64,000 nt of DNA. It comes from Paraflavitalea sp. CAU 1676 (lineage in GTDB: Bacteria > Bacteroidota > Bacteroidia > Chitinophagales > Chitinophagaceae). The position numbers and the translations under genes are program-made. The notes under the pieces were generated by a model. The model did not search any database and was not told the origin of the DNA. It worked only from the letters and a program-made list of their open reading frames with translations. Below, piece by piece: positions 1 to 64,000 of this stretch (the stretch's first letter is position 1; each line of letters opens with the position of its first letter). The stretch spans positions 124,001 to 188,000 of the forward strand of contig NZ_JARHUJ010000006.1 of the NCBI RefSeq assembly GCF_029223285.1. Direction: 5' to 3'.

Positions 1-359
1 ACCACTATAAGCCCGGCCAACAATAATACCAGTTCGCCCGTGAGGAACGATGTGATCGTTTTATAGGCCTGCTGCATGCGAGGCAGTTCCTTTTCCTTCA
101 ACTCCTGAGGGTTCATATCAAAAGCATACACATTGCGGACGCGATGGGCATCACTTCTTTTCTGAAGTGAAATGCCGATATACAATTGAAACAATCCTAT
201 GATCAGCAAAGGCAAGGCAGCTCCTTTATAGAACTGCGTGCGAAGCAACAACCAGCAAAGAATGGCTGCTATTATCGCTACAATCCCGACAATAGCCAAA
301 ATCAGCCCAACTTGTTTTTCGGCGATAAAGTATCGTTCGATATCCGTTTTTGTGAGCAT
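1..359 (-). CDS. Small multi-pass membrane protein, C-terminus cut by window edge
   Basis: Reading the minus strand from the ATG at 357-359 gives an open frame running off the left edge (119 codons visible, starting MLTKTDIERYFIAEKQ). It shows a hydrophobic segment around residues 18-39, a second around 48-62, then a charged stretch (KRSDAHRVRNVYAFDMN) and the start of a third hydrophobic segment near the edge. This layout resembles a small hypothetical membrane protein often seen in Bacteroidota; I know of no assigned function. It lies 17 bp downstream of the glutathione peroxidase-like gene on the same strand, so it probably ends that transcription unit. Confidence 0.7.
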   Translation of the reverse strand, partial: MLTKTDIERYFIAEKQVGLILAIVGIVAIIAAILCWLLLRTQFYKGAALPLLIIGLFQLYIGISLQKRSDAHRVRNVYAFDMNPQELKEKELPRMQQAYKTITSFLTGELVLLLAGLIV

Positions 360-376
360 ATACCAGCTTTGGTGAA

Positions 377-967
377 TTATTTGGTAATCGCTGATGTAAC
401 AACTGAACTTAACGGGGATATAGATGGGTCAAAATAATGGGTCAAAATGCCCCGCTCGTTGACGAGATATTTTGAAAAATTCCAGGACGGCGCCTGTTCA
501 TTCCAACCGTTTTGTGTTTTATGGGTCAACCAGGCAAACACGGGGTTTTGATCGGCACCTTTTACAACTATGCTTTTCTTCGCCAGTGGAAAGTTTACGC
601 CAAAATTCACCTGGCAGAAACTGGCAATCTCTTCGTCGCTGCCTTTCTCCTGTTCCTGAAAATCATTGGCAGGGAAGCCGATGATCACCAACTTATCGCC
701 AAACTGCTCGTGTAGCTTTTGCAGGTCGGCATACTGGTTGGTGTATCCGCAATCACTGGCAGTATTGACGAGGAGTATCTTTCTGCCCCGGAAGTTTGAC
801 AATGGCAGGGCGTTTCCACTGTTAAGCGTTACCGATAGGTCATACACAGACTGGGGGGCGGACGTACCAAATTCGTTGTGCATAGCTTTGTTGTTTTTTC
901 CGAATAACCTCGTAATTCCCATGAAAAAAGGATATACGGCCTGAAGTATCTTTTGTCTGCCTGTCAT
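377..967 (-). CDS. Glutathione peroxidase family protein (thiol peroxidase)
   Basis: 196 aa. The GPx signature is clear: NTASDCGYTNQY with the peroxidatic Cys at about residue 73, GFPANDF at 98-103, and WNFSKYL with Trp162/Asn163. The family reduces hydroperoxides; cysteine members normally use thioredoxin, and Cys118 (ASFCQVNFGV) sits where the resolving Cys of thioredoxin-dependent GPx is found. Odd: the catalytic-tetrad Gln of the usual FPCNQF block is Asp102 here. About 30 N-terminal residues precede the fold and include a hydrophobic patch (VYPFFMGITRLF), which may be a membrane-associated leader. It lies 23 bp downstream of the aldehyde dehydrogenase, so the two may form an oxidative/aldehyde stress unit. 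An inactive thioredoxin-fold relative is less likely because Cys and Trp are kept. Confidence 0.9.
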   Translation of the reverse strand: MTGRQKILQAVYPFFMGITRLFGKNNKAMHNEFGTSAPQSVYDLSVTLNSGNALPLSNFRGRKILLVNTASDCGYTNQYADLQKLHEQFGDKLVIIGFPANDFQEQEKGSDEEIASFCQVNFGVNFPLAKKSIVVKGADQNPVFAWLTHKTQNGWNEQAPSWNFSKYLVNERGILTHYFDPSISPLSSVVTSAITK

Positions 968-990
968 AAAGTAGCATTCTTACTGCAAAT

Positions 991-2400
991 TTACCGGATG
1001 ATCCATTTAAAGAGCTTAAGTCTTCCCTTAAAAGGCGGATATTTTACATTCGGGTCGAACCAGGTAGGCGTTTTCATCACCGCTTTGCGGTGACTAAATA
1101 TCTCGAAACTGCTGCGCCCATGGTAAGCGCCTGTGCCACTGGCACCACGCCCGCCAAACGGCAAATGGTGATTCGTAAGGTGCCAGCTACAATTATTGAT
1201 GCAGGCCCCTCCGGAAGGCACCAGGGCCACCCAGGCCTTTTGCACGGCGCTGTTGCCTGCAAAAACATAAAAAGCCAGGGGGTTGGGATGCAGGTTGATG
1301 ATAGCCCTGGCTTCGTCGCGATTGGTGAACGGGATCACAGGCAGGATGGGGCCAAAGATCTCTTCCTGCATTACAAGGGAATCGTGCGCAACGTCGGCGA
1401 GGACCGTAGGCGCCAGGAATAATTCGGCTTCGTTATAATCACCGCCCTGGATGATGCGCCCACTATTCATCAGGCTCAATAATCGCCGGAACTGTTTTGC
1501 GTTAATGATCCTGCCATAATTGTAACTATTGATCGGATCGTTGGTAAAGAATTCTACCGTCGTTTCGCGAAGTGCCTGTATGAACGGTTCATAGATTGAT
1601 CTATGCACCAATACATAGTCCGGCGCCACGCACATTTGGCCTGCATTGGAGAATTTTGCCAACGCTATTCGCCGGGCTGCTACTTTAATATTTGCATCGT
1701 TTTCAACCACGCACGGACTTTTACCGCCCAGCTCCAGGGTTACAGGACTTAACTGTTCAGCCGCCATTTTGTAGATCAGTTTTCCGGTGGTAGTGCTACC
1801 CGTATAAAATACATGATCAAAGCGAAAATGCTGCATCAGCGCCGGAACGACGGATGCCCCTTCTCCCTCGGTATACAGTATATATTCTTTGGGATAGGTT
1901 TCCTCGATCATCGCTTTCATAACCGCCGAGGTAGCTGGCGCAAATTCACTGGCTTTTAACACGGTGCAATTCCCCGCTGCGATGGCCCCAACCAGGGGTG
2001 TGAGCAATAATTGCAACGGATAATTCCAGGGCCCGATGATCAATACCACACCCAGCGCCTCTCTTTGCACATAACTCGTAGAGGGCAGATTGACCAGATT
2101 GGTAGGTACCTGCTGAGGCTCCATCCATCGCCGCAGGTCTTTAAGGGTTGCATTGATCTCGCTGAGTAAAAAGCCCGTTTCCGTAACCCAGCTTTCCTCA
2201 GGGCTTTTGCGCAGGTCGGCCAATAGGGCGTCGTGCAATGCTTGCTCGTACTTAAGGAGCGCTCGTTTCAGGTGCAACAATTGTTCTTTCCGGAACTTGT
2301 AAGACCCGGTAACGCCACTTTCGAAGTAGTGGCGCATTCGAAACAGCGCTTCAGTTAACCGTTCATTACTCATGGTTATAGGTCCCTTGAAATTACTCAT
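991..2400 (-). CDS. Aldehyde dehydrogenase, ALDH3-like
   Basis: 469 aa, normal for the short ALDH3-type NAD(P)-dependent aldehyde dehydrogenases that oxidise fatty or aromatic aldehydes to acids. Visible: GPWNYPLQ (catalytic Asn about 126), the VFYTGST cofactor-binding loop, TLELGGKSP (general base Glu about 223), NAGQMCVAPDY (nucleophile Cys about 257), and the ALDH3-like C-terminal block PFGGRGASGTGAYHGRSSFEIFSHRK. A second in-frame Met lies 9 codons in (ATG at 2373) and could be the true start. It heads the minus-strand unit with the GPx-like gene and a membrane protein. I found no clean TAnnTTTG box just upstream. Confidence 0.93.
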   Translation of the reverse strand: MSNFKGPITMSNERLTEALFRMRHYFESGVTGSYKFRKEQLLHLKRALLKYEQALHDALLADLRKSPEESWVTETGFLLSEINATLKDLRRWMEPQQVPTNLVNLPSTSYVQREALGVVLIIGPWNYPLQLLLTPLVGAIAAGNCTVLKASEFAPATSAVMKAMIEETYPKEYILYTEGEGASVVPALMQHFRFDHVFYTGSTTTGKLIYKMAAEQLSPVTLELGGKSPCVVENDANIKVAARRIALAKFSNAGQMCVAPDYVLVHRSIYEPFIQALRETTVEFFTNDPINSYNYGRIINAKQFRRLLSLMNSGRIIQGGDYNEAELFLAPTVLADVAHDSLVMQEEIFGPILPVIPFTNRDEARAIINLHPNPLAFYVFAGNSAVQKAWVALVPSGGACINNCSWHLTNHHLPFGGRGASGTGAYHGRSSFEIFSHRKAVMKTPTWFDPNVKYPPFKGRLKLFKWIIR

Positions 2401-2826
2401 ATTTTAAGACAAACCATGAAAAAGGGTAAACCGCCCGTGTACATGGAGGTGAGCAAGCCGGCAAGGAGTATCTCCGGTGCGGGGCATACATTAATCTGCC
2501 CGAACGGGTATTCTTAATTAAGTAGCATATAAATAGAGGAGTGTAATGGAAAAAATATGGTGAAAGCTTGGGGCCGTTTGCAGTCCCTCGCTTTCACCAA
2601 CAGCATAAGTAGACTTATATATGCTTAAAAATAGTGCCAAAAATGAAAGGGCTTTTCTGCTAAATCAAACACAACGGGCGACAATGGGGAATTACTGCTA
2701 CATTAGGAATGATGAAGGATTGATGGCCCAATAACAATCTTGTGATACTCAACCATTAATTGAAAAGGCACCAGATACATCACCGCAACGGCGAATGTTT
2801 TGCTTACACAGGAATAAACACTGAAC
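2401..2826. other. 426-bp divergent intergenic region with one hairpin
   Basis: This separates the divergent aldehyde dehydrogenase and the small membrane protein gene, so it should hold both promoters, though I see no convincing TAnnTTTG box. It contains a perfect 9-bp inverted repeat, GGTGAAAGC at 2559-2567 and GCTTTCACC at 2590-2598, with a 22-nt loop and no T-run. No credible ORF or tRNA was seen. Confidence 0.5.
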
Positions 2827-3153
2827 ATGAAAATAAAATCATTTTTATTAGCTATCATCCTGCTGATAACAGCCAGCACCCTGCAGGCCAATACCCTTAC
2901 AAATGGATTTGACAAAGAAAGAATTGCCAGGATGACGGAAGAAGAAAAGAAAGCGAGAGCCGAAGAGATCAGGCTTCGGGTTGAAACGATCCGCGACATG
3001 GACCGTTCTTCTTTATCCCGGGCCGAGCGCAAAGCGTTACGTCATGAAGTGAGGGATTTGAACAAGGAAGCCCGTGCTATCGGCAGGGGTGGAATTTACA
3101 TTTCACTAACAGGCATCCTGATCATCATCCTGATACTGATCCTCGTCCTTTAG
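2827..3153 (+). CDS. Small exported/membrane protein with charged helix and C-terminal TM
   Basis: 108 aa. An N-terminal signal peptide or TM (residues 1-21, ending STLQA) is followed by a strongly charged, likely helical region (about 28-85, rich in Glu/Arg/Lys: RMTEEEKKARAEEIRLR, LSRAERKALRHEV), then GRGGIYIS and a C-terminal TM of Ile/Leu (about 91-108) that ends the protein. Small proteins of this layout are common in Bacteroidota with no known function. It is not a shadow: the frame has a clean signal peptide and the opposing minus-strand frame over 2703-3032 does not look like a protein. Confidence 0.8.
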   Translation: MKIKSFLLAIILLITASTLQANTLTNGFDKERIARMTEEEKKARAEEIRLRVETIRDMDRSSLSRAERKALRHEVRDLNKEARAIGRGGIYISLTGILIIILILILVL

Positions 3154-3178
3154 AACGAAAGGCATTGGCTTTACTCAA

Positions 3179-3217
3179 ACACAAAGGCGTCGATCGGTAG
3201 GATCACCGCCTTTGTGT
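3179..3217. terminator. Hairpin between convergent genes
   Basis: A perfect 11-bp stem, ACACAAAGGCG at 3179-3189 with CGCCTTTGTGT at 3207-3217 and a 17-nt loop. It overlaps the stop codon of the minus-strand DUF3857 gene and follows the plus-strand small protein. There is no strong T-run on either side, so termination is inferred from position. Confidence 0.5.
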
Positions 3218-5245
3218 CCACCATAATATAGAACCGCTGATCAACAGCACAGCGATGATGATGTATCCGGTATTGCCTCCGCCTTTGGACTTTTCCTTCG
3301 GGCTATTTCCCGTAACTGAGTCATCCAGCTTACTCACGCTATAACTTGAATTGTCTTCATATGTAGCATATTCCGCAAAGAATGATTTTGCCTCCGAAGG
3401 AAGTACGTGGTCTTTAAGGCTTTCGTACTCATATTTCAACTTCAGTTTTCGGCCACCATAAACTGCCTGGGCACGCATGGTAAAGGCGGCACATTTCATA
3501 TCCTCCATCATTTCAGAAAAGTTCCAATCTTCGGGCAGGTTAACAATCACTTCCTCATGATACCTCGCAGGAAAAGCCACGTAAAAGGGCATTTTCCTTT
3601 CTTTATCCTTTGGTTGTTTAAGTACGCCGCTGATCACAAAGGGAGAAAAATACACCCTCTTTTGGCCATCTTCTTTCTGCCAGAAATCTTTGATCGTATA
3701 GTATTCCCAGGTGGTAAATTTGCCTGTTTGGTCATTATCGGTATAGGTAAGGCTATCGATCGTTGCCTTTTCAAAGAACCCGGTATAAAAAGTCTGAAAT
3801 GTTTTACGCATCTCAAACAGGCTGTTGCTGTTAAAATCCTCCCTTACATCGTCGGCAAAAGAACCGGAATAAGTTGTGCGAACCACCAGGCGTGCGCCGC
3901 CCGACATATCTGGTATCGAAAACTCTTCTTTGATATCTACCAGCCCTTTATTGTTTTGAGGTGGGATTGCCGTTAGCCCGTTTGTACTGTCGGAGATCAC
4001 CAGGCCAAATTGATAGTCGGGATAGGTAATATCTTTCAATTTCCCTCTTTGATAAGCTATTGTAGGATCAAACCAATAAGTCTGGCCATTAAACCGCATA
4101 CATACCGTTGCATGGTCAAAGGCCTTCGGTGAAGGCAACCAGTCTTTGATCGACCTTCGGTAAGAGGCGTTGATCAATACAGGAAAGGCTTCCACACCCA
4201 AATCTCTTAACATGGTACACAACAAGTAGCTTTTGTCTTTGCAATCGCCAAAACGCTGCGCCATTACTTTATCTGGATGATGGGGTTTATGCGAGCGTTC
4301 ACCCATTTCTATGCCGAGGTATCGCACATCATCCTGTACAAAACGCAGGGCAGCCAATATTCGCCGCTCCATAGAAGTATCGGTAAGCCTGATCTCTTCC
4401 ATTTTCTTCCGTAAAGCAGGGGTTGCCTGTTTATCAAAAGGGAACAGTCTCTTTGCCCAGTCACTCACCTCCCGCCATTCTTTGTATTCGCTAACGATCA
4501 CCATGGCATATGGATCATACCATACAGGCAGGTAATCTTCCAGACGCAGCGCAGCCAATTTCTCCTGCTTCCATTCGTAAATGGTTTCGCTGCCAACCTC
4601 AGTTTTGGCGTACTGAACATCAGACAAACTGTTCCTGATGTTCAGCTCCCGTCCTTTCGGCATTATTACCCGGTAATTAAGCTGATACATGGGAATGCTG
4701 AAGGCGGTAGCAAACATGTCGGCATACCTACCCTGGAATACCGGATTGAAACCCTGGATGGAATAGCTGTACTCGACTATGTCGCCTTTTCGCACATCCT
4801 CCAAAAAAAGGACTGCCGACAGACTACCATTGTAGAGGTAGCGGTTGAGTTCGGTTTCCTGTTGGATAGTTTTGATACGATCGATCTGCAATTTGTTGAT
4901 CAATTCGCCTTTTCGGATGATCCGGATGGTGTGAAAGGCTAAGGCGCTATAGGATGGATCGAAATCAATATTGATCTCGGAGGCATTCTGGACGCCCGAC
5001 TCGGATATGATGCGGTAGGCACGTTTAATGTAGGTGGTTTGGCGCGCTACGGATACTTGTTTATCGAACAGGAGGTTTACATAGCCGCCTTCAGCATCCT
5101 CATCAAGTTGTGTATTGGAATATACGGGAGTGTGTATGGCAACCCAAATTGGCTCCTTCTCTACATGTGGTTTCCTGGATTGCGCCAGGGTTCGGGTTAC
5201 GGGTAACAGGCTGATCAACAAAATAGCCCTTAAAAACGGGTTCAT
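3203..5245 (-). CDS. DUF3857 / transglutaminase-like exported membrane-anchored protein
   Basis: 680 aa. Signal peptide at residues 1-21 (ending TLAQ), then an N-terminal DUF3857 beta domain (about 45-240), then a transglutaminase-like papain-fold domain with a complete triad: Cys335 in RFGDCKDKSY, His378 in AFDHATV, Asp393 in TYWFDPT. A C-terminal beta region follows and a final TM (YIIIAVLLISGSILWW) leaves a short RR tail. Bacteroidota carry many DUF3857-transglutaminase proteins; the intact triad suggests protease or transamidase activity on a periplasmic or surface protein, substrate unknown. A terminator-like hairpin separates it from the upstream Gre-like gene, so it is probably transcribed alone. 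A near-consensus -7 element (minus-strand TTATTTTG) lies about 25 bp upstream. Confidence 0.9.
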   Translation of the reverse strand: MNPFLRAILLISLLPVTRTLAQSRKPHVEKEPIWVAIHTPVYSNTQLDEDAEGGYVNLLFDKQVSVARQTTYIKRAYRIISESGVQNASEINIDFDPSYSALAFHTIRIIRKGELINKLQIDRIKTIQQETELNRYLYNGSLSAVLFLEDVRKGDIVEYSYSIQGFNPVFQGRYADMFATAFSIPMYQLNYRVIMPKGRELNIRNSLSDVQYAKTEVGSETIYEWKQEKLAALRLEDYLPVWYDPYAMVIVSEYKEWREVSDWAKRLFPFDKQATPALRKKMEEIRLTDTSMERRILAALRFVQDDVRYLGIEMGERSHKPHHPDKVMAQRFGDCKDKSYLLCTMLRDLGVEAFPVLINASYRRSIKDWLPSPKAFDHATVCMRFNGQTYWFDPTIAYQRGKLKDITYPDYQFGLVISDSTNGLTAIPPQNNKGLVDIKEEFSIPDMSGGARLVVRTTYSGSFADDVREDFNSNSLFEMRKTFQTFYTGFFEKATIDSLTYTDNDQTGKFTTWEYYTIKDFWQKEDGQKRVYFSPFVISGVLKQPKDKERKMPFYVAFPARYHEEVIVNLPEDWNFSEMMEDMKCAAFTMRAQAVYGGRKLKLKYEYESLKDHVLPSEAKSFFAEYATYEDNSSYSVSKLDDSVTGNSPKEKSKGGGNTGYIIIAVLLISGSILWWTQRR

Positions 5246-5372
5246 GATTACGTGGGGTTAAATAGACCTCCAAAATAATCATTTCCCGGTACTTTCACGA
5301 GCGCCCACAAACTGACTTCCTGTTTTTGCGATCCAAGAGTCGCAAACAGAGATAAATTGAACGGAAACAGAC

Positions 5373-5404
5373 AAAAAAAGACGGGGCAGCTGGCGCCACC
5401 CCGT
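5373..5404 (-). terminator. Rho-independent terminator after the Gre-like gene
   Basis: On the minus strand ACGGGG (5399-5404 complement) pairs with CCCCGT (5381-5386 complement) around a GC-rich loop and is followed by a run of seven T (A-run 5373-5379 on the plus strand). It sits 19 bp past the Gre-like stop codon. Confidence 0.75.
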
Positions 5405-5422
5405 TTGGGGGTCATCATAGAA

Positions 5423-5818
5423 CTATTCGTTTATTACTTCTAAAATGGTGAAAGTTCGCTTACCCGCAGGCACCTGCCAACTAACCCGGTGTCCCTTCCG
5501 GAAACCGATCAATGCGGCGCCTACCGGCGCCACCACAGATATTTTCCGTTCTTTCATATCGGCTTTATCCGGCATTACGAGCATTAGCTCCATCACCTCC
5601 TCTCTCCCATCGGCTTTGATCTTGACCCTGGAGTTCAGGCGCACTGTATCGGAAGGAAATTCATCCTTATCAACCAGCCTCGCTCGTTTCAATTCAGCTT
5701 GCAGATCCAGCGCGCTTTTCCGCTCAACCTGGGTGTTGCCATACCAATTGTTTAAATAGGAGGTCAACAATTTATAGTCATCCAGCCGGAGCACCAGCTG
5801 AGTATTTGTCGTTTGCAT
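5423..5818 (-). CDS. GreA/GreB C-terminal domain factor, Rnk-like
   Basis: 131 aa, the size of Rnk-type regulators and shorter than full GreA (about 158 aa). The C-terminal half carries the Gre FKBP-like domain: DTVRLNSRVKIKADG, ELMLVMPDKAD and VVAPVGAALIGFRKGHRVSW, the last matching the typical 'SPlGxALLGkkxGDxv' block. The N-terminal part (residues 8-50) is a short helical region, not the full acidic-tipped coiled coil of GreA, so transcript-cleavage activity is doubtful. Such proteins bind RNA polymerase near its secondary channel. It lies 43 bp downstream of the small membrane protein gene. Confidence 0.85.
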   Translation of the reverse strand: MQTTNTQLVLRLDDYKLLTSYLNNWYGNTQVERKSALDLQAELKRARLVDKDEFPSDTVRLNSRVKIKADGREEVMELMLVMPDKADMKERKISVVAPVGAALIGFRKGHRVSWQVPAGKRTFTILEVINE

Positions 5819-5861
5819 GTATTTCTTTTTTGTCGTTCACAATTCAGGTAAACCTGTTGGC

Positions 5862-6173
5862 TTACCTGCCTTTCATAAAAATGCGATAGCGCACGTAGGC
5901 CGATCTATGGCGCTGTCCACGCCATTGTTCATCCAATTCCGGTTCAATCGAATAACGCGTTGAGCGCGGTACACGGGTTCGCACTGACGGAGCGCGATCC
6001 CTTCTTTTGGGAAGCTTGCTGATCACGCCCATCAACAAGGGAAGCGTGATCAATAAAAGCCAATAGTATTGAGCGCTGGATACAAATCCATATTTAATAA
6101 TGACACCATTCAGTATCATCAGCAGTACGAGGTACAGGCTATCGCCTTCGCCCGACTTATTTTTCTTCGCCAT
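5862..6173 (-). CDS. Hypothetical membrane protein with basic C-terminus
   Basis: 103 aa. Begins MAKKNKSGEGD, then two hydrophobic segments (about 12-27 and 36-52) and an Arg-rich cytoplasmic-like tail (KLPKRRDRAPSVRTRVPRS and RGQRHRSAYVRYRIFMKGR). Two TM segments with positive ends predict a hairpin with both ends in the cytoplasm. I do not recognise the family. It is upstream of the Gre-like gene on the same strand and may share its transcript. Confidence 0.6.
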   Translation of the reverse strand: MAKKNKSGEGDSLYLVLLMILNGVIIKYGFVSSAQYYWLLLITLPLLMGVISKLPKRRDRAPSVRTRVPRSTRYSIEPELDEQWRGQRHRSAYVRYRIFMKGR

Positions 6174-6646
6174 AACTGGTAGTGTTTAAGTCAGCGTAAC
6201 CCCGGCATGTATAGCATACACCAAACACCACCTATTATGATGGTTTGTTTTGTGGAATGCACCGGCTACTAACCCGGGCCGGTAACAGACATGCCAGCAT
6301 TACCAATGAATGATGTGATACAGGTGTAAACTGATCACCGCCAATAAATAATCTTAGGAAGTACCTAACCCCAGCCTGGGTAGCAGAAAAGGCCGGGGAC
6401 TAATTATGAAAGTCCTTACAGGTGGGAAAATAATTCGACTTCTTACCGAAATTAAAGCGCAGGCTCGCACAAAGCGTTTGTGCTTCAAGCAATTGCTGCT
6501 TGCAGAATTGAGCCGATATATGTTTCAATGCGCCTGACATGTTATAAAGATAACAAAAATAGATCAAAGGCGGCAGATAACCGGCACACCCGCTTCCATT
6601 GATGTTAAAATCACTATAAAAGACGATCGTTTCGTATCTTTTGCAC
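6174..6646. other. 473-bp divergent intergenic region with two adjacent small palindromes
   Basis: Lies between the minus-strand membrane protein and the plus-strand serine hydrolase. Two neighbouring perfect inverted repeats are visible: GCACAAA-GCG-TTTGTGC at 6467-6483 and CAAGCA-ATTGC-TGCTTG at 6486-6502. A minus-strand frame through 6400-6768 overlaps the hydrolase start and looks spurious. No tRNA or convincing promoter found. Confidence 0.45.
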
Positions 6647-7897
6647 ATGAAACGCGTTTTTGCAACCTGCACCTTCCTACTGGCAATTATTTTCGCGACC
6701 GGCCAGCAAAAAACCGATCCCTGGCTTGAACAGCTTCTTCGGCAAAAGGCTTCTCCGGCCTTGCTCAATGTTTTAAATAAACCCGATAGCTTTCAATATC
6801 AACTCATCTATACCCGCATCGACCGCGATAAAAATAACCGCCCCCAACTCAAACATTTTTTTCTCCATGTCGATAAGGACCGGTATTTCAATCCTGCCTC
6901 TATGGTAAAAATGCCGACTGCTTTCTGTGCCCTGGAAAAGCTGAATGAAATGAGCAAGGCCGGCGTAAACAAGTATACCACCATGTTTATCGACAGCAGC
7001 TTCGATAAACAAAGCAAAGTTTGGAGCGACACTTCCGCTGTCAGCGGATTTCCATCGGTAGCTCAATACATCCGCAAGATCTTTCTCGTGAGCGACAATG
7101 ATGCCTACAATCGCCTGTACGAATTCGTTGGCCAGCAAACACTCAATGAAAAATTATGGCAAAAGGGCTACAAAGACAGCCGCATCACCAGGCGTTTCGT
7201 ATCGATGAATGAGGAGCAGAACCGGCACACGAACGCCATACGATTTATGGAGGACGGCCGGTTGCTGTATGAGCAGGCCGAAGCCTACAACTCCGTTCCA
7301 TTCAACTTTAGCAAGCAGCTGCTCATAGGGCAGGGGCATCTAAACCGCAACGATAGCCTTATCAAGGCACCGATGGATTTTACTACTCATAACAATATGC
7401 CGCTTGAAGATCTTCAACAGATCGCGCAGTCGGTGTTGTTCCCCGAGACGGTGAAGCCCGAACAACGATTTAACCTAACGCCCGAAGATTACCAATTCCT
7501 GTACAGGTATATGTCCGAACTGCCATACGAAAGCAAACATCCCCGTTACGACACCACGGAGTTTTTTGAAAGCTATACAAAGTTCTTTTTCTTCAAAGCG
7601 GGCAGGGGCAGGATCCCTGCCAATATCAGGGCGTTCAACAAAACCGGCTGGTCGTACGGATTTCTCACCGATGTGAGTTATATCGTCGACTTCAAAAACC
7701 AGGTTGAGTTTATGCTGAGTGGAGTGATCTATACAAATAGCGATGGCATCCTTAATGATAATAAATACGAATATGAAGAGGTAGGCTATCCCTGGTTTAA
7801 AGAAACCGGACAGATATTATACCAGTACGAACTCGACCGTCCGAGAAAATACAAGCCCAACCTGAAGAAGTTTCAATTGAATTACGAGGACCAATAA
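6647..7897 (+). CDS. Class A beta-lactamase-like exported serine hydrolase
   Basis: 416 aa from the ATG at 6647; the frame extends two codons to a TTG at 6641 but the ATG directly precedes a good signal peptide (MKRVFATCTFLLAIIFATGQ). Penicillin-recognising motifs occur in order: Ser85-x-x-Lys88 (NPASMVKMP), Ser-Asp-Asn at 149-151 (FLVSDNDAYNRL) and Lys-Thr-Gly at 332-334 (FNKTGWSYG). This is the transpeptidase/beta-lactamase fold, but the spacing and length exceed a classic class A beta-lactamase (about 290 aa), so it may act on peptidoglycan peptides or other esters/amides rather than drugs. The stop codon abuts the ATG of the GH9 gene, so the two are co-transcribed and probably translationally coupled. 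Confidence 0.88.
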   Translation: MKRVFATCTFLLAIIFATGQQKTDPWLEQLLRQKASPALLNVLNKPDSFQYQLIYTRIDRDKNNRPQLKHFFLHVDKDRYFNPASMVKMPTAFCALEKLNEMSKAGVNKYTTMFIDSSFDKQSKVWSDTSAVSGFPSVAQYIRKIFLVSDNDAYNRLYEFVGQQTLNEKLWQKGYKDSRITRRFVSMNEEQNRHTNAIRFMEDGRLLYEQAEAYNSVPFNFSKQLLIGQGHLNRNDSLIKAPMDFTTHNNMPLEDLQQIAQSVLFPETVKPEQRFNLTPEDYQFLYRYMSELPYESKHPRYDTTEFFESYTKFFFFKAGRGRIPANIRAFNKTGWSYGFLTDVSYIVDFKNQVEFMLSGVIYTNSDGILNDNKYEYEEVGYPWFKETGQILYQYELDRPRKYKPNLKKFQLNYEDQ

Positions 7898-9763
7898 ATG
7901 AGCTACGCCATGATGAAGAAGTTCTATTCAAATAAACGCGTTGCACTGACTGCAATAGCCTGCATTGCCTTGCTCTCCTTTACATCGCCCGCAAGCGATG
8001 CCAGATCATGGATACGAATCAATTTATTGGGTTATTTGCCCGAAAACTCCAAAACAGCTATCTGGTGCGGTAAGCAGGATCAGATCATCACCTCCTTTTA
8101 TGTAATCGAGGTCTCGACGGGCGCTACGGTTATGAAAGGTAATACGGGCCCGGCCTATGGCGCCTACGGCCCCTTTGCCCAAACCTATAGATTGAATTTC
8201 TCACGGCTAAAGCGGCCAGGTCGCTACATCATAAAAGCAGGCGACGCCATTTCTCCTGAGTTTGTCATTGGCGAAGATGTATACAAAGGGGCTGCCGATT
8301 TTTGCTTGCGGTATATGCGCCAGCAACGGAGCGGATTTAACCCCTTCCTGAAAGACTCCTGCCATACCCATGACGGCTATACCATGTATGGCCCCATGCC
8401 CGATAGCACACATATCGATGCATCCGGTGGCTGGCACGATGCCTCTGACTATTTACAATATGTTGCCACCTCAGCCAATGCAACCTGGCACTTGCTTGCC
8501 GCCTGGCGAGACTTCCCGGAGGTATTTGGAGATACTCATCAAGCTAATGGACTGGCCGGCAAAAACAACCGCGCAGATGTGCTGGATGAAGCCAAGTGGG
8601 GCCTCGATTGGCTACTGAAGATGCACCCGCGCGAGGACTGGATGTTCAACCAACTCGGCGACGACCGCGACCATGCGGGCATGCGCATACCCAAAGAAGA
8701 CAGCTTTTACGGAAAGGGCTACGAGCGCCCCGTATATTTTGCTACCGGGCAACCACAAGGCCTGCTGAAGTATAAAAACAGGGCAACCGGCGTAGCATCA
8801 ACGGCAGGCAAATTTGCCAGCGCTTTTGCCCTTGGCTATCAAACCATAACAAACGAAGACCAGGCCTACAAAGATCTCCTGTATCAAAGAGCCCTATCGG
8901 CCCACAAACTAGGCGTACAAAAACCCGGTGTTTGTCAAACCGCTCCGGGACGCTCCCCTTATTTCTATGAAGAGGATAACTGGACCGACGATATGGAACT
9001 TGCCACAGCCAGCCTCCATCAAATGCAACAAGCTAAAACCAGCCAGCCCGACGAGGCATTGCTGAAGACGGCCCTGCAATATGCCCGCGTAGAAAAATTA
9101 ACTCCCTGGCTGGGGGGCGATACTGCCCGGCATTATCAATGGTACCCGTTTATCAACCTGGGTCATTTCGAATTGGCCAAACAATCGGAAGGCAGGCAGA
9201 AAAAAGAGTTGATCGGCTATTATAAACAGGGTATTGAAAAGGTATGGCAGAAGGCGGGCAAAAACGCCTTCCTGCGTGGCATTCCCTTTATCTGGTGCAG
9301 TAACAACCTCACCACCTCCTTTGCCATTCAATGCTATTGGTACAGGAACCTCACCGGCGACGATCAATACCTCCAGCTTGAACAGGCCAATTTCGATTGG
9401 TTATTAGGCTGCAACCCCTGGGGCACCAGCATGGTTTACGGATTGCCGGCAACCGGCGACACACCATCTGACCCACATTCGGCATTTACACACCTTAGGC
9501 AATACCCCATCGACGGCGGCCTCGTGGACGGCCCCGTATATGGAAACATTTACAAGAACCTGATCGGCATTACGCTCAACGAACCCGACGAATATGCGGC
9601 ATTCCAAAGCGACCTGGTGGTTTACCATGACGACTACGGTGACTATAGCACCAATGAGCCCACTATGGATGGCACTGCTTCCCTGGTCTATTTATTCGCT
9701 GCCAAGGAACAACACAGGCCTACCCAGCCCCCGCAAACAGGTAAACCTGAAAAAAAAAAGTAA
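7898..9763 (+). CDS. GH9 family glycoside hydrolase (endoglucanase-like), exported
   Basis: 621 aa in the zero frame. Signal sequence to about residue 35, then an N-terminal Ig-like domain of the CelD type (WIRINLLGYLPENSKTAIWC...), then the GH9 (alpha/alpha)6 barrel. Catalytic features: GGWHDASDY with Asp181 and Asp184 (base), and STNEPTMDG with Glu587 as acid. Other family blocks: EDNWTDDMELA and WLLGCNPWGTSMVYG. GH9 enzymes cleave beta-1,4-glucan or glucosamine-type polymers. The C-terminus ends in a Lys run encoded by ten A residues followed at once by TAA; a CE4 deacetylase domain continues in the -1 frame. The ATG follows the preceding hydrolase stop with no gap. Confidence 0.92.
   Translation: MSYAMMKKFYSNKRVALTAIACIALLSFTSPASDARSWIRINLLGYLPENSKTAIWCGKQDQIITSFYVIEVSTGATVMKGNTGPAYGAYGPFAQTYRLNFSRLKRPGRYIIKAGDAISPEFVIGEDVYKGAADFCLRYMRQQRSGFNPFLKDSCHTHDGYTMYGPMPDSTHIDASGGWHDASDYLQYVATSANATWHLLAAWRDFPEVFGDTHQANGLAGKNNRADVLDEAKWGLDWLLKMHPREDWMFNQLGDDRDHAGMRIPKEDSFYGKGYERPVYFATGQPQGLLKYKNRATGVASTAGKFASAFALGYQTITNEDQAYKDLLYQRALSAHKLGVQKPGVCQTAPGRSPYFYEEDNWTDDMELATASLHQMQQAKTSQPDEALLKTALQYARVEKLTPWLGGDTARHYQWYPFINLGHFELAKQSEGRQKKELIGYYKQGIEKVWQKAGKNAFLRGIPFIWCSNNLTTSFAIQCYWYRNLTGDDQYLQLEQANFDWLLGCNPWGTSMVYGLPATGDTPSDPHSAFTHLRQYPIDGGLVDGPVYGNIYKNLIGITLNEPDEYAAFQSDLVVYHDDYGDYSTNEPTMDGTASLVYLFAAKEQHRPTQPPQTGKPEKKK
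9750..9763 (+). promoter_or_regulatory. Candidate -1 frameshift site (A10 tract, slippery heptamer A AAA AAG, then TAA)
   Basis: Ten consecutive A (9750-9759) then G. In the GH9 frame the codons are GAA AAA AAA AAG TAA, so the dnaX-type slippery heptamer A-AAA-AAG (9754-9760) lies in the correct register with a stop immediately after. A -1 slip continues at GTA (9760-9762) into the deacetylase frame, giving one chain of about 879 aa. A run of ten A could also slip during transcription, or be a homopolymer sequencing error. Confidence 0.6.
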
Positions 9764-10536
9764 AGCCGACAAGTTACTCCGCTCCCGATAAAGGGTCCAG
9801 CATCGGTATCAGCGCTGCCCGGATTCCTACAAACAAGCCTATAACCCGGGGAGATACCAATAGTAAACAAATAGCCCTGGTATTTACCGGCGACGAGTTC
9901 GGAGACGGCGGACCCGCCATCATGAGCACCTTGGAGAAAAAAGGCATTAAGGCCTCCTTCTTTCTCACGGGGCGGTTCTATCGCAACGCCGCCCATGAAT
10001 CAACCATTAAACAGTTAAAAGCAAATGGCCACTACCTTGGAGCCCATAGCGATCAACACTTATTATATTGCGATTGGAAACGAAGGGATAGTTTGCTCGT
10101 CAGCTATGAACAATTTGCAGACGACCTCAGACGCAATTATGAAGTCATGCAGGCATTTGGTGTCGGGGCGGCCGACGCCCATTACTTCCTGCCGCCCTAC
10201 GAATGGTACAATGACAGCATCGTATCCTGGACAAAACAACAAGGTTTTCAACTCATTAACTACACACCCGGAACCGTTAGCCATGCCGACTACACCACTC
10301 CGGACCTTAAAAACTACCGCAGCAGCGACCAGATCCTCCAATCTATCTATTCCTATGACCAATCCTCTTCCAACGGTCTCAACGGCTTTATCCTGCTTAT
10401 GCATATAGGTACCGCGCCGCAAAGGATCGACAAACTGTACAATCGCCTGAATGAATTAATTGAACACCTCACGGGTTCGGGATATCAACTGGTTCGCGTA
10501 GATCAACTCCTTGCCAAAAAGCAAACGCCCCCATAA
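9760..10536 (+). CDS. NodB-type (CE4) polysaccharide deacetylase domain, no start codon of its own; likely -1 frame fusion to GH9
   Basis: The open frame begins after a stop at 9748-9750 and has no ATG, GTG or TTG until ATG 9922. The conserved domain starts earlier: KQIALVFTGDEFGDGG (NodB motif 1, normally TFDDG) is encoded at about 9865-9912. Starting at 9922 would delete motif 1 and leave 204 aa. Later motifs are present: GAHSDQHLLY (motif 2, metal-binding His pair), YFLPPYEWYN (motif 3) and LLMHIG (motif 5). CE4 enzymes remove acetyl groups from chitin, peptidoglycan or xylan. A linker (KPTSYSAPDKGSSIG...) joins it to the GH9 part. Best reading: second domain of a GH9-CE4 protein made by frameshifting, or a fused gene split by a homopolymer error. 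Confidence 0.8.
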   Translation, partial: VKPTSYSAPDKGSSIGISAARIPTNKPITRGDTNSKQIALVFTGDEFGDGGPAIMSTLEKKGIKASFFLTGRFYRNAAHESTIKQLKANGHYLGAHSDQHLLYCDWKRRDSLLVSYEQFADDLRRNYEVMQAFGVGAADAHYFLPPYEWYNDSIVSWTKQQGFQLINYTPGTVSHADYTTPDLKNYRSSDQILQSIYSYDQSSSNGLNGFILLMHIGTAPQRIDKLYNRLNELIEHLTGSGYQLVRVDQLLAKKQTPP

Positions 10537-10538
10537 CT

Positions 10539-10571
10539 GCCTTGTTTCGCAAAGACAGGCCAAATTTTTTA
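10539..10571 (+). terminator. Probable terminator after the deacetylase
   Basis: A bulged stem GCCT(T)GTTT / AAAGAC-AGGC with loop around 10548-10552, followed within a few bases by six T (10566-10571). It lies just past the stop at 10536 and before the desaturase promoter. Confidence 0.45.
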
Positions 10572-10581
10572 CCGTAAATCA

Positions 10582-10610
10582 TTGAACAATATCAACCCGT
10601 TGTAGTTTTG
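10582..10610 (+). promoter_or_regulatory. Promoter of the desaturase gene
   Basis: TTG at 10582-10584 (-33) and TAGTTTTG at 10603-10610 (-7, exact match to the Bacteroidota consensus TAnnTTTG) with an 18-bp spacer. The start codon is about 90 bp downstream, implying a leader of about 85 nt. Confidence 0.6.
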
Positions 10611-10702
10611 CATTGACACCTGCCGTATACCTGCCCGGTCAGCACTTTTAACCCCAGCCCACTCAATTTGTAAGATTGGATTTGATTTAAAAGTGTAACA
10701 TC

Positions 10703-11800
10703 ATGGAAAAGGTATCTAGGCCTCAATACACGAAGAGTGGCCATGAAGCGATCTTTCACCAGTTGCGCCAGGAAGTAGGTACACTTGTAGCTCAACTGGA
10801 GCCAAAACGAAAGCCCGGTATAATGCTCAAGGCATTATTGTTCCCCATTTTGTATATACTTGTCTACACCTCCATCCTGCTCTGGGGGAATAATCCCGTG
10901 GTACTTTACGCCGGTTATATTGGCCTCGGCGTATTGCTGGTCGTTATATTCCTGAACATAATTCACGACGCCGTACACGGTACAGTATTCCGGAGCAAGC
11001 AACTCAACGAGTGGTATGTGTATCTCTTCGATCTGATGGGCGCCAACAGTTACACCTGGCGAATGCGACACGTCAGGTTTCATCATAACTACCCCAACGT
11101 AAGCGGATGGGATACCGACATCGAACAAAGCAAACTGGCCCGCATTTTTCCTTCAGATGAAAGTCTCCGGGTACACAGGTTTCAACATATTTACCTTCCA
11201 TTGCTCTACCCCCTCTATTTGTTAAACTGGCTGCTGATACGGGATTTCCGGGATTTTTTTGACAAGAACAGGACCATCTGTAAACTAACCACCATCCCAC
11301 GAAAGGAATACCTCAAATTATTCTTATTCAAAGGCCTCTTTCTTTTCTACCTGATTGTATTGCCCCTCTTATTATTGAATGTTGGCTGGGGCAGGACCCT
11401 GACCGGCTTTCTGCTAATGATGTTTACCGCCAGCATTTTCTCGCTGATCGTATTACTGAGTCCCCATGCTAATACCAGCTCGGAATTTCCTGAACCCGAC
11501 CACAACAACCAGCTTCCTTACAACTGGATGATGCATATGTTGAAGACTACCAATGATGTGCAATCGGATAATTGGTTCACCCGGTCCTGCATGGGCTGCT
11601 TCAACTTTCACGTGGTGCACCACCTGTTCCCGAACGTAAACCATGTATATTATCCTGAAGTAACCAGCCTGTTGAAGCAATATGCGGCACGCTATGATCT
11701 ACCCTACAGGTCATTTCCTTTGGGCTCATCGCTAAAGAAGCATTTTCTGCTCCTCAAGCGAAATGGAGAAGCGGAAGACATATTTGAAGAGACCATGTAA
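10703..11800 (+). CDS. Membrane fatty acid desaturase-like protein
   Basis: 365 aa. Three His boxes of integral-membrane di-iron desaturases are present: HDAVHG (His88, His92), HVRFHH (His123, His127, His128) and HVVHH (His303, His306, His307), plus a further His at 314. Hydrophobic pairs lie at about 43-62/66-86 and 205-225/233-253, as expected for four TM helices. The enzyme introduces a double bond into an acyl chain using O2 and an electron donor, or belongs to the related hydroxylase/ketolase group. It stands alone between its own promoter and the convergent GNAT gene, with only 19 bp between the two stops. Confidence 0.88.
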   Translation: MEKVSRPQYTKSGHEAIFHQLRQEVGTLVAQLEPKRKPGIMLKALLFPILYILVYTSILLWGNNPVVLYAGYIGLGVLLVVIFLNIIHDAVHGTVFRSKQLNEWYVYLFDLMGANSYTWRMRHVRFHHNYPNVSGWDTDIEQSKLARIFPSDESLRVHRFQHIYLPLLYPLYLLNWLLIRDFRDFFDKNRTICKLTTIPRKEYLKLFLFKGLFLFYLIVLPLLLLNVGWGRTLTGFLLMMFTASIFSLIVLLSPHANTSSEFPEPDHNNQLPYNWMMHMLKTTNDVQSDNWFTRSCMGCFNFHVVHHLFPNVNHVYYPEVTSLLKQYAARYDLPYRSFPLGSSLKKHFLLLKRNGEAEDIFEETM

Positions 11801-11819
11801 CTGCAAGTCGGAGGAAACC

Positions 11820-12941
11820 CTAAAAAACCTTCAGGTAAGTGCGATGTAATTTATCCAGTTTGGCGCCGGTAGCAGCATGAATAGCAAGCATCTTGTCATT
11901 GAAATCGCCCACCCATGCCAGCTCAACGCCCTTCACGGTGTTTCGGGGCACCACCTCCAGTTGAAGAGATCGTATCAGAGCAGATTCAATACCATGATTT
12001 TGATACTTTTTCTTACACCCCATAATGATGATGCGTAAACGGTCGATCGTCATTGTTTTCTTGTACCATAGGAACTTAAGCTTACCCCAAAGATTAAGCT
12101 TTCCGTTTACATGTTTCAGCACCTGGTTAATATCGGGCAAGCAAAGAACACAAGCAATGGGCTCGTCGTTGTAGTAAGCAAACCAGATAATGCGCTCATC
12201 CATGATCGCCTTCATTTGCCGGAATGATTCCTTAATAACGCCCATTTCGATAGGGGTAAAATTGTCGAATGTGCTCCAGGCATCATTATAGATCTCCCGG
12301 AAGTCTTCCGCATATTTGGTAAAGTTGTTCTTATCGAAGTATCGGAATGAGTACCCGGGCTTCTTCATCACCCAGTCGGCAATTTTGGTAAAGCGCTCAG
12401 TGAAGGGTACCGTTATATCGAGGTAATTGGTCAATTGGTCATACTCTTTCTCAAATCCGTATGATTCAAAAAAGGTCTGATAATAAGGCGGGTTGTAGTT
12501 CATTCCCAGGCTGGGTGGCTTGAAGCCGTCTATCAGTAATCCCCAGAATTTGTCATTCTCCCCAAAATTGATAGGCCCTTCCATTGCTTCCATGCCGTTC
12601 GATTGCAGCCAGGCTTTGGCGGTATCCAGCAATAGGAACGCAGCCTTGGTATCATTGATGCATTCGAAGAAACCCACCCCACCGGTTGCCTGGGGGTGCT
12701 TGTAAGCCTTTTCATAATTGACGAAGGCAGCGACACGCCCGATGATCTGCCCCTGGTCATCTTGCAATAACCAACGGTTGCATACTCCATGCTCAAAATA
12801 AACATTCCGTAAAGGATCAAAAATAGCCTCCACTTCATTATCAAGCGGACTGATCCATAGGGGATCGTCTTTATAAAGCTTCTTTGGCAGATCAATGAAT
12901 TGGCGGGCTGTACGGGGGCTGTTAACCTCAATCAAGTTCAT
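11820..12941 (-). CDS. GNAT-like N-acetyltransferase family protein
   Basis: 373 aa. The N-terminal third begins MNLIEVNSPRTARQFIDLPKKLYKDDPLWISP, a pattern I associate with a conserved Bacteroidota protein that contains two GNAT-like folds. The second half holds an acceptor-site-like stretch (WFAYYNDEPIACVLCLPDINQ) and NHGIESALI where the acetyl-CoA loop would be, though the classic RxxGxG/A is degenerate. Substrate unknown. It lies 20 bp downstream of a small hypothetical gene on the same strand. Confidence 0.7.
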   Translation of the reverse strand: MNLIEVNSPRTARQFIDLPKKLYKDDPLWISPLDNEVEAIFDPLRNVYFEHGVCNRWLLQDDQGQIIGRVAAFVNYEKAYKHPQATGGVGFFECINDTKAAFLLLDTAKAWLQSNGMEAMEGPINFGENDKFWGLLIDGFKPPSLGMNYNPPYYQTFFESYGFEKEYDQLTNYLDITVPFTERFTKIADWVMKKPGYSFRYFDKNNFTKYAEDFREIYNDAWSTFDNFTPIEMGVIKESFRQMKAIMDERIIWFAYYNDEPIACVLCLPDINQVLKHVNGKLNLWGKLKFLWYKKTMTIDRLRIIIMGCKKKYQNHGIESALIRSLQLEVVPRNTVKGVELAWVGDFNDKMLAIHAATGAKLDKLHRTYLKVF

Positions 12942-12961
12942 TCGGCGAACTTAGCAATTAT

Positions 12962-13330
12962 TCACCATTTTTCGTCATCGGGAATGTCCTTTGCCGACCG
13001 GTATAGCTCGCGGGTCCTGATCTTTTCCAGCTGACGCTCTACCATCAAAGCGGCAATCAGGGAGCCTGCATCGGAACCTGCCTGGTCACTCAGGGCGGCC
13101 CTGATCCGGGGCTCGCTCACATCGAGACGGTATAACAGGTTCACCAGTCCGGTAAAATCAGATAGGATCATCGCATTAATGCGGACGGCCAATTGATTCA
13201 TCCATTCCTCCCAGGGCCCGTCCTCCTGAATATTAAATTCGGGCGATAGCTGTTGTTTGACCAGGAATATGTTGTCTGCTTCTGCCAAATTGAGTAAATT
13301 TAAGTAAGGTCCCAATTGCAATGGAATCAA
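12962..13330 (-). CDS. Conserved hypothetical protein, soluble helical
   Basis: Up to 122 aa. The frame has no ATG near its 5' end; TTG at 13330 is the longest option, with further TTG codons at 13321, 13315 and 13288. No signal peptide or TM. Mostly helical, acidic and Leu-rich: LAVRINAMILSDFTGLVNLLYRLDVSEPRIRAAL, then a C-terminal region ending DIPDDEKW. I do not recognise a domain. Co-directional with the GNAT-like gene, with which it may be co-transcribed. Its 5' end is only 16 bp from the divergent beta-barrel gene. Confidence 0.65.
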   Translation of the reverse strand: MIPLQLGPYLNLLNLAEADNIFLVKQQLSPEFNIQEDGPWEEWMNQLAVRINAMILSDFTGLVNLLYRLDVSEPRIRAALSDQAGSDAGSLIAALMVERQLEKIRTRELYRSAKDIPDDEKW

Positions 13331-13346
13331 TCTTATCCGATAGAAA

Positions 13347-16040
13347 ATGCGTTCTATTGCAGGCCTTATTGTGTTTACCTTGATCCTTATCTTCCAGGCA
13401 CAGGCTCAACGCGACCATTATGCCAGCCTTAAAGGTACAGTTATTGATTCAGCCAGCCGCCAACCTGTAGAAGCCGCCACCGTTAGTGTTTTCCTCATCG
13501 CCGATTCCTCGCTCGTATCTTACGCCATTACTAATAAGAAAGGTGAATTTCTATTAAAGACAATACCGCAGGCCCGCCCCTGCCGTGTCCTCGTCTCCTA
13601 CAGCGGACTTCACAGCTACGCCCAGGACTTTGTCATTGCCCCCGAAACCAAAGAACTAATCATCAATACTGTGCAGCTCCGAAAGTCGTACGCCGCCATG
13701 GAAGAAGTGATCGTTTCGGCGCAGCGCCCACCCGTCATGGTAAAAAAGGATACCCTTGAGTTCAATGCCGGATCTTTCAAAACACCCATAAACGGGGTGG
13801 TGGAAGACCTGTTGAAACAATTGCCGGGTGTTGAGGTGGATGCGGAAGGCAACATAACGGTAAACGGTAAAAAAGTAACAAAGATAACCGTTGATGGTAA
13901 GGACTTTTTTGGAAGCGATTTTAAAATTACCTCGAAGAACCTGCCACGCGATATTATCGACAAAATCCAGATCGTTGATTACAGAACAAGAGAAGCCCAA
14001 TTCAATAAAACAACGACCGGCAATGAAGATAAAGCGATCAACCTCACCCTTAAAAAAGATAAAAAACGGGGATTATTTGGCCGCGCAAGTTCCGGCTATG
14101 GATCCAATGAACGGTACGAGGCAGGTGCCAGTTTAAACTATTACAAAGGTCCGATGCAACTGAGCTTTATCGGTTACGCCAATAATACCAATCGGATGAG
14201 CTTTTCTGGCGGCGATTTCTCCATGAGCAAACCGGTAAGCAGCTTCAATGGAGGGGGGAGCGGCCTGACAAAAACCAAAGCAGCCGGCCTCAACTTCAGC
14301 CAGGACATCAGCAAAAAACTGCGCATCACCGGAAGCTATTTTTTCAACAACAATGAGATAAAGAACCTAACTAATGCAAGGCGCCAGAACATACTGGCCG
14401 ATAGCACCTTTTTTTATCGCTCTATCACCAATTCCAATACAGAAAATCGAAATCACCGCGTCAACATCAACCTTGAATACAAGCCCGATAGCCTCACCGA
14501 CCTCTTTATCAACTCAGCGTACAACACCGGACAATCAATGGTTTCAACCGGCAATGAGGCAGCATCAACCAGCATCACAGGAGAGAAGATCAATAGTGCA
14601 GACAATGCTTTCACCAATAGTTTCAACGATCGTCAGGTATCACTCGACGCATTTGTGGGACGGCGGCTAAACAATAAGGGGAGAAGTGTTACTGTGGCTG
14701 TCAATTATAATCATGGAGCAAGAAGGCTTTTTGATACCAACAAAGGAATGACCGTTTATTATGGAGCCAATGGCGCCAATATCGAAGACACGGTCGATCA
14801 ACAGGCTCCTGGAAATGCCAAAAGCAAACAAATGTCTTTGTCTACCACCTGGAATGAGCCAGTCTCACGAAAGCTGGACCTTATCCTTGGCTATAACTAT
14901 ATGGAAAGCCATGCTGCCTCCAACAGGGTCACTTACCTGTTCAACCCACAAACGAATGCTTATGACCTGCCCGACAGTTTGTATAGCAACGCAACAAGCA
15001 CCCGCTTCATAGCGCATACACCCAATATCCGGATGGGGTATCGATCCGATAAACTAACGGCCTATCTTGGAGCAAACCTGCAGTGGCTCCAGCAGAGCAA
15101 CCAGCCTGAAATATCAAAGCCCGCACGACTCCAGCGATATTCCAATATGCTTCCCAATGCCAACTTCAACTACCGCTACAGCAAAACAGGAAATATCAAT
15201 TTCTCCTACAGTGGCTCAAGCCAGCAACCCTCCATCGAGCAATTACAACCGGTGCCCGACAATACCAATACGCTATATATAACACTCGGCAACCCCAACC
15301 TTAAGCCCTCTTTTTTCCACAACATGGGATTGAACTTTCAACAATACAATAGCAGTACTTACTGGAATGCAGGCGTAGGCTTTAACACAGCAAGCAATCA
15401 GATCGTGTATGAAACCTGGTTCGATAGTGTGCAATATACCCGGCCTATCAACAGCAATGGCAATTACAGCCTATCCTATAATCTGCATTTTAGCCGCAGC
15501 TGGAAGAAAAAGGACTGGTCGTTCAGGATTATTGCCGGCAGTAACGGCTTCTTTAACAGAAATGTTTCCTTTACAAACAAAGCTTTGAATATTACCCGTC
15601 TCTACCATTTTACGCAACGGATTGGCCTTACCTATACCTTTAAGGAATTGCTGACCCTGATGCCAGTCTTCATGATCCGCTACAACGACACTAAGTATTC
15701 GCAATCCCAATCGGCCGAAAACATGACCAAATCGATTACAGCCAACGCATTCCTCAACTGGCCCAAACGGTTGATCTTTGAAAACAATGTTCAATACCAT
15801 TACAATAGTCGCACAGCACCGGGTTTTCCGAAGGCCGTTACCATGTGGAATATTGCGGCCAACTATCAGTTATTCAAAGACCGGCAGGGCTTGTTGCGAT
15901 TCTCGGTCTACGATCTGCTGAAGCAAAGTACCAATATCTACCGCTCAACCACACCCACTTATATCGAAGACACACAGGTACAGGTGCTGCAGCAGTATTT
16001 TCTGGTCAGTTTCATCTACACCCTCAAACAGTTTCGCTGA
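13347..16040 (+). CDS. Outer-membrane beta-barrel protein with carboxypeptidase-regulatory-like domain (TonB-receptor-like), copy 1
   Basis: 897 aa. Signal peptide to about residue 20 (QAQAQ), then a carboxypeptidase-regulatory-like domain (LKGTVIDSASRQPVEAATVSVF, about 28-110), a TonB-box-like EEVIVSAQRPP, a plug-like segment (VVEDLLKQLPGVEVDAEGN, VNGKKVTKITVDGKDFFG) and a long barrel of alternating aromatic strands, ending in ...FIYTLKQFR. It belongs to the OMP_b-brl_3-type barrels of Bacteroidota. Such proteins are thought to import or secrete across the outer membrane; substrate unknown. It has a close paralogue directly downstream (16156-18942). I see no promoter in the 16 bp gap to the divergent gene, so control must lie inside that gene. 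Confidence 0.88.
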   Translation: MRSIAGLIVFTLILIFQAQAQRDHYASLKGTVIDSASRQPVEAATVSVFLIADSSLVSYAITNKKGEFLLKTIPQARPCRVLVSYSGLHSYAQDFVIAPETKELIINTVQLRKSYAAMEEVIVSAQRPPVMVKKDTLEFNAGSFKTPINGVVEDLLKQLPGVEVDAEGNITVNGKKVTKITVDGKDFFGSDFKITSKNLPRDIIDKIQIVDYRTREAQFNKTTTGNEDKAINLTLKKDKKRGLFGRASSGYGSNERYEAGASLNYYKGPMQLSFIGYANNTNRMSFSGGDFSMSKPVSSFNGGGSGLTKTKAAGLNFSQDISKKLRITGSYFFNNNEIKNLTNARRQNILADSTFFYRSITNSNTENRNHRVNINLEYKPDSLTDLFINSAYNTGQSMVSTGNEAASTSITGEKINSADNAFTNSFNDRQVSLDAFVGRRLNNKGRSVTVAVNYNHGARRLFDTNKGMTVYYGANGANIEDTVDQQAPGNAKSKQMSLSTTWNEPVSRKLDLILGYNYMESHAASNRVTYLFNPQTNAYDLPDSLYSNATSTRFIAHTPNIRMGYRSDKLTAYLGANLQWLQQSNQPEISKPARLQRYSNMLPNANFNYRYSKTGNINFSYSGSSQQPSIEQLQPVPDNTNTLYITLGNPNLKPSFFHNMGLNFQQYNSSTYWNAGVGFNTASNQIVYETWFDSVQYTRPINSNGNYSLSYNLHFSRSWKKKDWSFRIIAGSNGFFNRNVSFTNKALNITRLYHFTQRIGLTYTFKELLTLMPVFMIRYNDTKYSQSQSAENMTKSITANAFLNWPKRLIFENNVQYHYNSRTAPGFPKAVTMWNIAANYQLFKDRQGLLRFSVYDLLKQSTNIYRSTTPTYIEDTQVQVLQQYFLVSFIYTLKQFR

Positions 16041-16097
16041 GACCACCTCGTCAGTAAAAAGAGCCATTTAAACAAAAGGAAACATATTACTATAAAT

Positions 16098-16105
16098 TAG
16101 TTTTG
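16098..16105 (+). promoter_or_regulatory. Promoter -7 element for the second beta-barrel gene
   Basis: TAGTTTTG, an exact TAnnTTTG match, 51 bp upstream of the ATG at 16156. The predicted transcription start near 16111 coincides with the start of the double palindrome at 16112-16147. No clear -33 TTTG was found. Confidence 0.5.
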
Positions 16106-16111
16106 AATGAT

Positions 16112-16147
16112 TTACGAATGGTTCGTAATATTACGGAAACTTCGTAA
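16112..16147 (+). promoter_or_regulatory. Tandem palindromic operator-like pair
   Basis: TTACGAATGGTTCGTAA (16112-16128, perfect 7-bp arms, 3-bp centre) and TTACGGAAACTTCGTAA (16131-16147, arms with one mismatch) separated by TA. The centres are 19 bp apart, close to two helix turns, so two repressor dimers could bind one face. The pair lies between the predicted start site and the start codon. No candidate regulator gene is adjacent. Confidence 0.6.
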
Positions 16148-16155
16148 AGCAACAT

Positions 16156-18942
16156 ATGAGATATCTTGTACTCTCTTCCCTGTTAACTGTTCTTAGCCTC
16201 ATGAGTATGGCACAGGATAAATGGACCGTCAAAGGAAAACTGGTCGATTCATCAGGCAAACAATCATTGTCGCTGGCCACGATCACCGTATTTAAAGCTA
16301 AAGACACTTCGATCATTACATACCGCCTTAGCGATCCGCAGGGCGCATTTCGGGTACCTGGGCTGCCCGGCAATATTCCCTGTCGGGTAGTGATATCGTT
16401 CTCGGGCTACCGGGTTGAGCGGAGAGAATTTGAATTAACCGATGCGAACCCGTCAATAGATCTCGGTACAATCAAAATGATCCCCAATGGACAATCGCTC
16501 GATGAAGTACTGGTTACAGCGGAGCGACCGCCGGTAACCGTGAAAAAGGATACCATAGAATTCAATGCCTCTGCTTTCAAAACTTTGCCTACCGCATTGG
16601 TCGAAGACCTGCTAAAGAAACTGCCGGGCGTAGACGTGGACGCAGAAGGCAACCTCAAAGTAAACGGCAGACCGGTAAACCGGATTTTGGTGGACGGTAA
16701 GGAATTCTTTGGCGGCGATCCCAAAGTGGCCACCCGCAACCTGCCAGCCAATGTTATCGACAAAGTACAGGTGAGCGATGACAAAGACCAACTCGACCAG
16801 GACCCGGATGTGAACAAAAGCCAGCTCGGACAGGTGATCAACCTTAAGTTGAAGAAAGCTATCAAAAAAGGATGGTTTGGTAAAGCCTATGCCGGCGCAG
16901 GAACCGATGATCGCTATGAGGCCGGTGGCATCGTAAACATGTTCCGCGATACCCTGCAGGTAAGTGTCCTGGGATTTACCAACAACCTCAACAAGGCGGG
17001 CTTCGGTTTTAAAGATATCATGTCGATGGGTGGTTTTCAACGAAATGGCGTGAATAGTATATCGATAAATTCCGATGGAGGTTTTGCGCTAAACGGAGTC
17101 AGCTTCGGAGGTATGGGCCAGGGCATCACCAAAACTACTGGCGGCGGCATTAATATCAACAACGAATTGGGCAAGAAGGTATCCCTCAACCTCCAATACT
17201 TTTATGGCCAAAACAATACCCAACTCGACCAGCTTTCCAACACACAACAGTTCATCAAAGACACAACACTTACTACCCGTAACACCACCCGTCAGGCGTC
17301 TGACGAATACACGCACAGGATTGGAGGAACCCTCCGGTGGAAATTAGACTCGCTCACCACCATCAGGTTCACTCCACAGGTTAACATCCGTAAAAACCAA
17401 TCCAGCAGGCTGCTCGAATCCTGGGCAGGCAATAACTTCAGTGCACTGCTCAATGAAAGCAACAACAGGCAGCGCATCGATGGTAATGAAATAGGCTACT
17501 CACACAGCATCAACTTCAACAGGGCTTTTAAGAAAAAGGAAAGGTCCTTGTATATAGGTCAGGATCTGGCGATCGGCAACCGGACCGACGATCAGTACAA
17601 TGATATCATCGATACCTTTTACCAGGCAGGCAATAAACGATCCCTTAATCAATTGCGCGACCGCGAAGCCAGCAACCTGCGGGCTTCGGTATCGTTCAAC
17701 TACAACGAGCCCCTCACAAAGAAACTCGGACTTAAGTTCTCGGGCAGCGCAGAGTACTTTAAAGACAAGGATGGCCTCAACACATTTAACAAGAATGCAG
17801 CAAGCGAAGATTACAATGTGATCAATCCTGCTCTTTCCAATGAAGTAGATCGCAGCGGTACACGCACCACCATAACTACGCAACTCAACTGGAAAATAAA
17901 GAAATGGAGCATCCTGCCGGGCGTATCTTATAAAACGCTGGATATAGACAATAACTTCACGAAGAACCCGGCTATCGACCAGCAATTCAATTACCTGCTG
18001 CCGGCCCTCAATGTCAATTTCAAAGAATGGAGCTTTAGCTACAACGTCAATATCCGCGAGCCGCAGGCCACCGATCTGCAACCCGTTGTAGACAACACCA
18101 ATACACTGTACCAGCAATTGGGTAATCCTTCGCTGGTGCCCACAAAAGCACACAATCTCTCGTTGTATTACAACAAATACGATCCCAAGACCTTTACATC
18201 CTACAATGTCTATTTCAACGGTAACATCAGCGATGATGCCGTGATCCGTGAACGCAGGGTAGATGAAAAAGGCGTGCAAACCACCCGCCCCATCAATACC
18301 AATGGCGTTTGGCGCATGTCGGGCAACCTGAGTGCCAACAGGCAATTCAAACTAAGAAGCGACTGGAAGCTCACCCTGAGCGCCTCGTTATGGGGCGACT
18401 ATAGTCGTAATCCTGTAATTGTAAATGACAGCCGCAGTGAGGTGAAGAACTGGCGCATTCAGCCCAGTGGCAGTTGGGCATTCAACTTCAAAGACAAACT
18501 CGAATTCAATCAACGCTATTCGATCAACTGGAACAGGAGCACCTACGACAATCCGGTATTTCCTGACCTCGAAGTGGTAACGCACTACTCTTCTTCGGAA
18601 GTGGTGGTCCGCTTGCCAAAGCATTTCGTTTGGGAGAGCTCGATCGACTATACTTACAACCCGCAAACAGCGCCAGGCGTGCGTAAAAGCAATCTCCGCT
18701 GGAACGGTGGCATCAACTACCTGTTCCTCAAAGAAGAAAAAGGACAACTTAAATTATCGGTCTACGACCTCCTTAATCAAAACATCAGCGTGAGCCGCAC
18801 TACCCGCGAAAACTATATTCAGGATAATCAAACCACTATCCTGCGCAGGTACTTCCTCCTCACCTTCACCTACAACATCCGCAACTTTGGAGCACCGGCG
18901 CCTCAAAAAGTAGGTGGCAGAAACAGTTTGTTTATGTTTTAA
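16156..18942 (+). CDS. Outer-membrane beta-barrel protein with carboxypeptidase-regulatory-like domain, copy 2
   Basis: 928 aa. Same architecture as the preceding gene: signal peptide (to about residue 20, LMSMAQ), regulatory-like domain (VKGKLVDSSGKQSLSLATITVF), LDEVLVTAERPP, VKKDTIEFNASAFKTLPT, a plug-like VEDLLKKLPGVDVDAEGN with VNRILVDGKEFFGG, then a barrel ending GGRNSLFMF. The identity in the plug region between the two is high, so they arose by tandem duplication; the loops differ more. It has its own promoter and a double operator, unlike copy 1, suggesting separate control. A strong terminator follows the stop. Confidence 0.9.
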   Translation: MRYLVLSSLLTVLSLMSMAQDKWTVKGKLVDSSGKQSLSLATITVFKAKDTSIITYRLSDPQGAFRVPGLPGNIPCRVVISFSGYRVERREFELTDANPSIDLGTIKMIPNGQSLDEVLVTAERPPVTVKKDTIEFNASAFKTLPTALVEDLLKKLPGVDVDAEGNLKVNGRPVNRILVDGKEFFGGDPKVATRNLPANVIDKVQVSDDKDQLDQDPDVNKSQLGQVINLKLKKAIKKGWFGKAYAGAGTDDRYEAGGIVNMFRDTLQVSVLGFTNNLNKAGFGFKDIMSMGGFQRNGVNSISINSDGGFALNGVSFGGMGQGITKTTGGGININNELGKKVSLNLQYFYGQNNTQLDQLSNTQQFIKDTTLTTRNTTRQASDEYTHRIGGTLRWKLDSLTTIRFTPQVNIRKNQSSRLLESWAGNNFSALLNESNNRQRIDGNEIGYSHSINFNRAFKKKERSLYIGQDLAIGNRTDDQYNDIIDTFYQAGNKRSLNQLRDREASNLRASVSFNYNEPLTKKLGLKFSGSAEYFKDKDGLNTFNKNAASEDYNVINPALSNEVDRSGTRTTITTQLNWKIKKWSILPGVSYKTLDIDNNFTKNPAIDQQFNYLLPALNVNFKEWSFSYNVNIREPQATDLQPVVDNTNTLYQQLGNPSLVPTKAHNLSLYYNKYDPKTFTSYNVYFNGNISDDAVIRERRVDEKGVQTTRPINTNGVWRMSGNLSANRQFKLRSDWKLTLSASLWGDYSRNPVIVNDSRSEVKNWRIQPSGSWAFNFKDKLEFNQRYSINWNRSTYDNPVFPDLEVVTHYSSSEVVVRLPKHFVWESSIDYTYNPQTAPGVRKSNLRWNGGINYLFLKEEKGQLKLSVYDLLNQNISVSRTTRENYIQDNQTTILRRYFLLTFTYNIRNFGAPAPQKVGGRNSLFMF

Positions 18943-18966
18943 CAGATAGATTTCTCATGTACCCAG

Positions 18967-18994
18967 GGGCCAGCCTTCCGGCTGGCCCTTTTTT
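18967..18994 (+). terminator. Rho-independent terminator
   Basis: GGGCCAGCC-TTCC-GGCTGGCCC, a perfect 9-bp stem with tetraloop, then six T (18989-18994). It follows the beta-barrel gene and separates it from the convergent RidA gene. Confidence 0.9.
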
Positions 18995-19018
18995 ATACCA
19001 GAAACCATTTCAACGTCG

Positions 19019-19471
19019 TTACTTTTTCGGAAGATAAGCGACCAGCTCAACCTCCAGCCTTGCTTCGTGCATAAACAGCCGGCTGATCTGTACCCAGGTA
19101 GCAGCGGGATAATCTCCTTTGTAGAATTGTTTACGGGCCGCATTATGCTGTTTCATCGCTTCGATATCGGTAGTGTACAGATTCTCTTTGACAACGTTTT
19201 GAAAAGTAGCCCCAAAGTGCTGTAAGGTTTTCTCCAAACCTGCGTACAATTGTTTTATGCCTTCGGGTGTCACCTGCCGGGCAACGGTACCTGATATATA
19301 GATCACGTTGTCGATCTTTACGGCCTGGGCATAGCCGGCAGCCGTATCCTGGGAATTGCTGCCCCAGTGAAATTTTTCCTTTACGATAGAATTGTCCTGC
19401 GCGCCGGCAGTTATCGAAATAAACAATAACGCCAGAAGGCCGGCGCCAGCCAGCTTAGAAAAATGATGCAT
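19019..19471 (-). CDS. Exported RidA family (YjgF/UK114) protein
   Basis: 150 aa. A signal peptide (MHHFSKLAGAGLLALLFISITAGAQ) precedes a full RidA chorismate-mutase-like domain: VYISGTVA, the glycine/trimer region LEKTLQHFGATFQNVVKENLYTTD and ATWVQISRLFMHEARLEVELVAYL, with an Arg in the C-terminal block as in enamine deaminases. Cytosolic RidA hydrolyses reactive 2-aminoacrylate made by PLP enzymes; an exported version is more likely a divergent member with another substrate. It is the last gene of an apparent operon that begins with a trans-sulfuration PLP enzyme, which is a suggestive link. 12 bp follow the TIGR02757 gene. Confidence 0.88.
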   Translation of the reverse strand: MHHFSKLAGAGLLALLFISITAGAQDNSIVKEKFHWGSNSQDTAAGYAQAVKIDNVIYISGTVARQVTPEGIKQLYAGLEKTLQHFGATFQNVVKENLYTTDIEAMKQHNAARKQFYKGDYPAATWVQISRLFMHEARLEVELVAYLPKK

Positions 19472-19483
19472 GTTATATAGGTT

Positions 19484-20263
19484 TTAGAATTTCTCCATGA
19501 CACCCAGCCCAAACAACGCAAAATCATACCTCGCCGGGTCGGTCTTATCCAGCTTTCGCAAATAGCTGGTCAGCTCAAGCGCTGCCAACCAATCAACCGG
19601 TTCCCGCTCCAACAGTCTGAACCGCTTGGCTACACGGGCTACATGCAAATCTATCGGACATACTAACTGAGCGGGAGAGATCCTGCGCCAAATGCCAAAA
19701 TCAACTCCCCTTTCGTCGTTTCGTACCATCCACCTGAGGTACATGTTGAGCCGCTTACAGGAAGAGTTCTTTTCGGGAGATGCAATATGCTTACGGGTAC
19801 GGGGAGGAACATGTTCGAGGGAGAAAAAGTAGTGATAGAACCCGATCAGGGCCTGCTCAACCGTAAGATCATCCGGTGACATCCATTTGGAAAAAGCAGT
19901 TTCCAGACTATCCTCCTGGGAATAGTGAAAATGCAGAAAGCTTACAAAATATAACAGGTCGGTGGCGTTGAAGGTCCTGTGCTTAAATGACTCGAGACGG
20001 CGTAGATCCTGTTCGGTGTGATGCAAAACGAAGTCGTGCGGGGCATTGTCCATCAGCTGCATCAGCTCTCTTGCCTTCTTAATGATCGTAGTCCGGTTAC
20101 CCCAGGCAAACAGGGCGGCAAACAAACCGGCGATCTCGATATCCTGCTTTGTCGTAAACAGGTGGGGAATGCAGATCGGGTCGGCTTTGATAAAATCCGG
20201 CTGATTGTATTCGTCTGCCTTCTTATTGAAGAATACCGACAGGTCATTGGGTTTACCACTCAT
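19484..20263 (-). CDS. TIGR02757 / DUF2400 family protein
   Basis: 259 aa, normal for the family. Recognisable blocks: ADPICIPHLFTTKQDIEIAGLFAALFAWGNR near the N-terminus, RLNMYLRWMVRNDERGVDFGIW in the middle, and PVDWLAALELTSYLRKLDKTDPARYDFALFGLGV at the C-terminus. The family is widespread in Bacteroidota and of unknown function; its helical layout recalls HhH-GPD DNA glycosylases. It sits between a LysE-type exporter and the RidA gene on one strand, but I see no functional tie. Confidence 0.9.
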   Translation of the reverse strand: MSGKPNDLSVFFNKKADEYNQPDFIKADPICIPHLFTTKQDIEIAGLFAALFAWGNRTTIIKKARELMQLMDNAPHDFVLHHTEQDLRRLESFKHRTFNATDLLYFVSFLHFHYSQEDSLETAFSKWMSPDDLTVEQALIGFYHYFFSLEHVPPRTRKHIASPEKNSSCKRLNMYLRWMVRNDERGVDFGIWRRISPAQLVCPIDLHVARVAKRFRLLEREPVDWLAALELTSYLRKLDKTDPARYDFALFGLGVMEKF

Positions 20264-20294
20264 AGCGCAAATATCCGAAATCGTGCGTTGATTA

Positions 20295-20930
20295 TCATTT
20301 GCCCTTATCCAACGCCATTTTCGCCGCTAATGCCGTCAGCACACTCGCCATGAACCACTTTTGCATACGTACCCAATGCGGTTTCCGGCCAAACCAAACA
20401 GCCACCCGGGCTGCCGACAACACGATCACGAAATTTACCGTAAAACTGATGAGCATCTGGGTAACACCCAATTGCAGGCTTTGGGTGAGCACACTGCCAT
20501 AGGCCGGTTTAATGAACTGGGGAAAGAACGACAGGTAAAAGACCGCCACCTTGGGATTCAGGACATTGGTGAGAAAGCCCATGCGAAACAGCTTTGCAGG
20601 TTGATCAGGTGGCAGATCCTGTCGCATTTCAAATAATCCCTTGCTGCCAGGTTTAACAGCCTGCCAGGCCAGGTACAACAGGTAAACAACACCCATCGTC
20701 TTTAACACCGTGTACGCAAAGGGGATCGCAAACAGGATCGCTGTTAATCCAAACGACACGAGAATAATATGGAACAGGAAGCCGCAAACAACCCCGGCAA
20801 GGGAGATCAACCCGGCTTTCCGGCCTTGGGTGATGGAGCGCGAAATAAGATAGATCATGTTGGGGCCCGGACTGATCACCAAAACCAGGGCCGCCAATGC
20901 AAACAGCATCAGGTCATGAAAAGGTATCAT
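20295..20930 (-). CDS. LysE/RhtB family amino-acid exporter
   Basis: 211 aa, typical of the family (about 205-215). Six TM helices, with the signature VISPGPNMIYLISRSITQGRKAGLISLAGVVCG in the first loop, MGFLTNVLNPKVAVFYLSFFPQFI in the middle, and a TM at the C-terminus. Members export amino acids such as homoserine, threonine or lysine. It lies 10 bp downstream of the trans-sulfuration enzyme, consistent with export of homoserine, cysteine or related overflow; substrate inferred only. Confidence 0.92.
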   Translation of the reverse strand: MIPFHDLMLFALAALVLVISPGPNMIYLISRSITQGRKAGLISLAGVVCGFLFHIILVSFGLTAILFAIPFAYTVLKTMGVVYLLYLAWQAVKPGSKGLFEMRQDLPPDQPAKLFRMGFLTNVLNPKVAVFYLSFFPQFIKPAYGSVLTQSLQLGVTQMLISFTVNFVIVLSAARVAVWFGRKPHWVRMQKWFMASVLTALAAKMALDKGK

Positions 20931-20940
20931 AGCATAAGTT

Positions 20941-22083
20941 TTAGCGCCCGATCGCCTGCTCCAGGTCCAGCACCAGGTCTTCCATGTCCTCTATGCCCAC
21001 ACTCAACCTGATCAGGGAATCGCTCAAACCATTCTTGATCCGCTCTTCCCGCGGAATGGAAGCATGTGTCATCGAAGCAGGGTGATTGATCAGCGATTCT
21101 ACGCCTCCAAGGCTCTCGGCCAGGGAGAAGATCTTTGTAGAAGTAAGCACTTTCATAGCAGTCTCCACACTATCATCTTTCAAAGTAAAACTCATCATAC
21201 CACCAAAACCACGCATTTGCTTTTTGGCAATAGCATAACCAGGATGGTCTTCAAAACCACACCAGTAAACTTTACCTACCCGCGGGTGTTGCCGAAGGAA
21301 CTGTGCAACCTTCTCTCCATTCTCGCAATGACGTTGCATCCTTACGTGTAATGTTTTGATGCCACGCAATACCAGGAAACAGTCCATTGGGCCGGGAACT
21401 GCTCCACAGCTTTTCTGGATAAAGTAAAGCTGCTCACGCAACGCCGGGTCATTCATCACCAACGCACCCTGAATAACATCGCTATGGCCCCCAAGATACT
21501 TTGTGGAGGAGTGCATAACAATGTCGGCACCAAAATCCAACGGATTTTGCAGGTAGGGCGAAGCGAACGTATTATCGACACACACCAACGCCTTATGTTT
21601 TTTGCCAATCGCTGTTACCGCCTCAATGTCCGTAATGTTCATCAGCGGGTTGGTTGGCGTTTCCGTCCAGATAAGCTTGGTTTTATCGGTCACTGCGGCT
21701 TCAATGGCTTTGACATCGGTCATGTCTACATAACGGAACCGGATACCGAACTTTTCAAACACTTTGGTAAACAACCGGTAAGTGCCTCCGTACAGGTCGT
21801 TGCCGGTAACCACTTCATCGCCGGGAGCCAGCAATTTCAAAACAGCATCGGTAGCAGCAACGCCGCTGCTGAAAGCAAGGCCAAACTTACCATTTTCTAT
21901 CACGGCCAATGCTTCTTCGAGAGCCTTACGGGTGGGGTTTTGCGAGCGGGCATACTCAAACCCTTTGTTCTTACCAGGCGCTTCCTGTACATAGGTAGAA
22001 GTTTGGAAGATAGGCGTCATGATCGCACCGGTAGAAGGGTCCGGATGTGCACCGGCATGGATAAACTTGGTAGCTGGCTTCAT
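20941..22083 (-). CDS. Trans-sulfuration PLP enzyme (cystathionine gamma-synthase/lyase-like)
   Basis: 380 aa, full length for the Cys/Met metabolism PLP family. Schiff-base Lys195 in HSSTKYLGGHSD, substrate/PLP block YARSQNPTR, and SSGVAATDAVLKLLAPGDEV, with ETPTNPLMNI and VCVDNTFASPYLQNPLDFGADIV. Such enzymes make or cleave cystathionine (MetB, MetC, CTH) or use O-acyl-homoserine; synthase and gamma-lyase cannot be told apart by eye. It leads an operon with a LysE exporter, TIGR02757 and RidA. A near-consensus -7 (minus-strand CATCTTTG, 22114-22121) lies about 30 bp upstream of the ATG. Confidence 0.92.
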   Translation of the reverse strand: MKPATKFIHAGAHPDPSTGAIMTPIFQTSTYVQEAPGKNKGFEYARSQNPTRKALEEALAVIENGKFGLAFSSGVAATDAVLKLLAPGDEVVTGNDLYGGTYRLFTKVFEKFGIRFRYVDMTDVKAIEAAVTDKTKLIWTETPTNPLMNITDIEAVTAIGKKHKALVCVDNTFASPYLQNPLDFGADIVMHSSTKYLGGHSDVIQGALVMNDPALREQLYFIQKSCGAVPGPMDCFLVLRGIKTLHVRMQRHCENGEKVAQFLRQHPRVGKVYWCGFEDHPGYAIAKKQMRGFGGMMSFTLKDDSVETAMKVLTSTKIFSLAESLGGVESLINHPASMTHASIPREERIKNGLSDSLIRLSVGIEDMEDLVLDLEQAIGR

Positions 22084-22452
22084 AAAATCTTAATATTGGT
22101 AAAATTACGGATACAAAGATGCAGAATAATCCCTAACACGCACCAACACCACAGAATAACCTTTCAAGGCAACAAAATCTTCTCCTGTTATACCACCCGT
22201 AATTCCGGATTTCCAGTTTAACAGAAGCTTAACCTGAAACAAAAAATAAGCTGTAACATTTCTGAAACCCTCTACAGGCCTGCATTTCACCCACTACCAA
22301 TAGCCTTATATCACCGACTCATCTGCGAAAATCTTCGTATTTCTTATCATGAACCTCCCGCCCCTACCAATTGGCTTGCCGTCTGTACCTGGTGCCATTA
22401 CATTTGGGTTGTAATTCACAGTTACACAGTTCACCCAATAAAAATTATAGCC
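22084..22452. other. 369-bp divergent intergenic region
   Basis: Holds the promoter for the small exported protein on the plus strand (listed separately) and presumably that of the trans-sulfuration operon on the minus strand. I looked for a SAM riboswitch ahead of the PLP enzyme and saw no convincing fold. A short minus-strand frame at 22105-22290 has no protein-like features. Confidence 0.4.
22376..22406 (+). promoter_or_regulatory. Promoter of the small exported protein gene
   Basis: TTG at 22376-22378 and an exact -7 element TACATTTG at 22399-22406, spacer 20 bp, matching the Bacteroidota promoter layout. The start codon is 47 bp downstream of the -7 box. Confidence 0.6.
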
Positions 22453-22884
22453 ATGAAAAAAGTATTAATGATCATTTGCGCAGCATTTATAGGAGCTGCC
22501 GCTTATGCGTACGATCCCAACGAAAAAGTACTGAAATCCTTCCGCGAAACATTTACACAGGCAGAAGAAGTAAGGTGGGACGAATCCGACAATTATTACA
22601 CAGTTAGCTTTTTAAGCGCTGGCATCCGTTCCAAAGTAAACTATGATAAAGAAGGCAATATGCTGAGCTCGATCCGTTACTATTCTCCGCAGCTGCTTCC
22701 TTTGAACATCTTCAATAAACTGAAAAAGGAAAACCCAAAAAAGAATCTCTTCGGCGTAACTGAACTCACTACCGGAAACGATGTTACCTACTACGTGAAA
22801 ATGGAAGATGGTAAACATTGGTTCACACTGAAGGTAGACGAATCAGGCAATACGCAGGTGTTTGAAAAATACAGGAAAGGTTGA
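22453..22884 (+). CDS. Small exported PepSY-like protein, paralogue A
   Basis: 143 aa. Signal peptide (MKKVLMIICAAFIGAAAYA), then VLKSFRETFTQAEEVRWDESDNYYTVSF, a two-strand repeat and a C-terminal FTLKVDESGNTQVFEKYRKG. The pattern F-x(n)-A-x-x-V-x-W then a tyrosine-rich strand, a 'DxxGxxL' turn and a final [VE]F[KE]K is shared with the proteins at 27150-27617 and 27713-28162. These resemble the two-strand PepSY/BLIP-like fold. Function unknown; probably periplasmic. Has its own promoter and is convergent with the asparagine synthase gene. Confidence 0.8.
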   Translation: MKKVLMIICAAFIGAAAYAYDPNEKVLKSFRETFTQAEEVRWDESDNYYTVSFLSAGIRSKVNYDKEGNMLSSIRYYSPQLLPLNIFNKLKKENPKKNLFGVTELTTGNDVTYYVKMEDGKHWFTLKVDESGNTQVFEKYRKG

Positions 22885-22918
22885 TCAGGACCAGGTCGGC
22901 TCCCAGTCATGAAATAGT

Positions 22919-24760
22919 CTATCGTAGTAAGGAACCGGCCACCAGATACCTCCAATCAAAGTTTTCAGCCGCATGGGAATCCTGCGGCTGAATTTTTTTA
23001 TCCAGTACGCCCCGTTTGAGAACACCCTTATTCACCAAAACGCGGCGGCCCTCCTGGATAAGTTCCATAACCTTCAAATTGCCCATCCAGGCAGCCTGCG
23101 GCGGCTCAAAGCCGATCTTAGTTTTGCTCCATACCCTGTCGGCAGGCAGCTGATCTTCCATCGCTTTCCGAAGGATCCATTTCAAATAGCCGTCTCGTAT
23201 TTTATACCCTGCAGGCAGGGAAAACAAAAACACCGCCAGCTCATGAAACAGGAAAGGCAACCTTACTTCGCGTCCATGGGCCATACTATTACGGTCGGCA
23301 TATTGTAGCAATTCTTCCAGTCCGTTGAGGAAAGTATTGTAGTAAAGCACACCATTCAAGGAGTGCTCGAGTGGTAGCGCATAATGCGACTGGCCAAAAG
23401 ATTCAACAAAAGAGGCTGCAAGGTCTGGCAGGTGTCGCTGCTGCCTGCCTCGCTGGCGGATCAGCCATATATCGGCAAAATGAGGCAACTGCCCGGCCAG
23501 CTGCTGCTTCCACCCCCACTGCGCCGCCACGGCCGGTTGCGTAGCCTGTAGCTCATGCCGCAGCAGCTGCCTGTTACCCCGGTACAGTTCGCGCCAATAC
23601 CAGGGAAAATATTTACTGTAACCGCCTATCAGCTCATCGGCCCCCTGGCCATCCAGCAATACGGTTACACCGTGTTCTTTTGCCAACCGGAAGACCCCGT
23701 ATTGCGCCACCACACTGGCCGATTGAAACGGCTCCTCCTGGTGATAACAAACCCGCTCAAAATCATCAGCAAACATAGCAGCATCCGGGCTTACCGAATG
23801 GTTCAGTACACCCAGATGCCCGGCAATTCCACCAATAGCAGCCGACTCGTCGCGGGTAAAGCCGGGAAAGATAGCCGAAAAAGTATGCAGCCTGTCGGGT
23901 CCAACCCTGTTTCTGATACAGGCGATCACAGAAGCACTGTCGAGCCCTCCACTCAGGGAAGTACCTAACGGAACGTCACTGCGCAATCGTCGCTCCACAG
24001 AAAGTGACAGTAGCCCACGAAATTGCCGAATAGCCTCCGCCTCGTCCGTTACACGACTTTCGGTAGGTAAGTCGATGTCCCAATAACTATGTTCAGAAAG
24101 TTGATCTGCCCGACGATCATATATGAGGTAACACCGCGCAGGCAATTTACGGATGCCTTTATAGAACGTGGCCCCGCGATCGCCAGGGTCCTGGATATAC
24201 CCTAGGGTGAGGTAGTTGAACAGCATAGCTTCATCCATCTGCCGCTCAACGCCAGCGGCCCATAACCCCTTCATTTCGCTGGCAAACACAAACTGCTGAT
24301 CGCCGGTAAAATAATAGAAAGGTTTTTCGCCAAAACGGTCACGTGCCGCAAACAACTTTTGCTCCACTTCATCCCAAATGGCAAACGCAAACATGCCGTC
24401 GAACTGCTCCAGGCAGTCAGTGCCCCAGGTAGCATAGGCCGCCAGGATCACTTCTGTATCTGATTGTGATTGGAAGGTAGAACCGCTTTGTTGAAGCTTG
24501 TTTTTGATCTCGGGGTAGTTGTAAATTTCCCCGTTGAATACGATGGTATAGCGGTTAAGATAGTGCATTGGCTGTGCCCCCTGGTCGCTCAGGTCAATGA
24601 CCGATAAACGGCGGTGCCCGAATCCGGCATGGCCGCCCGGCGATATCCAATACCGTTCGCCATCCGGACCACGGTGCGCAAGCACCTCGGTCATACGCAT
24701 TACACGTTGTTCGGAAACCAATTCCGCACGGGAGGTTATAATACCGCTAATGCCACACAT
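22919..24760 (-). CDS. asnB: Asparagine synthase, glutamine-hydrolysing
   Basis: 613 aa, normal for the AsnB class. The N-terminal Ntn glutaminase domain starts MCGISGI with Cys2 as nucleophile, followed by AHRGPDG, FNGEIYNY and SDTEVILAAY. The synthetase domain has the PP-loop SLSGGLDSASVIA (about 268-280) that binds ATP, and the QGADELIGGY block. It converts aspartate, ATP and glutamine to asparagine, though some AsnB-like proteins act in surface-polymer or peptide amidation. It is preceded on the same strand by two DUF2911 genes with a 19-bp gap. Confidence 0.95.
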   Translation of the reverse strand: MCGISGIITSRAELVSEQRVMRMTEVLAHRGPDGERYWISPGGHAGFGHRRLSVIDLSDQGAQPMHYLNRYTIVFNGEIYNYPEIKNKLQQSGSTFQSQSDTEVILAAYATWGTDCLEQFDGMFAFAIWDEVEQKLFAARDRFGEKPFYYFTGDQQFVFASEMKGLWAAGVERQMDEAMLFNYLTLGYIQDPGDRGATFYKGIRKLPARCYLIYDRRADQLSEHSYWDIDLPTESRVTDEAEAIRQFRGLLSLSVERRLRSDVPLGTSLSGGLDSASVIACIRNRVGPDRLHTFSAIFPGFTRDESAAIGGIAGHLGVLNHSVSPDAAMFADDFERVCYHQEEPFQSASVVAQYGVFRLAKEHGVTVLLDGQGADELIGGYSKYFPWYWRELYRGNRQLLRHELQATQPAVAAQWGWKQQLAGQLPHFADIWLIRQRGRQQRHLPDLAASFVESFGQSHYALPLEHSLNGVLYYNTFLNGLEELLQYADRNSMAHGREVRLPFLFHELAVFLFSLPAGYKIRDGYLKWILRKAMEDQLPADRVWSKTKIGFEPPQAAWMGNLKVMELIQEGRRVLVNKGVLKRGVLDKKIQPQDSHAAENFDWRYLVAGSLLR

Positions 24761-24779
24761 AATGGCCTAAGATACAACA

Positions 24780-25427
24780 CTAATAGGTAAACGGAAGCTT
24801 TGCACGCACACTATCCCACTCCATGACCAGTTCGGCGCCTTCGCCCTGCTTTTCAAACTCCATGGTAAATACCTCAAAGGGATAGTTGGTTCTGTTGATG
24901 GGAATGTTGAATTTATAAGCGTCCTTGGTAGAATCGATCTTCAAACCCCAGGTGAAGAGGTCATTATTGAGCACCAGCGTCCATTTATCTTCATAGGGAA
25001 TGCAATAGAGCACATACCTGCCCTTCTCTACCTTTTGCTGATCTATGACGACATCCTTGAAGAATTCGATCTCTGTAGCCTCATTCGCTCCCAGTCGCCA
25101 TACACTGCCATACTTGAGCACATCGCCAAATATCGCCCTGCCACTTTTCTGCGGGCGACTGTAGATCACCCGGGCAATCAATGGCGGCTGGTTGTCTTTC
25201 GACATCTTCAGTTTTGGATAATCAACCGGGAAATAAGACATATCCATCGGCGATTTATCGACGCCCAGAGGAACCTGCTTGTCGGTTGGAGTGCCAATGA
25301 CAGGATTGATCGTCACCTGATTTTTGCCCGGAGGCGGCTTCTGATCGCATCCGCCCAAAATACCCGAAAAACCTGCCAGGATAAGTAAGCCGTTGATGAA
25401 ACTGGATCTGCGCATAGTAAGATTCAA
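24780..25427 (-). CDS. DUF2911 lipoprotein
   Basis: 215 aa. N-terminal hydrophobic stretch with a lipobox ending GILGGC (Cys about 27), so probably membrane-anchored by lipidation. The domain contains PLIARVIYSRPQKSGRAIFGDVLKYGSVWRLGANEATEIEFFKDV and KWTLVLNNDLFTWG, the hallmark blocks of DUF2911. It is a tandem paralogue of the next gene upstream (5-bp gap). Function unknown; the fold is beta-rich and exported. Confidence 0.88.
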   Translation of the reverse strand: MNLTMRRSSFINGLLILAGFSGILGGCDQKPPPGKNQVTINPVIGTPTDKQVPLGVDKSPMDMSYFPVDYPKLKMSKDNQPPLIARVIYSRPQKSGRAIFGDVLKYGSVWRLGANEATEIEFFKDVVIDQQKVEKGRYVLYCIPYEDKWTLVLNNDLFTWGLKIDSTKDAYKFNIPINRTNYPFEVFTMEFEKQGEGAELVMEWDSVRAKLPFTY

Positions 25428-25432
25428 AGGAT

Positions 25433-26014
25433 CTAATTGTTCTGGAAATTAAAAGGAACAACCGCTTTCACATTATCCCATACGATAGCCAGGTTGATGC
25501 CCGTACTATCCTTTTCGAATTGCATGGTAAAAGCCTCGGCCGCCTCGGGAAGCTTCTGTGCCGGTACATCTACACGAAGCGCGTCTTTTTTGGGATCATA
25601 CTGAAAAGCGCCCCAGCTGTCTGTTTCACGGTTGAAGATGATCGTCCACTTGTCCTGGTACGGAATGGCATACATCGTATACCGTCCCTTTTTCAGCCTG
25701 GTTTCCGTTCCGCACTTCACATCCTTGTAAAGCTCTATTTCTGTAGCCTCGTTGGCCCCCAAGCGCCAGATATGACCATATTCCACCAGCTCTCCAAATA
25801 CCGAGCGGCCGTTTTTCAGCGGCCTGCTATAAATGATTCTCGCCATCAAAGGTTCCGATACCTTGTTCTGGATCTTGAGTACCGGATAGTTGATCGGGTA
25901 ATAGATCATATCCATCGGCGACTTATCAATAGCCGGCACCTTATACTGGGCCATCGCGGCACAACACAACAACAACAGAACGGAGAGAACCTTCACATGC
26001 TTCATATCCATCAT
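25433..26014 (-). CDS. DUF2911 exported protein
   Basis: 193 aa from ATG 26014, with alternative starts at 26011 and 26005 (MKHVKVLSVLLLL). Signal peptide ends near MAQYKVP. It carries the same blocks as its neighbour: MARIIYSRPLKNGRSVFGELVEYGHIWRLGANEATEIELYKDV and KWTIIFNRETDSWG. No lipobox, unlike the paralogue, so it is probably soluble in the periplasm. First gene of the unit with the DUF2911 lipoprotein and asnB; a -7 box lies just upstream, so the downstream starts are favoured. Confidence 0.88.
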   Translation of the reverse strand: MMDMKHVKVLSVLLLLCCAAMAQYKVPAIDKSPMDMIYYPINYPVLKIQNKVSEPLMARIIYSRPLKNGRSVFGELVEYGHIWRLGANEATEIELYKDVKCGTETRLKKGRYTMYAIPYQDKWTIIFNRETDSWGAFQYDPKKDALRVDVPAQKLPEAAEAFTMQFEKDSTGINLAIVWDNVKAVVPFNFQNN

Positions 26015-26025
26015 ACTTTAAGCGA

Positions 26026-26033
26026 CAAAAATA
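26026..26033 (-). promoter_or_regulatory. Promoter -7 element of the DUF2911-asnB unit
   Basis: On the minus strand TATTTTTG (plus-strand CAAAAATA), an exact TAnnTTTG match, 12 bp before the first possible ATG. The expected start site leaves a very short leader, favouring ATG 26005 over 26014. Confidence 0.5.
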
Positions 26034-26100
26034 ACAGATTACAGCGGAACCCCGAAGACCAATACCCCTGTTTCCGGTCAATTAAAAACGGATTAAACTA

Positions 26101-26694
26101 TTATTTGTTATCAAAGGTTTCCAGCTGCAGCCGTACAAAGGATTTCACCTCCGGAAAAAAAGCATCATAACACACTTGAAACTCATCATAATGCCGTTCA
26201 AACAAACCGAAGGCAATCTTACTTTCGGTTAAATACGCAGACCGCCGAACCAGCCCTTCAAAACTACGGCCAATGCTTTCCGGCTCGCCGTAATGGTAGA
26301 GCCAATTGTGTTTTTTCATGTATGGAAACATCAACTGAAAGTCCCGGGGAAATATGCCAGCATATTGTTCGAGGGTACTATAGACTGTTTGCGAAAAATC
26401 AAACAGTCTGTCGTTAGAGAATTGGTTTACATCCCGCGCAAGAAAATGATCATAGACTACATCGACAAAAGCGCCACTGTACAACCGGTAATGGGGCCTG
26501 AAGACCTCTTTAGCCCTCGCAGTAGCCGGATGCTCGTCGGTAAACTGGTCAATAGCCCGGTGCAGCCGGATCCCTTGCTGAACATCCGGCGCAAAATCGA
26601 ATTGCTTTTTACCCTTTACAAAATCACTGATCATGTTCCCCACCAGGATGGGAGGAATGTTGAAAGAAAGGTATGCATGCGCCAGGTAATTCAC
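26101..26694 (-). CDS. ACP phosphodiesterase AcpH-like (DUF479)
   Basis: 197 aa, matching AcpH length. Starts MNYLAHAYLS with FNIPPILVGNMISDFVKGKKQF and GIRLHRAIDQFTDEHP, then VYDHFLARDW-type VVYDHFLARDVNQF; the His/Asp residues in these blocks form the metal site of the HD-like fold. The family removes the 4'-phosphopantetheine group from acyl carrier protein. It is followed leftward by the DUF2911-asnB unit, separated by the promoter of that unit, so they are not clearly co-transcribed. Confidence 0.9.
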   Translation of the reverse strand: MNYLAHAYLSFNIPPILVGNMISDFVKGKKQFDFAPDVQQGIRLHRAIDQFTDEHPATARAKEVFRPHYRLYSGAFVDVVYDHFLARDVNQFSNDRLFDFSQTVYSTLEQYAGIFPRDFQLMFPYMKKHNWLYHYGEPESIGRSFEGLVRRSAYLTESKIAFGLFERHYDEFQVCYDAFFPEVKSFVRLQLETFDNK

Positions 26695-26831
26695 AACTGA
26701 TGAATTTTGAATCGATTACATTACAATTTACTCGATTTTAACAAGCATCGGCCGACACATCTACTGTTAAAAGCGTTAAAATTTTGTGATGAATGGTAAA
26801 GCCGTCGTTTTTGTTGAAAAAACGATGATTC

Positions 26832-26851
26832 GATCACATCATCATGTGATC
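26832..26851. repeat. Perfect inverted repeat GATCACAT-CATC-ATGTGATC
   Basis: 8-bp arms with a 4-bp centre, in an otherwise AT-rich divergent region. It is followed by GATCAC (26855-26860) and two ATGCAT copies (near 26872 and 26881). It could be an operator for a dimeric regulator or a small hairpin; it lies about 240 bp from the nearest plus-strand promoter. Confidence 0.45.
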
Positions 26852-27087
26852 AAAGATCACCGCATTTGGGGATGCATGTGATGCATAGAATTACATGTTA
26901 TTCTTTGTTAAGAAAAGAAGGCGCATACAACCGTAAAACCTGCCACCAACAGTGAACATGCTTACCATCAATGCATTCAATATGATTTAACGGAACCCGC
27001 CTGTCAACAAAACACAACATAGCTTAACCTTCCTTAACATTCACTGCCATTAATCACTATTCACTTTTCTTCGGCTATGGAGGCTTC

Positions 27088-27095
27088 TAATTTTG
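27088..27095 (+). promoter_or_regulatory. Promoter -7 element of the tandem small exported genes
   Basis: TAATTTTG, exact TAnnTTTG match, 55 bp before the ATG at 27150. No clear -33 TTTG at the right distance. Confidence 0.5.
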
Positions 27096-27149
27096 TGTTG
27101 CCTTTATCAAAAAGGCATCGATCATTAAACCAATTAAAAAAGTAAAGTC

Positions 27150-27617
27150 ATGAAAAAGTTATTTGTTTCACTGTTGATGTTGATGAGTGTAGTAAGTTTT
27201 GCCAACACACCCGATCCCGGCGACAAAGTAAATGCACAGATAAAAGCAGCCCTGGCTAAAGAATTCGCAGGCGCACAGTATGTAGTATGGCAATCATTGA
27301 AAGACCACCAGCTGGTTCACGCCAAGTTCATTTATAACAATGAACAGATTAATGCTTTCTTCGAAGAGGATGGAAAACTGATCGCCACCGGCCGTTATAT
27401 AGCATTGGGCAATCTTCCGCTAGCGATTACCAAACAACTCAATGCCGAGTATGGCAAATACGAGGTAAAGGACGCCATCGAATACAGCCGCCTTGGCGAA
27501 ACCAGCTACGTGATCTCACTGGAAAATGAAAAAACAAGGATCGTGCTCGAAGCATACAGCAGCGGTTCCATGTATGTATTCAAAAAAGTAAAAAAGAATT
27601 TATCCGCCGGGCTGTAA
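27150..27617 (+). CDS. Small exported PepSY-like protein, paralogue B
   Basis: 155 aa. Signal peptide (MKKLFVSLLMLMSVVSFA) followed by QIKAALAKEFAGAQYVVW, a long strand pair (HAKFIYNNEQINAFFEEDGKL), LPLAITKQLNAEYGKYEVKDAIEYS, SYVISLENEKTRIVLEAYSSG and MYVFKKVKKN. The order of elements matches paralogues A (22453) and C (27713). No catalytic motif. First of two tandem copies, 95 bp apart, probably co-transcribed from the promoter at 27088 and ended by the terminator at 28191. Confidence 0.82.
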   Translation: MKKLFVSLLMLMSVVSFANTPDPGDKVNAQIKAALAKEFAGAQYVVWQSLKDHQLVHAKFIYNNEQINAFFEEDGKLIATGRYIALGNLPLAITKQLNAEYGKYEVKDAIEYSRLGETSYVISLENEKTRIVLEAYSSGSMYVFKKVKKNLSAGL

Positions 27618-27712
27618 CATTTGCAAAAAGCCTGCGTCGTATATAGTGAAGGGCAAGCAACAAAGAGGAGATCGGAAAAACAAACAGTTAATCACAACAT
27701 AATATTTAAGCC

Positions 27713-28162
27713 ATGAAAAAGATGATGTTAGTATGGGCCTTGATGTTAACAGTCGGTATCAGCTCATCCTTTGCCAAATTCACCGAAACCGTAAGCCAGC
27801 AAGTGATCAATGCCTTTAAGAAAGACTTCACCAGCGCACAGGATGTAAGCTGGGAACAAGGCAAAACCTTCGCAAAGGCTACTTTCAAAATGAACGACCA
27901 GGTAATGTTCGCCTTTTACACCAACGATGGAGAACTGGCCGCAGTAACCCGTAATATCGTATCGGCACAATTGCCTATCAACCTGCAATCAACGCTGAAA
28001 AAGAACTACGGACAATACTGGATCTCCGACCTGTTCGAGATGGCTGCCAATAACAGCACCACCTACTACACCACACTCGAAGGAGAAGATTACAGATTGA
28101 TACTGAAGTCGAACGGAAGTACCGGATGGGAAGTGTTCAAAAAAGAAAAGATCAAAGAATAA
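27713..28162 (+). CDS. Small exported PepSY-like protein, paralogue C
   Basis: 149 aa. Signal peptide (MKKMMLVWALMLTVGISSSFA), then INAFKKDFTSAQDVSWEQGKTFAKATFKMNDQVMFAFYTNDGEL, LPINLQSTLKKNYGQYWISDLFEMA, TTYYTTLEGEDYRLILKSNGSTGWEVFKKEK. It aligns by eye element for element with the preceding gene, so the pair is a tandem duplication. Function unknown; likely periplasmic. A strong terminator follows. Confidence 0.82.
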   Translation: MKKMMLVWALMLTVGISSSFAKFTETVSQQVINAFKKDFTSAQDVSWEQGKTFAKATFKMNDQVMFAFYTNDGELAAVTRNIVSAQLPINLQSTLKKNYGQYWISDLFEMAANNSTTYYTTLEGEDYRLILKSNGSTGWEVFKKEKIKE

Positions 28163-28190
28163 AACATAAGTTGGTTTTAGTTGGAAAGAA

Positions 28191-28228
28191 AAAGGTGGGT
28201 CACGGAAGTGACTCACCTTTGTTTTTTT
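28191..28228 (+). terminator. Rho-independent terminator
   Basis: 13-bp stem AAAGGTGGGTCAC / GTGACTCACCTTT (one G-T pair) with a GGAA tetraloop, then GTTTTTTT. It ends the tandem small-protein unit and lies upstream of the deoxyhypusine synthase-like promoter. Confidence 0.92.
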
Positions 28229-28256
28229 ATTAATAACAGTTATCTCCCAATTGTGC

Positions 28257-28264
28257 TAACTTTG
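28257..28264 (+). promoter_or_regulatory. Promoter -7 element of the deoxyhypusine synthase-like gene
   Basis: TAACTTTG, exact TAnnTTTG match, 19 bp before the first ATG (28283). The start site would fall about 12 nt before the ATG. Confidence 0.55.
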
Positions 28265-28282
28265 CCGCCACAAAAATTCCGA

Positions 28283-29263
28283 ATGACCATGGCTAAAGGA
28301 CCTGTTTCACAGTTTATCCAACATCACTACCGGCACTTCAACGCAGCTGCATTGATCGATGCCGCTAAAGGTTATGAAACCCACCTGCTGGAAGGTGGAA
28401 AAATGATGGTTACCCTGGCAGGAGCCATGAGTACGGCAGAACTCGGTATATCGTTGGCCGAGATGATACGCCAGGACAAGATCCAGATCATTTCCTGTAC
28501 CGGCGCCAACCTCGAAGAGGATGTCATGAACCTGGTAGCCCACAACAGCTACAAGCGCGTACCCAACTACCGCGACCTCACCCCCCAGGACGAATGGGAC
28601 CTCCTCGAAAATCACTATAACCGCGTAACCGATACCTGCATACCGGAAGAAGAGGCATTCCGCCGCCTTCAAAAACACCTCGTTAACGTGTGGCAGGACG
28701 CAGAAGCCAAAGGCGAACGTTACTTCCCCCACGAGTTCCTGTATAAAGTGATCCTGAGCGGAGTATTGAAAGAACACTACGAGATCGATCCCAAAGACAG
28801 CTGGATCGTGGCTGCCGCCGAAAAGAATATCCCTATTGTAGTGCCAGGCTGGGAAGACAGCACCACCGGCAACATCTTTGCCAGCTACGTCATAAAGAAC
28901 GAGCTGAAAGCCAGCACCGTGAAGAATGGTATTGAATACATGGTATTCCTGGCCGACTGGTACCGCCAAAACAGCGGCGGAAAAGGCGTAGGCTTCTTCC
29001 AGATCGGTGGAGGTATTGCCGGCGACTTCCCGATTTGCGTGGTCCCCATGATGTACCAGGATCTCGAATGGCACGATGTACCCTTTTGGAGCTACTTCTG
29101 TCAGATCTCGGACTCAACCACCTCCTACGGCTCTTACTCAGGCGCCGTTCCCAATGAAAAGATCACCTGGGGTAAGCTCGATATCAACACACCCAAGTTT
29201 ATCGTGGAAAGCGACGCTACCATCGTAGCACCGCTCATCTTCGCTTACCTGCTGGGTTGGTAA
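28283..29263 (+). CDS. Deoxyhypusine synthase-like protein
   Basis: 326 aa from ATG 28283 (a second ATG follows at 28289); a longer frame back to 28181 would run through a terminator and is rejected. The family fold is clear: MVTLAGAMSTAELGISLAEMI, SCTGANLEEDVMNLVAH, IVVPGWEDSTTGN, GVGFFQIGGGIAGDFPICVVPMM, and the active-site Lys298 in TWGKLD, which carries the enzyme-imine intermediate in eukaryal enzymes. Bacteria lack hypusinated EF-P of this type; bacterial members are thought to transfer the aminobutyl group of spermidine to putrescine (homospermidine synthesis) or a similar acceptor. Monocistronic, between its own promoter and a bidirectional terminator. Confidence 0.88.
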   Translation: MTMAKGPVSQFIQHHYRHFNAAALIDAAKGYETHLLEGGKMMVTLAGAMSTAELGISLAEMIRQDKIQIISCTGANLEEDVMNLVAHNSYKRVPNYRDLTPQDEWDLLENHYNRVTDTCIPEEEAFRRLQKHLVNVWQDAEAKGERYFPHEFLYKVILSGVLKEHYEIDPKDSWIVAAAEKNIPIVVPGWEDSTTGNIFASYVIKNELKASTVKNGIEYMVFLADWYRQNSGGKGVGFFQIGGGIAGDFPICVVPMMYQDLEWHDVPFWSYFCQISDSTTSYGSYSGAVPNEKITWGKLDINTPKFIVESDATIVAPLIFAYLLGW

Positions 29264-29285
29264 CTAATAGATCCGATCTCAATAA

Positions 29286-29318
29286 AAAAGCCGCAACAGG
29301 ATCAATGTTGCGGCTTTT
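29286..29318. terminator. Bidirectional terminator between convergent genes
   Basis: 13-bp perfect stem AAAAGCCGCAACA (29286-29298) / TGTTGCGGCTTTT (29306-29318) with a 7-nt loop. The T/A runs at the two ends suit both the deoxyhypusine synthase-like gene and the opposing rpiB gene. Confidence 0.9.
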
Positions 29319-29338
29319 GCTATTTAAAATACTTGTTA

Positions 29339-29794
29339 TTAGCTACAGGAGATCTTGTCCACACGCGTCTGGTGACGTCCGCCTTCGAAAGGGGTATTGA
29401 TGAATAAGTCGACCATCTGCTTGGCATATTCCAGCGCCACAAAACGCGCAGGAATACAAATAACATTCGCATCATTGTGCTGGCGGATCAAGGAAGCTAC
29501 TTCCGTTTGAAAAGCCAGTCCCGCCCGTATGCCCTGGTGCTTGTTGGCCGTAATTGCCACGCCGTTGGCACTGCCACAAAGCAGGATGCCAAAAGCCACT
29601 TCGCCTTTCTCCACCGCATCGGCTACCGGATGCGCATAATCGGGGTAGTCGACCGACTTGTTTTCATAAACACCCATATCGCTGATCTGGTATCCCTTTT
29701 CAATAAGCCATTTTACCAATGCCACTTTGTAGTCGAAACCTGCGTGGTCACTACCGATAGCAATGGGTTTGGAAAGATCGAATGAAGAAGCCAT
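29339..29794 (-). CDS. rpiB: Ribose 5-phosphate isomerase B
   Basis: 151 aa, standard length. Blocks: IAIGSDHAGFDYKVALVKWL, DYPDYAHPVADAVEKGEVAFGILLCGSANG (catalytic Cys73) and ANKHQGIRAGLAFQTEVASLIRQHNDANVICIPARF. It interconverts ribose and ribulose 5-phosphate in the pentose phosphate pathway. It lies 52 bp downstream of tatC; the gap contains a 14-bp GC palindrome (29827-29840, GGCCGGTACCGGCC). Confidence 0.95.
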   Translation of the reverse strand: MASSFDLSKPIAIGSDHAGFDYKVALVKWLIEKGYQISDMGVYENKSVDYPDYAHPVADAVEKGEVAFGILLCGSANGVAITANKHQGIRAGLAFQTEVASLIRQHNDANVICIPARFVALEYAKQMVDLFINTPFEGGRHQTRVDKISCS

Positions 29795-29846
29795 AAGTAT
29801 GTTGTTGTGTTGAATGTCTGCTTTCCGGCCGGTACCGGCCCCCGGT

Positions 29847-30701
29847 TTACCAGTTCTTGTCTTTCTCCTGCTGGCGTTTGAACACCCGCACAGAAATTAT
29901 GATGCTGAACTCATACAGGAAAGCCAGCGGCAGGAACACGATCATCTGGCTCATCCAGTCGGGTGAAGGCGTAATGATCGCCGCAATGACCAGGATGGCC
30001 ACATAGGCGTATTTCCGGTAGGTTTTCAGGAAGCTGGGCGTGATCAACCCAATCCTGGTAAGCACATACGACACCACCGGCAATTGGAACGCCAGGGCCG
30101 AACCGATAATGATATCGACCAGGTTTTCCATATAGTCCGATAAGGTCGGCTTGGTCACCAGGATATTATTCAAACCAATCGTATAGTTGGCGAGGAAACT
30201 GAAAGTGAACGGCGCCAGGAGATAATACCCGAAAGCAACCCCCAGAAAAAAGAAGATCGAAACAAAGAAAATAGCCCCCCGGGTGCTTTTCAGTTCCTTG
30301 GGACTTAAAGCCGGCTTTACGAAACGCCAGAACTCCCAGAAAATATAGGGGAATGCTATAATAAATCCACCCACGAATGCAATGGAAATACTCGTCATGA
30401 ACTGAGACCCAAAGGCGATCACCTGTAACTCCTTAACTTTTGGCGGCGGTAAACACAACGTATCACCCGCACCAATCCATTGGCTGAATTTGCACAGGGC
30501 CGAATACGTCAGAAAATCATCTTGCAGGGGGCCTGCAATGACTTTAGTGAACACCCAATCGATATTGATAAATATAACGATAGCCCCAACGATCACCGCA
30601 ATAAGAGAGCGCATGATATGCCAGCGCAGCTCCTCCAGGTGGTCCACAAAGGTCATTTCCGGATTGTCGGTCTTTCTTCTATTAAATAACGATAAAGCCA
30701 T
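29847..30701 (-). CDS. tatC: Twin-arginine translocase subunit TatC
   Basis: 284 aa. Starts with FVDHLEELRWHIMRSLIAVIVG, the conserved N-terminal Tat-signal contact region, and has six TM helices; GFIIAFPYIFWEFWRFVKPALSPKELKSTRG is the family's central block. The rest (SALAFQLPVVSYVLTRIGLITPSFLKTYRKYAYVAILVIAAIITPSPDWMSQ) matches as well. It exports folded proteins with twin-arginine signals. A TAnnTTTG promoter is 36 bp upstream; rpiB follows. Confidence 0.95.
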   Translation of the reverse strand: MALSLFNRRKTDNPEMTFVDHLEELRWHIMRSLIAVIVGAIVIFINIDWVFTKVIAGPLQDDFLTYSALCKFSQWIGAGDTLCLPPPKVKELQVIAFGSQFMTSISIAFVGGFIIAFPYIFWEFWRFVKPALSPKELKSTRGAIFFVSIFFFLGVAFGYYLLAPFTFSFLANYTIGLNNILVTKPTLSDYMENLVDIIIGSALAFQLPVVSYVLTRIGLITPSFLKTYRKYAYVAILVIAAIITPSPDWMSQMIVFLPLAFLYEFSIIISVRVFKRQQEKDKNW

Positions 30702-30736
30702 TGACTGTTACAGGTATAAACTTGGTGAAAGCGGGG

Positions 30737-30769
30737 CAAATGTACGGGTTATCACGTTGGATTGGACAA
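30737..30769 (-). promoter_or_regulatory. Promoter of tatC
   Basis: Minus-strand TACATTTG (plus CAAATGTA at 30737-30744), exact -7 match, with TTG (plus CAA at 30767-30769) 22 bp upstream. The start codon is 36 bp downstream of the -7 box. Confidence 0.6.
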
Positions 30770-30868
30770 GAAAGCTTGTTAATATGTGGTGATTGGCGCT
30801 TTGAAAGGATCGTGAAGCGCCCTCGGCGCTCCGGACGGGCTATACAGCTAAGCTTCACCCATTTAACT

Positions 30869-32143
30869 CTATCGGAGAATTTTCAGCCGCACCGTCTCGA
30901 TACGGGTATCGCTAACCCCCATTACATCAAACTCATAATCTCCGATTATAATACGTTCCCGAAGCTTGGGAATGGTTTCGTGCTGTTGAATAATAAATCC
31001 CGACAAAGTTTCGGAATCATGGTCCGGGAATTCGAGCCCATATTTTTCCCGCAGGAAGTCCAACTCGAGCCTTCCGCTGAGGATAAATTCGTCTTCCGAA
31101 ACACGCTTATCCTCAAACTCTTCCACGTCAAACTCGTCCTTGATCTCGCCAAAGATCTCTTCCAGCAGATCTTCCATGGTGACGATGCCCGCCGTGCCAC
31201 CAAATTCATCCACCACCCAGGCAATGCTCTTCCGCTCCTTGCTGAACTTGCTGATCAGGTCGGTAGCACTCATACTTTCCGGAATGGCCGGAATGGGCAA
31301 CAACATGTCCTTTATAGTGGCTGGCTGCTTGAACAGGTCAAGTTGGTGAACATAACCCAGGATATGATCGATGTCTCCGTCGTATACCACCAGCTTGCTC
31401 AGCTTTGTATCAACAAAGATTTTGCGCACATCTTCAACCGTCATCTTCATATCCACCGCCTCTATCTCTTTACGCGGAACCAGACATTCACGCACCTTGA
31501 TCTTCGGCAGCGACAAAGCGTTTTCGAATAACTCAGCCTTCAGGTCCTGACTTTGATTATGGTGCTCGTTATTCTGACTTTCGAACAGGTCCAGGTCGGC
31601 ACGCGAGAAGGGAGGCTTCTTCTTGTCGATCCGCATGTCGAAAATGATATTGAGAATGAAAATGGAGATCTTCACAAAACCAACACTGGCCCAGTTGAAC
31701 ATTTGATCGCTCAAGCCGAGTAAGCCCGTACGGGCCGAAAAAGAAAGCAGGCTATCGGCCTTCGCGCGGAAGATAGCTTTGGGAATGAACTCACCGAAAA
31801 CGACGATCGCCAGCCAGGAAAGAAGGATCTCTCCAAACAACCGGAAAGGCACCAGGTAAGCCTCGGGGGTATTTACCATTTCGAAAGGGATCAGTTTGTT
31901 CCACGAAGCACTGCCCAGCAGAACAGCTACTACCAGGAAAAAAGTGTATCCCACGATATTTACACCGATAAACCGGGAAGGATTGTCAAACAGGCTGCTC
32001 AGCAATAAACTGCTGGCAGAGCCCTGCTTTTTCTTCAACTCGATGTTCAGACGGTTGGCCGAAGTAAAAGCCACCTCGATGCCGGAGAAATAGGCAATGA
32101 AAAAAAACGCTAATACTATGGCTATAATGACAACTAAACTCAT
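30869..32143 (-). CDS. CNNM/HlyC-CorC family transporter-like protein with CBS domains
   Basis: 424 aa. N-terminal DUF21 (CNNM) membrane domain with four TM helices (about 5-23, 58-78, 96-116, 143-163) containing IAYFSGIEVAFTSANRL; a CBS pair (about 205-325, with VECLVPRKEIEAVDM-like PRKEIEAVDM and GIVTMEDLLEEIFGEIKDEF); and a C-terminal CorC_HlyC domain (FILSGRLELDFLREKYGLEFP...). These proteins are linked to Mg2+/Co2+ export or sensing; a gliding-motility relative (GldE) exists in the phylum but the family cannot be assigned that role from sequence alone. No close neighbours on its strand within the operon range: gmk ends 183 bp upstream. Confidence 0.9.
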   Translation of the reverse strand: MSLVVIIAIVLAFFFIAYFSGIEVAFTSANRLNIELKKKQGSASSLLLSSLFDNPSRFIGVNIVGYTFFLVVAVLLGSASWNKLIPFEMVNTPEAYLVPFRLFGEILLSWLAIVVFGEFIPKAIFRAKADSLLSFSARTGLLGLSDQMFNWASVGFVKISIFILNIIFDMRIDKKKPPFSRADLDLFESQNNEHHNQSQDLKAELFENALSLPKIKVRECLVPRKEIEAVDMKMTVEDVRKIFVDTKLSKLVVYDGDIDHILGYVHQLDLFKQPATIKDMLLPIPAIPESMSATDLISKFSKERKSIAWVVDEFGGTAGIVTMEDLLEEIFGEIKDEFDVEEFEDKRVSEDEFILSGRLELDFLREKYGLEFPDHDSETLSGFIIQQHETIPKLRERIIIGDYEFDVMGVSDTRIETVRLKILR

Positions 32144-32224
32144 ACTTGGACTACGAATTTATAAAAAGAACGATGGATTACATAACTTATTGGGAAAGAT
32201 TGGCATTTAAGGGGCGTTAAGCGC

Positions 32225-32246
32225 AAAAACGGGGCCGGACTGCCCC
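32225..32246 (-). terminator. Terminator after gmk
   Basis: On the minus strand GGGGC-AGTCCG-GCCCC is followed by GTTTTT (plus-strand A-run 32225-32229). About 80 bp downstream of the gmk stop. Confidence 0.55.
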
Positions 32247-32326
32247 CTGATAAGCCGGACAGCCAAAAACAACCTGGCCGGCAGGAGAATCGGCCAACAG
32301 ATTTGAAGCAGTAAAAGTTGTGTAAA

Positions 32327-32905
32327 CTAGATTTCCAGAAAATCGCGCACGATCGTCATGGCTTCTTGTCTGGCTTTACCGAGCTCGGCATTCACTATAA
32401 TCCGGTGAAAATGATGTTTGAAAGAGATTTCGTACGAAGCTTTGTTCACCCGGGCGGCCAGACTCTCGGCTGTTTCGGTGCCCCGCGATTCCAGGCGACG
32501 CTTTAATTCGTCTACAGAAGGAGGTTCAATAAACACAGAAAGAGTTGAGTTCGGATATTGCTGCTGTACATGGATAGCGCCTTTAACATCGATATCCAGC
32601 ACGGGCACCTGTTTATTGTTCCAGATACGGTCCAGTTCAGACTTCAGGGTGCCGTAATATTTGCCCTCATAGACCATTTCCCACTCCACGAATGCCTGCT
32701 CCCGGATCTTTTGTTGAAAATCCTCCACGTCCATAAAATAATAATCCTGCCCGTTCCTTTCATTGCCACGGGCCTTCCGGGTAGCAGCCGAAACCGAAAA
32801 GGCAAGGTGGGGAATATGTTCCAGCAAATACCGGGTAATCGAAGTTTTGCCTGCACCAGAAGGCGCGGTAATGATCAGTATTTTATTTCCGGGATCAAAA
32901 GACAT
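32327..32905 (-). CDS. gmk: Guanylate kinase
   Basis: 192 aa, normal. P-loop APSGAGKTSITRYLLE near residue 14, GMP-binding block SVSAATRKARGNERNGQDYYFMDVEDF, then EWEMVYEGKYYGTLKSELDRIW and IEPPSVDELKRRLESRGTETAESLAAR (lid). It phosphorylates GMP to GDP. The preceding gene in the same direction is a LytTR response regulator ending 40 bp upstream of the gmk start. Confidence 0.96.
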   Translation of the reverse strand: MSFDPGNKILIITAPSGAGKTSITRYLLEHIPHLAFSVSAATRKARGNERNGQDYYFMDVEDFQQKIREQAFVEWEMVYEGKYYGTLKSELDRIWNNKQVPVLDIDVKGAIHVQQQYPNSTLSVFIEPPSVDELKRRLESRGTETAESLAARVNKASYEISFKHHFHRIIVNAELGKARQEAMTIVRDFLEI

Positions 32906-32945
32906 ATAATAAAATAAGCTGCAAAGAAAACCAAAAACTCCGACT

Positions 32946-33644
32946 TTATATCTTCAGCCTGGCAAATACTTCTTCCCGGTAGGAAGCCCCGATGGGGATA
33001 TCTCTGTCAGCAATTCTCACGTAATTCCCCTCTATGAAAACGATCTTGCTACGGGCGATGATATAGCTTTTATGCACGCGCATAAACTGCAACGCAGGTA
33101 ATTCCTCCTGCAAGCCCTTCATGGTATCGTGCACCAGGTAATTTCCCTGATTGGTCACGATCCTGACATAATCATCCAGCGCTTCCACAAAAAGAATATC
33201 CGCGAGGTTTACCTTAAACACTTTCTTATCGGCTTTCACAAAAATGAAAGGCGACCCGCCCATTGCCGGTAGCTCCAGCTTCTCAATTTTTTCCAACGCC
33301 TTGTTCACCGCCTTGAGAAACCGCTCAAACGAAAAAGGCTTCACGAGGTAATCAACCGCATCCAGCTCGAAACCTTCCACGGCATATTCAGGATAAGCCG
33401 TCGTAAAGATCACCAGCGGCGGTCTCGACAAACTCTTCAGGAAGCTGATCCCCGACAGCGTTGGCAGGTTGATATCCAGGAACAGGATACCCGCCTGCTG
33501 TCGCGCAAGCCATTGCTGGGCCGCCGGCGCGTCATGACACACACCAGCCAGTTCCAACAGCGGATGGTCACCAATGTATTTCTTCAAAACGTTTTGCGCC
33601 AGTGGCTCATCTTCCACCACGAGGCAGCGATATAAAGTACTCAT
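32946..33644 (-). CDS. LytTR family response regulator
   Basis: 232 aa. Receiver domain (residues about 5-120) with acidic pocket VVEDEPLA and phospho-acceptor Asp57 in LFLDINLP, Lys107 in YLVKPFSF. The C-terminal LytTR DNA-binding domain starts near residue 132 (FIFVKADKKVFKVNLADILFVEALDDYVRIVTNQGNYLVHDTMKGLQEEL...FMRVHKSYII). Its start overlaps the histidine kinase stop by 4 bp, so the two are coupled. Confidence 0.95.
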   Translation of the reverse strand: MSTLYRCLVVEDEPLAQNVLKKYIGDHPLLELAGVCHDAPAAQQWLARQQAGILFLDINLPTLSGISFLKSLSRPPLVIFTTAYPEYAVEGFELDAVDYLVKPFSFERFLKAVNKALEKIEKLELPAMGGSPFIFVKADKKVFKVNLADILFVEALDDYVRIVTNQGNYLVHDTMKGLQEELPALQFMRVHKSYIIARSKIVFIEGNYVRIADRDIPIGASYREEVFARLKI

Positions 33645-34687
33645 ACCTGTATTTCAAGCTTAACAAAATAGTCATCCTCCAATTCCCGGATATCCAGCAC
33701 ATGCCTCGTGTCGTACAAAAGGGCCAGCCTTCTCTTTACATTGTCCAAACCTACACCCTTATGCTCGGCAACACCTGCAGCCGCCGCTTGCCCCTTCGTA
33801 TTGCGAACCTCGAAACGAACAACCGAAGGCAATACCTCCAGCAGCACATCAATCTTCACATGGCCCGTATTTCCTTTGGCGCCGTGTTTAAATGCATTCT
33901 CAATAAAAGTCACCAGCAGCAGCGGAGCAATGCGTTGCTGGCCAATCTCTCCCTGCACCCGCACGTTAACAGCCACCCGGTCTGTCGATCGAAGTCGCTG
34001 CAAAGCAATAAACTCATTCACGATCTGCCACTCCCGCTCAAGTTCTACAAAATGCTCCCTCGACTCATACAGGAAGTACTTCATCAATTGCGAAAGTTGC
34101 AGGATCGTTTCCGGCAACCGTTCGTCTCTATCGAGCGTCATGGCATAGATACCGTTCAACGTATTCAGAAAAAAATGAGGGTTGATCTGCTCTTTCAAAG
34201 CACTCAATTCCATCTGCGCCCGGTCGGTCTCCAGTTGCAACAACTTTCGTTGTATGTCATTTACAGTAAACCACGATTTCGATAACTTCAGCAGCGAGGT
34301 AATACCAAGGTAGATTACAAAAAACAAACACACTTCCCATATACTGAAATAACTAATAAAAAAATAGTCCGGCAACAGGTATTTCGACCAGTCCTGGAAA
34401 AAGGAATAATTCAACCAGGAAAACAAACCGATCACTCCCAATACCGAAGCAAGGTACCAACCCCACCTCCTGAAGTTAGCCATTCGTGGCAACAACCAAC
34501 CAAGGTTCACATATACGGCCGGGATGATCGTAAGGTGAAACAACCCCGCATACAGGTAGTCGATCTTTGCAGTCTCATCGCCCGATCTGAATAGCTTCAC
34601 AAATACAATGAACGACAGCACCCAGAAAACCAGGTGCTGCATAATTCGGAAAAACGGATGATAAAACCAGCGTCTTTGCGTCATCAT
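33641..34687 (-). CDS. LytS-type sensor histidine kinase
   Basis: 348 aa from ATG 34687 (or 34684). The frame can be extended to 34816 but that runs through the preceding gene. Four TM helices occupy about residues 15-145. The His_kinase block LSALKEQINPHFFLNTLNGIYAM carries the phosphorylated His, followed by LLLVTFIENAFKHGAKGN (N box) and GVGLDNVKRRLALLYD (G box). No extracytoplasmic domain, so sensing must be in the membrane or through partner proteins, such as the two exported proteins encoded just upstream (stop of the nearer one lies 1 bp before this ATG). Confidence 0.93.
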   Translation of the reverse strand: MMTQRRWFYHPFFRIMQHLVFWVLSFIVFVKLFRSGDETAKIDYLYAGLFHLTIIPAVYVNLGWLLPRMANFRRWGWYLASVLGVIGLFSWLNYSFFQDWSKYLLPDYFFISYFSIWEVCLFFVIYLGITSLLKLSKSWFTVNDIQRKLLQLETDRAQMELSALKEQINPHFFLNTLNGIYAMTLDRDERLPETILQLSQLMKYFLYESREHFVELEREWQIVNEFIALQRLRSTDRVAVNVRVQGEIGQQRIAPLLLVTFIENAFKHGAKGNTGHVKIDVLLEVLPSVVRFEVRNTKGQAAAAGVAEHKGVGLDNVKRRLALLYDTRHVLDIRELEDDYFVKLEIQV

Positions 34688-34688
34688 A

Positions 34689-35351
34689 CTATGATCCTTT
34701 TTTGGTGAAAACAGTAGCCTGGTCGAAGAAACGCTCATCATGGCCATACTTTTCCAGGAACTGATGCAGCTCGAATGAAGAAGCAGTAACCAAAAAAGAA
34801 TTGTACAAAGGTTCATACACGTGCTTCAGCATCATTCTGCCGCTCAATACTTGTTCTTTAATAAAGTCTCCCCGAAGAATTTGTAACGACATGCTGCCAT
34901 TGCGATCCAAGCTGATTCTTGCGATGTTAAAAGTAGTCAGGTACTCCGGGCTAAAACCCAAACCTCCATCTTCCAGCTTGTCTTTGAATTTAATGCCCAA
35001 AGGCATAAGGTCCATGTACAATTGATTATTGATGCGGGTGAGCGAGCCTACTAATACATACGATGCGTTATTTTCCCGCAACGTAACAGCATAACACTTT
35101 TCCAGGAATGCCTGCTGTTCCCTGGTATCCCCCAACGGGAGCTGAGCATCGGTGCTGTCTTTGGGCTTCATTAAGTCGCTTTTGGGAAGCAGTTCGAACT
35201 TTATATCAATGGCGCCCGCATTCCAGGAACCCGCTAGCCGCTGGTCGGTGACAATCGTTCGAACCGTAGCAACAGGTTGCAGATTATTGATCCCATTGGA
35301 GTTTACCAACGACTGAAGCAGCCCCGAAAGCAAAAAGAATATCTTGAACAT
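34689..35351 (-). CDS. Exported hypothetical protein of a two-component locus, paralogue 2
   Basis: 220 aa. Signal peptide (MFKIFFLLSGLLQSLVNSNG), then TDQRLAGSWNAGAIDIKFELLP, SYVLVGSLTRINNQLYMDLMP, SLQILRGDFIKEQVLSGRMMLK, and FLVTASSFELHQFLEKYGHDERFFDQATVF. It aligns block by block with the lipoprotein upstream (35370-35996), so the pair arose by duplication. No catalytic motif. It lies 18 bp downstream of the lipoprotein and 1 bp before the kinase start, implying a four-gene operon in which these proteins may feed the sensor. Confidence 0.8.
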   Translation of the reverse strand: MFKIFFLLSGLLQSLVNSNGINNLQPVATVRTIVTDQRLAGSWNAGAIDIKFELLPKSDLMKPKDSTDAQLPLGDTREQQAFLEKCYAVTLRENNASYVLVGSLTRINNQLYMDLMPLGIKFKDKLEDGGLGFSPEYLTTFNIARISLDRNGSMSLQILRGDFIKEQVLSGRMMLKHVYEPLYNSFLVTASSFELHQFLEKYGHDERFFDQATVFTKKGS

Positions 35352-35369
35352 ACAATATGATTGAAGCGA

Positions 35370-35996
35370 TTATTTAATTCTGTTGAAGGTTTGTTTGTCA
35401 GTATAAGCGTCATTTACATCGCCATACTTTAACACATACTGCTGTAACTCTTCCGTAGGAGCGGTGATCACATACGAACCATCGATCCGCTTTTCGTGCC
35501 GGATGCGTATCTGTTTTTTATTGATCAGATCCTTCAGGTAACCTTCAGCAAAGCGCACCATGCTCATAGAATCCCGGTTACTTTCGGGGTTGAGGCGGTA
35601 AAAACTGTGCATACGCACAAAGCTTTTTCTGTAAATAGTCGCATACTCCTGCTGCGATTCTACAAACGCAGGATAATAATCCAGGTACAGGTGTTTTCCG
35701 ATGCGCGCCAGGAAAACATAATACCTTTGTGCATCCTCATCGTACTTCGTGTCCGATACGGTTAAGAAATACGCTTTGGTCGAAAGTTTTCGCAGATCCG
35801 CAGGCAGTTCTTTGAATAATTCGGGCGTGCCTTGCTGAAAAGTATATATTTCGCCTTCCGAGTCTCCTTTCCACGCACCAAGTAGTTTAGGATCGAAGAC
35901 GATTTCCTTTTCCGTAAACAGCGGGTACAGCGCCGAGAGGCACCCGCTCAACATGATCATGGCAACCAGTATGCTTGCCGTCAATAATTTTTTCAT
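35370..35996 (-). CDS. Lipoprotein of a two-component locus, paralogue 1
   Basis: 208 aa from ATG 35996. The frame opens up to 36098, but the promoter at 36026-36033 lies inside that extension, so the downstream start is correct. Signal peptide with lipobox MLSGC (MKKLLTASILVAMIMLSGC). Then DPKLLGAWKGDSEGEIYTF, YYVFLARIGKHLYLDYYP, SMSMVRFAEGYLKDLINKKQI and YVITAPTEELQQYVLKYGDVNDAYTDKQTF, matching the next gene. First gene of the apparent lipoprotein-exported protein-kinase-regulator operon. Confidence 0.82.
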   Translation of the reverse strand: MKKLLTASILVAMIMLSGCLSALYPLFTEKEIVFDPKLLGAWKGDSEGEIYTFQQGTPELFKELPADLRKLSTKAYFLTVSDTKYDEDAQRYYVFLARIGKHLYLDYYPAFVESQQEYATIYRKSFVRMHSFYRLNPESNRDSMSMVRFAEGYLKDLINKKQIRIRHEKRIDGSYVITAPTEELQQYVLKYGDVNDAYTDKQTFNRIK

Positions 35997-36025
35997 GACA
36001 TGGGGTTTGAAGTAATTGAATAGGC

Positions 36026-36033
36026 CAAAACTA
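36026..36033 (-). promoter_or_regulatory. Promoter -7 element of the lipoprotein/two-component operon
   Basis: Minus-strand TAGTTTTG (plus CAAAACTA), exact TAnnTTTG match, 30 bp before ATG 35996 and after the meaB stop. It separates this operon from the upstream glycan/meaB genes and fixes the lipoprotein start. Confidence 0.6.
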
Positions 36034-36098
36034 CCGGCAACCCCACCCTGGGTAAAACCATTTCGGCAAATAGGTCGATCCGGGCGGTGAACCAGCAT

Positions 36099-37019
36099 TT
36101 ATAACCCTTCTACAAAGCGGTACAGGTTAAACCCATTATGTTTCAAGTGTTGTAAAATAGCCTGTTGCAGGAGATCTTTACGGATATCTTTCATCCGCTT
36201 TTGCTGAATGAGGTGGTAAGCTCTTTCCGTAAGCAACCAGGCCTTACGAACGTCATCATGGTGCTGGAGTAGCAGGTGGGAAATGGATTCAAAGAGTTCA
36301 CCGATGCCCCGCTTTTGCGAAGCCACCGTTTTAACGACGGGCACGTCCCGTGTGTGTCCTCTGAAAGCTGGAGCCAGCATCAATCGCAGATTTTTTACAA
36401 ATTGATCGGCATCGGGGCGGTCGGCCTTGTTAACCACAAAAATGTCGGCGATTTCCATAAGTCCCGCTTTCATGGTCTGCACCTCATCCCCGGCTTCGGG
36501 CACCAATACCACAACGGTAACGTCGGCCAGGCCGGCAATTTCGATCTCACTTTGACCAACCCCTACAGTCTCAACAATGATATAATCGAAAGTAGCCGCC
36601 TTCATCAGCTCGGTAATCTCGATGATCTTGGGATGCAGCCCCCCCAGCGAGCCCCTGGTCGCCAAAGAACGGATGAATACCTGCGGATCATTGTACCATG
36701 CACTCATGCGTATTCGATCGCCGAGGATGGCGCCCAGGTTGAAGGGCGAAGATGGATCGACACACAAAACGCCTACTTTGTTACCGGCGCCCGCAATAAC
36801 GCCGATAAGAGCATCCACCAAAGTGCTTTTGCCGGCCCCGGGAGGGCCGGTAATACCGATGATCTTTGTATGGTGATTGACTGGCAGGGAAGCCAGGAGT
36901 TGCTCGTAGCCAGGTACCTCATTCTCAACCAGCGAAATTCCTCTGGCAATCTGCTTTACCGAATGCTGTTGAATGTCCACCAGTAATTGAGACCAGTTCG
37001 TGATTGCCATACCCTGCAT
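36099..37019 (-). CDS. meaB: MeaB/ArgK family GTPase (methylmalonyl-CoA mutase chaperone)
   Basis: 306 aa, standard length. P-loop GITGPPGAGKSTLVDALIG, Switch region VLCVDPSSPFNLGAILGDRIRMSAWYNDPQVFIRSLATRGSLGGLH, Walker B DYIIVETVGVGQSE, and VNKADRPDADQF (NKxD). It loads or protects B12-dependent methylmalonyl-CoA mutase. Two starts are possible, ATG 37019 and 37010. It follows a glycosyltransferase gene by 12 bp, so the operon context is not metabolically matched. Confidence 0.94.
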   Translation of the reverse strand: MQGMAITNWSQLLVDIQQHSVKQIARGISLVENEVPGYEQLLASLPVNHHTKIIGITGPPGAGKSTLVDALIGVIAGAGNKVGVLCVDPSSPFNLGAILGDRIRMSAWYNDPQVFIRSLATRGSLGGLHPKIIEITELMKAATFDYIIVETVGVGQSEIEIAGLADVTVVVLVPEAGDEVQTMKAGLMEIADIFVVNKADRPDADQFVKNLRLMLAPAFRGHTRDVPVVKTVASQKRGIGELFESISHLLLQHHDDVRKAWLLTERAYHLIQQKRMKDIRKDLLQQAILQHLKHNGFNLYRFVEGL

Positions 37020-37031
37020 ACAATAAAACTA

Positions 37032-37835
37032 TTACAAATATTGATCAATCCCTTTGTCGCAACGCGTTAATTTTTGCTGCATGGTCAATTCCATAACCTC
37101 GTCGTTCTTGAGCAAACGGCTACGGTCAAATTCCTTATGGTAGAGGTGATATACGATGCCTTGCAGTTTGAAAAACACTCTTTTGATCCCTAGATTATAT
37201 AGACGGATCACCAGTTCAGTATCCTCGCGCCCCCACCCGCTGATCGCTTCATTGTAGCCGTTGACGGCAATAATGTCTTTTTTCCAGAACGACATATTGC
37301 ACCCTCGCAAATTGAAAAGTCCCTTCTCTTTCTTAAAAACCTCAACCAGTCTGGCCAGTGCCGGAATGTGCAAAGCATTAAAACGATTGCGGATGCCCTG
37401 CTCAAAAAAAGAGAACAAAAGCTGCTTGTTGGCCAGTACTTCGTTCGAAAACTCCTCCGTGATCATGGCCCTGCTACCCCCAATAAAATAACCCTTCCGT
37501 GCAGCTTCCATATGATCCTTCACAAACAAAGGATGCAGAATAAGATCTCCATCGATCTGAATGAGGTAATCGCCCTTGGCCGCAGCCATCGCCTTGTTAC
37601 GTATCATACCCAGTCTGAATCCATCGTCGGCATGCCATATATGTTGTAAGGGAACAGGGATAAGCGGGCGGTATTTTTCGATCAGCAGCCTGGTTTCCTC
37701 ACCAGAACCGTCATCCGCAATCACGACCTCTGCTGGTAGCACTTGCTGTTGAATAACGCTCCGGAGGCAAAGCTCCAGAGCCGCGGGCCAGTTATAGGTG
37801 GCGATCAACAACGATATGGTGGGAGTGGAATTCAT
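37032..37835 (-). CDS. Glycosyltransferase family 2
   Basis: 267 aa. GT-A fold features: SLLIATYNWPAALELCLRSVIQQQVLPAEVVIADDGS at the N-terminus (nucleotide site), the QIDGDLILHPLF stretch with the DxD-like motif (about 94-98), and SFWKKDIIAVNGYNEAISGWGREDTELVIRL near the acceptor site, which resembles polysaccharide chain synthases with a C-terminal catalytic base. No TM. It is the third gene of a set with another glycosyltransferase and an O-antigen-ligase-like protein, so it likely builds a surface polysaccharide. Confidence 0.92.
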   Translation of the reverse strand: MNSTPTISLLIATYNWPAALELCLRSVIQQQVLPAEVVIADDGSGEETRLLIEKYRPLIPVPLQHIWHADDGFRLGMIRNKAMAAAKGDYLIQIDGDLILHPLFVKDHMEAARKGYFIGGSRAMITEEFSNEVLANKQLLFSFFEQGIRNRFNALHIPALARLVEVFKKEKGLFNLRGCNMSFWKKDIIAVNGYNEAISGWGREDTELVIRLYNLGIKRVFFKLQGIVYHLYHKEFDRSRLLKNDEVMELTMQQKLTRCDKGIDQYL

Positions 37836-37860
37836 CAGGAATGGTTTATGCTTTTCAGCG

Positions 37861-38802
37861 CTATTTATTCAGCAATGTATAATTCTTGAACCCGCCTATT
37901 TGCCGGCCCCCCAAAAAGGTCTGCTCAAGAAAGGTCAGGATCCTGTATTTCAAACGGTCGTGTTTGTGGTCGCTGGGATGCGCGCGTTTTACGGTAAGCT
38001 CATCTTTCCAGTCAAACTTAGACATAAACGACCTCATCACCGCAGGATGGGTGCCTTTGAACAAAGTTCTTTTCGACAGGTCGCCATAATCAAAATCATC
38101 CTGCTGTGTTTTGAAATAAGCCTCGGCCGAAGCCTTGCCTTGCAGGTCGGCCACAAAAGAACGACGCTTCTTCTGCATCATACGTGGCGGTCTTACCCAA
38201 CCATAATGATACACCGCGGCATGAGCCGGGGCTACTTTAAGCCGGAAGGTATCCGCTTTCTGAAAGTAATCCCTGCCATCGAATTGAGGAATACGTCGAA
38301 AGGACTGCGCATCGCGCCAGGAATGGATATCCGGCCTGTTCCGCACGATCCTGATCTCCTTCGGATACCAGACATGCGAAACAATATGATGATCATAATC
38401 GCCCCAAAAATGAACATAATCGAATACCAGCCCTTCTACTTCCTCATCGTGCAGCATTTCCTCACAGCGCGACCTGATCACAGGCAGGTATTTTTCATGT
38501 ATCACTTCATCACTTTGCAGATAGAACAACCAGTCGCCGGTACACGCATTTTTGGCAATATCGGTTTGATGTGCATATTCACCACCGTGTGGATATTGCT
38601 CCAGGTCCCAAACAGTATGAACAATGCGTATTTTATCACTGTTAATAGATTCAATCTCCCGCTGCGTTTCATCATCAGCATCACAATTACCAAGTGCCAC
38701 AACAAACTCATCTACGATTGGCAGGATAGACTCTATAGAGGCTTTCACCGGATAATAGAGTTTCGTTGCGTTCCTGACCATGGTAAATCCGCTAATCTTC
38801 AT
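37861..38802 (-). CDS. Glycosyltransferase (GT2-like, hypothetical acceptor)
   Basis: 313 aa. KISGFTMVRNATKLYYPVKASIESILPIVDEFVVALGNCDADDETQ at the start is the GT2-like nucleotide-binding block seen in LPS core and capsule transferases; the acidic DADDE may provide the metal site. The mid-section contains WLFYLQSDEVIHEKYLP and HFWGDYDHHIVSHVWYPKEIRIVRN. Its start overlaps the stop of the upstream O-antigen-ligase-like gene by 4 bp, so they are coupled. Substrate unknown. Confidence 0.88.
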   Translation of the reverse strand: MKISGFTMVRNATKLYYPVKASIESILPIVDEFVVALGNCDADDETQREIESINSDKIRIVHTVWDLEQYPHGGEYAHQTDIAKNACTGDWLFYLQSDEVIHEKYLPVIRSRCEEMLHDEEVEGLVFDYVHFWGDYDHHIVSHVWYPKEIRIVRNRPDIHSWRDAQSFRRIPQFDGRDYFQKADTFRLKVAPAHAAVYHYGWVRPPRMMQKKRRSFVADLQGKASAEAYFKTQQDDFDYGDLSKRTLFKGTHPAVMRSFMSKFDWKDELTVKRAHPSDHKHDRLKYRILTFLEQTFLGGRQIGGFKNYTLLNK

Positions 38803-40079
38803 GAACTCATATTTTGATCACCGGCAGGCTTCGGCCTATTGCCTTCCACCCCGGGAAAAGGATAATGGTAATAAAATAGAAAAATAAAGAACCAGTAAAA
38901 AGTCAACTCCTGCTGGTACTCCATGGCCGTCTCCACCAGGCATACCAACATAAAATGTAAAATAACCAGCAGCAGTAAGGTCTTCTTTTGCCGGATGGCC
39001 GACCAGAGCGGTATGGCGATCAACGCCAGCAAGATCAGCAACCCAATCGCTCCCGACCGGATCGCCGTTTCCAGATATTGGTTGTGTGAATTGTAACGCT
39101 CGGGAACACCCAGCTGAAAATGCTTCTCTTCATACTTTTTTACCAGGGCATCACCGGCACCTTTCAATCCATAGCCAAGCACCGGCCTTTCCTTCCACAG
39201 TTCCAGGGCCGACTCCCAGGTAAGGCGCCGTACGGCCAACCCGTTCTGATCATCCACACTACCAGTGTATTTGTTCAATCTCAGCTCCGATAACCGCCAG
39301 CGCAGGTAGTAAAGATTGTCCGACAAAAAGAACACTACTCCCCCCATAACTATAATGACCAGCAAACTCTTTAACAAAGCCTTTTTGCGGTAACCGATAT
39401 AAATCAGCAAAGACAGCATCACTAACAAAAATACGAAGATACCCATCTTCGACGCCAGCAGAAAAACCACCGTCAGCAGAAACGCACACACCGGCAGTAC
39501 AACAAGCAGGGTTACCCTGATAGGTTTCTGGCCTTCGTAGAGGAAGTGGAAAAACAACAGCCAGGCAATGCTGGTCGTGCAGTAGTTAGAAAGGTAAACG
39601 GCATTCAGCCCCATCTGATACCCCAGGTAATGATAAAAAAAGAACCTGGAGTCTCCTGTATGACGGAAATCTATATAGGATTTTACAAGGCAGATAATAC
39701 AGATCACCACAATCGTCGCCACAAACAGGTAACAGGCTCCGATCACTACACGAGCGGGCAGCCTGGGCATGGCAGTCATCACAAAGGGGAGGAAGAGAAA
39801 GATCGAATACGACTCCATATATTTGATCGAAAATCCCCCGCTCGAATCCCAGAACCAGGTAGCACATAACCAGAAAAAGAACAACAAACATAAAATCCAG
39901 TATTTATGCCGCCAGGCGATTTGCAACGACGTAGGAAATGGCGTATGAAAAAAGGAGATCACACAAAAAGCAACCATCGCCCAGCTATTGTAATTATTCT
40001 CGAGAGGAATCGTAATAATGACCAGGGCCAAAGCAAGGAATAATAAAGTATAGTTTTTTATAACCGGGGTGAATGTCAT
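38799..40079 (-). CDS. O-antigen ligase/polymerase-like membrane protein (Wzy_C)
   Basis: 426 aa from ATG 40079; the frame opens to 40220 but the upstream part lacks membrane character. About ten to eleven TM helices, with a long periplasmic loop near residues 280-340 containing WESALELWKERPVLGYGLKGAGDAL and YNSHNQYLETAIRSGAIGLLILLALI, the Wzy_C signature where conserved His/Asn-rich sequence sits. It would ligate O-antigen to lipid A-core or polymerise a glycan. First gene of the minus-strand surface-glycan set (then two glycosyltransferases and meaB). Confidence 0.85.
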   Translation of the reverse strand: MTFTPVIKNYTLLFLALALVIITIPLENNYNSWAMVAFCVISFFHTPFPTSLQIAWRHKYWILCLLFFFWLCATWFWDSSGGFSIKYMESYSIFLFLPFVMTAMPRLPARVVIGACYLFVATIVVICIICLVKSYIDFRHTGDSRFFFYHYLGYQMGLNAVYLSNYCTTSIAWLLFFHFLYEGQKPIRVTLLVVLPVCAFLLTVVFLLASKMGIFVFLLVMLSLLIYIGYRKKALLKSLLVIIVMGGVVFFLSDNLYYLRWRLSELRLNKYTGSVDDQNGLAVRRLTWESALELWKERPVLGYGLKGAGDALVKKYEEKHFQLGVPERYNSHNQYLETAIRSGAIGLLILLALIAIPLWSAIRQKKTLLLLVILHFMLVCLVETAMEYQQELTFYWFFIFLFYYHYPFPGVEGNRPKPAGDQNMSS

Positions 40080-40276
40080 TTTTGGTACTATTATCGCCTG
40101 ATTCAATACAATACGGTTGCAACAATCGGTCGGAAACCTGCCTGGGTCGTTTTTTTTGCGCCGTGAAAGTAACATAAAAATTGAAGAGCTTGGAGAACCA
40201 CCAACTCTAAAAATTAGCATTCCGGAAGGGACAGGTTTGGCCCATAGCTCGTAATTTGCAGGTAACCACCAAAAAC

Positions 40277-40927
40277 ATGACCAATTTCATTCCCATATTC
40301 CCCCTTGGTATAGTGGTATATCCCGGCGAAAAAGTGCACCTGCATATTTTCGAACCCAGGTACAAACAACTAATCCAGGAATGCAGCGAAAGCAAGAAGC
40401 CATTTGGCATCCCCACTGTGGTAAATAATCGCTTGCAGGAAATGGGTACCCTGGTTCAATTAAGCGAGATCGTACAAACCTACGATAATGGCGAAATGGA
40501 TGTAAAGACCCATGGACTGAAAGTATTTAGGGTGCTGGAGGTCATAAAACAGGTGCCCGATAAATTGTACAGCGGAGCCATCGTCAACTATCCCGACAAC
40601 GACGAAGATGCCGGAAACCGCCTGCTCATGCAGAAGGTGATCTCCGGCGTTAAAGAACTTCACCGGCTCCTGAATATCAGCAAAGATTTCAAAAAGCCCG
40701 AAAACCTCCTGCAATCCTACGACGTAGCTCACCATGCAGGCCTCTCGCTCGAAGAAGAATACGAGGTACTGGGTCTGCTCAAAGAAGTCCAAAGGCAGGA
40801 ATATATCAAACGCCACCTGCAGAAAGTATTGCCAATGCTCATGGAAATGGAACAATTGAAAGAAAAGGTGAAACTGAACGGCCATTTCCGGAACCTGTCG
40901 GCATTCGACCTCGATATCGACCTATAA
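40277..40927 (+). CDS. Lon N-terminal-domain (LAN) protein
   Basis: 216 aa from ATG 40277 (the frame extends 7 codons to a TTG at 40256). LAN domain: NFIPIFPLGIVVYPGEKVHLHIFEPRYKQLIQECSESKKPFGIP, then the YDNGEMDVKTHGLKVFRVLEV strand set, and a helical C-terminal half ending LKEKVKLNGHFRNLSAFDLDIDL. No AAA or protease domain, so it is a stand-alone substrate-binding-like protein, as often found in bacteria. It is followed by a type III pantothenate kinase after 58 bp. Confidence 0.88.
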   Translation: MTNFIPIFPLGIVVYPGEKVHLHIFEPRYKQLIQECSESKKPFGIPTVVNNRLQEMGTLVQLSEIVQTYDNGEMDVKTHGLKVFRVLEVIKQVPDKLYSGAIVNYPDNDEDAGNRLLMQKVISGVKELHRLLNISKDFKKPENLLQSYDVAHHAGLSLEEEYEVLGLLKEVQRQEYIKRHLQKVLPMLMEMEQLKEKVKLNGHFRNLSAFDLDIDL

Positions 40928-40985
40928 ATACCCCACCCCGCCTCGGGAAGGCAAGCCGGGATACCGCCGGTCCTTTCCTATATTC

Positions 40986-41738
40986 GTGCAAAATAAAATA
41001 AACCACTTGTCGCAAATAACCCTGTGCTTCGACTTTGGCAACACCCGGCTCAAGTGTGCCGTATTCGAAGGTGACCAGCTCAAAGAACTTATCGTCATGG
41101 AAAATGACCACGACGACACCATACAGGAACTCATCCGCCGGTACAGCCCTTCCAGGTCAATATTGTCATCGGTCATTGAACACAACCCAGCCATGGAAAC
41201 GGCATTGGCAGCCACCACAAAGTTCCATAAACTGAACCACCAATCTAAATTGCCCATCACCACACCCGTTGGCAAACCGCAGGACATTGGGGCCGACAGG
41301 CTGGCAATGGTCGCCGCAGCCGTTCACCTGTTCCCCCAAAAGAACAACCTCGTGATAGGGCTCGGAACAGCCATCACCTATAATTTTATCAACAAATACC
41401 ACGAATTCGTTGGCGGCAGCATATCACCAGGTATGGAAATGCGATTCAAATCGCTGCACCACTATACAGCAAAGCTGCCTCTGGTCGAAAAAGACTGGAA
41501 TCTGAGCCTAATCGGCTACGATACCCGTACCAACATTTTGAGTGGAGTTATCCTTGGAATGGCGAAGGAAATCGACGGAATAATAGAATATTATGACGAA
41601 AAGTACACCAACTTTAACGTCATCTTAACCGGGGGTGATACACCCTTTTTTGTCTATCATCTGAAAAACAAGATATTTGCAGACCCTAATCTAATCTATA
41701 AAGGCCTTTATGCCATTAGTGAGCACAACAATGTATAA
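40986..41738 (+). CDS. coaX: Type III pantothenate kinase
   Basis: 250 aa, standard CoaX length. ASKHA ATPase motifs: CFDFGNTRLKCAVFEGDQL (P-loop-like Asp), GADRLAMVAAAVHLFP, IGLGTAITYNFINKYHEFVGGSISPGMEMRFKSLHHYTAKLPLVE, and ILTGGD near the end. It starts with GTG 40986 (an alternative TTG at 41007). It phosphorylates pantothenate, the first step of CoA synthesis, without sensitivity to CoA. Its stop overlaps the outer-membrane protein start by 8 bp. Confidence 0.94.
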   Translation: MQNKINHLSQITLCFDFGNTRLKCAVFEGDQLKELIVMENDHDDTIQELIRRYSPSRSILSSVIEHNPAMETALAATTKFHKLNHQSKLPITTPVGKPQDIGADRLAMVAAAVHLFPQKNNLVIGLGTAITYNFINKYHEFVGGSISPGMEMRFKSLHHYTAKLPLVEKDWNLSLIGYDTRTNILSGVILGMAKEIDGIIEYYDEKYTNFNVILTGGDTPFFVYHLKNKIFADPNLIYKGLYAISEHNNV

Positions 41739-43032
41739 GAAAATCAATCTGTTAGGAATAGTCTGCTTATGTTGGCTCTCCTTTGCACAGGCACAAAACG
41801 AAAACTCACCGTACTCACGATACGGACTCGGCGACTATGTCCCCCAGCAGAATATCCTGAACCGTGGCATGGGTGGCGTTTCAGCTGCTTACTACGACTT
41901 CAATACCATCAACTTTATCAACCCGGCCTCCTATGGCAGGCTCCAGGCAACCACCCTCGATCTTGGTGTAGAGCTCGATAACCGCACCCTCAGGGCCAAC
42001 AACCCTCCCCGGAAATATTCTAATTACAGTCCCAATATATCATACGTTCAGCTTGGCTTCCCCCTGAAAAAAGGCGGAGGTTGGGGTATGAACCTGGGTC
42101 TTAGGCCCCTCAGCCGGGTCAATTATCAGATCGGGCAGGCCGAAAGACTGAATCTCGGAGTACCCGGCGATACATTCGACATCAGCACTATTTATCAGGG
42201 AGACGGCGGATCCTATGAGGCTTACCTGGGAACCGGCGTAGCCATTACCAGAGATCTTACCGTCGGCGTGAACTTTGGCTATCTTTTTGGCAACAAGGAC
42301 TACAGCACCAAAAAAGCCATCCTGGATACATTGGCTTATTATTATAAGTCCAACCACCAGACAACCACCAGCTACGGAGGTGTACTCCTCAATGCAGGTG
42401 TGCAATACACCGCCCGGCTCGATAAAAAACATTGGTTACGTTTCGGCGCATACGGCAACCTGAAACAAACCCTGAACGCAAAAAAGGATTACGTAGCCGA
42501 AACATTCGAATACAATTCCAACACCGGAGCGGCAGATACCATCGATGTGGCATACCGCGAAACGGCTGTGAAGGGAGACATTATCTATCCTTCCATGTTT
42601 GGAGCCGGCATACTCTTCGATCGCCTCGGAAAGTGGCAGATCGGGGTTGATTATGTGCAGCAAAAATGGTCGCAGTATAGCTATTACGGCGCCAAAGATT
42701 CTGTACAGGATGCCTGGCAGTTGAAGATCGGTGCCCAGCTTACCCCATCAGGAGGCAAAAACTATTGGAACTTTGTGAGCTACCGGGCTGGCTTCCAATT
42801 TGGCCAGGATTATATTAAGGTCGATCAGGACCTGCCCACCTGGACTTTTTCAATAGGAGCAGGTTTCCCCATGCGCAAACCCGCTTACACCAACCAGTTC
42901 TCGGTGATCAATACTGTATTTGAGGTTGGCCGTCGTGGCGACAACAAAAACCTGGTAAGAGAAAGCTTTTGGCGGATCGGCATAGGCCTTTCGTTGAGCG
43001 ATATCTGGTTCCAGAAGTATAAGTACGACTAA
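41731..43032 (+). CDS. Outer-membrane protein (FadL/OmpP1-like beta-barrel)
   Basis: 433 aa from ATG 41731; a longer ATG at 41710 is inside coaX. Signal peptide (MYKKINLLGIVCLCWLSFAQA) then QNENSPYSRYGLGDYVPQQNILNRGMGGVSAAYYDFNTINFINPASYG, the typical N-terminal block of Bacteroidota OmpP1-type proteins. The rest is a barrel with alternating aromatic/hydrophobic strands ending ...SDIWFQKYKYD. It may be a channel for hydrophobic molecules; function not known. Tightly coupled to coaX and followed after 3 bp by lptC, so all three are likely one operon. Confidence 0.85.
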   Translation: MYKKINLLGIVCLCWLSFAQAQNENSPYSRYGLGDYVPQQNILNRGMGGVSAAYYDFNTINFINPASYGRLQATTLDLGVELDNRTLRANNPPRKYSNYSPNISYVQLGFPLKKGGGWGMNLGLRPLSRVNYQIGQAERLNLGVPGDTFDISTIYQGDGGSYEAYLGTGVAITRDLTVGVNFGYLFGNKDYSTKKAILDTLAYYYKSNHQTTTSYGGVLLNAGVQYTARLDKKHWLRFGAYGNLKQTLNAKKDYVAETFEYNSNTGAADTIDVAYRETAVKGDIIYPSMFGAGILFDRLGKWQIGVDYVQQKWSQYSYYGAKDSVQDAWQLKIGAQLTPSGGKNYWNFVSYRAGFQFGQDYIKVDQDLPTWTFSIGAGFPMRKPAYTNQFSVINTVFEVGRRGDNKNLVRESFWRIGIGLSLSDIWFQKYKYD

Positions 43033-43035
43033 AAC

Positions 43036-43614
43036 ATGCAAAGGCATACGATAACATATTTACTTCGCACAGCAGCTCTACTCCTGGGCTGCTTTTTTGT
43101 TTTGACCGCCTGCCAAAATGATCAACAGGAAGTAGACAAACTGTTTACGCGGAAGATCATGCTCGAAGAAGCCCGGCAGATCGAAAGCTTCCTCAGCGAA
43201 AAAGGAGTGGTGAAAGCCCGCCTCACAGCGCCCTTCATGCAACGCCGCGCCATCGACTCCGCATATATGGAATTTCCCAAAACCCTGCACGTCGATTTCT
43301 ACGACTCCACCACAAAGATCGAAAGCACACTCGACGCCCGTTACGCCAAATACTTTCAATATGAAAGCAAGATATTGCTGCGCGACAGCGTGGTCGTCAT
43401 CAACGTAGCCAATGGAGATACCCTGCGTACCTCCGAACTCTGGTGGGATCAGAATAAGCAGGAATTCTATACCACCGCCCCCGCACGGATCCATCAGCGA
43501 ACCCAAACGATGTTTGCGCGCCAGGGCCTCAGGGCAGCCCAAAACCTGACCTGGAAAGAATTCAACCAGGCCTCCGGTACTTTCCTTACGTCCGACTCGA
43601 CCTTCATGCAATAG
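43036..43614 (+). CDS. lptC: LPS export periplasmic protein LptC
   Basis: 192 aa. N-terminal anchor, a lipobox-like FFVLTACQ, then LFTRKIMLEEARQIESFLSEKGVVKARLTAPFMQRRAIDSAYMEFPKTLHVDFYDSTTKIESTLDARYAKYFQYESKILLRDSVVVINVANGDTLRTSELWWDQNKQEFYTTAPARIHQ, which is the Bacteroidota LptC beta-jellyroll pattern. It moves lipopolysaccharide from the inner membrane towards LptA. It is three bases downstream of the outer-membrane protein. Confidence 0.9.
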   Translation: MQRHTITYLLRTAALLLGCFFVLTACQNDQQEVDKLFTRKIMLEEARQIESFLSEKGVVKARLTAPFMQRRAIDSAYMEFPKTLHVDFYDSTTKIESTLDARYAKYFQYESKILLRDSVVVINVANGDTLRTSELWWDQNKQEFYTTAPARIHQRTQTMFARQGLRAAQNLTWKEFNQASGTFLTSDSTFMQ

Positions 43615-44175
43615 ATCCTGGTTTTTCCGTAAACAAACCTGTGAACAATTCCGCTATTGGCCCACATCCCCGCGCCAAAAAATCCCTGGCAAAAGATGTC
43701 TTTGTGCCTGCCTTTTTGCGTAAATTCAGGGAACAATAGACCTCCTCCCCACGCCACCAGCGGCGCTTCAAAAACTCGCAATTTCGACATCCATACTCCC
43801 ACACCTTGTCGAGACCTTAACGAGACCTTGTCGAGACCTTATCGAGACCTTATCGAGACCCGCTCCCGTATCGGCCCAATACCGGCCAGTACCCGGCCAG
43901 CATCCAGCCATTACCGCAAATCATACTTACGATCACACCCCCCACCGATAACTCCCCGCCAGGCCCAATCCTTCAATCGCACCGGTTTCCATACGTGTAC
44001 CAAAGATCGAGCGTCTCCACAATCAGTTTATTATCAACAAAATACACGCCAACAAGGCTCAACCCTACCCAGTATGCGCAGCCAGCACCAAATCCGCTAC
44101 CTTGTGGCTGGAAAAAATAATTCAATCTACATTCCAACCTTTTATTAAGCGGCTGCTCTTATTAATAGCACGGCA
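43615..44175. other. 561-bp intergenic region, C-rich on the plus strand
   Basis: Between lptC and the ECF sigma gene. It includes an 11-bp tandem repeat (43802-43860, listed) followed by a degenerate C-rich stretch. A plus-strand frame (43657-44148) reads through the repeat but has low complexity and no homology-like features. No promoter with TAnnTTTG was found before the sigma gene; TACCTTG near 44097 is a near miss. Confidence 0.4.
43802..43860 (+). repeat. 11-bp tandem repeat, about five copies of CGAGACCTTnn
   Basis: Unit CGAGACCTT plus two variable bases (AA, GT, AT, AT), period 11 bp, from 43810, with a partial copy (CACCTTGT) just before it. Period 11 is close to one helix turn, so it may be a phased binding array or a simple expansion. 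Confidence 0.8.
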
Positions 44176-44727
44176 TTGGAAAACATAGCACACATACTAA
44201 CGGCAATAGTGAGAAAAGCAACCCAGGGCGACGACGAAGCCCGGAGCCTGCTCTATCAGCAATTCGCTCAAAAAATGTTCAGTATCTGTGTACGTATGAC
44301 CGGCAACCGGCCCGATGCAGAAGACATATTGCAGGAGTCATTCATCACCGCCTTCAACAGTTTGCACCAGCTCCGGGAGCAGCACCTGTTCGAACCATGG
44401 CTCCGCCGCATCATCGTCAACGAATGTATCCGCCACGTAAAGAAGGTGATCCGCTGGCAACCCGTCGAAGAAATTGACCTGCATGATGCCTGGTTGGATG
44501 CAGACAACTGGCTGCAGGGCATCAGCTTCGAACAGATACACCAGGAAATAAAAAGCCTGCCCGGTGGCTGCCGCGAAGTGTTCAACCTCTATGTGGTCGA
44601 GAATTACTCGCATCAGCAAATCGCCGAAGCCCTCGAAATAACCGTATCGACCTCCAAAAGTCAATACCACCGGGCAAGGCAACTTTTAAAAGAAAGGCTC
44701 TTAAAACAATTGTTACGTCATGGATGA
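44176..44727 (+). CDS. ECF-type RNA polymerase sigma factor
   Basis: 183 aa from TTG 44176, as no ATG lies ahead of the conserved region. Region 2: RMTGNRPDAEDILQESFITAFNSLHQLREQHLFEPWLRRIIVNECIRHVKKV; region 4: LPGGCREVFNLYVVENYSHQQIAEALEITVSTSKSQYHRARQLLKERL with the HTH. Its stop overlaps the next gene by 8 bp, the usual sigma/anti-sigma pairing. No extra C-terminal domain. Directs transcription in response to an unknown signal. Confidence 0.92.
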   Translation: MENIAHILTAIVRKATQGDDEARSLLYQQFAQKMFSICVRMTGNRPDAEDILQESFITAFNSLHQLREQHLFEPWLRRIIVNECIRHVKKVIRWQPVEEIDLHDAWLDADNWLQGISFEQIHQEIKSLPGGCREVFNLYVVENYSHQQIAEALEITVSTSKSQYHRARQLLKERLLKQLLRHG

Positions 44728-45481
44728 AATTAAAAAATACCTCTTCGAGAACCGGGACGAACTGGACCTGGAGCGAGCGCCACGCCCGCAGGTATGGAAG
44801 TACGTCCAGCGCGAAACAAGTGTAGTGAAAAAGCCAGTGGTGCCCCTTTACCTTAAATGGGCAGCTGCAGCAGCTATCCTGGTGGCCGTATCTACAATGA
44901 CCTGGTGGTGGGTGCGTCCGGCAGCACCGCAGACAACGGAGCCAGAATTGTCGGTCGTTACGCCCAAAATCAACAACATCCCGGAGCCGGCTCGCCGGGT
45001 GGGCTCATCTACTGGTACATCCTCTCAGCCGGAGATTGATGTAACCAACCCCGAACTGCCCGGCGACGCCATCACAGCAGGGGAAACAAGAAAACGGGAA
45101 AACCGCAAACGCAACCATAAGGAAAAACAAGCTGCGCCACAACAACCAGCTTCCCCCTTGGATTTGATCGAGGACAACTACGCCTCCATCATCAATTACC
45201 AGGTAAAAAAACTCGAGAAAACACCGATCTACATAGAAAGCGCCGGCTATTTCCACCTATTCAAAAAGCAATGGCTCGACCTGGAGCGTGATGAGAAAAA
45301 AGTTAAGCAGGACGTACGCCTGTATGGACTTAATGACAACCTCGTCAATCAACTCATCCAGCTCTATCAGCAAAAGTTATGGCTTTTGAAAGAACTGCAA
45401 ACAGAGATCAACAAAATGAATGTACGGGCCTCACAACACCCGGACATTAAAAGAACCGCTCCGGCTTTTTTAAAACTGTAA
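44720..45481 (+). CDS. Probable anti-sigma factor, single-pass membrane protein
   Basis: 253 aa. Short cytoplasmic N-terminus (MDEIKKYLFENRDELDLERAPRPQVWKYVQRE, about 1-40), TM at about 43-65 (LYLKWAAAAAILVAVSTMTWWWV), then a periplasmic Pro/Ser/Thr-rich linker and a helical charged C-terminal part (SAGYFHLFKKQWLDLERDEKKVKQDVRLYGLNDNLVNQLIQLYQQKLWLLKELQTEINKMN). No zinc-binding HxxxCxxC motif visible in the N-terminus. The overlap with the ECF gene and topology support an anti-sigma role; the cytoplasmic part is short, so binding should be tested. It precedes an exported DUF4097-like protein by 10 bp. Confidence 0.75.
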   Translation: MDEIKKYLFENRDELDLERAPRPQVWKYVQRETSVVKKPVVPLYLKWAAAAAILVAVSTMTWWWVRPAAPQTTEPELSVVTPKINNIPEPARRVGSSTGTSSQPEIDVTNPELPGDAITAGETRKRENRKRNHKEKQAAPQQPASPLDLIEDNYASIINYQVKKLEKTPIYIESAGYFHLFKKQWLDLERDEKKVKQDVRLYGLNDNLVNQLIQLYQQKLWLLKELQTEINKMNVRASQHPDIKRTAPAFLKL

Positions 45482-45491
45482 AAAACAAGAC

Positions 45492-46805
45492 ATGAATAAC
45501 AAGCAACTTATTCCGGCCGCACTGCTGGCAGCCTCCTGTTTCCTCGCAGGCACAACAGCCACACAGGCCCAGAAAACACTCACCAAAGAAGTTACTCAGG
45601 AGGTAGCTTCTCAAAAAGGATCCCTGATCCGCATCGTAGCATCATCACGCAAGGTCGTTATCAAAACATGGGACCAGCCCAAGGTAAAAGTAACCATGGA
45701 GCTCAATTACGACACCAGCTACCCACGCAAGAACAACACCGATGCAGAGTGGTTCGAAGCCCTGGGCGTAAATATTAAACCCTTCAGCAATCGCGTTGAT
45801 ATCCTTACTTCAGCCAGCGCCATCACTTCCGGTACCTATGCCGCCACACCCCGTAAAGGTGATGTTTACTATTCCGGTGACGACCACGTCATTGTTAAAG
45901 GCAAAGCAACAACGATCCCCGGACAGGTTTATCAGTCTGGCAGATTACAGGAAGTAGTAGTATCCGGATATGCCAAGGGTATGGCCAGGCCCAGCGTTTC
46001 TATCATGAATATCCTGGTACCGGCAGGCGTAAAACTTGATATTGAGAATAAGTACGGCGACGTGGTGATTGGAATGAATGTAGACGAAGCCAAACTGAAA
46101 GTAACCAACGGTGCACTCGATGCGCAGGATGTTAAAGACCTCAAACTGGAAGGCTCTTTTTGCAACGCCAACCTCGGCAATGTCGACAAGGCAGAGATAG
46201 AATTCGCCAACGGAACATTCAGGGCGCAAAACATCAACGACCTCGACCTTGATGCCCGCTCATCTACCTTCGAATATGAAAAAGGCAACTACCTGTATCT
46301 CCGCAGCCAGGCCGATAACATCACCATCGATGCCATCGACAAAATAGATGGCCGCAAAGTATACGGAAGCATCCGCGTCGATCAGCTCAACAACAGCTTT
46401 GACCTCGAAGGCAACAATGTGGATATCAAGTTCCGCAACATCGCACCTGAAGCGTCGCTCATCAAGATCAACAACAAATATGGTGATGTACGCCTGCCCG
46501 TGAAAAGCCTGAAGAATTATTATGTTGACTTCATCGGCAATTATTCAACGGTGTTCGCTCCATTCCAGAAAGAAGTGGTAAAGGAAGAAGAAAAGAAACC
46601 AACAGAAGGAGAAACTACCGGAACTGGCACTGCATCCAACAAGCTCGAAGAAGTGAAAGTGATAGGGTATGCCCGCAAAGTAGGCCCAACTAATTCGGTA
46701 GGAGAAGTAGCGCCCAGGCACTTTACCAGCGCAGTGGGAGACACCAAAGGAAAACACACCCGCATCGAACTGACCTGCCATTCGTGCACCGTCGACTTCA
46801 AATAA
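45492..46805 (+). CDS. Exported DUF4097-like protein with two SusC/TonB-box-like motifs
   Basis: 437 aa. Signal peptide (to about 26, ATQAQ), then a repeated beta-rich 'adhesin-like' region (VDIENKYGDV, ...GALDAQDVKDLKLEGSFCNANLGNVDKAEIEFANGTFRAQNINDLDLD...) typical of DUF4097 beta-helices. Unusual: residues 152-160 LQEVVVSGY and 385-393 LEEVKVIGY mimic the SusC-type TonB box (EVVVxGY). The C-terminal half has a Glu/Lys/Gly-Thr-rich linker (PTEGETTGTGT). It is the third gene of the sigma/anti-sigma unit and ended by a terminator, so its expression may be the output or input of that switch. Confidence 0.8.
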   Translation: MNNKQLIPAALLAASCFLAGTTATQAQKTLTKEVTQEVASQKGSLIRIVASSRKVVIKTWDQPKVKVTMELNYDTSYPRKNNTDAEWFEALGVNIKPFSNRVDILTSASAITSGTYAATPRKGDVYYSGDDHVIVKGKATTIPGQVYQSGRLQEVVVSGYAKGMARPSVSIMNILVPAGVKLDIENKYGDVVIGMNVDEAKLKVTNGALDAQDVKDLKLEGSFCNANLGNVDKAEIEFANGTFRAQNINDLDLDARSSTFEYEKGNYLYLRSQADNITIDAIDKIDGRKVYGSIRVDQLNNSFDLEGNNVDIKFRNIAPEASLIKINNKYGDVRLPVKSLKNYYVDFIGNYSTVFAPFQKEVVKEEEKKPTEGETTGTGTASNKLEEVKVIGYARKVGPTNSVGEVAPRHFTSAVGDTKGKHTRIELTCHSCTVDFK

Positions 46806-46848
46806 TCACCGCTCGCTTTCCGCCATAACCAATAGCAACAAACAACAG

Positions 46849-46875
46849 GGAGCGGCTAACAACCGCTCCTTATTT
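46849..46875 (+). terminator. Terminator after the DUF4097-like gene
   Basis: GGAGCGG (46849-46855) pairs with CCGCTCC (46863-46869), loop 7 nt, then TTATTT. It ends the sigma/anti-sigma unit and precedes the beta-barrel gene. Confidence 0.7.
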
Positions 46876-47084
46876 CACCACCCTTTGGAAACAATTGCTT
46901 ACCCGCTTACTGACCAGCCCAAAGAAATTCGTCAAGGATCCACACCCATTGATCAAGATTACAGCAATAGCCAGCATACAGCAACTAAATTAGCAGGCAG
47001 AAAGGATTAGCAGTAAGCACAGTAACAACTCCGGCAGCAGCAGTCCCCGGTCTCAGCAACATTCAAACAATCAAAAGTATAGCC

Positions 47085-49526
47085 ATGATTTTTACAAAGA
47101 GAGCTTTGTACGGGAGTACTATATCACTCCTGTTGAGCTTCCTCACTCATCAAACATGGGGTCAAAACCAGGCAACTATCAAAGGAACAGTACAGGATAG
47201 CACACAAGCCAGGCCCCTGCCCTATGCAACAGTTGGCTTATACCAACTGAATAACCAGCAAAAACCCCTTCGCAATATATTCACTGACAGTAAAGGCAGG
47301 TACACATTCAGCAAAGTAGATACCGGTCGTTACATCATATTCGCCACCAACAGTGGATTCGGAGAAAAAGGCTCCCTCCCCATCCATATCACTGGCAGCA
47401 GCGCCGAAATAGAGATCCCCGCACTACAGTTAGGTATTGCCAGCACAACGTTGGCAGCCTTCACCCTAACCGCCCGCAAACCACTTATCGAACACAATGA
47501 AGATAAACTTACCTACAACGTAGAAGCCGATCCGTCCAATGCAGCACAAACAGCAACCGACGTGATGCGCAAAACACCCTTTCTATCGGTTGATGGAGAA
47601 GGCAATGTCCAGCTCAACGGACAAAGCAATTTCAAAGTCCTGCTCAACGGAAAGGAAACAGCCATGTTCAGCCGCAACGTCAAAGAGGCCCTTCAATCAT
47701 TTCCGGCAAACCTCATCAAGAGCATCGAAGTGATCACCACCCCTTCTGCGAAATACGATGGCGAAGGAGTTGGCGGCATCATCAACATCATCACCAAAAA
47801 GAAGATAGTTGGCTACAATGGGAACATCGGAGTATTTAGAACAACCCTCGGCAATACAAACCTGAATAGCAACGCTAGCTTTAAGTTTGGGAAATTCGGC
47901 ATCAGTGGCTACTATGGCATCAACCAGGTAAATGGCATTAAATTCAGGAACGCAGCAGTAACGGAATCCTTTAATCCGGTAGCCTATTCAAAGCGCATCT
48001 CCAAAGGCAACCGCACCATGAATAACTTCTACAACTACGGCAACCTCGAATTGAGCTGGGATGTCGATAGCCTCAATACCCTCAGCGGATATGGTTCGCT
48101 TACCGGAGGCTCCAACAAGAACCACAACGACCGCTACTTCGACGTAGTATCGCCCAACGGACAAGACACCGCCCGCACCCTCTTCGACGACCAGTTCAAC
48201 TATAGTTACCCCTCCAGGAACTGGGGCACCGATTTCATTCACAAGTTCCGTCGAAACAAGGAGCAGGAGCTTACCATCAAAATGTTTCACGACTACAGCA
48301 ACGACAAAAACCTGCAAAACAGCGATCAGCAAAGCCCCAATGGCCGGCGGTCTGTCATCAACGACAACAAATCGATTAACCGGCAAAGTACCTACCAGCT
48401 CGATTACATACACCCATTTAAGAATAAGATCAAACTGGAAACAGGACTCAAAGCCATCCTCCGTCATGCAGAAGCCGATTACGTAAGTCAGCAACGTTTT
48501 TCGCCCGATGAGAAGTTTGTTATCGACACCACCAACTCCGACAACTTCAACTATCGCCAGAACGTATTCGGAGGCTATGCCACACTTCGGTTTGCCATCA
48601 AGAAATTTAACTTCCGCATAGGCGCCCGTATCGAGCAAACGGTAGTAGACGGCGACTTTGTAAAATCGCACACTACCGTCAACCAGGATTACATTACGCT
48701 CATGCCCTCCTTCTTCGTATCAAGAAAGTTCGGCACCATGCACACCCTTTCATTATCTTATTCTAAACGGCTTAGCCGACCTTATATCTGGGACCTCAAC
48801 CCATTCGTGAACAATACCGATTCACTGAGCCTCAACTTTGGCAATCCCAACCTTAGTCCGGAGTTATATCATAGTGTAGAATTGGGTTGGACCGTCCTCA
48901 AAGGGAAAACCAATATCAATATCCGCCTCTCGGAGAATTTTAGCAATACCCAAATAGCGCGGTATTCCTACTTCAACGATCAAACCGGCGTCACTTATTA
49001 TACATCCGACAACATCGGCAGCTATTCATCGACAGGCTTAAGCGGAAATGTATCGGTATCCCCAACGGCCAAATGGCGCATCAGCAGCAATATCGGCCTC
49101 CGGTACGATTTTGTAAAGAACCGCCGCAATCCGGCGCAAAGGAACAACGGGCTTGGCGGATACGGAAACATCAACAGCAGCTATGACATCACCAAAAAAA
49201 TAAGTGCTTTCGCCAATGCCAATCTCAATCGGGCACCTGCACAACTACAGGGTTACTATGGCCTCAACTATTGGTACAGCTTCGGATCCAATTTCAAGAT
49301 GTTAAAGGAGAAGCTCACCTTAACGATCAACATCAACAATATATTTAGAAAAGATATAGAATGGAAAAGTTCACTGGGTGATAAGAACTTCCATACAACA
49401 TCATGGAATTACCGCCCTGGCCGATCAGCCAGCATTGGCCTTCGCTGGAACTTTGGAAAACTTACCGAAAGCGTATCCCGCAAGCGGGGAGTCAACAATG
49501 ACGATCTGCGCGCAAATAGCAACTGA
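47085..49526 (+). CDS. Outer-membrane beta-barrel protein with carboxypeptidase-regulatory-like domain (TonB-receptor-like), third copy
   Basis: 813 aa. Signal peptide (to about residue 27, HQTWGQ), a carboxypeptidase-regulatory-like domain (IKGTVQDSTQARPLPYATVGLY, RNIFTDSKGRYTFSKVDTGRY), a plug-like region (DKLTYNVEADPSNAAQTATDVMRKTPFLSVDGEGNVQLNG, FKVLLNGKETAMF, IITKKKIVGYNG) and a long barrel ending ...GVNNDDLRANSN. Same family as the 13347 and 16156 genes but more divergent. The position directly after an ECF/anti-sigma/DUF4097 set suggests coordinated surface signalling, as in FecI/FecR systems, though the receptor here is separated by a terminator and its plug lacks an N-terminal signalling extension that I can identify. 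Confidence 0.87.
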   Translation: MIFTKRALYGSTISLLLSFLTHQTWGQNQATIKGTVQDSTQARPLPYATVGLYQLNNQQKPLRNIFTDSKGRYTFSKVDTGRYIIFATNSGFGEKGSLPIHITGSSAEIEIPALQLGIASTTLAAFTLTARKPLIEHNEDKLTYNVEADPSNAAQTATDVMRKTPFLSVDGEGNVQLNGQSNFKVLLNGKETAMFSRNVKEALQSFPANLIKSIEVITTPSAKYDGEGVGGIINIITKKKIVGYNGNIGVFRTTLGNTNLNSNASFKFGKFGISGYYGINQVNGIKFRNAAVTESFNPVAYSKRISKGNRTMNNFYNYGNLELSWDVDSLNTLSGYGSLTGGSNKNHNDRYFDVVSPNGQDTARTLFDDQFNYSYPSRNWGTDFIHKFRRNKEQELTIKMFHDYSNDKNLQNSDQQSPNGRRSVINDNKSINRQSTYQLDYIHPFKNKIKLETGLKAILRHAEADYVSQQRFSPDEKFVIDTTNSDNFNYRQNVFGGYATLRFAIKKFNFRIGARIEQTVVDGDFVKSHTTVNQDYITLMPSFFVSRKFGTMHTLSLSYSKRLSRPYIWDLNPFVNNTDSLSLNFGNPNLSPELYHSVELGWTVLKGKTNINIRLSENFSNTQIARYSYFNDQTGVTYYTSDNIGSYSSTGLSGNVSVSPTAKWRISSNIGLRYDFVKNRRNPAQRNNGLGGYGNINSSYDITKKISAFANANLNRAPAQLQGYYGLNYWYSFGSNFKMLKEKLTLTININNIFRKDIEWKSSLGDKNFHTTSWNYRPGRSASIGLRWNFGKLTESVSRKRGVNNDDLRANSN

Positions 49527-49574
49527 CGTCGTTTTTCTCATAGCCGTAAATTCCGAACGCTTAGTCGGAATGCT

Positions 49575-49602
49575 AAAGGCCGGGTGTCTACCCGGCCTTT
49601 TA
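49575..49602. terminator. Bidirectional terminator
   Basis: AAAGGCCGGGT-GTCT-ACCCGGCCTTT, a perfect 11-bp stem with a GTCT loop (49575-49602), between the beta-barrel gene and the convergent porin-like gene. The A/T ends serve both directions. Confidence 0.88.
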
Positions 49603-49621
49603 ACGTACAACTTCAATATTA

Positions 49622-50182
49622 CTAATGCAGCCTTACAAACATACCCAATTGACCAACCCTGTTCATATTGGAAGTATTACCGTTCTTGGTAATATCGGTG
49701 AGGCCGGCGCCGTAGCGTGCATAAAAACCAATTTGCTGCGTTGCTGCTACGCCAACACCCAGGTTCACACCGACATCTGCTTTGCGATATCCGCCGTCAA
49801 CTTCAACATCGTTGCCGCCGCCCTTCACCTTGGCAGAGGTTAAGAAGGAAAGCTGCGGACCAAACTCAAAGTATAGTTGCTTTACAGGATAGTATTGGAT
49901 CATCACGGGCACCTGTATATAGCTAAGTGCCAAAGTGCGTTCACCTTCGCCCGTCTGATACTTTTGCCCTTGACCCGAATACAATAACTCGGGCTGAATG
50001 CACCAGCGGGAGTTCAACGAGTGATGCAGAAATAAACCCACGTGTCCGCTTACTCTATTGCTTCCATTGAAATTAGAAACATCTGTAAGATTGAGGCCCC
50101 CTTTAATACCAGGAGCTGTTTGCGCTTGAATAAAGCCTACAGAGCAGCAGGCAAGCGCTGCAAGTACGATTACCTTTTTCAT
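49622..50182 (-). CDS. Outer-membrane beta-barrel protein, porin family (OMP_b-brl_2-like)
   Basis: 186 aa from ATG 50182; the frame extends to 50218 but the signal peptide (MKKVIVLAALACCSVGFIQAQ) starts here. Then GIKGGLNLTDVSNFNGSNRVSGHVGLFLHHSLNSRWCIQPELLYSGQGQKYQ, a strand-turn pattern typical of small eight-stranded barrels, ending with a terminal aromatic-rich strand (GQLGMFVRLH). Function unknown. Monocistronic. Confidence 0.88.
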   Translation of the reverse strand: MKKVIVLAALACCSVGFIQAQTAPGIKGGLNLTDVSNFNGSNRVSGHVGLFLHHSLNSRWCIQPELLYSGQGQKYQTGEGERTLALSYIQVPVMIQYYPVKQLYFEFGPQLSFLTSAKVKGGGNDVEVDGGYRKADVGVNLGVGVAATQQIGFYARYGAGLTDITKNGNTSNMNRVGQLGMFVRLH

Positions 50183-50594
50183 AATGATTGTTTTTACACG
50201 ATAGGTAAAACAAAGCACATGCCATCAACCGTTAAATCGCATTAGCAAAATGGTTATCAATACGGTATCGCTAGTGTTGTTTATGTATGGCCACAACACA
50301 TTTCCTTTGTAAATAGGGGAAGTGTGGAATTGCTTTTGGGAAACATTATGCACAATAAAATACCACCTCTACTCACAATCAATTCATTGAACCTATGCTG
50401 CTGCTGATTTAGCACCTATGTCCATTTATTAAGCATTCAAATTATCCGGCACCCTCAGGTTTCGCCACTGGTAGCTTTTAAAAGCGCACTCAAAATAAAT
50501 GGCAACCACAGGATAAAATCTGCCAAACACTCATTCCCGGAATTACCGCAACCGTTATTATCGTTCTTTTGTCACCGCAATACAAACCTTATCT
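50183..50594. other. 412-bp divergent intergenic region
   Basis: Separates the porin-like gene from the NTF2-like gene. I see no exact TAnnTTTG; TTCTTTTG near 50566 is one base off for the plus-strand gene, and minus-strand TGTGCTTTG near 50216 is a weak match for the porin-like gene. No ORF or RNA recognised. Confidence 0.4.
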
Positions 50595-51116
50595 ATGAAG
50601 CAAGTGATACTAAGCGGGCTGTTGTTTACGGTGTTCATGTGGGCAGCCTGCTATTCGAGAGTGAGCATTGCCGATACGGAACATGAAAAGGCAGCCATCA
50701 AAGCAGTGATCGCGAAGGAAACGGAAGCCTACTACAAACAGGATTTCGAATCCTGGAAAAGTACCTATATAAATGAAGCATGGTTTCGCTCTTATGGTTA
50801 TTGGGAAGGATATGCAGAAAAGGTTCGTAGTTACAATGGCTTCGAGGCGCTAAGGGATTTCAAGAAAAAGCAGTTTGAAGAGAACCGGACACTATGGGTT
50901 GGTTCAACCGAAGAAAGAAGCAATGAAAACCTGCGGGTACATGGCAACATGGCCTGGTACACATTCGATCAGGTTTCTTACGCAAAGGATACGCGCAAAC
51001 TATTGGGCAGGTCATTAGAAACCAGGATCCTCGAAAAGATCGACGGGCACTGGAAAATAGCGTATCTCGGATTCCACTACCTGCCGCTACAAGACAGCAG
51101 TATAGCCATGAAATAA
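50595..51116 (+). CDS. Exported NTF2/SnoaL-like protein (DUF4440-like)
   Basis: 173 aa. Signal peptide with a Cys (MKQVILSGLLFTVFMWAACYS), possibly lipoprotein-like (WAAC). The mature part is an NTF2-like alpha-beta cone: AIKAVIAKETEAYYKQDFESWKSTYINEAWFRSYGYWEGYAEKVRSYNGFEALRDFKKKQF, and RVHGNMAWYTFDQVSYAKDT, LETRILEKIDGHWKIAYLGFHYLP. No clear catalytic residues; DUF4440 proteins are mostly of unknown function. Followed by a terminator. Confidence 0.82.
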   Translation: MKQVILSGLLFTVFMWAACYSRVSIADTEHEKAAIKAVIAKETEAYYKQDFESWKSTYINEAWFRSYGYWEGYAEKVRSYNGFEALRDFKKKQFEENRTLWVGSTEERSNENLRVHGNMAWYTFDQVSYAKDTRKLLGRSLETRILEKIDGHWKIAYLGFHYLPLQDSSIAMK

Positions 51117-51148
51117 ATCAGGGACTCAGTATATAGGCGTGTTTTTTA

Positions 51149-51183
51149 CCCTGCCACCTCACCCGGTTGGCAGGGCTTTTTTT
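51149..51183 (+). terminator. Rho-independent terminator
   Basis: CCCTGCCA (51149-51156) pairs with TGGCAGGG (51168-51175), loop 11 nt, then C and seven T (51177-51183). It closes the NTF2-like gene. Confidence 0.85.
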
Positions 51184-51565
51184 GCACTGGGCCCTTCACC
51201 TCGGGCGATCCCCCCTACCGTGCCCACAGCCCGCCTTTCTCCACACCCGGCCAGCCTCGTCCCTCCATAACGGCCCCACCCATCTGGCCCGTAACCATCC
51301 GTTCTCCGCACAAAGTTATCCTGGTCTCAGTGCATTCTGCACTCCGCCTGCGGGGCACGCAGTCCGCCTTTCTCCACCTTAAGCCATCCAGGTCCCTCCA
51401 AATCTGGCCGTCCGCCTACGCACCTGCATCCACTTTCATTCAAACCTTATCCTTGTCGCAACCTTCACCACACCAAGTGGTTATCACGTAACCACACTCC
51501 TATCCCACCCATGCCAAAGACCCCAATTCCCGTCCGGATAACAAATCAATAACAAAGAATCTCAA
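51184..51565. other. Pyrimidine-rich intergenic stretch before the efflux operon
   Basis: About 380 bp with strong C and low G on the plus strand. GCCCGCCTTTCTCCACAC and GTCCGCCTTTCTCCACC form an imperfect direct repeat (about 51229 and 51364). No ORF with protein-like composition. Not assigned a function. Confidence 0.4.
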
Positions 51566-51603
51566 TTAAACGATTGTTTAGTTTAAACGTTTGTTTAATT
51601 TTG
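51566..51603 (+). promoter_or_regulatory. TetR-type operators and promoter of the efflux operon
   Basis: Two palindromes, TTAAACGATTGTTTA (51566-51580) and TTAAACGTTTGTTTAA (51583-51598), centres 17 bp apart, overlap the -7 box TAATTTTG (51596-51603, exact TAnnTTTG). The TetR-family gene starts 23 bp downstream, so autorepression of the tetR-efflux operon is the simplest reading. Confidence 0.75.
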
Positions 51604-51625
51604 TGGTGTCATAAAGCATTGCCAA

Positions 51626-52258
51626 ATGAGCTCAGTAGAAAAAACAGATAAGCGGGAGCATATCCTCCTGGTAGCAGAAGACTTGTTCGCGGTGAAGGGA
51701 TTTGATGGCTCCTCAGTGAGGGATATCGCCAACCAGGCAGGGGTTAATCTCGCTATGATCTCTTATTACTTCGGCTCGAAGGAAAACCTCCTCAAGGAGT
51801 TGATCGAGTTCAGGTTCAGGTCGTCGGTAGTAGCACTCGAAGAAAAAAGCAACGATCCCGGCATGTCGCCCTGGGAAAAGATCGAATGGATCATCGATTT
51901 CTATGTAGACCGCATCGTAAACAACCGGCGGTTTCACAGCATCATGACCCAGGAATACAATACCGCCCGCTCGGAAGAGATCAAAGAGTTGATCACCACG
52001 ATCAAAATGCAGAACCTGGAGCGTATAAAGAAAATAATAGCAGAAGGGCAGAAGAAAGGCGTATTCCGTCAAATAGATGTAGAGATGACAATGGCCACAA
52101 TGATGGGAACGATCACGCAGATCACGAACACCAAGAATGTCTATTGTGTATTGCTGCGCATCGATACAGCCGATGAAGAAGAATACAAAGCAAAGATCAA
52201 CAAACGGTTAAAAAGCCACTTACGCGATCTGCTGCACGCACATCTTATAGGTAAATAA
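51626..52258 (+). CDS. TetR/AcrR family transcriptional regulator
   Basis: 210 aa. N-terminal HTH: ILLVAEDLFAVKGFDGSSVRDIANQAGVNLAMISYYFGSKENLLKELI (about 14-60), typical of the family. The C-terminal ligand-binding domain is helical and divergent. Directly upstream of HlyD-, MFS- and TolC-type efflux genes, and downstream of two palindromic operators, so it most likely represses the pump until a drug or bile-like ligand binds. Gap to the next gene is 19 bp. Confidence 0.95.
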   Translation: MSSVEKTDKREHILLVAEDLFAVKGFDGSSVRDIANQAGVNLAMISYYFGSKENLLKELIEFRFRSSVVALEEKSNDPGMSPWEKIEWIIDFYVDRIVNNRRFHSIMTQEYNTARSEEIKELITTIKMQNLERIKKIIAEGQKKGVFRQIDVEMTMATMMGTITQITNTKNVYCVLLRIDTADEEEYKAKINKRLKSHLRDLLHAHLIGK

Positions 52259-52277
52259 TAGTAAACGTTTTATAGTT

Positions 52278-53333
52278 ATGGAAAATCAACCGAACAACCC
52301 AACACCCAAAAAGAAGAAGTCGCCATTAAAACTTATCATTTTCCTGATCGTACTCGTAGTAGCGGGCTATTTCGGCTACAAAAAGATCAACTTTGCGCTC
52401 GGTCATGAAAGCACCGATAATGCACAGGTTGAAACACAACTCATCCCCGTGCTGCCCCGCGTGGCCGGCTATGTAAAAAGCATCGCCGTAAAAGACTACG
52501 ATTCCGTGAAAGCAGGTCAATTGCTGGTAGAACTCGACGACGCAGAGCTTCAGACCCAATTGCTGCAGCTCGAAGCCGACAACCAGGCAGCCCAGGCCGA
52601 CCTCAGCAATGCAAAAGCTGCTCTTAACAATGCATTGGTATCATTGCGTGTCAATAGAGGAGATATCGACATCAATCAGGTAAAGCTCGAAAAAGCACAG
52701 AAAGATTACACCCGTAATAAGAACCTGTTCGCAGAGTCGGCCGTTACCCAAAAGCAACTCGACGACGCAAAATACGATTACGAAACGCTCTCTAAAGAAC
52801 TCGACAACAGTCACAATGACCTGGCCAGCGCCGAAAGCCGCATCAGCGTATTGCAGGCAGCCGTTCAAAAGGCACAGGCCAATATCGAAATAAAGAAAGC
52901 ACAGATCGATCAGCAGAAATTGAAATTGTCTTACACCAAAGTATATGCACCCCAGGCTGGTAAAATTGGAAAGAAGAACATCTCCCTTGGACAATACGTA
53001 CAATCAGGCGCACCCCTCTTCACCATCGTGAACGACACCACCTATTGGATCGTAGCCAACTTCAAGGAAAACCAGATCAACCGCCTTCACCCCGGCATGC
53101 CCGTAGATATTGAAGTAGATGCCTACCCCAACCTCAAACTGAAAGGTTCGGTAGAAAGTCTGAGTGACGCAACAGGCGCTCGTTTCGCCCTGCTGCCACC
53201 TGACAATGCCAGCGGCAACTTTGTGAAAGTAACACAACGTGTACCCGTTAAGATCGCCATCAATGATTTAACCCAATATAAGGAAGTACTGAGAGCAGGT
53301 CTTAGTGTGTACGTAAGCGTCCCACTGAATTAA
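52278..53333 (+). CDS. HlyD/EmrA family periplasmic adaptor
   Basis: 351 aa. Cytoplasmic Lys-rich N-terminus, TM at about 15-31 (LIIFLIVLVVAGYFGY), first half-lipoyl block (VLPRVAGYVKSIAVKDYDSVKAGQLLVELDD), alpha-hairpin coiled coil (about 90-220), second lipoyl and beta-barrel blocks (VYAPQAGKIGKKNISLGQYVQSGAPLFTIVNDTTYWIVANFKENQINRLHPGMPVDIEVDAYP). This is the EmrA pattern that pairs with a DHA2 MFS pump. 131 bp separate it from the pump gene. Confidence 0.95.
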   Translation: MENQPNNPTPKKKKSPLKLIIFLIVLVVAGYFGYKKINFALGHESTDNAQVETQLIPVLPRVAGYVKSIAVKDYDSVKAGQLLVELDDAELQTQLLQLEADNQAAQADLSNAKAALNNALVSLRVNRGDIDINQVKLEKAQKDYTRNKNLFAESAVTQKQLDDAKYDYETLSKELDNSHNDLASAESRISVLQAAVQKAQANIEIKKAQIDQQKLKLSYTKVYAPQAGKIGKKNISLGQYVQSGAPLFTIVNDTTYWIVANFKENQINRLHPGMPVDIEVDAYPNLKLKGSVESLSDATGARFALLPPDNASGNFVKVTQRVPVKIAINDLTQYKEVLRAGLSVYVSVPLN

Positions 53334-53464
53334 CAACAGATAGCACAACTGTCTTCACTTCGCAGGAAGAAAGCGATGTTCAGATTGCCATAGAACATCG
53401 AAAGGGGATCCCTTGTGCTCAAAACAGTTGAGACACCAGCTCAATTACGCATAACAAAAGATAT

Positions 53465-55051
53465 ATGTCCAGTCCAAAAGGATTTGCCAAATTTATAATA
53501 GTGCTCACCACCGTAACGGCCGCCGTTATGGAATTGATAGATACCTCTATCGTGAACGTGGGCCTGAGCGAGATGGCCGGCAGCCTGGGCGTCAACATTG
53601 AAGACGTAAGCTGGGTCATCACCGCCTATGCCATCGCCAATGTGATCATCATCCCCATGACCGGCTTCCTGGCTGAATACTTCGGCCGTAAGAACTATTA
53701 CATAGTATCGATGATCATATTCACGGTCGCCTCCTACATGTGTGGGCAGAGTACCAGTCTCGTGGAATTGATCGTCTGGCGCTTTGTACAGGGTATCGGT
53801 GGAGGTGCCCTTTTATCTACCTCGCAGGCCATTCTCTTCGATGCCTTTAAGCCCGAAGAAAGGCCCATGGCCTCCGGTCTCTTTGGTATGGGATTGATAT
53901 TGGGTCCCACATTGGGCCCTACCGTGGGTGGTTACCTGATTGAACACTTCTCCTGGCCCTGGATGTTCCTCGTGAACATCCCCGTAGGTATCGTGGCAAC
54001 TGTGCTGGCGCTGATCTTCATAGACAGGAAGGAAGGAGAAGGAAAGAAGAAGGCACAAATGTCGGTAGACTATATAGGGATAGCATTGTTAATGGCAGGC
54101 ATTGGCTGTTTGCAGTTTGTACTGGAGCGGGGCGAATCGGAAGATTGGTTCGCCAGTGATGCGATCAAAGTGTGCTCGGTACTGGCAGCAGTAAGCATTT
54201 TCGGATTTATTTATTGGGAGCTAAAGACCCCGTCACCGGTAGTGAACCTGCGGGTAATGAAGAAGCGGACCTATGCGTTCACTACCGTTTTTACGTTCGT
54301 GGCAGGCCTTGGGCTTTTTACTTCTGTATTCGTGTACCCGGTATTGGCACAACGCGTACTCGGCTTCTCGGCACTCGAAACAGGCTTGTCGCTGTTGCCG
54401 CCTACACTTGCCGGCGTAGTGATGATGCCGATTATCGGACGCATGATGAGTAAAGGCGTATCGCCGATCCCGTTCATCGTCGTAGGGTTTACGTTATTCA
54501 CTATTTATTGCTGGACCAGCGCAGACGTGAGTCCCGATGTAGGCCGTTGGGCATTCTTTATCCCACTGCTGATCCGGGCCTTCGGTATCTCTATGTCGCA
54601 GTTGCCCCTGATCAACCAGGCAGTAGCAGGACTTCCGCCCAAAGATTATGCAGCCGGGATTTCGCTCAACAATATGATCCGTCAGATCGGTGGCGCATTT
54701 GGGATCGCCCTGGCCAACAACTTCATCAGCCAGCGTTATGCCCAGCACCGCAACGACATGGTGGCAAACACCTACGATGGAGCGCCGGCATTTACTGAGC
54801 GGGTTACGAACATTGCCAACAACATGATGACCCAAACCGGTTCCGATATTACGGCAGCCACCGCCAAGGCACACAAGATCATTGACCTGGCCGTAGATAA
54901 GCAGGCCTATTACCTCGCTTACCTCGATACCTTCCGGCTCATCGGTATATTCTTTATCCTGGTATTACCCTTTGTAGTTTTCCTAAGAGTAAAGAAGAAG
55001 CCAGTCGTAGATACCAAGGCTGTCAAAGAAGCCATGGAGGCAGCCCACTAA
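53465..55051 (+). CDS. DHA2 family MFS multidrug efflux permease (EmrB-like)
   Basis: 528 aa, 14 TM helices. N-terminal motif LIDTSIVNVGLSEMAGSLGVNIEDVSWVITAYAIANVIIIPMTGFLAEYFGRKNYY contains the DHA2 motif D1 and motif A (GxLaxrxGrkxxl-like). GLFGMGLILGPTLGPTVGGYLIEHFSWPWMFLVNIPVG is the antiporter motif C. It exports toxic hydrophobic compounds by proton antiport with the adaptor and TolC genes on both sides. The gap upstream (131 bp) holds no clear promoter. Confidence 0.95.
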   Translation: MSSPKGFAKFIIVLTTVTAAVMELIDTSIVNVGLSEMAGSLGVNIEDVSWVITAYAIANVIIIPMTGFLAEYFGRKNYYIVSMIIFTVASYMCGQSTSLVELIVWRFVQGIGGGALLSTSQAILFDAFKPEERPMASGLFGMGLILGPTLGPTVGGYLIEHFSWPWMFLVNIPVGIVATVLALIFIDRKEGEGKKKAQMSVDYIGIALLMAGIGCLQFVLERGESEDWFASDAIKVCSVLAAVSIFGFIYWELKTPSPVVNLRVMKKRTYAFTTVFTFVAGLGLFTSVFVYPVLAQRVLGFSALETGLSLLPPTLAGVVMMPIIGRMMSKGVSPIPFIVVGFTLFTIYCWTSADVSPDVGRWAFFIPLLIRAFGISMSQLPLINQAVAGLPPKDYAAGISLNNMIRQIGGAFGIALANNFISQRYAQHRNDMVANTYDGAPAFTERVTNIANNMMTQTGSDITAATAKAHKIIDLAVDKQAYYLAYLDTFRLIGIFFILVLPFVVFLRVKKKPVVDTKAVKEAMEAAH

Positions 55052-55061
55052 AAACAACAAA

Positions 55062-56399
55062 ATGAATCGAACAAACATATCAAGTAGTATGAAAAAGATA
55101 GTAAGCGGAGCCTTGTTACTCCTGTTGATGGAGGCTGGCTTTGCACAGGAATCGCCCATCCGCGATGAACAATTAAAGGGCCTGATACAATCGGCCGTCA
55201 CCAACTACCCCCGTATAAAGGAACTTGAGGAACAGCTCAAAGCCGATGATGTGAAAGGGGAGATCATCCGTGCAGGATACCTGCCAACAGTAAGTGCCGA
55301 TGTCAATTACAATTTCATTGCGCCTTCACCCAAGGTGGAATTTGAAACTCCTGGCGGCAAAAGTTCTTTGGCGTTTCAGCCCTACAATAATTACAACGCA
55401 GCTGTGAGTGTAAGGCAGTTGATCTACGACTTTGGTAAAACCAAACTCAAGCTCGATCGCAATGAAGCCCAGCGGGACCTTAATGTGAATGGGATAGATA
55501 ATACGAAGAACGCTATCGCCTATCAAACAGCACAGATTTATTACAACATCCAGTTCGTGCAAAAGGGTATCCTGGTGCAACAAGATCAGATCAACTCCCT
55601 TAAAGAGAACGAAAAGCTCATCCAAACCAAGATAAAGAACGGTGATGCACTGGAATACGACCTGCTCACAACCCAGGTGCGTACGGCCAATGCCACCAAC
55701 CGCCTCAGCGACCTGCAAACCCAGCTGGAAAAGCTATATGTGCTGATGCAGTGGCTCTCGGGCGTGGATACCAGGGGTAAAATAGCCGCCAGCGGCACCG
55801 ATACCTACCGCGAAGATGTGCTAAACCTGGTGCTGGAACCCGGCGACTGGAAGAAGACCAACTACGATGCCCAGCAGATCGAAAAGCAGATCGCCGTGTA
55901 CGAGTATGATAAAAAGGAAGCCTCGATCGAGTCAAGACCCAATATCATGGGTTCCGCCAGCGGTGGCGTAAGGAATGGCATCCAGCCCGATATCGACCAG
56001 TTCCGGTTGAATGGCAACTTTGGAGTAGGCATATCCATCCCGATCCTTTCGTCCGACCGGCCCAAGCTACGCCAAAAAATGACGCAGGTGCAGATCGAGA
56101 CCGCCCGAAAATCGATGCAAACGCTGGAGTCTACCATACAGAAGGACCTTGCCACTGTGCAGCAGGATTACAAAGGCATCCAGGAAAAGCTGGGCAACAC
56201 CAACGTACTGGTAGTACAGGCGCAAAGGGCCTACAAACTGGCACAGGTGAGATTCAAAGAAGGATTGATCACCAACGTGGAATTGCTCGACGCACAAACC
56301 AATGTAGAGAACGCCCAGTTACAACAGGTTCAGCTTCAATACCAGGCACAACTGGATAAGCTGGAAAGCCATAAAGTAGTGGGCTCCAAAATATTCTGA
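55062..56399 (+). CDS. TolC family outer-membrane efflux protein
   Basis: 445 aa from ATG 55062; ATG 55089 (MKKIVSGALLLLLMEAGFAQ) is a good alternative start as it opens the signal peptide. Typical TolC repeat layout: helical coils (DEQLKGLIQSAVTNYPRIKELEEQLKADDVKGEIIRAGYLPTVSADVNYNFIAPSP) and DLLTTQVRTANATNRLSDLQTQLEKLYVLMQWLSGVDTRG, with a second OEP half from about 250. It supplies the outer-membrane duct for the DHA2 pump and HlyD adaptor, closing the tripartite operon. Confidence 0.94.
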   Translation: MNRTNISSSMKKIVSGALLLLLMEAGFAQESPIRDEQLKGLIQSAVTNYPRIKELEEQLKADDVKGEIIRAGYLPTVSADVNYNFIAPSPKVEFETPGGKSSLAFQPYNNYNAAVSVRQLIYDFGKTKLKLDRNEAQRDLNVNGIDNTKNAIAYQTAQIYYNIQFVQKGILVQQDQINSLKENEKLIQTKIKNGDALEYDLLTTQVRTANATNRLSDLQTQLEKLYVLMQWLSGVDTRGKIAASGTDTYREDVLNLVLEPGDWKKTNYDAQQIEKQIAVYEYDKKEASIESRPNIMGSASGGVRNGIQPDIDQFRLNGNFGVGISIPILSSDRPKLRQKMTQVQIETARKSMQTLESTIQKDLATVQQDYKGIQEKLGNTNVLVVQAQRAYKLAQVRFKEGLITNVELLDAQTNVENAQLQQVQLQYQAQLDKLESHKVVGSKIF

Positions 56400-56451
56400 T
56401 GATCGTTGATTAGACTGGTCCTTACTGAGAGGGGACCATGTTTTAAAGGTG

Positions 56452-56479
56452 ACGGCTACGCTTCTGCGTGGCCGTTTTT
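56452..56479 (+). terminator. Terminator after tolC, first of two similar hairpins
   Basis: ACGGCTACGC-TTCT-GCGTGGCCGT (one G-T pair) then TTTT. It ends the efflux operon. A near copy of the hairpin is at 56562-56588. Confidence 0.7.
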
Positions 56480-56561
56480 ATATTAAGAAAACCAATTACA
56501 TGAAAAATACGTTGGTTTACTTTACTCTGTCTTGGTTAGGCAGAGATGGTTTTGAGTGAGG

Positions 56562-56588
56562 ACGGCCGCGCCTTTGCGTGGCCGTTTC
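56562..56588 (+). repeat. Second copy of the post-tolC hairpin
   Basis: ACGGCCGCGC-CTTT-GCGTGGCCGT then TTCT. It shares the stem and much of the flank with 56452-56479 (110 bp upstream); the first base pair, tail and loop differ. The intervening 80 bp has no ORF. Either a duplicated terminator or a small structured RNA pair. Confidence 0.6.
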
Positions 56589-56832
56589 TAATACCTTAAT
56601 GGTCGCAAATCAGATAAGGCCTCCGGAAAGTTCAAGGTAGCCCACGCCCGCTCCCACCTGGGCACCCTCCCCGGGTCCCATTGCCTAAACATTGCCTGGC
56701 ATGGCCTGGGTATTGCCTGAAGGGCCCAATTTCAGTTGTTAGTGCTCAGACAGTACCCGGAAGGGGTGCAGTGCCGTTTTGCCTGCATCACGGCTTGAAA
56801 CTACCATTGCAGCTCAGATATGCCCAAAAAAA

Positions 56833-56862
56833 GAGCAGCCCCGAGGAAAAGCGGGGCTGCTC
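56833..56862 (-). terminator. Minus-strand hairpin with T-run
   Basis: GAGCAGCCCC / GGGGCTGCTC (10 bp plus one G-C pair) with an 8-nt loop; on the minus strand it is followed by TTTTTTT (plus A-run 56826-56832). No minus-strand gene to its right, so it may end an unannotated small RNA. Confidence 0.55.
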
Positions 56863-57064
56863 AAAAACTTTTGTACGAAACCTTACCAACAAAACTGGGT
56901 CATCAATAGGTACAAATTTTACTTCTTTCGTAGGATCTTGGACAACTGGACTTTGGATTTTAAACTGTGTTCATTGATAGATGCAGGACCCTGGTTGTTC
57001 GACGGCTTTTGGATTTTTGGACATCTCACCCGAAGGTTCGACTGGTTCTTTTCAAAGGATTTGG

Positions 57065-57097
57065 TCTGGATATTGGATCTGGTTTTCTGGATATTGG
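57065..57097 (+). repeat. Direct repeat TCTGGATATTGG, two copies, period 21 bp
   Basis: TCTGGATATTGG at 57065-57076 and 57086-57097, separated by nine bases. Weak low-complexity repeat in the leader of the SDR gene. Confidence 0.5.
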
Positions 57098-57316
57098 TGC
57101 CCTTGTATCAATCAATCAACAGTACAAACATAGAGACTAACCTATTAAGTTGCAATAGGATAATTGCTGCGATCTAAAATTTCGTTAAATACCGGGGTAT
57201 TCGTAAAAATACTGTAGACCCTTTTCGTATAACCACTCTATATTTTAAATCCTACCATAAACCGATTATATTTATTCCTGTAACCAAAAGGCGTACATCT
57301 TTAAATCGCTTGTTAT

Positions 57317-58138
57317 ATGACATTTGAAAACAAAACGGTACTCATCACCGGCGGCAGCCGCGGCATAGGAAAAGCGATTGCTTTACGGTTGGCGCGCGAA
57401 GGAGCCAATACAGTTATCGTAGGAAAGACAGCAGAACCGCATCCAAAACTGGACGGAACTATCTATACAGCAGCAGAAGAAATAGCCAAGGCCGGCCCCG
57501 GAAAGGTACTCCCTCTGCAGGGAGATATCCGGTACGAAGAAAGTATCAAACAGATCGTACAATCCACCGTCGACACCTTTGGCGGCATCGATATACTGAT
57601 CAACAATGCCAGCGCCATCAACCTGTCGCCCACGGAACAAACCGAGACCAAGCGCTGGGACCTCATGCATGGTATCAATGTACGTGGCACCTTCTTAATG
57701 TGTCAGGCTGCCATACCCTATCTCAAAAAAGCCCACAACCCACATATCCTCAATCTGTCGCCCCCCCTTAACATGGACCCCGGCTGGTTTGCCAAACACC
57801 TGGCCTATACCATGAGCAAATACGGCATGAGCATGATCGTGCTCGGACTGGCAGAAGAAATGAAAGCTCACCGCATCGGCGTCAATGCTTTATGGCCCAA
57901 AACGACAATCGCCACCGCAGCGGTACAAAACCTGCTGGGAGGCGATTTTCTGATGCAGCGGAGCCGCATTCCCGACATCGTGGCCGATGCCGCTTTTCAT
58001 ATCCTTGGCCGGCCATCTTTCGAATGCACCGGCAATTTCTTTATCGATGAAGAGATCCTGAAAGAACAGGGTGTTACAGACTTCACACACTATGCTGTAA
58101 ACCCCGATCAGAAACTGATGATGGACTTGTTCATTTAA
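57317..58138 (+). CDS. SDR oxidoreductase, HSDL2-like
   Basis: 273 aa. NAD(P)-binding GGSRGIGKAIALRLAREGA (TGxxxGIG), DIRYEES, NNASAINLSPTE and the catalytic Tyr-x-x-x-Lys in YTMSKYGM. MGVNAL-type C-terminal part: GVNALWPKTTIATAAVQNLLGG. The set fits the HSDL2/short-chain steroid dehydrogenase-like subgroup; substrate unknown. Its last 4 bp overlap the end of lysS on the other strand (58135-58138). Confidence 0.92.
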   Translation: MTFENKTVLITGGSRGIGKAIALRLAREGANTVIVGKTAEPHPKLDGTIYTAAEEIAKAGPGKVLPLQGDIRYEESIKQIVQSTVDTFGGIDILINNASAINLSPTEQTETKRWDLMHGINVRGTFLMCQAAIPYLKKAHNPHILNLSPPLNMDPGWFAKHLAYTMSKYGMSMIVLGLAEEMKAHRIGVNALWPKTTIATAAVQNLLGGDFLMQRSRIPDIVADAAFHILGRPSFECTGNFFIDEEILKEQGVTDFTHYAVNPDQKLMMDLFI

Positions 58139-59655
58139 TCATTCATCACTTCAGGGCGCATTTGCGGAAACAGCAGCACATCCTGGATGCTGGGCTGATT
58201 GGTCATCATCATGCACAAACGGTCGATACCAATACCAATACCGGCTGTTGGCGGCATACCGTATTCGAGCGCGCGCAGGAAGTCGTAGTCGATATACATC
58301 GCTTCATCGTCGCCACGTTCCATCAGCTTTACCTGCTCTTCAAAGCGCGCGCGCTGATCGATAGGGTCGTTCAGCTCGCTGTACGCATTGGCGATCTCCT
58401 TACCATTCACCATCAGCTCGAAGCGTTCTACCAGGCCTGGTTTATCGCGATGCTTCTTCGTCAATGGGCTCATCTCAACCGGGTAGTCGATGATGAAGGT
58501 GGGCTGGATATATTGCCCTTCCGCCTTTTCACCGAATATCGCGTCGATCAGCTTGCCCTTGCCCATGCTCGCTTCGGGATGAATACCCAGCGACTTACAG
58601 GTGGTCCGTAACTCAGCCTCATCCATATTGCTTACATCGATGCCGGTATGCTCCTTGATGGCATCGAAAATAGTTACCCGTTTGAAAGGTGCCTTAAAGT
58701 CGATGGTCTTTTCACCAACCTGTACCACCGTTGTACCATGCAGGGCAATGGCGATCTTTTCCATCAGCTGCTCGGTGATCTCCATCATCCAGTAGTAATC
58801 TTTATAGGCAGTATACCACTCCAGCACGGTGAACTCGGGGTTGTGTGTACGGTCCATCCCTTCATTGCGGAAGTTGCGGCTGAACTCATAAACCCAGTCG
58901 AAACCACCTACGATCAGCCTTTTCAGGTAGAGCTCATTGGCAATACGCAGGTAAAAAGGCACATCGAGGGCATTGTGGTGGGTGATGAACGGACGGGCGA
59001 TCGCACCGCCGGGAATAGACTGCAGCACCGGCGTATCCACTTCGATGGCACCCTGGTTGTTCAGGTATTCACGGATCGTATTGATCAGCTTGGTACGTTT
59101 GAGGAAAGTATCCTTTACTTCAGGATTAACGATCAGGTCGGCATAACGCTGGCGGTAGCGGAACTCTGGGTCGGTTACCGCATCGAAGGTCTCCCCTTCT
59201 TTGGTCTCCTTCACGATAGGCAACGGCTTCAGGGACTTGGTAAGCATTACCAGCTCCAGCACGTGAACAGATGTTTCGCCTGTTTTGGTAGTGAAAACAT
59301 ATCCCTTCACACCGATGATATCGCCGATATCCGCCAGGTGCTTCCATACTTTATCATACAGGGTCTTGTCTTCACCCGGAGCGATCTCATCCCGTTTGAT
59401 GTACAACTGGATTCTGCCGGTACTATCCTGCAGTTGGGCAAAATTGGCTTTACCCATATCACGCACACCCATAATGCGCCCAGCGAGGCATACATTGGCA
59501 AAATCGGCCTTATTTTCTTCCCCTTTGTAGTTGGCCTTGATATGGGCAGCTGTACTGTTTACGGGGAATAAGGGCGCAGGGTAAGGCTCAATACCGAGCT
59601 GTTGTAATTCTTTCAGTTTCTCTCTCCGGATGATCTCCTGTTCAGATAATTGCAT
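58135..59655 (-). CDS. lysS: Lysyl-tRNA synthetase, class II
   Basis: 506 aa from ATG 59655; the frame extends to 59793 but LysS normally starts MQLSEQEIIRREKLKEL, and a promoter lies within the extension. N-terminal OB domain (GRIMGVRDMGKANFAQLQDSTGRIQLYIK), class II motif 1 region, motif 2 FRNEGMDRTHNPEF and motif 3 GIGIGIDRLCM. Length is standard. It attaches lysine to tRNALys. It runs into the SDR gene by 4 bp. Confidence 0.97.
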   Translation of the reverse strand: MQLSEQEIIRREKLKELQQLGIEPYPAPLFPVNSTAAHIKANYKGEENKADFANVCLAGRIMGVRDMGKANFAQLQDSTGRIQLYIKRDEIAPGEDKTLYDKVWKHLADIGDIIGVKGYVFTTKTGETSVHVLELVMLTKSLKPLPIVKETKEGETFDAVTDPEFRYRQRYADLIVNPEVKDTFLKRTKLINTIREYLNNQGAIEVDTPVLQSIPGGAIARPFITHHNALDVPFYLRIANELYLKRLIVGGFDWVYEFSRNFRNEGMDRTHNPEFTVLEWYTAYKDYYWMMEITEQLMEKIAIALHGTTVVQVGEKTIDFKAPFKRVTIFDAIKEHTGIDVSNMDEAELRTTCKSLGIHPEASMGKGKLIDAIFGEKAEGQYIQPTFIIDYPVEMSPLTKKHRDKPGLVERFELMVNGKEIANAYSELNDPIDQRARFEEQVKLMERGDDEAMYIDYDFLRALEYGMPPTAGIGIGIDRLCMMMTNQPSIQDVLLFPQMRPEVMND

Positions 59656-59709
59656 GTAATAAAATTGAAATTTTGCTACCAATGCGGGTAAGCACCGGTA
59701 AAGCGGGTG

Positions 59710-59717
59710 CAAAAATA
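59710..59717 (-). promoter_or_regulatory. Promoter -7 element of lysS
   Basis: Minus-strand TATTTTTG (plus CAAAAATA), exact TAnnTTTG match, 54 bp before ATG 59655. It falls inside the extended lysS frame, supporting the downstream start. Confidence 0.5.
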
Positions 59718-59822
59718 AGTAATTCGGGGAAGTTGCCCGTATTATTGAACGCCACCGGATCACAAACTGCTCCGCTAATACCCTGACAGCCAACAGTAAA
59801 CTTTAAGCACTATTTTTAGCCC

Positions 59823-60347
59823 ATGGAATTTCTGAACAACCAGCTACCGATCGATGCGTTACCGCGGGTAGAAAACACCACCCTCGGCCCCATTGAGCGC
59901 TCCTACCTCCGGGTATTGCGGTGGGAATGGCTCATCGGCAGCGTCATCCTCGGGGTGCTGGCCGGTGTGCTGCTCTACTTCGCAAAGCCACTCCGCGGGC
60001 CGTTAGCGATGAGCCTGGTTATCGGCGGGTGGGCCCTGTTGGTAATAGGTTGGTTCTGGCTGCAGGAAAAGACGTTTACCACGAAGGCTTTTGCCATACG
60101 CGAGCGGGATGTCATTTACCGCAGCGGCTGGATCATTCAGAAAACACATACCTGCCCCTTCAACCGCATCCAGCACAGTGCCGTAACGATTGGTCCGCTC
60201 GAGAAGCAGTACGGGCTCGCCAGCCTGGTCCTGTACACTGCTGGCTCCAACGAAGCCGACCTTCGTATCCGGGGGCTCCGGGAAGAGCTGGCCTGGGAGC
60301 TGAAGGAGTGGATCACCCAAAAGATAGACCATGAACCAGGCGCCTGA
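59823..60347 (+). CDS. Bacterial PH-domain membrane protein, YdbS-like
   Basis: 174 aa. Cytoplasmic N-terminus, TM helices about 36-54 and 61-80 (WLIGSVILGVLAGVLLYF, SLVIGGWALLVIGWFWL), then one bPH2 domain (TFTTKAFAIRERDVIYRSGWIIQKTHTCPFNRIQHSAVTIGPLEKQYGLASLVLYTAGSNEADLRI). It overlaps the larger PH-domain gene by 17 bp, so the two are coupled, as with YdbS/YdbT pairs. Function unknown; often near protein-export or envelope genes. Confidence 0.87.
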   Translation: MEFLNNQLPIDALPRVENTTLGPIERSYLRVLRWEWLIGSVILGVLAGVLLYFAKPLRGPLAMSLVIGGWALLVIGWFWLQEKTFTTKAFAIRERDVIYRSGWIIQKTHTCPFNRIQHSAVTIGPLEKQYGLASLVLYTAGSNEADLRIRGLREELAWELKEWITQKIDHEPGA

Positions 60348-61818
60348 TAAAAGCTGGAGTATACCCCGGCGGCAGGCAAAAGCCGGCCTGGTCATTATTA
60401 TTGCCAAAGCCACCGTAACGATCTTCAAAACGCTGTGGCCGCTGTTGCTGGTCTTGCTTGTTAAAAAGAACAGAAAGGGGGTGGACATGTACGAGATCAT
60501 CATCCTCTCGCTGCCGGTGATCATATTGACCCGCTCGCTGATCGATTACTTCTATTTCCGCTTTTTTATCGCCAACGAAGAATTGGTCATTCGCAAGGGG
60601 CTGATCAGCAAAAAAACGATCACCATTCCGCTTCAAAAAATACAGGCCGTACACATCGAACAAAACCTGTTGCACCAGGTGGCCAATGTAGCCAAGGTAA
60701 AGATCGACACGGCAGGTTCCGAAAAAACGGAGGCGGTCATTGACGCCCTCGAAGTGCCAAAAGCAGAAGAGTTAAAAGCTTTTCTGATGAGAGAACGAAA
60801 AGAATTGACGGAAGGCAGCCCCATTCCCCGGCATGCGCCGGAAACAGCCATCATGCGATTGTCGCTCACCGACCTGCTGCGGCTGGGCATATCGGCCAAT
60901 CATATACAGGCATTCTTCATCGTGCTGGCCTTTAGCATATCATCCCTTCAAAATCTCGAGGAGATCTTTGGCGACCGGGTCATCAGGCTGGTAAAAGATT
61001 CATCATCGCAGGTAGGAATGTCTGTGGTATCTGTTTCGCTGGTAGTGGCATTTGTACTGGGCATATCAGTCGTGGTATCGATGATACGGATATTCCTCAC
61101 CTACTTCGACTTTCAGCTCACCGAAACGGAAAAAGGTTTCAAGGTAAAATCGGGCCTCATCAATACACGCCAAAACCTGGTCCCTTTTTCCAAGATACAG
61201 TATATCTCCTGGGAGGCAAACTGGATACGCCGTAAGATCGGCTTATTCAACCTCGAGTTTCACCAGGTAATGGGCGATACGCAAAGCAACAAAAAGCAAA
61301 GGGTGAAGGTGCCGCTCACCACCTCCGGGTATATAAACGGATTGCTGGCGCATTATCATCCGTTGGTGGCGCACGAAGCAGTGGGCCATTTCGGTATCCA
61401 CGCCTCCTATACCTTCCGGCGAACCTTGTTATCGGCCATACTGCCCATTACCCTGATATTGGCAATTCTCTTATTGATCAAATGGAACCCCTGGTATTTT
61501 CTGATGCTGTTGTACATACCCATCACGGCCGGGCAGGCATACCTCTTCCGCCGCAACTTTCGTTTATACATAGCAGCAGACGCTCTGCAGATCGACAGTG
61601 GCATTTGGGGAAGAAAGACGCAGATCGTACGGTGGTACAAGACACAACAGGTCACTGTTCAGCAATCCATTTACCAACGGCAGCATGGGTTAGCAACCTT
61701 GCAGGTATCAACCGCCGGAGGAACCATCAGCATACCCTTTATTCCGCTGGAGCTGGCGCGGCAACTACACGATTATGCATTGTATGAAACAGAACGCAGT
61801 GACCGGTCCTGGATGTAA
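60331..61818 (+). CDS. Bacterial PH-domain membrane protein, YdbT-like
   Basis: 495 aa. Repeats of the bPH2 module: about 75-150 (FFIANEELVIRKGLISKKTITIPLQKIQAVHIEQNLLHQVANVAKVKIDTAGSEKTEA), 255-335 (FQLTETEKGFKVKSGLINTRQNLVPFSKIQYISWEANWIRRKIGLFNLEFHQVMGD) and 405-480 (RLYIAADALQIDSGIWGRKTQIVRWYKTQQVTVQQSIYQRQHGLATLQVSTAGG), each preceded by TM pairs (about 28-45/52-70, 190-210/228-250, 368-400). Three PH modules linked by TM pairs match YdbT. Works with the smaller partner just upstream; function unknown. Confidence 0.88.
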   Translation: MNQAPDKSWSIPRRQAKAGLVIIIAKATVTIFKTLWPLLLVLLVKKNRKGVDMYEIIILSLPVIILTRSLIDYFYFRFFIANEELVIRKGLISKKTITIPLQKIQAVHIEQNLLHQVANVAKVKIDTAGSEKTEAVIDALEVPKAEELKAFLMRERKELTEGSPIPRHAPETAIMRLSLTDLLRLGISANHIQAFFIVLAFSISSLQNLEEIFGDRVIRLVKDSSSQVGMSVVSVSLVVAFVLGISVVVSMIRIFLTYFDFQLTETEKGFKVKSGLINTRQNLVPFSKIQYISWEANWIRRKIGLFNLEFHQVMGDTQSNKKQRVKVPLTTSGYINGLLAHYHPLVAHEAVGHFGIHASYTFRRTLLSAILPITLILAILLLIKWNPWYFLMLLYIPITAGQAYLFRRNFRLYIAADALQIDSGIWGRKTQIVRWYKTQQVTVQQSIYQRQHGLATLQVSTAGGTISIPFIPLELARQLHDYALYETERSDRSWM

Positions 61819-61836
61819 GAAAGATTGAAAGACCCG

Positions 61837-62718
61837 TCAATTATTCGCCAGCAATATCTGCCAGGCAGCGACTACCTTACCGGCATCCAGCAACTCTTTC
61901 GCATATACATGCAGCTCCTTTTCCATTTCATCGGGGCTCACAGCATAGTATTGTATGATGTTCTTCAGGCGATCGTCGTAAAACGCCGGATCTATCACGG
62001 GCATGTCATGTACGTTGGCGAGCTGGCCAAGATTATTGCCGGTTAAGATATTGCTATGGCGGATAGGATCGGGCAACGCGTCGATGCCAATACCCAACTT
62101 CACATTCGGCTTCTCCACCTGGAACAGGTTACTCTCATCTACCTTACAATACCAGTCGCCGCCAAGCCGGGCTATATGGTGCAGTTTACGTTGATCAATG
62201 AAGCCTTTTTCATCCAGTATCGATTCGTCGATATGCATCACCTTCACTTCGCAGATCACCAGGTTACCAGCCCCTCCTTCCTCTCCCAGCATCTTCACTT
62301 CCTTAACAAGACACTCCATCTTCACCTTGCTTTCTTTTACCATCGGCGGACGAATGGTTGTGGCTGGTTCAGGCGTAAAACCAGCTTTGATGAACTCGTT
62401 CACATCGCGGGGAAACTCGCAGCTGGCCAGGCTCATCTGCTGTACCATACTGTAATCGACAATATTGATCACCACCTCCGGAACATCCAGCACGTTCTGC
62501 AAAGTGTGTTTAGTGGTATTGTCACGCACCCGCCGTGAAGGAGAGAAAATGACCACAGGCGGTTGCGTGGAGAATAGATTAAAAAAGCTGAACGGACTCA
62601 GGTTCACTTGTCCGTTTTTATCGATGGTGCTGGCAAAACAAACCGGCCTTGGCGCAATGGCATGCTGCAGGTAGTTTTGCCTTTGTACTGTTGTAAGTGT
62701 ACTGAGGTCTAAGATCAT
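61837..62718 (-). CDS. Flavin reductase family protein (FMN-binding split barrel)
   Basis: 293 aa. N-terminal half is an FMN-binding split barrel: HAIAPRPVCFASTIDKNGQVNLSPFSFFNLFSTQPPVVIFSPSRRVRDNTTKHTLQNVLDVPEVVINIVDYSMVQQMSLASCEFPRDVNEFIKAGF. This subfamily is common beside homogentisate/tyrosine-degradation genes in Bacteroidota, and here it follows a fumarylacetoacetate hydrolase-like gene by 19 bp. It may be a reductase or an isomerase-type enzyme; substrate not determined. Confidence 0.85.
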   Translation of the reverse strand: MILDLSTLTTVQRQNYLQHAIAPRPVCFASTIDKNGQVNLSPFSFFNLFSTQPPVVIFSPSRRVRDNTTKHTLQNVLDVPEVVINIVDYSMVQQMSLASCEFPRDVNEFIKAGFTPEPATTIRPPMVKESKVKMECLVKEVKMLGEEGGAGNLVICEVKVMHIDESILDEKGFIDQRKLHHIARLGGDWYCKVDESNLFQVEKPNVKLGIGIDALPDPIRHSNILTGNNLGQLANVHDMPVIDPAFYDDRLKNIIQYYAVSPDEMEKELHVYAKELLDAGKVVAAWQILLANN

Positions 62719-62737
62719 TATCGGTCAGTTTCAGGCA

Positions 62738-63754
62738 TTATGCATTTTGCATCTTCTTCCTGGCCAGGATAGAAAAGTCATCATCTTCTTTCACAATGGT
62801 ATTACTGAGAATGCCCAGGCCATCGATTTCCATATCTACCACATCCCCTTCCTGCAGCCATTGCTCAGCATAATTGGGATCGTTTAGCTTTCCGGTACCG
62901 TTTAGCTCGAGGAAGCATCCGGTGCCAACTGTTCCGCTGCCGATCACGTCGCCGGGATATAAAGTAACGCCGTAAGATGCCCGTTCGATGATCTCGGCAA
63001 AGGTCCAATCCATATCACCCACATTGCCATCGCTTACCTGTACACCGTTGACGCGGCATTGCATACGAAGGTTCCAGTTTTTGCCCACGTGACCTTCACG
63101 GGCAGGCATTTCCAATGGCTCCAGTTCGTCCGGTGTAACCAGCCAGGGTCCTATTACGGTAGAGAAGTCTTTTCCTTTGGCTGGCCCCAGGTTCAGCAAC
63201 ATTTCTTCCATTTGCAACGTACGGGCGCTCATGTCATTCATGATCATCAGTCCGCCGATGTATTGATCAGCCTCTTCGGCACGGATATTACGTCCCTGCT
63301 TACAGATCACAATGGCCGCTTCCAGTTCAAAATCGAGCTTTTGAAAATGATCGGGCATACAGAAAATATCGCCTGGCCCCTGGATCGCCTGGTGATTCGT
63401 AAAATAGAAAATGGGATATTGATCAAACTCGGGGATCATAGGTACTTTTCGGTTGCGGCGTGCGGCTGCAACGTGCTGCCGGAAAGCATAACCATCCCTG
63501 CAAGAGGTAGGGAAAGGAACAGGAGCGAGCAACTCCACCGAATCGGGAGAAAAGCCTTTGCTCCGGCTGATGCGCCCTTCACGAACCATCATTTCTCCTC
63601 CCTGTACCATGGGCAGCGATTCCTCCCAATAGCTAAGGAACATACTCATGTTGTGGGGAATATCGGGGTGCAAAGACTCCATATCATACAGCAGCCCATC
63701 AATCAGTGCAGCAAGCCTGTCGTGGCCTTCCCGGCGATAAGATACCAATTTCAT
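62738..63754 (-). CDS. Fumarylacetoacetate hydrolase family protein
   Basis: 338 aa from ATG 63754; the frame opens to 63793 but the family start MKLVSYRREGHDRLAAL is here. Active-site blocks: DFELEAAIVICKQGRNI, GGLMIMNDMSARTLQ, and DVIGSGTVGTGCFLELNGTG near the C-terminus, with the divalent-metal acidic residues. FAH cleaves fumarylacetoacetate to fumarate and acetoacetate, the last step of tyrosine breakdown; related members are decarboxylases or hydratases. Next to the flavin reductase it suggests an aromatic amino-acid degradation locus continuing to the right. Confidence 0.9.
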   Translation of the reverse strand: MKLVSYRREGHDRLAALIDGLLYDMESLHPDIPHNMSMFLSYWEESLPMVQGGEMMVREGRISRSKGFSPDSVELLAPVPFPTSCRDGYAFRQHVAAARRNRKVPMIPEFDQYPIFYFTNHQAIQGPGDIFCMPDHFQKLDFELEAAIVICKQGRNIRAEEADQYIGGLMIMNDMSARTLQMEEMLLNLGPAKGKDFSTVIGPWLVTPDELEPLEMPAREGHVGKNWNLRMQCRVNGVQVSDGNVGDMDWTFAEIIERASYGVTLYPGDVIGSGTVGTGCFLELNGTGKLNDPNYAEQWLQEGDVVDMEIDGLGILSNTIVKEDDDFSILARKKMQNA

Positions 63755-63807
63755 TGCGGCATTTTTAGAGGCTGCAATATATGGAAAAAGCATTGCGCTT
63801 ACCTAAA

Positions 63808-63836
63808 GCCCATCGTGTTGAGCCAACACGATGGGC
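63808..63836. repeat. Perfect 13-bp inverted repeat hairpin
   Basis: GCCCATCGTGTTG (63808-63820) and CAACACGATGGGC (63824-63836) with a 3-nt AGC centre. On the minus strand it is followed by TTTAGG and lies 54 bp before the FAH start. It may terminate the upstream minus-strand gene or act as an operator/attenuator for the FAH operon. Confidence 0.7.
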
Positions 63837-63948
63837 CGGAGAAAATACAGGCGAAAACGAAGTGTCCGCTTAAGCGAGCAGCACTATTGGGGGCTTCAAT
63901 AAAGCGGGCCACTAAAAATGTTAGTTGTTTGGCCCACCTGCCGTAGCA

Positions 63949-64000
63949 CTAATTATTTTTAACTTTCTTCTTTTTCTTACGGTGCCTGCGCGCATTCTTG
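63949..64000 (-). CDS. C-terminus of a very basic protein, cut by window edge
   Basis: Minus strand, stop TAG at 63949-63951. The visible 16 codons read KNARRHRKKKKKVKNN. Such Lys/Arg tails occur on exported or RNA-binding proteins, but the stretch is too short to identify or even be sure it is coding. Confidence 0.35.
   Translation of the reverse strand, partial: KNARRHRKKKKKVKNN

Follow-up and report, generated by a model that had tools for sequence, protein, structure and literature searches.

A recurrent -1 frame junction between a GH9 glycosidase and a CE4 deacetylase in Bacteroidia points to recoding

Is a glycosidase gene whose deacetylase domain lies in another reading frame broken, or can both domains be reached by a change of frame? 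The question arises in a window of 64,000 nucleotides (the whole stretch of DNA analysed), part of the 8.84-Mb, 23-contig genome of Paraflavitalea sp. CAU 1676. On its forward strand a zero frame of 621 aa (7898..9763) encodes a GH9 glycosidase, with Pfam matches to the Ig-like CelD_N (67 bits) and to Glyco_hydro_9 (226 bits). The 3′ end of this frame reads GAA AAA AAA AAG TAA, such that an A10 run (9750..9759), the presumed slip site, is followed by G at 9760 and by the zero-frame stop TAA (9761..9763). Two slippery heptamers are in register, A_AAA_AAA at 9751-9757 and A_AAA_AAG at 9754..9760, and the stop lies directly 3′ of the latter. The -1 frame (9751..10536), preceded by a TGA at 9748-9750, translates without a stop over 9751-10533 and matches Polysacc_deac_1 with 61.8 bits (cut-off 23.1) at about 9850-10254, identifying a CE4 (NodB-type) deacetylase domain. 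The earliest ATG, GTG or TTG in this frame is the ATG at 9922, within the CE4 domain and past its motif 1, and the shorter ORF that it opens (9922..10536) is probably implausible as a separate gene. A -1 slip would produce a GH9-linker-CE4 protein of 621 + 258 = 879 aa; at the level of the run, one extra A or two fewer would open the CE4 frame. The initial annotation had described the in-register heptamer with its instant stop, the CE4 frame lacking a start before 9922 and the 879-aa product, and all three were confirmed from the sequence.

Related genes were searched for in 59 genomes of relatives, 394 of the family, 395 of the phylum and 201 of the family of G492 (Pedobacter), where the family, phylum and G492-family sets were draws from larger groups and the loci from the 394-genome search were taken from among the matches listed. 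By design, mostly un-fused junctions were fetched, with fused ones included in part for comparison, together with 80 named loci; listed genes entered the set only in part (G957, for example, was left out). The 239 loci analysed were reduced to 213 distinct ones by removing 18 duplicates, six loci without a GH9 match and two without the anchor motif. These comprised 95 fused loci (a comparison set rather than a frequency, since fused genes were sampled in part), 61 split in -1, two split in +1 and 55 in whose stretch no CE4 match follows GH9, a few of these stretches running out at contig ends; heptamer counts for GH9-only loci use 54, one of the 55 having no stop in its stretch. Two -1 splits whose lesion is off the junction were dropped (L069, where an A9 lies within the first part of CE4, and L081, with an apparent deletion within GH9), leaving 59. 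The two +1 cases (L121 and L132) were rejected as recoding because they are separate CE4 genes, and L072, with a lesion deeper in CE4, was scored as fused.

At all 59 split junctions the CE4 domain follows in the -1 frame, and all 59 contain an in-register A_AAA_AAG or A_AAA_AAA, compared with 11 of the 95 fused and 6 of the 54 GH9-only loci. The zero-frame stop lies immediately after the heptamer in 42 junctions and one codon further in 14, placing it within one codon in 56 of 59; the other three have it 2, 8 and 12 codons past the heptamer. No ATG, GTG or TTG precedes the CE4 match in 52 of the splits, the window included. Register and direction agree in 59/59, and chance or an isolated artefact was rejected for the family on this ground. 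The joint between GH9 and CE4 via a -1 site at A_AAA_AAG, as first described for the window, is thus recurrent in Chitinophagales, Sphingobacteriales and Cytophagales, in families that include Chitinophagaceae, Sphingobacteriaceae and Hymenobacteraceae among others. Hosts include Pontibacter (7), Pedobacter, Arcticibacter and a Flavisolibacter bin, and one split junction (L116) comes from another class of the same phylum.

Evolutionary analysis was performed on a tree of 150 of the 154 fused or recoded loci, four with less than 150 aa of CE4 being left out. At least 24 changes between the fused and the recoded state were required, 12 of them forced by starred branches, compared with a mean of 46.6 in shuffles. 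On starred branches the tree gave 12 independent pairs of a recoded and a fused locus, and across these the heptamer tracked recoding (median sign-test p 0.004). Seven recoded pairs were tried for substitution rates, and in the six with finite dS the CE4 dN/dS was 0.06-0.12, indicating that the domain is under purifying selection in the recoded pairs tested. Frames, heptamers, stops and candidate stimulators are likewise features of the sequences themselves, and together they make recoding in the GH9-CE4 family very likely.

Run lengths at the 59 junctions were A6 (37), A7 (3), A8 (1), A9 (9) and A10 (9), and the sites were divided into a short-A class (A6-A8, 41 sites) and a long-A class (A9-A10, 18 sites, the window included). 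In the short-A class GGAGG was found upstream in 38 of 41 sites, with a spacing to the heptamer of 10 nt at 24 sites and of 13 nt at 10, compared with linker regions of 12/95 fused and 7/54 GH9-only loci. The Shine-Dalgarno (SD) criterion published in PMC4066793, as worded in the passages drawn on here, was passed by 40/41 short-A and 6/18 long-A sites, against a background of 18% of in-register linker positions (369/2072 fused, 95/537 GH9-only). The median predicted SD:anti-SD duplex was -12.2 kcal/mol for short-A and -6.5 for long-A sites, and fused linkers averaged -4.3 kcal/mol per window. However, the best SD-like window per fused linker had a median of -8.0 and an extreme of -16.0 kcal/mol, and control heptamers pass the criterion in 4/11 fused and 1/6 GH9-only cases; an SD-like sequence alone is therefore non-diagnostic. 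The GGAGG of the short-A class sits within coding sequence. Where the encoded protein reads KEA, GGAGG was used in 12/13 short-A, 0/5 long-A, 3/25 fused and 2/10 GH9-only genes, so that the choice of GGAGG is visible at synonymous positions. On the tree, the association of GGAGG with recoding was represented by 5 starred pairs (median p 0.125). For the corresponding anti-SD, sequence patterns found no 16S tail in 9 genomes, while the Rfam 16S model recovered tails with ACCTCC in 3 of 4 genomes; the window's assembly yielded no 16S.

A downstream hairpin was detected at 12/41 short-A and 0/18 long-A sites, with a similar pattern in 3/86 fused and 0/52 GH9-only controls. A representative has the form GCCTCC-loop-GGAGGC and starts a few bases past the heptamer. 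Ten of the 12 were aligned, two with shorter loops being excluded; 98.3% of cells were paired and two pairs had changed on both sides, a modest covariation, as the count of doubly changed pairs was matched in 39 of 500 shuffles. SD and hairpin are thus putative stimulators of the short-A class, which often has the SD and in some members the full dnaX-like signal. E. coli-type dnaX combines A_AAA_AAG with a downstream stem-loop and, according to the abstract of PMC5600365, has an upstream internal SD. The short-A class resembles it in the heptamer (41/41), in most sites in the upstream GGAGG and in 12 in the hairpin, as well as in the two products predicted per gene. In E. coli dnaX, however, the shift gives the shorter product, whereas at GH9-CE4 it would give the longer one, an arrangement that PMC5009743, in the part cited, states for a minority of dnaX genes; also unlike dnaX, the gene encodes a polysaccharide enzyme, in a host class said not to pair with SD sequences. 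With heptamer and -1 frame in 41/41 sites alongside the SD counts above, programmed frameshifting in the short-A class is very likely.

The long-A class looks different. GGAGG occurs in one of its 18 junctions and the hairpin in none. For most members no stimulator was identified. The contrast between SD and long A is strong by count, with few independent switches behind it: two independent starred pairs (5 on all branches), not significant. At the window junction the hairpin scan found none, and an SD-like element was absent upstream at the spacing published in the cited part of PMC4066793. The initial annotation had also suggested a weak downstream stem as a stimulator; the stem scored no better than shuffled sequence (z 0.14 and 0.36) and was rejected as special. 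Its designation of the site as dnaX-like thus holds for the A_AAA_AAG joint that recurs in relatives, and fails in the window for the SD and the stem. The window A10 with its immediate TAA does fit the description of a slippage site (nine or more A or T and, in a different frame, a stop). Transcriptional slippage on such A-runs is described for Thermus dnaX and Shigella spa13 in PMC5009743 and for Citrobacter tssM in PMC4256274. The window and the long-A class share with these systems a run of A within coding sequence and nearby stops in the other frames, and the window would seem likelier to rely on A-run slippage than on a dnaX-type signal. A difference is that all GH9-CE4 splits are -1, a direction that slippage by RNA polymerase alone would not impose; the agreement of 18/18 long-A sites in this frame may reflect origin from A6-A7 ancestors by gain of one lysine codon.

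To place the window run in its genomic setting, 464 kb (the window plus twenty 20-kb stretches of the 8.84-Mb genome) were scanned on both strands. This yielded 19 runs of A8, two of A9 and a single A10, which is the GH9-CE4 junction and, by our criterion, the sole run of A8 or longer at an ORF break. Its placement there is beyond chance.

Could the run have been misread, the true window gene being an in-frame fusion? Long homopolymers are prone to sequencing error, and the run belongs to this error-prone class. In each of the four congeneric genomes examined the GH9-CE4 gene is fused in frame, with an open frame of 877-901 aa; three read GGT A9 GTAAAG at the spot where the window reads A10 GTAAAG, and the fourth (G001) has no such A-run. 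Because the congeners are all fused, the split in the window, taken by itself, would be compatible with a misread run or with a recent mutation. Against an error, nowhere else in the 464 kb does a run of A8 or longer coincide with an ORF break, and six A8 runs lie within open frames, although this argument is weak for A10, as no other in-frame run of A9 or more occurs there. Moreover, junctions with A6 or A9-A10 in the same -1 frame were found in separate assemblies of relatives, several of them single-contig, so the split state is real elsewhere. Within one genus code of the G492 family (g127), which also contributes six genes of the short class and three fused ones to the set, eight long-A splits are all A10, which speaks against sequencing error for the long-A class. 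Comparison of the junction in relatives, proposed as a check by the initial annotation, therefore cuts both ways, with four in-frame congeners against the window and recurrent -1 splits elsewhere in its favour, and we consider an error in the window run unlikely.

A second alternative is phase variation, in which changes in the length of the A-run in DNA would switch CE4 on and off between cells. It is favoured by the near-identical genes L229 (A10, split) and L245 (A11, fused), which differ at the run, and by the number of state changes on the tree. For this pair the CE4 dN/dS was 0.26, with very few changes. The frame also flips although the run and the following stop persist between L040 (split) and L157 (fused), both with A9 GCCCTGACC, and among the window, G375 and three congeners, which have the run plus GTAAAGC in common. 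In addition, among the nine fused genes whose run is A9 or longer, loss of one A would in seven bring a stop directly after the run or one codon later. This overall pattern fits the prediction for slippage on the run, and phase variation would predict part of it too. On the other hand, the g127 splits share A10 and, in seven of the eight (L112 is the outlier), an equal distance from run to stop, the long-A splits include no +1 case, and A6 is probably too short for slipped-strand variation. Phase variation as the explanation is accordingly judged improbable, and its odds overlap with those given to recoding, because it can coexist with slippage.

Alternatively, the window lineage might have suffered a recent loss-of-function frameshift, with CE4 now dying. 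Decay of this kind would be in keeping with the absence of a CE4 match after GH9 in 55/213 loci (a few of these stretches end at contig ends) and with C-terminal CE4 relics seen by eye in L046 and L248. However, CE4 in the window can be read to its end and its dN is not accelerated (0.237 to L013, compared with 0.230 for the fused L010 to L013), and a decay mutation must also have produced anew the in-register heptamer and stop of the relatives; we give this explanation little credence. Separate translation of CE4 by termination-reinitiation is hardly credible, since 52/59 junctions have no start there and a separately made CE4 would be without an export signal (the separate L121 opens with a signal-peptide-like sequence, by eye), even though GTG or TTG precedes the CE4 match in 7/59 junctions and truly separate CE4 genes exist (L121, L132). 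Taken together, the sequence evidence suggests that the window probably makes the fusion by recoding.

In the mechanism that we infer, GH9-CE4 would be a two-domain enzyme whose CE4 part, in many Bacteroidia, is reached by -1 recoding alone at the end of GH9. Normal decoding would halt past the slip site and leave GH9 by itself, whereas a one-base backward slip, at some efficiency, would give GH9-linker-CE4 carrying the GH9 N-terminus, and both products may be used. At A6-A8 sites the upstream GGAGG, at times with the downstream hairpin, would be the mark of dnaX-type ribosomal -1 frameshifting, while at A9-A10 sites, the window among them, these elements are mostly missing and the likeliest route would be slippage on the A-run by RNA polymerase, the ribosome or both. 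Lacking a start of its own, CE4 would be exported only as part of the fusion. The GH9 N-terminus appears signal-peptide-like by eye.

For the CE4 domain of the window, an AF2 model of 9811-10533 (pLDDT 93.7) has the CE4 fold, and the HSxxH metal histidines H79 and H83 are present in 39/39 aligned sequences. Active CE4 enzymes typically carry T[FY]DD as motif 1; the window has TGDE, the second position is Glu in 36/39 and the first Asp is replaced by His in 5/39. The top three fold matches of the model were all structures of a CE4 pseudoenzyme, with other polysaccharide deacetylases ranking next, and, given this and the motif, the domain is only a putatively active deacetylase. Chitin had been proposed as a substrate, which found no support: the best PDB sequence matches of GH9 were mostly endoglucanases, with a xyloglucanase also among them, and those of CE4 were peptidoglycan, xylan and chitin deacetylases.

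Other recoded genes provide partial parallels. In IS911-type -1 frameshifting, a slip at an A-rich heptamer yields a fusion protein. Passages of PMC4066793 describe IS911-type elements in which this heptamer has one stimulator upstream and another downstream; unlike these, GH9-CE4 is a chromosomal glycoside hydrolase gene and not a mobile element. An archaeal alpha-fucosidase is, in the cited part of PMC8037382, a glycoside hydrolase made by -1 recoding, but in that case, in another domain of life, the frameshift produces a single complete enzyme, whereas here it would append a second domain. A literature search of titles and opening abstracts, among the matches listed, returned no paper on GH9 or CE4 frameshifting.

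An SD stimulator in Bacteroidia is argued against by earlier work: in these ribosomes the anti-SD is reported to be sequestered by bS21, bS18 and bS6 (PMC9976891, in the part cited), which would block SD pairing, and F. johnsoniae reportedly shifts poorly at prfB (PMC12421855, likewise). A conserved internal SD is surprising against a hidden anti-SD, and suggests that the anti-SD is sometimes free during elongation. The same part of PMC9976891 describes ribosomes lacking bS21 that translate rpsU through a very strong SD. As a speculative possibility, which we regard as doubtful, the short-A SD may work through elongating or bS21-less ribosomes that expose the anti-SD, in which case the ratio of GH9 to GH9-CE4 would report on specialised ribosomes, and a longer A-run with slippage or an in-frame fusion would let lineages escape this control.

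If recoding is borne out, GH9-CE4 would be a conserved, non-mobile bacterial gene in which frameshifting determines how much of a polysaccharide enzyme carries its second domain, and neighbouring species, whose versions are fused, SD-driven or long-A, would serve as natural controls. It would offer a direct test of anti-SD pairing during elongation in Bacteroidia, and genes that seem broken by a frameshift may prove to be whole.

The GH9-CE4 locus lies between genes for a Beta-lactamase2-like protein (window positions 6641-7897) and a fatty acid desaturase (10703-11800), and by eye a desaturase-like frame likewise follows GH9-CE4 in three other surveyed genomes (G001, G004 and G033). The gene neighbourhood is therefore apparently atypical for a polysaccharide utilisation locus. 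No 16S rRNA match was found in the assembly containing the window, despite its listed completeness of 99.97%.

The deacetylase portion varied among the loci analysed. At L121 (genome G514) a separate CE4 gene lies directly downstream of GH9, in contrast to the start-less CE4 frames at other loci, and its start appeared signal-peptide-like when inspected by eye. Downstream of GH9 at L046 (G240), CE4 is present as a C-terminal piece only, apparently reflecting an in-place deletion. For L248 (G799), no CE4 match was found in the stretch downstream of GH9, which to the eye looks like a C-terminal relic. The GH9 open frames of G799, G835 and G865, all of genus code g283, span 1213-1223 amino acids, and thus an additional domain may be fused to GH9 in these three genomes.

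Runs of A were also observed outside split linker junctions. L069 (G350), located near a contig end in an assembly of 310 contigs, carries a -1 break at an A9 run within the beginning of CE4, away from the linker; this break is probably an error. Finally, seven loci in which both domains are fused in frame (L010-L012, L027, L157, L239 and L245) retain an A9 or A11 run together with an immediate stop in another frame. Slippage may allow such fused genes to yield a GH9-only product.
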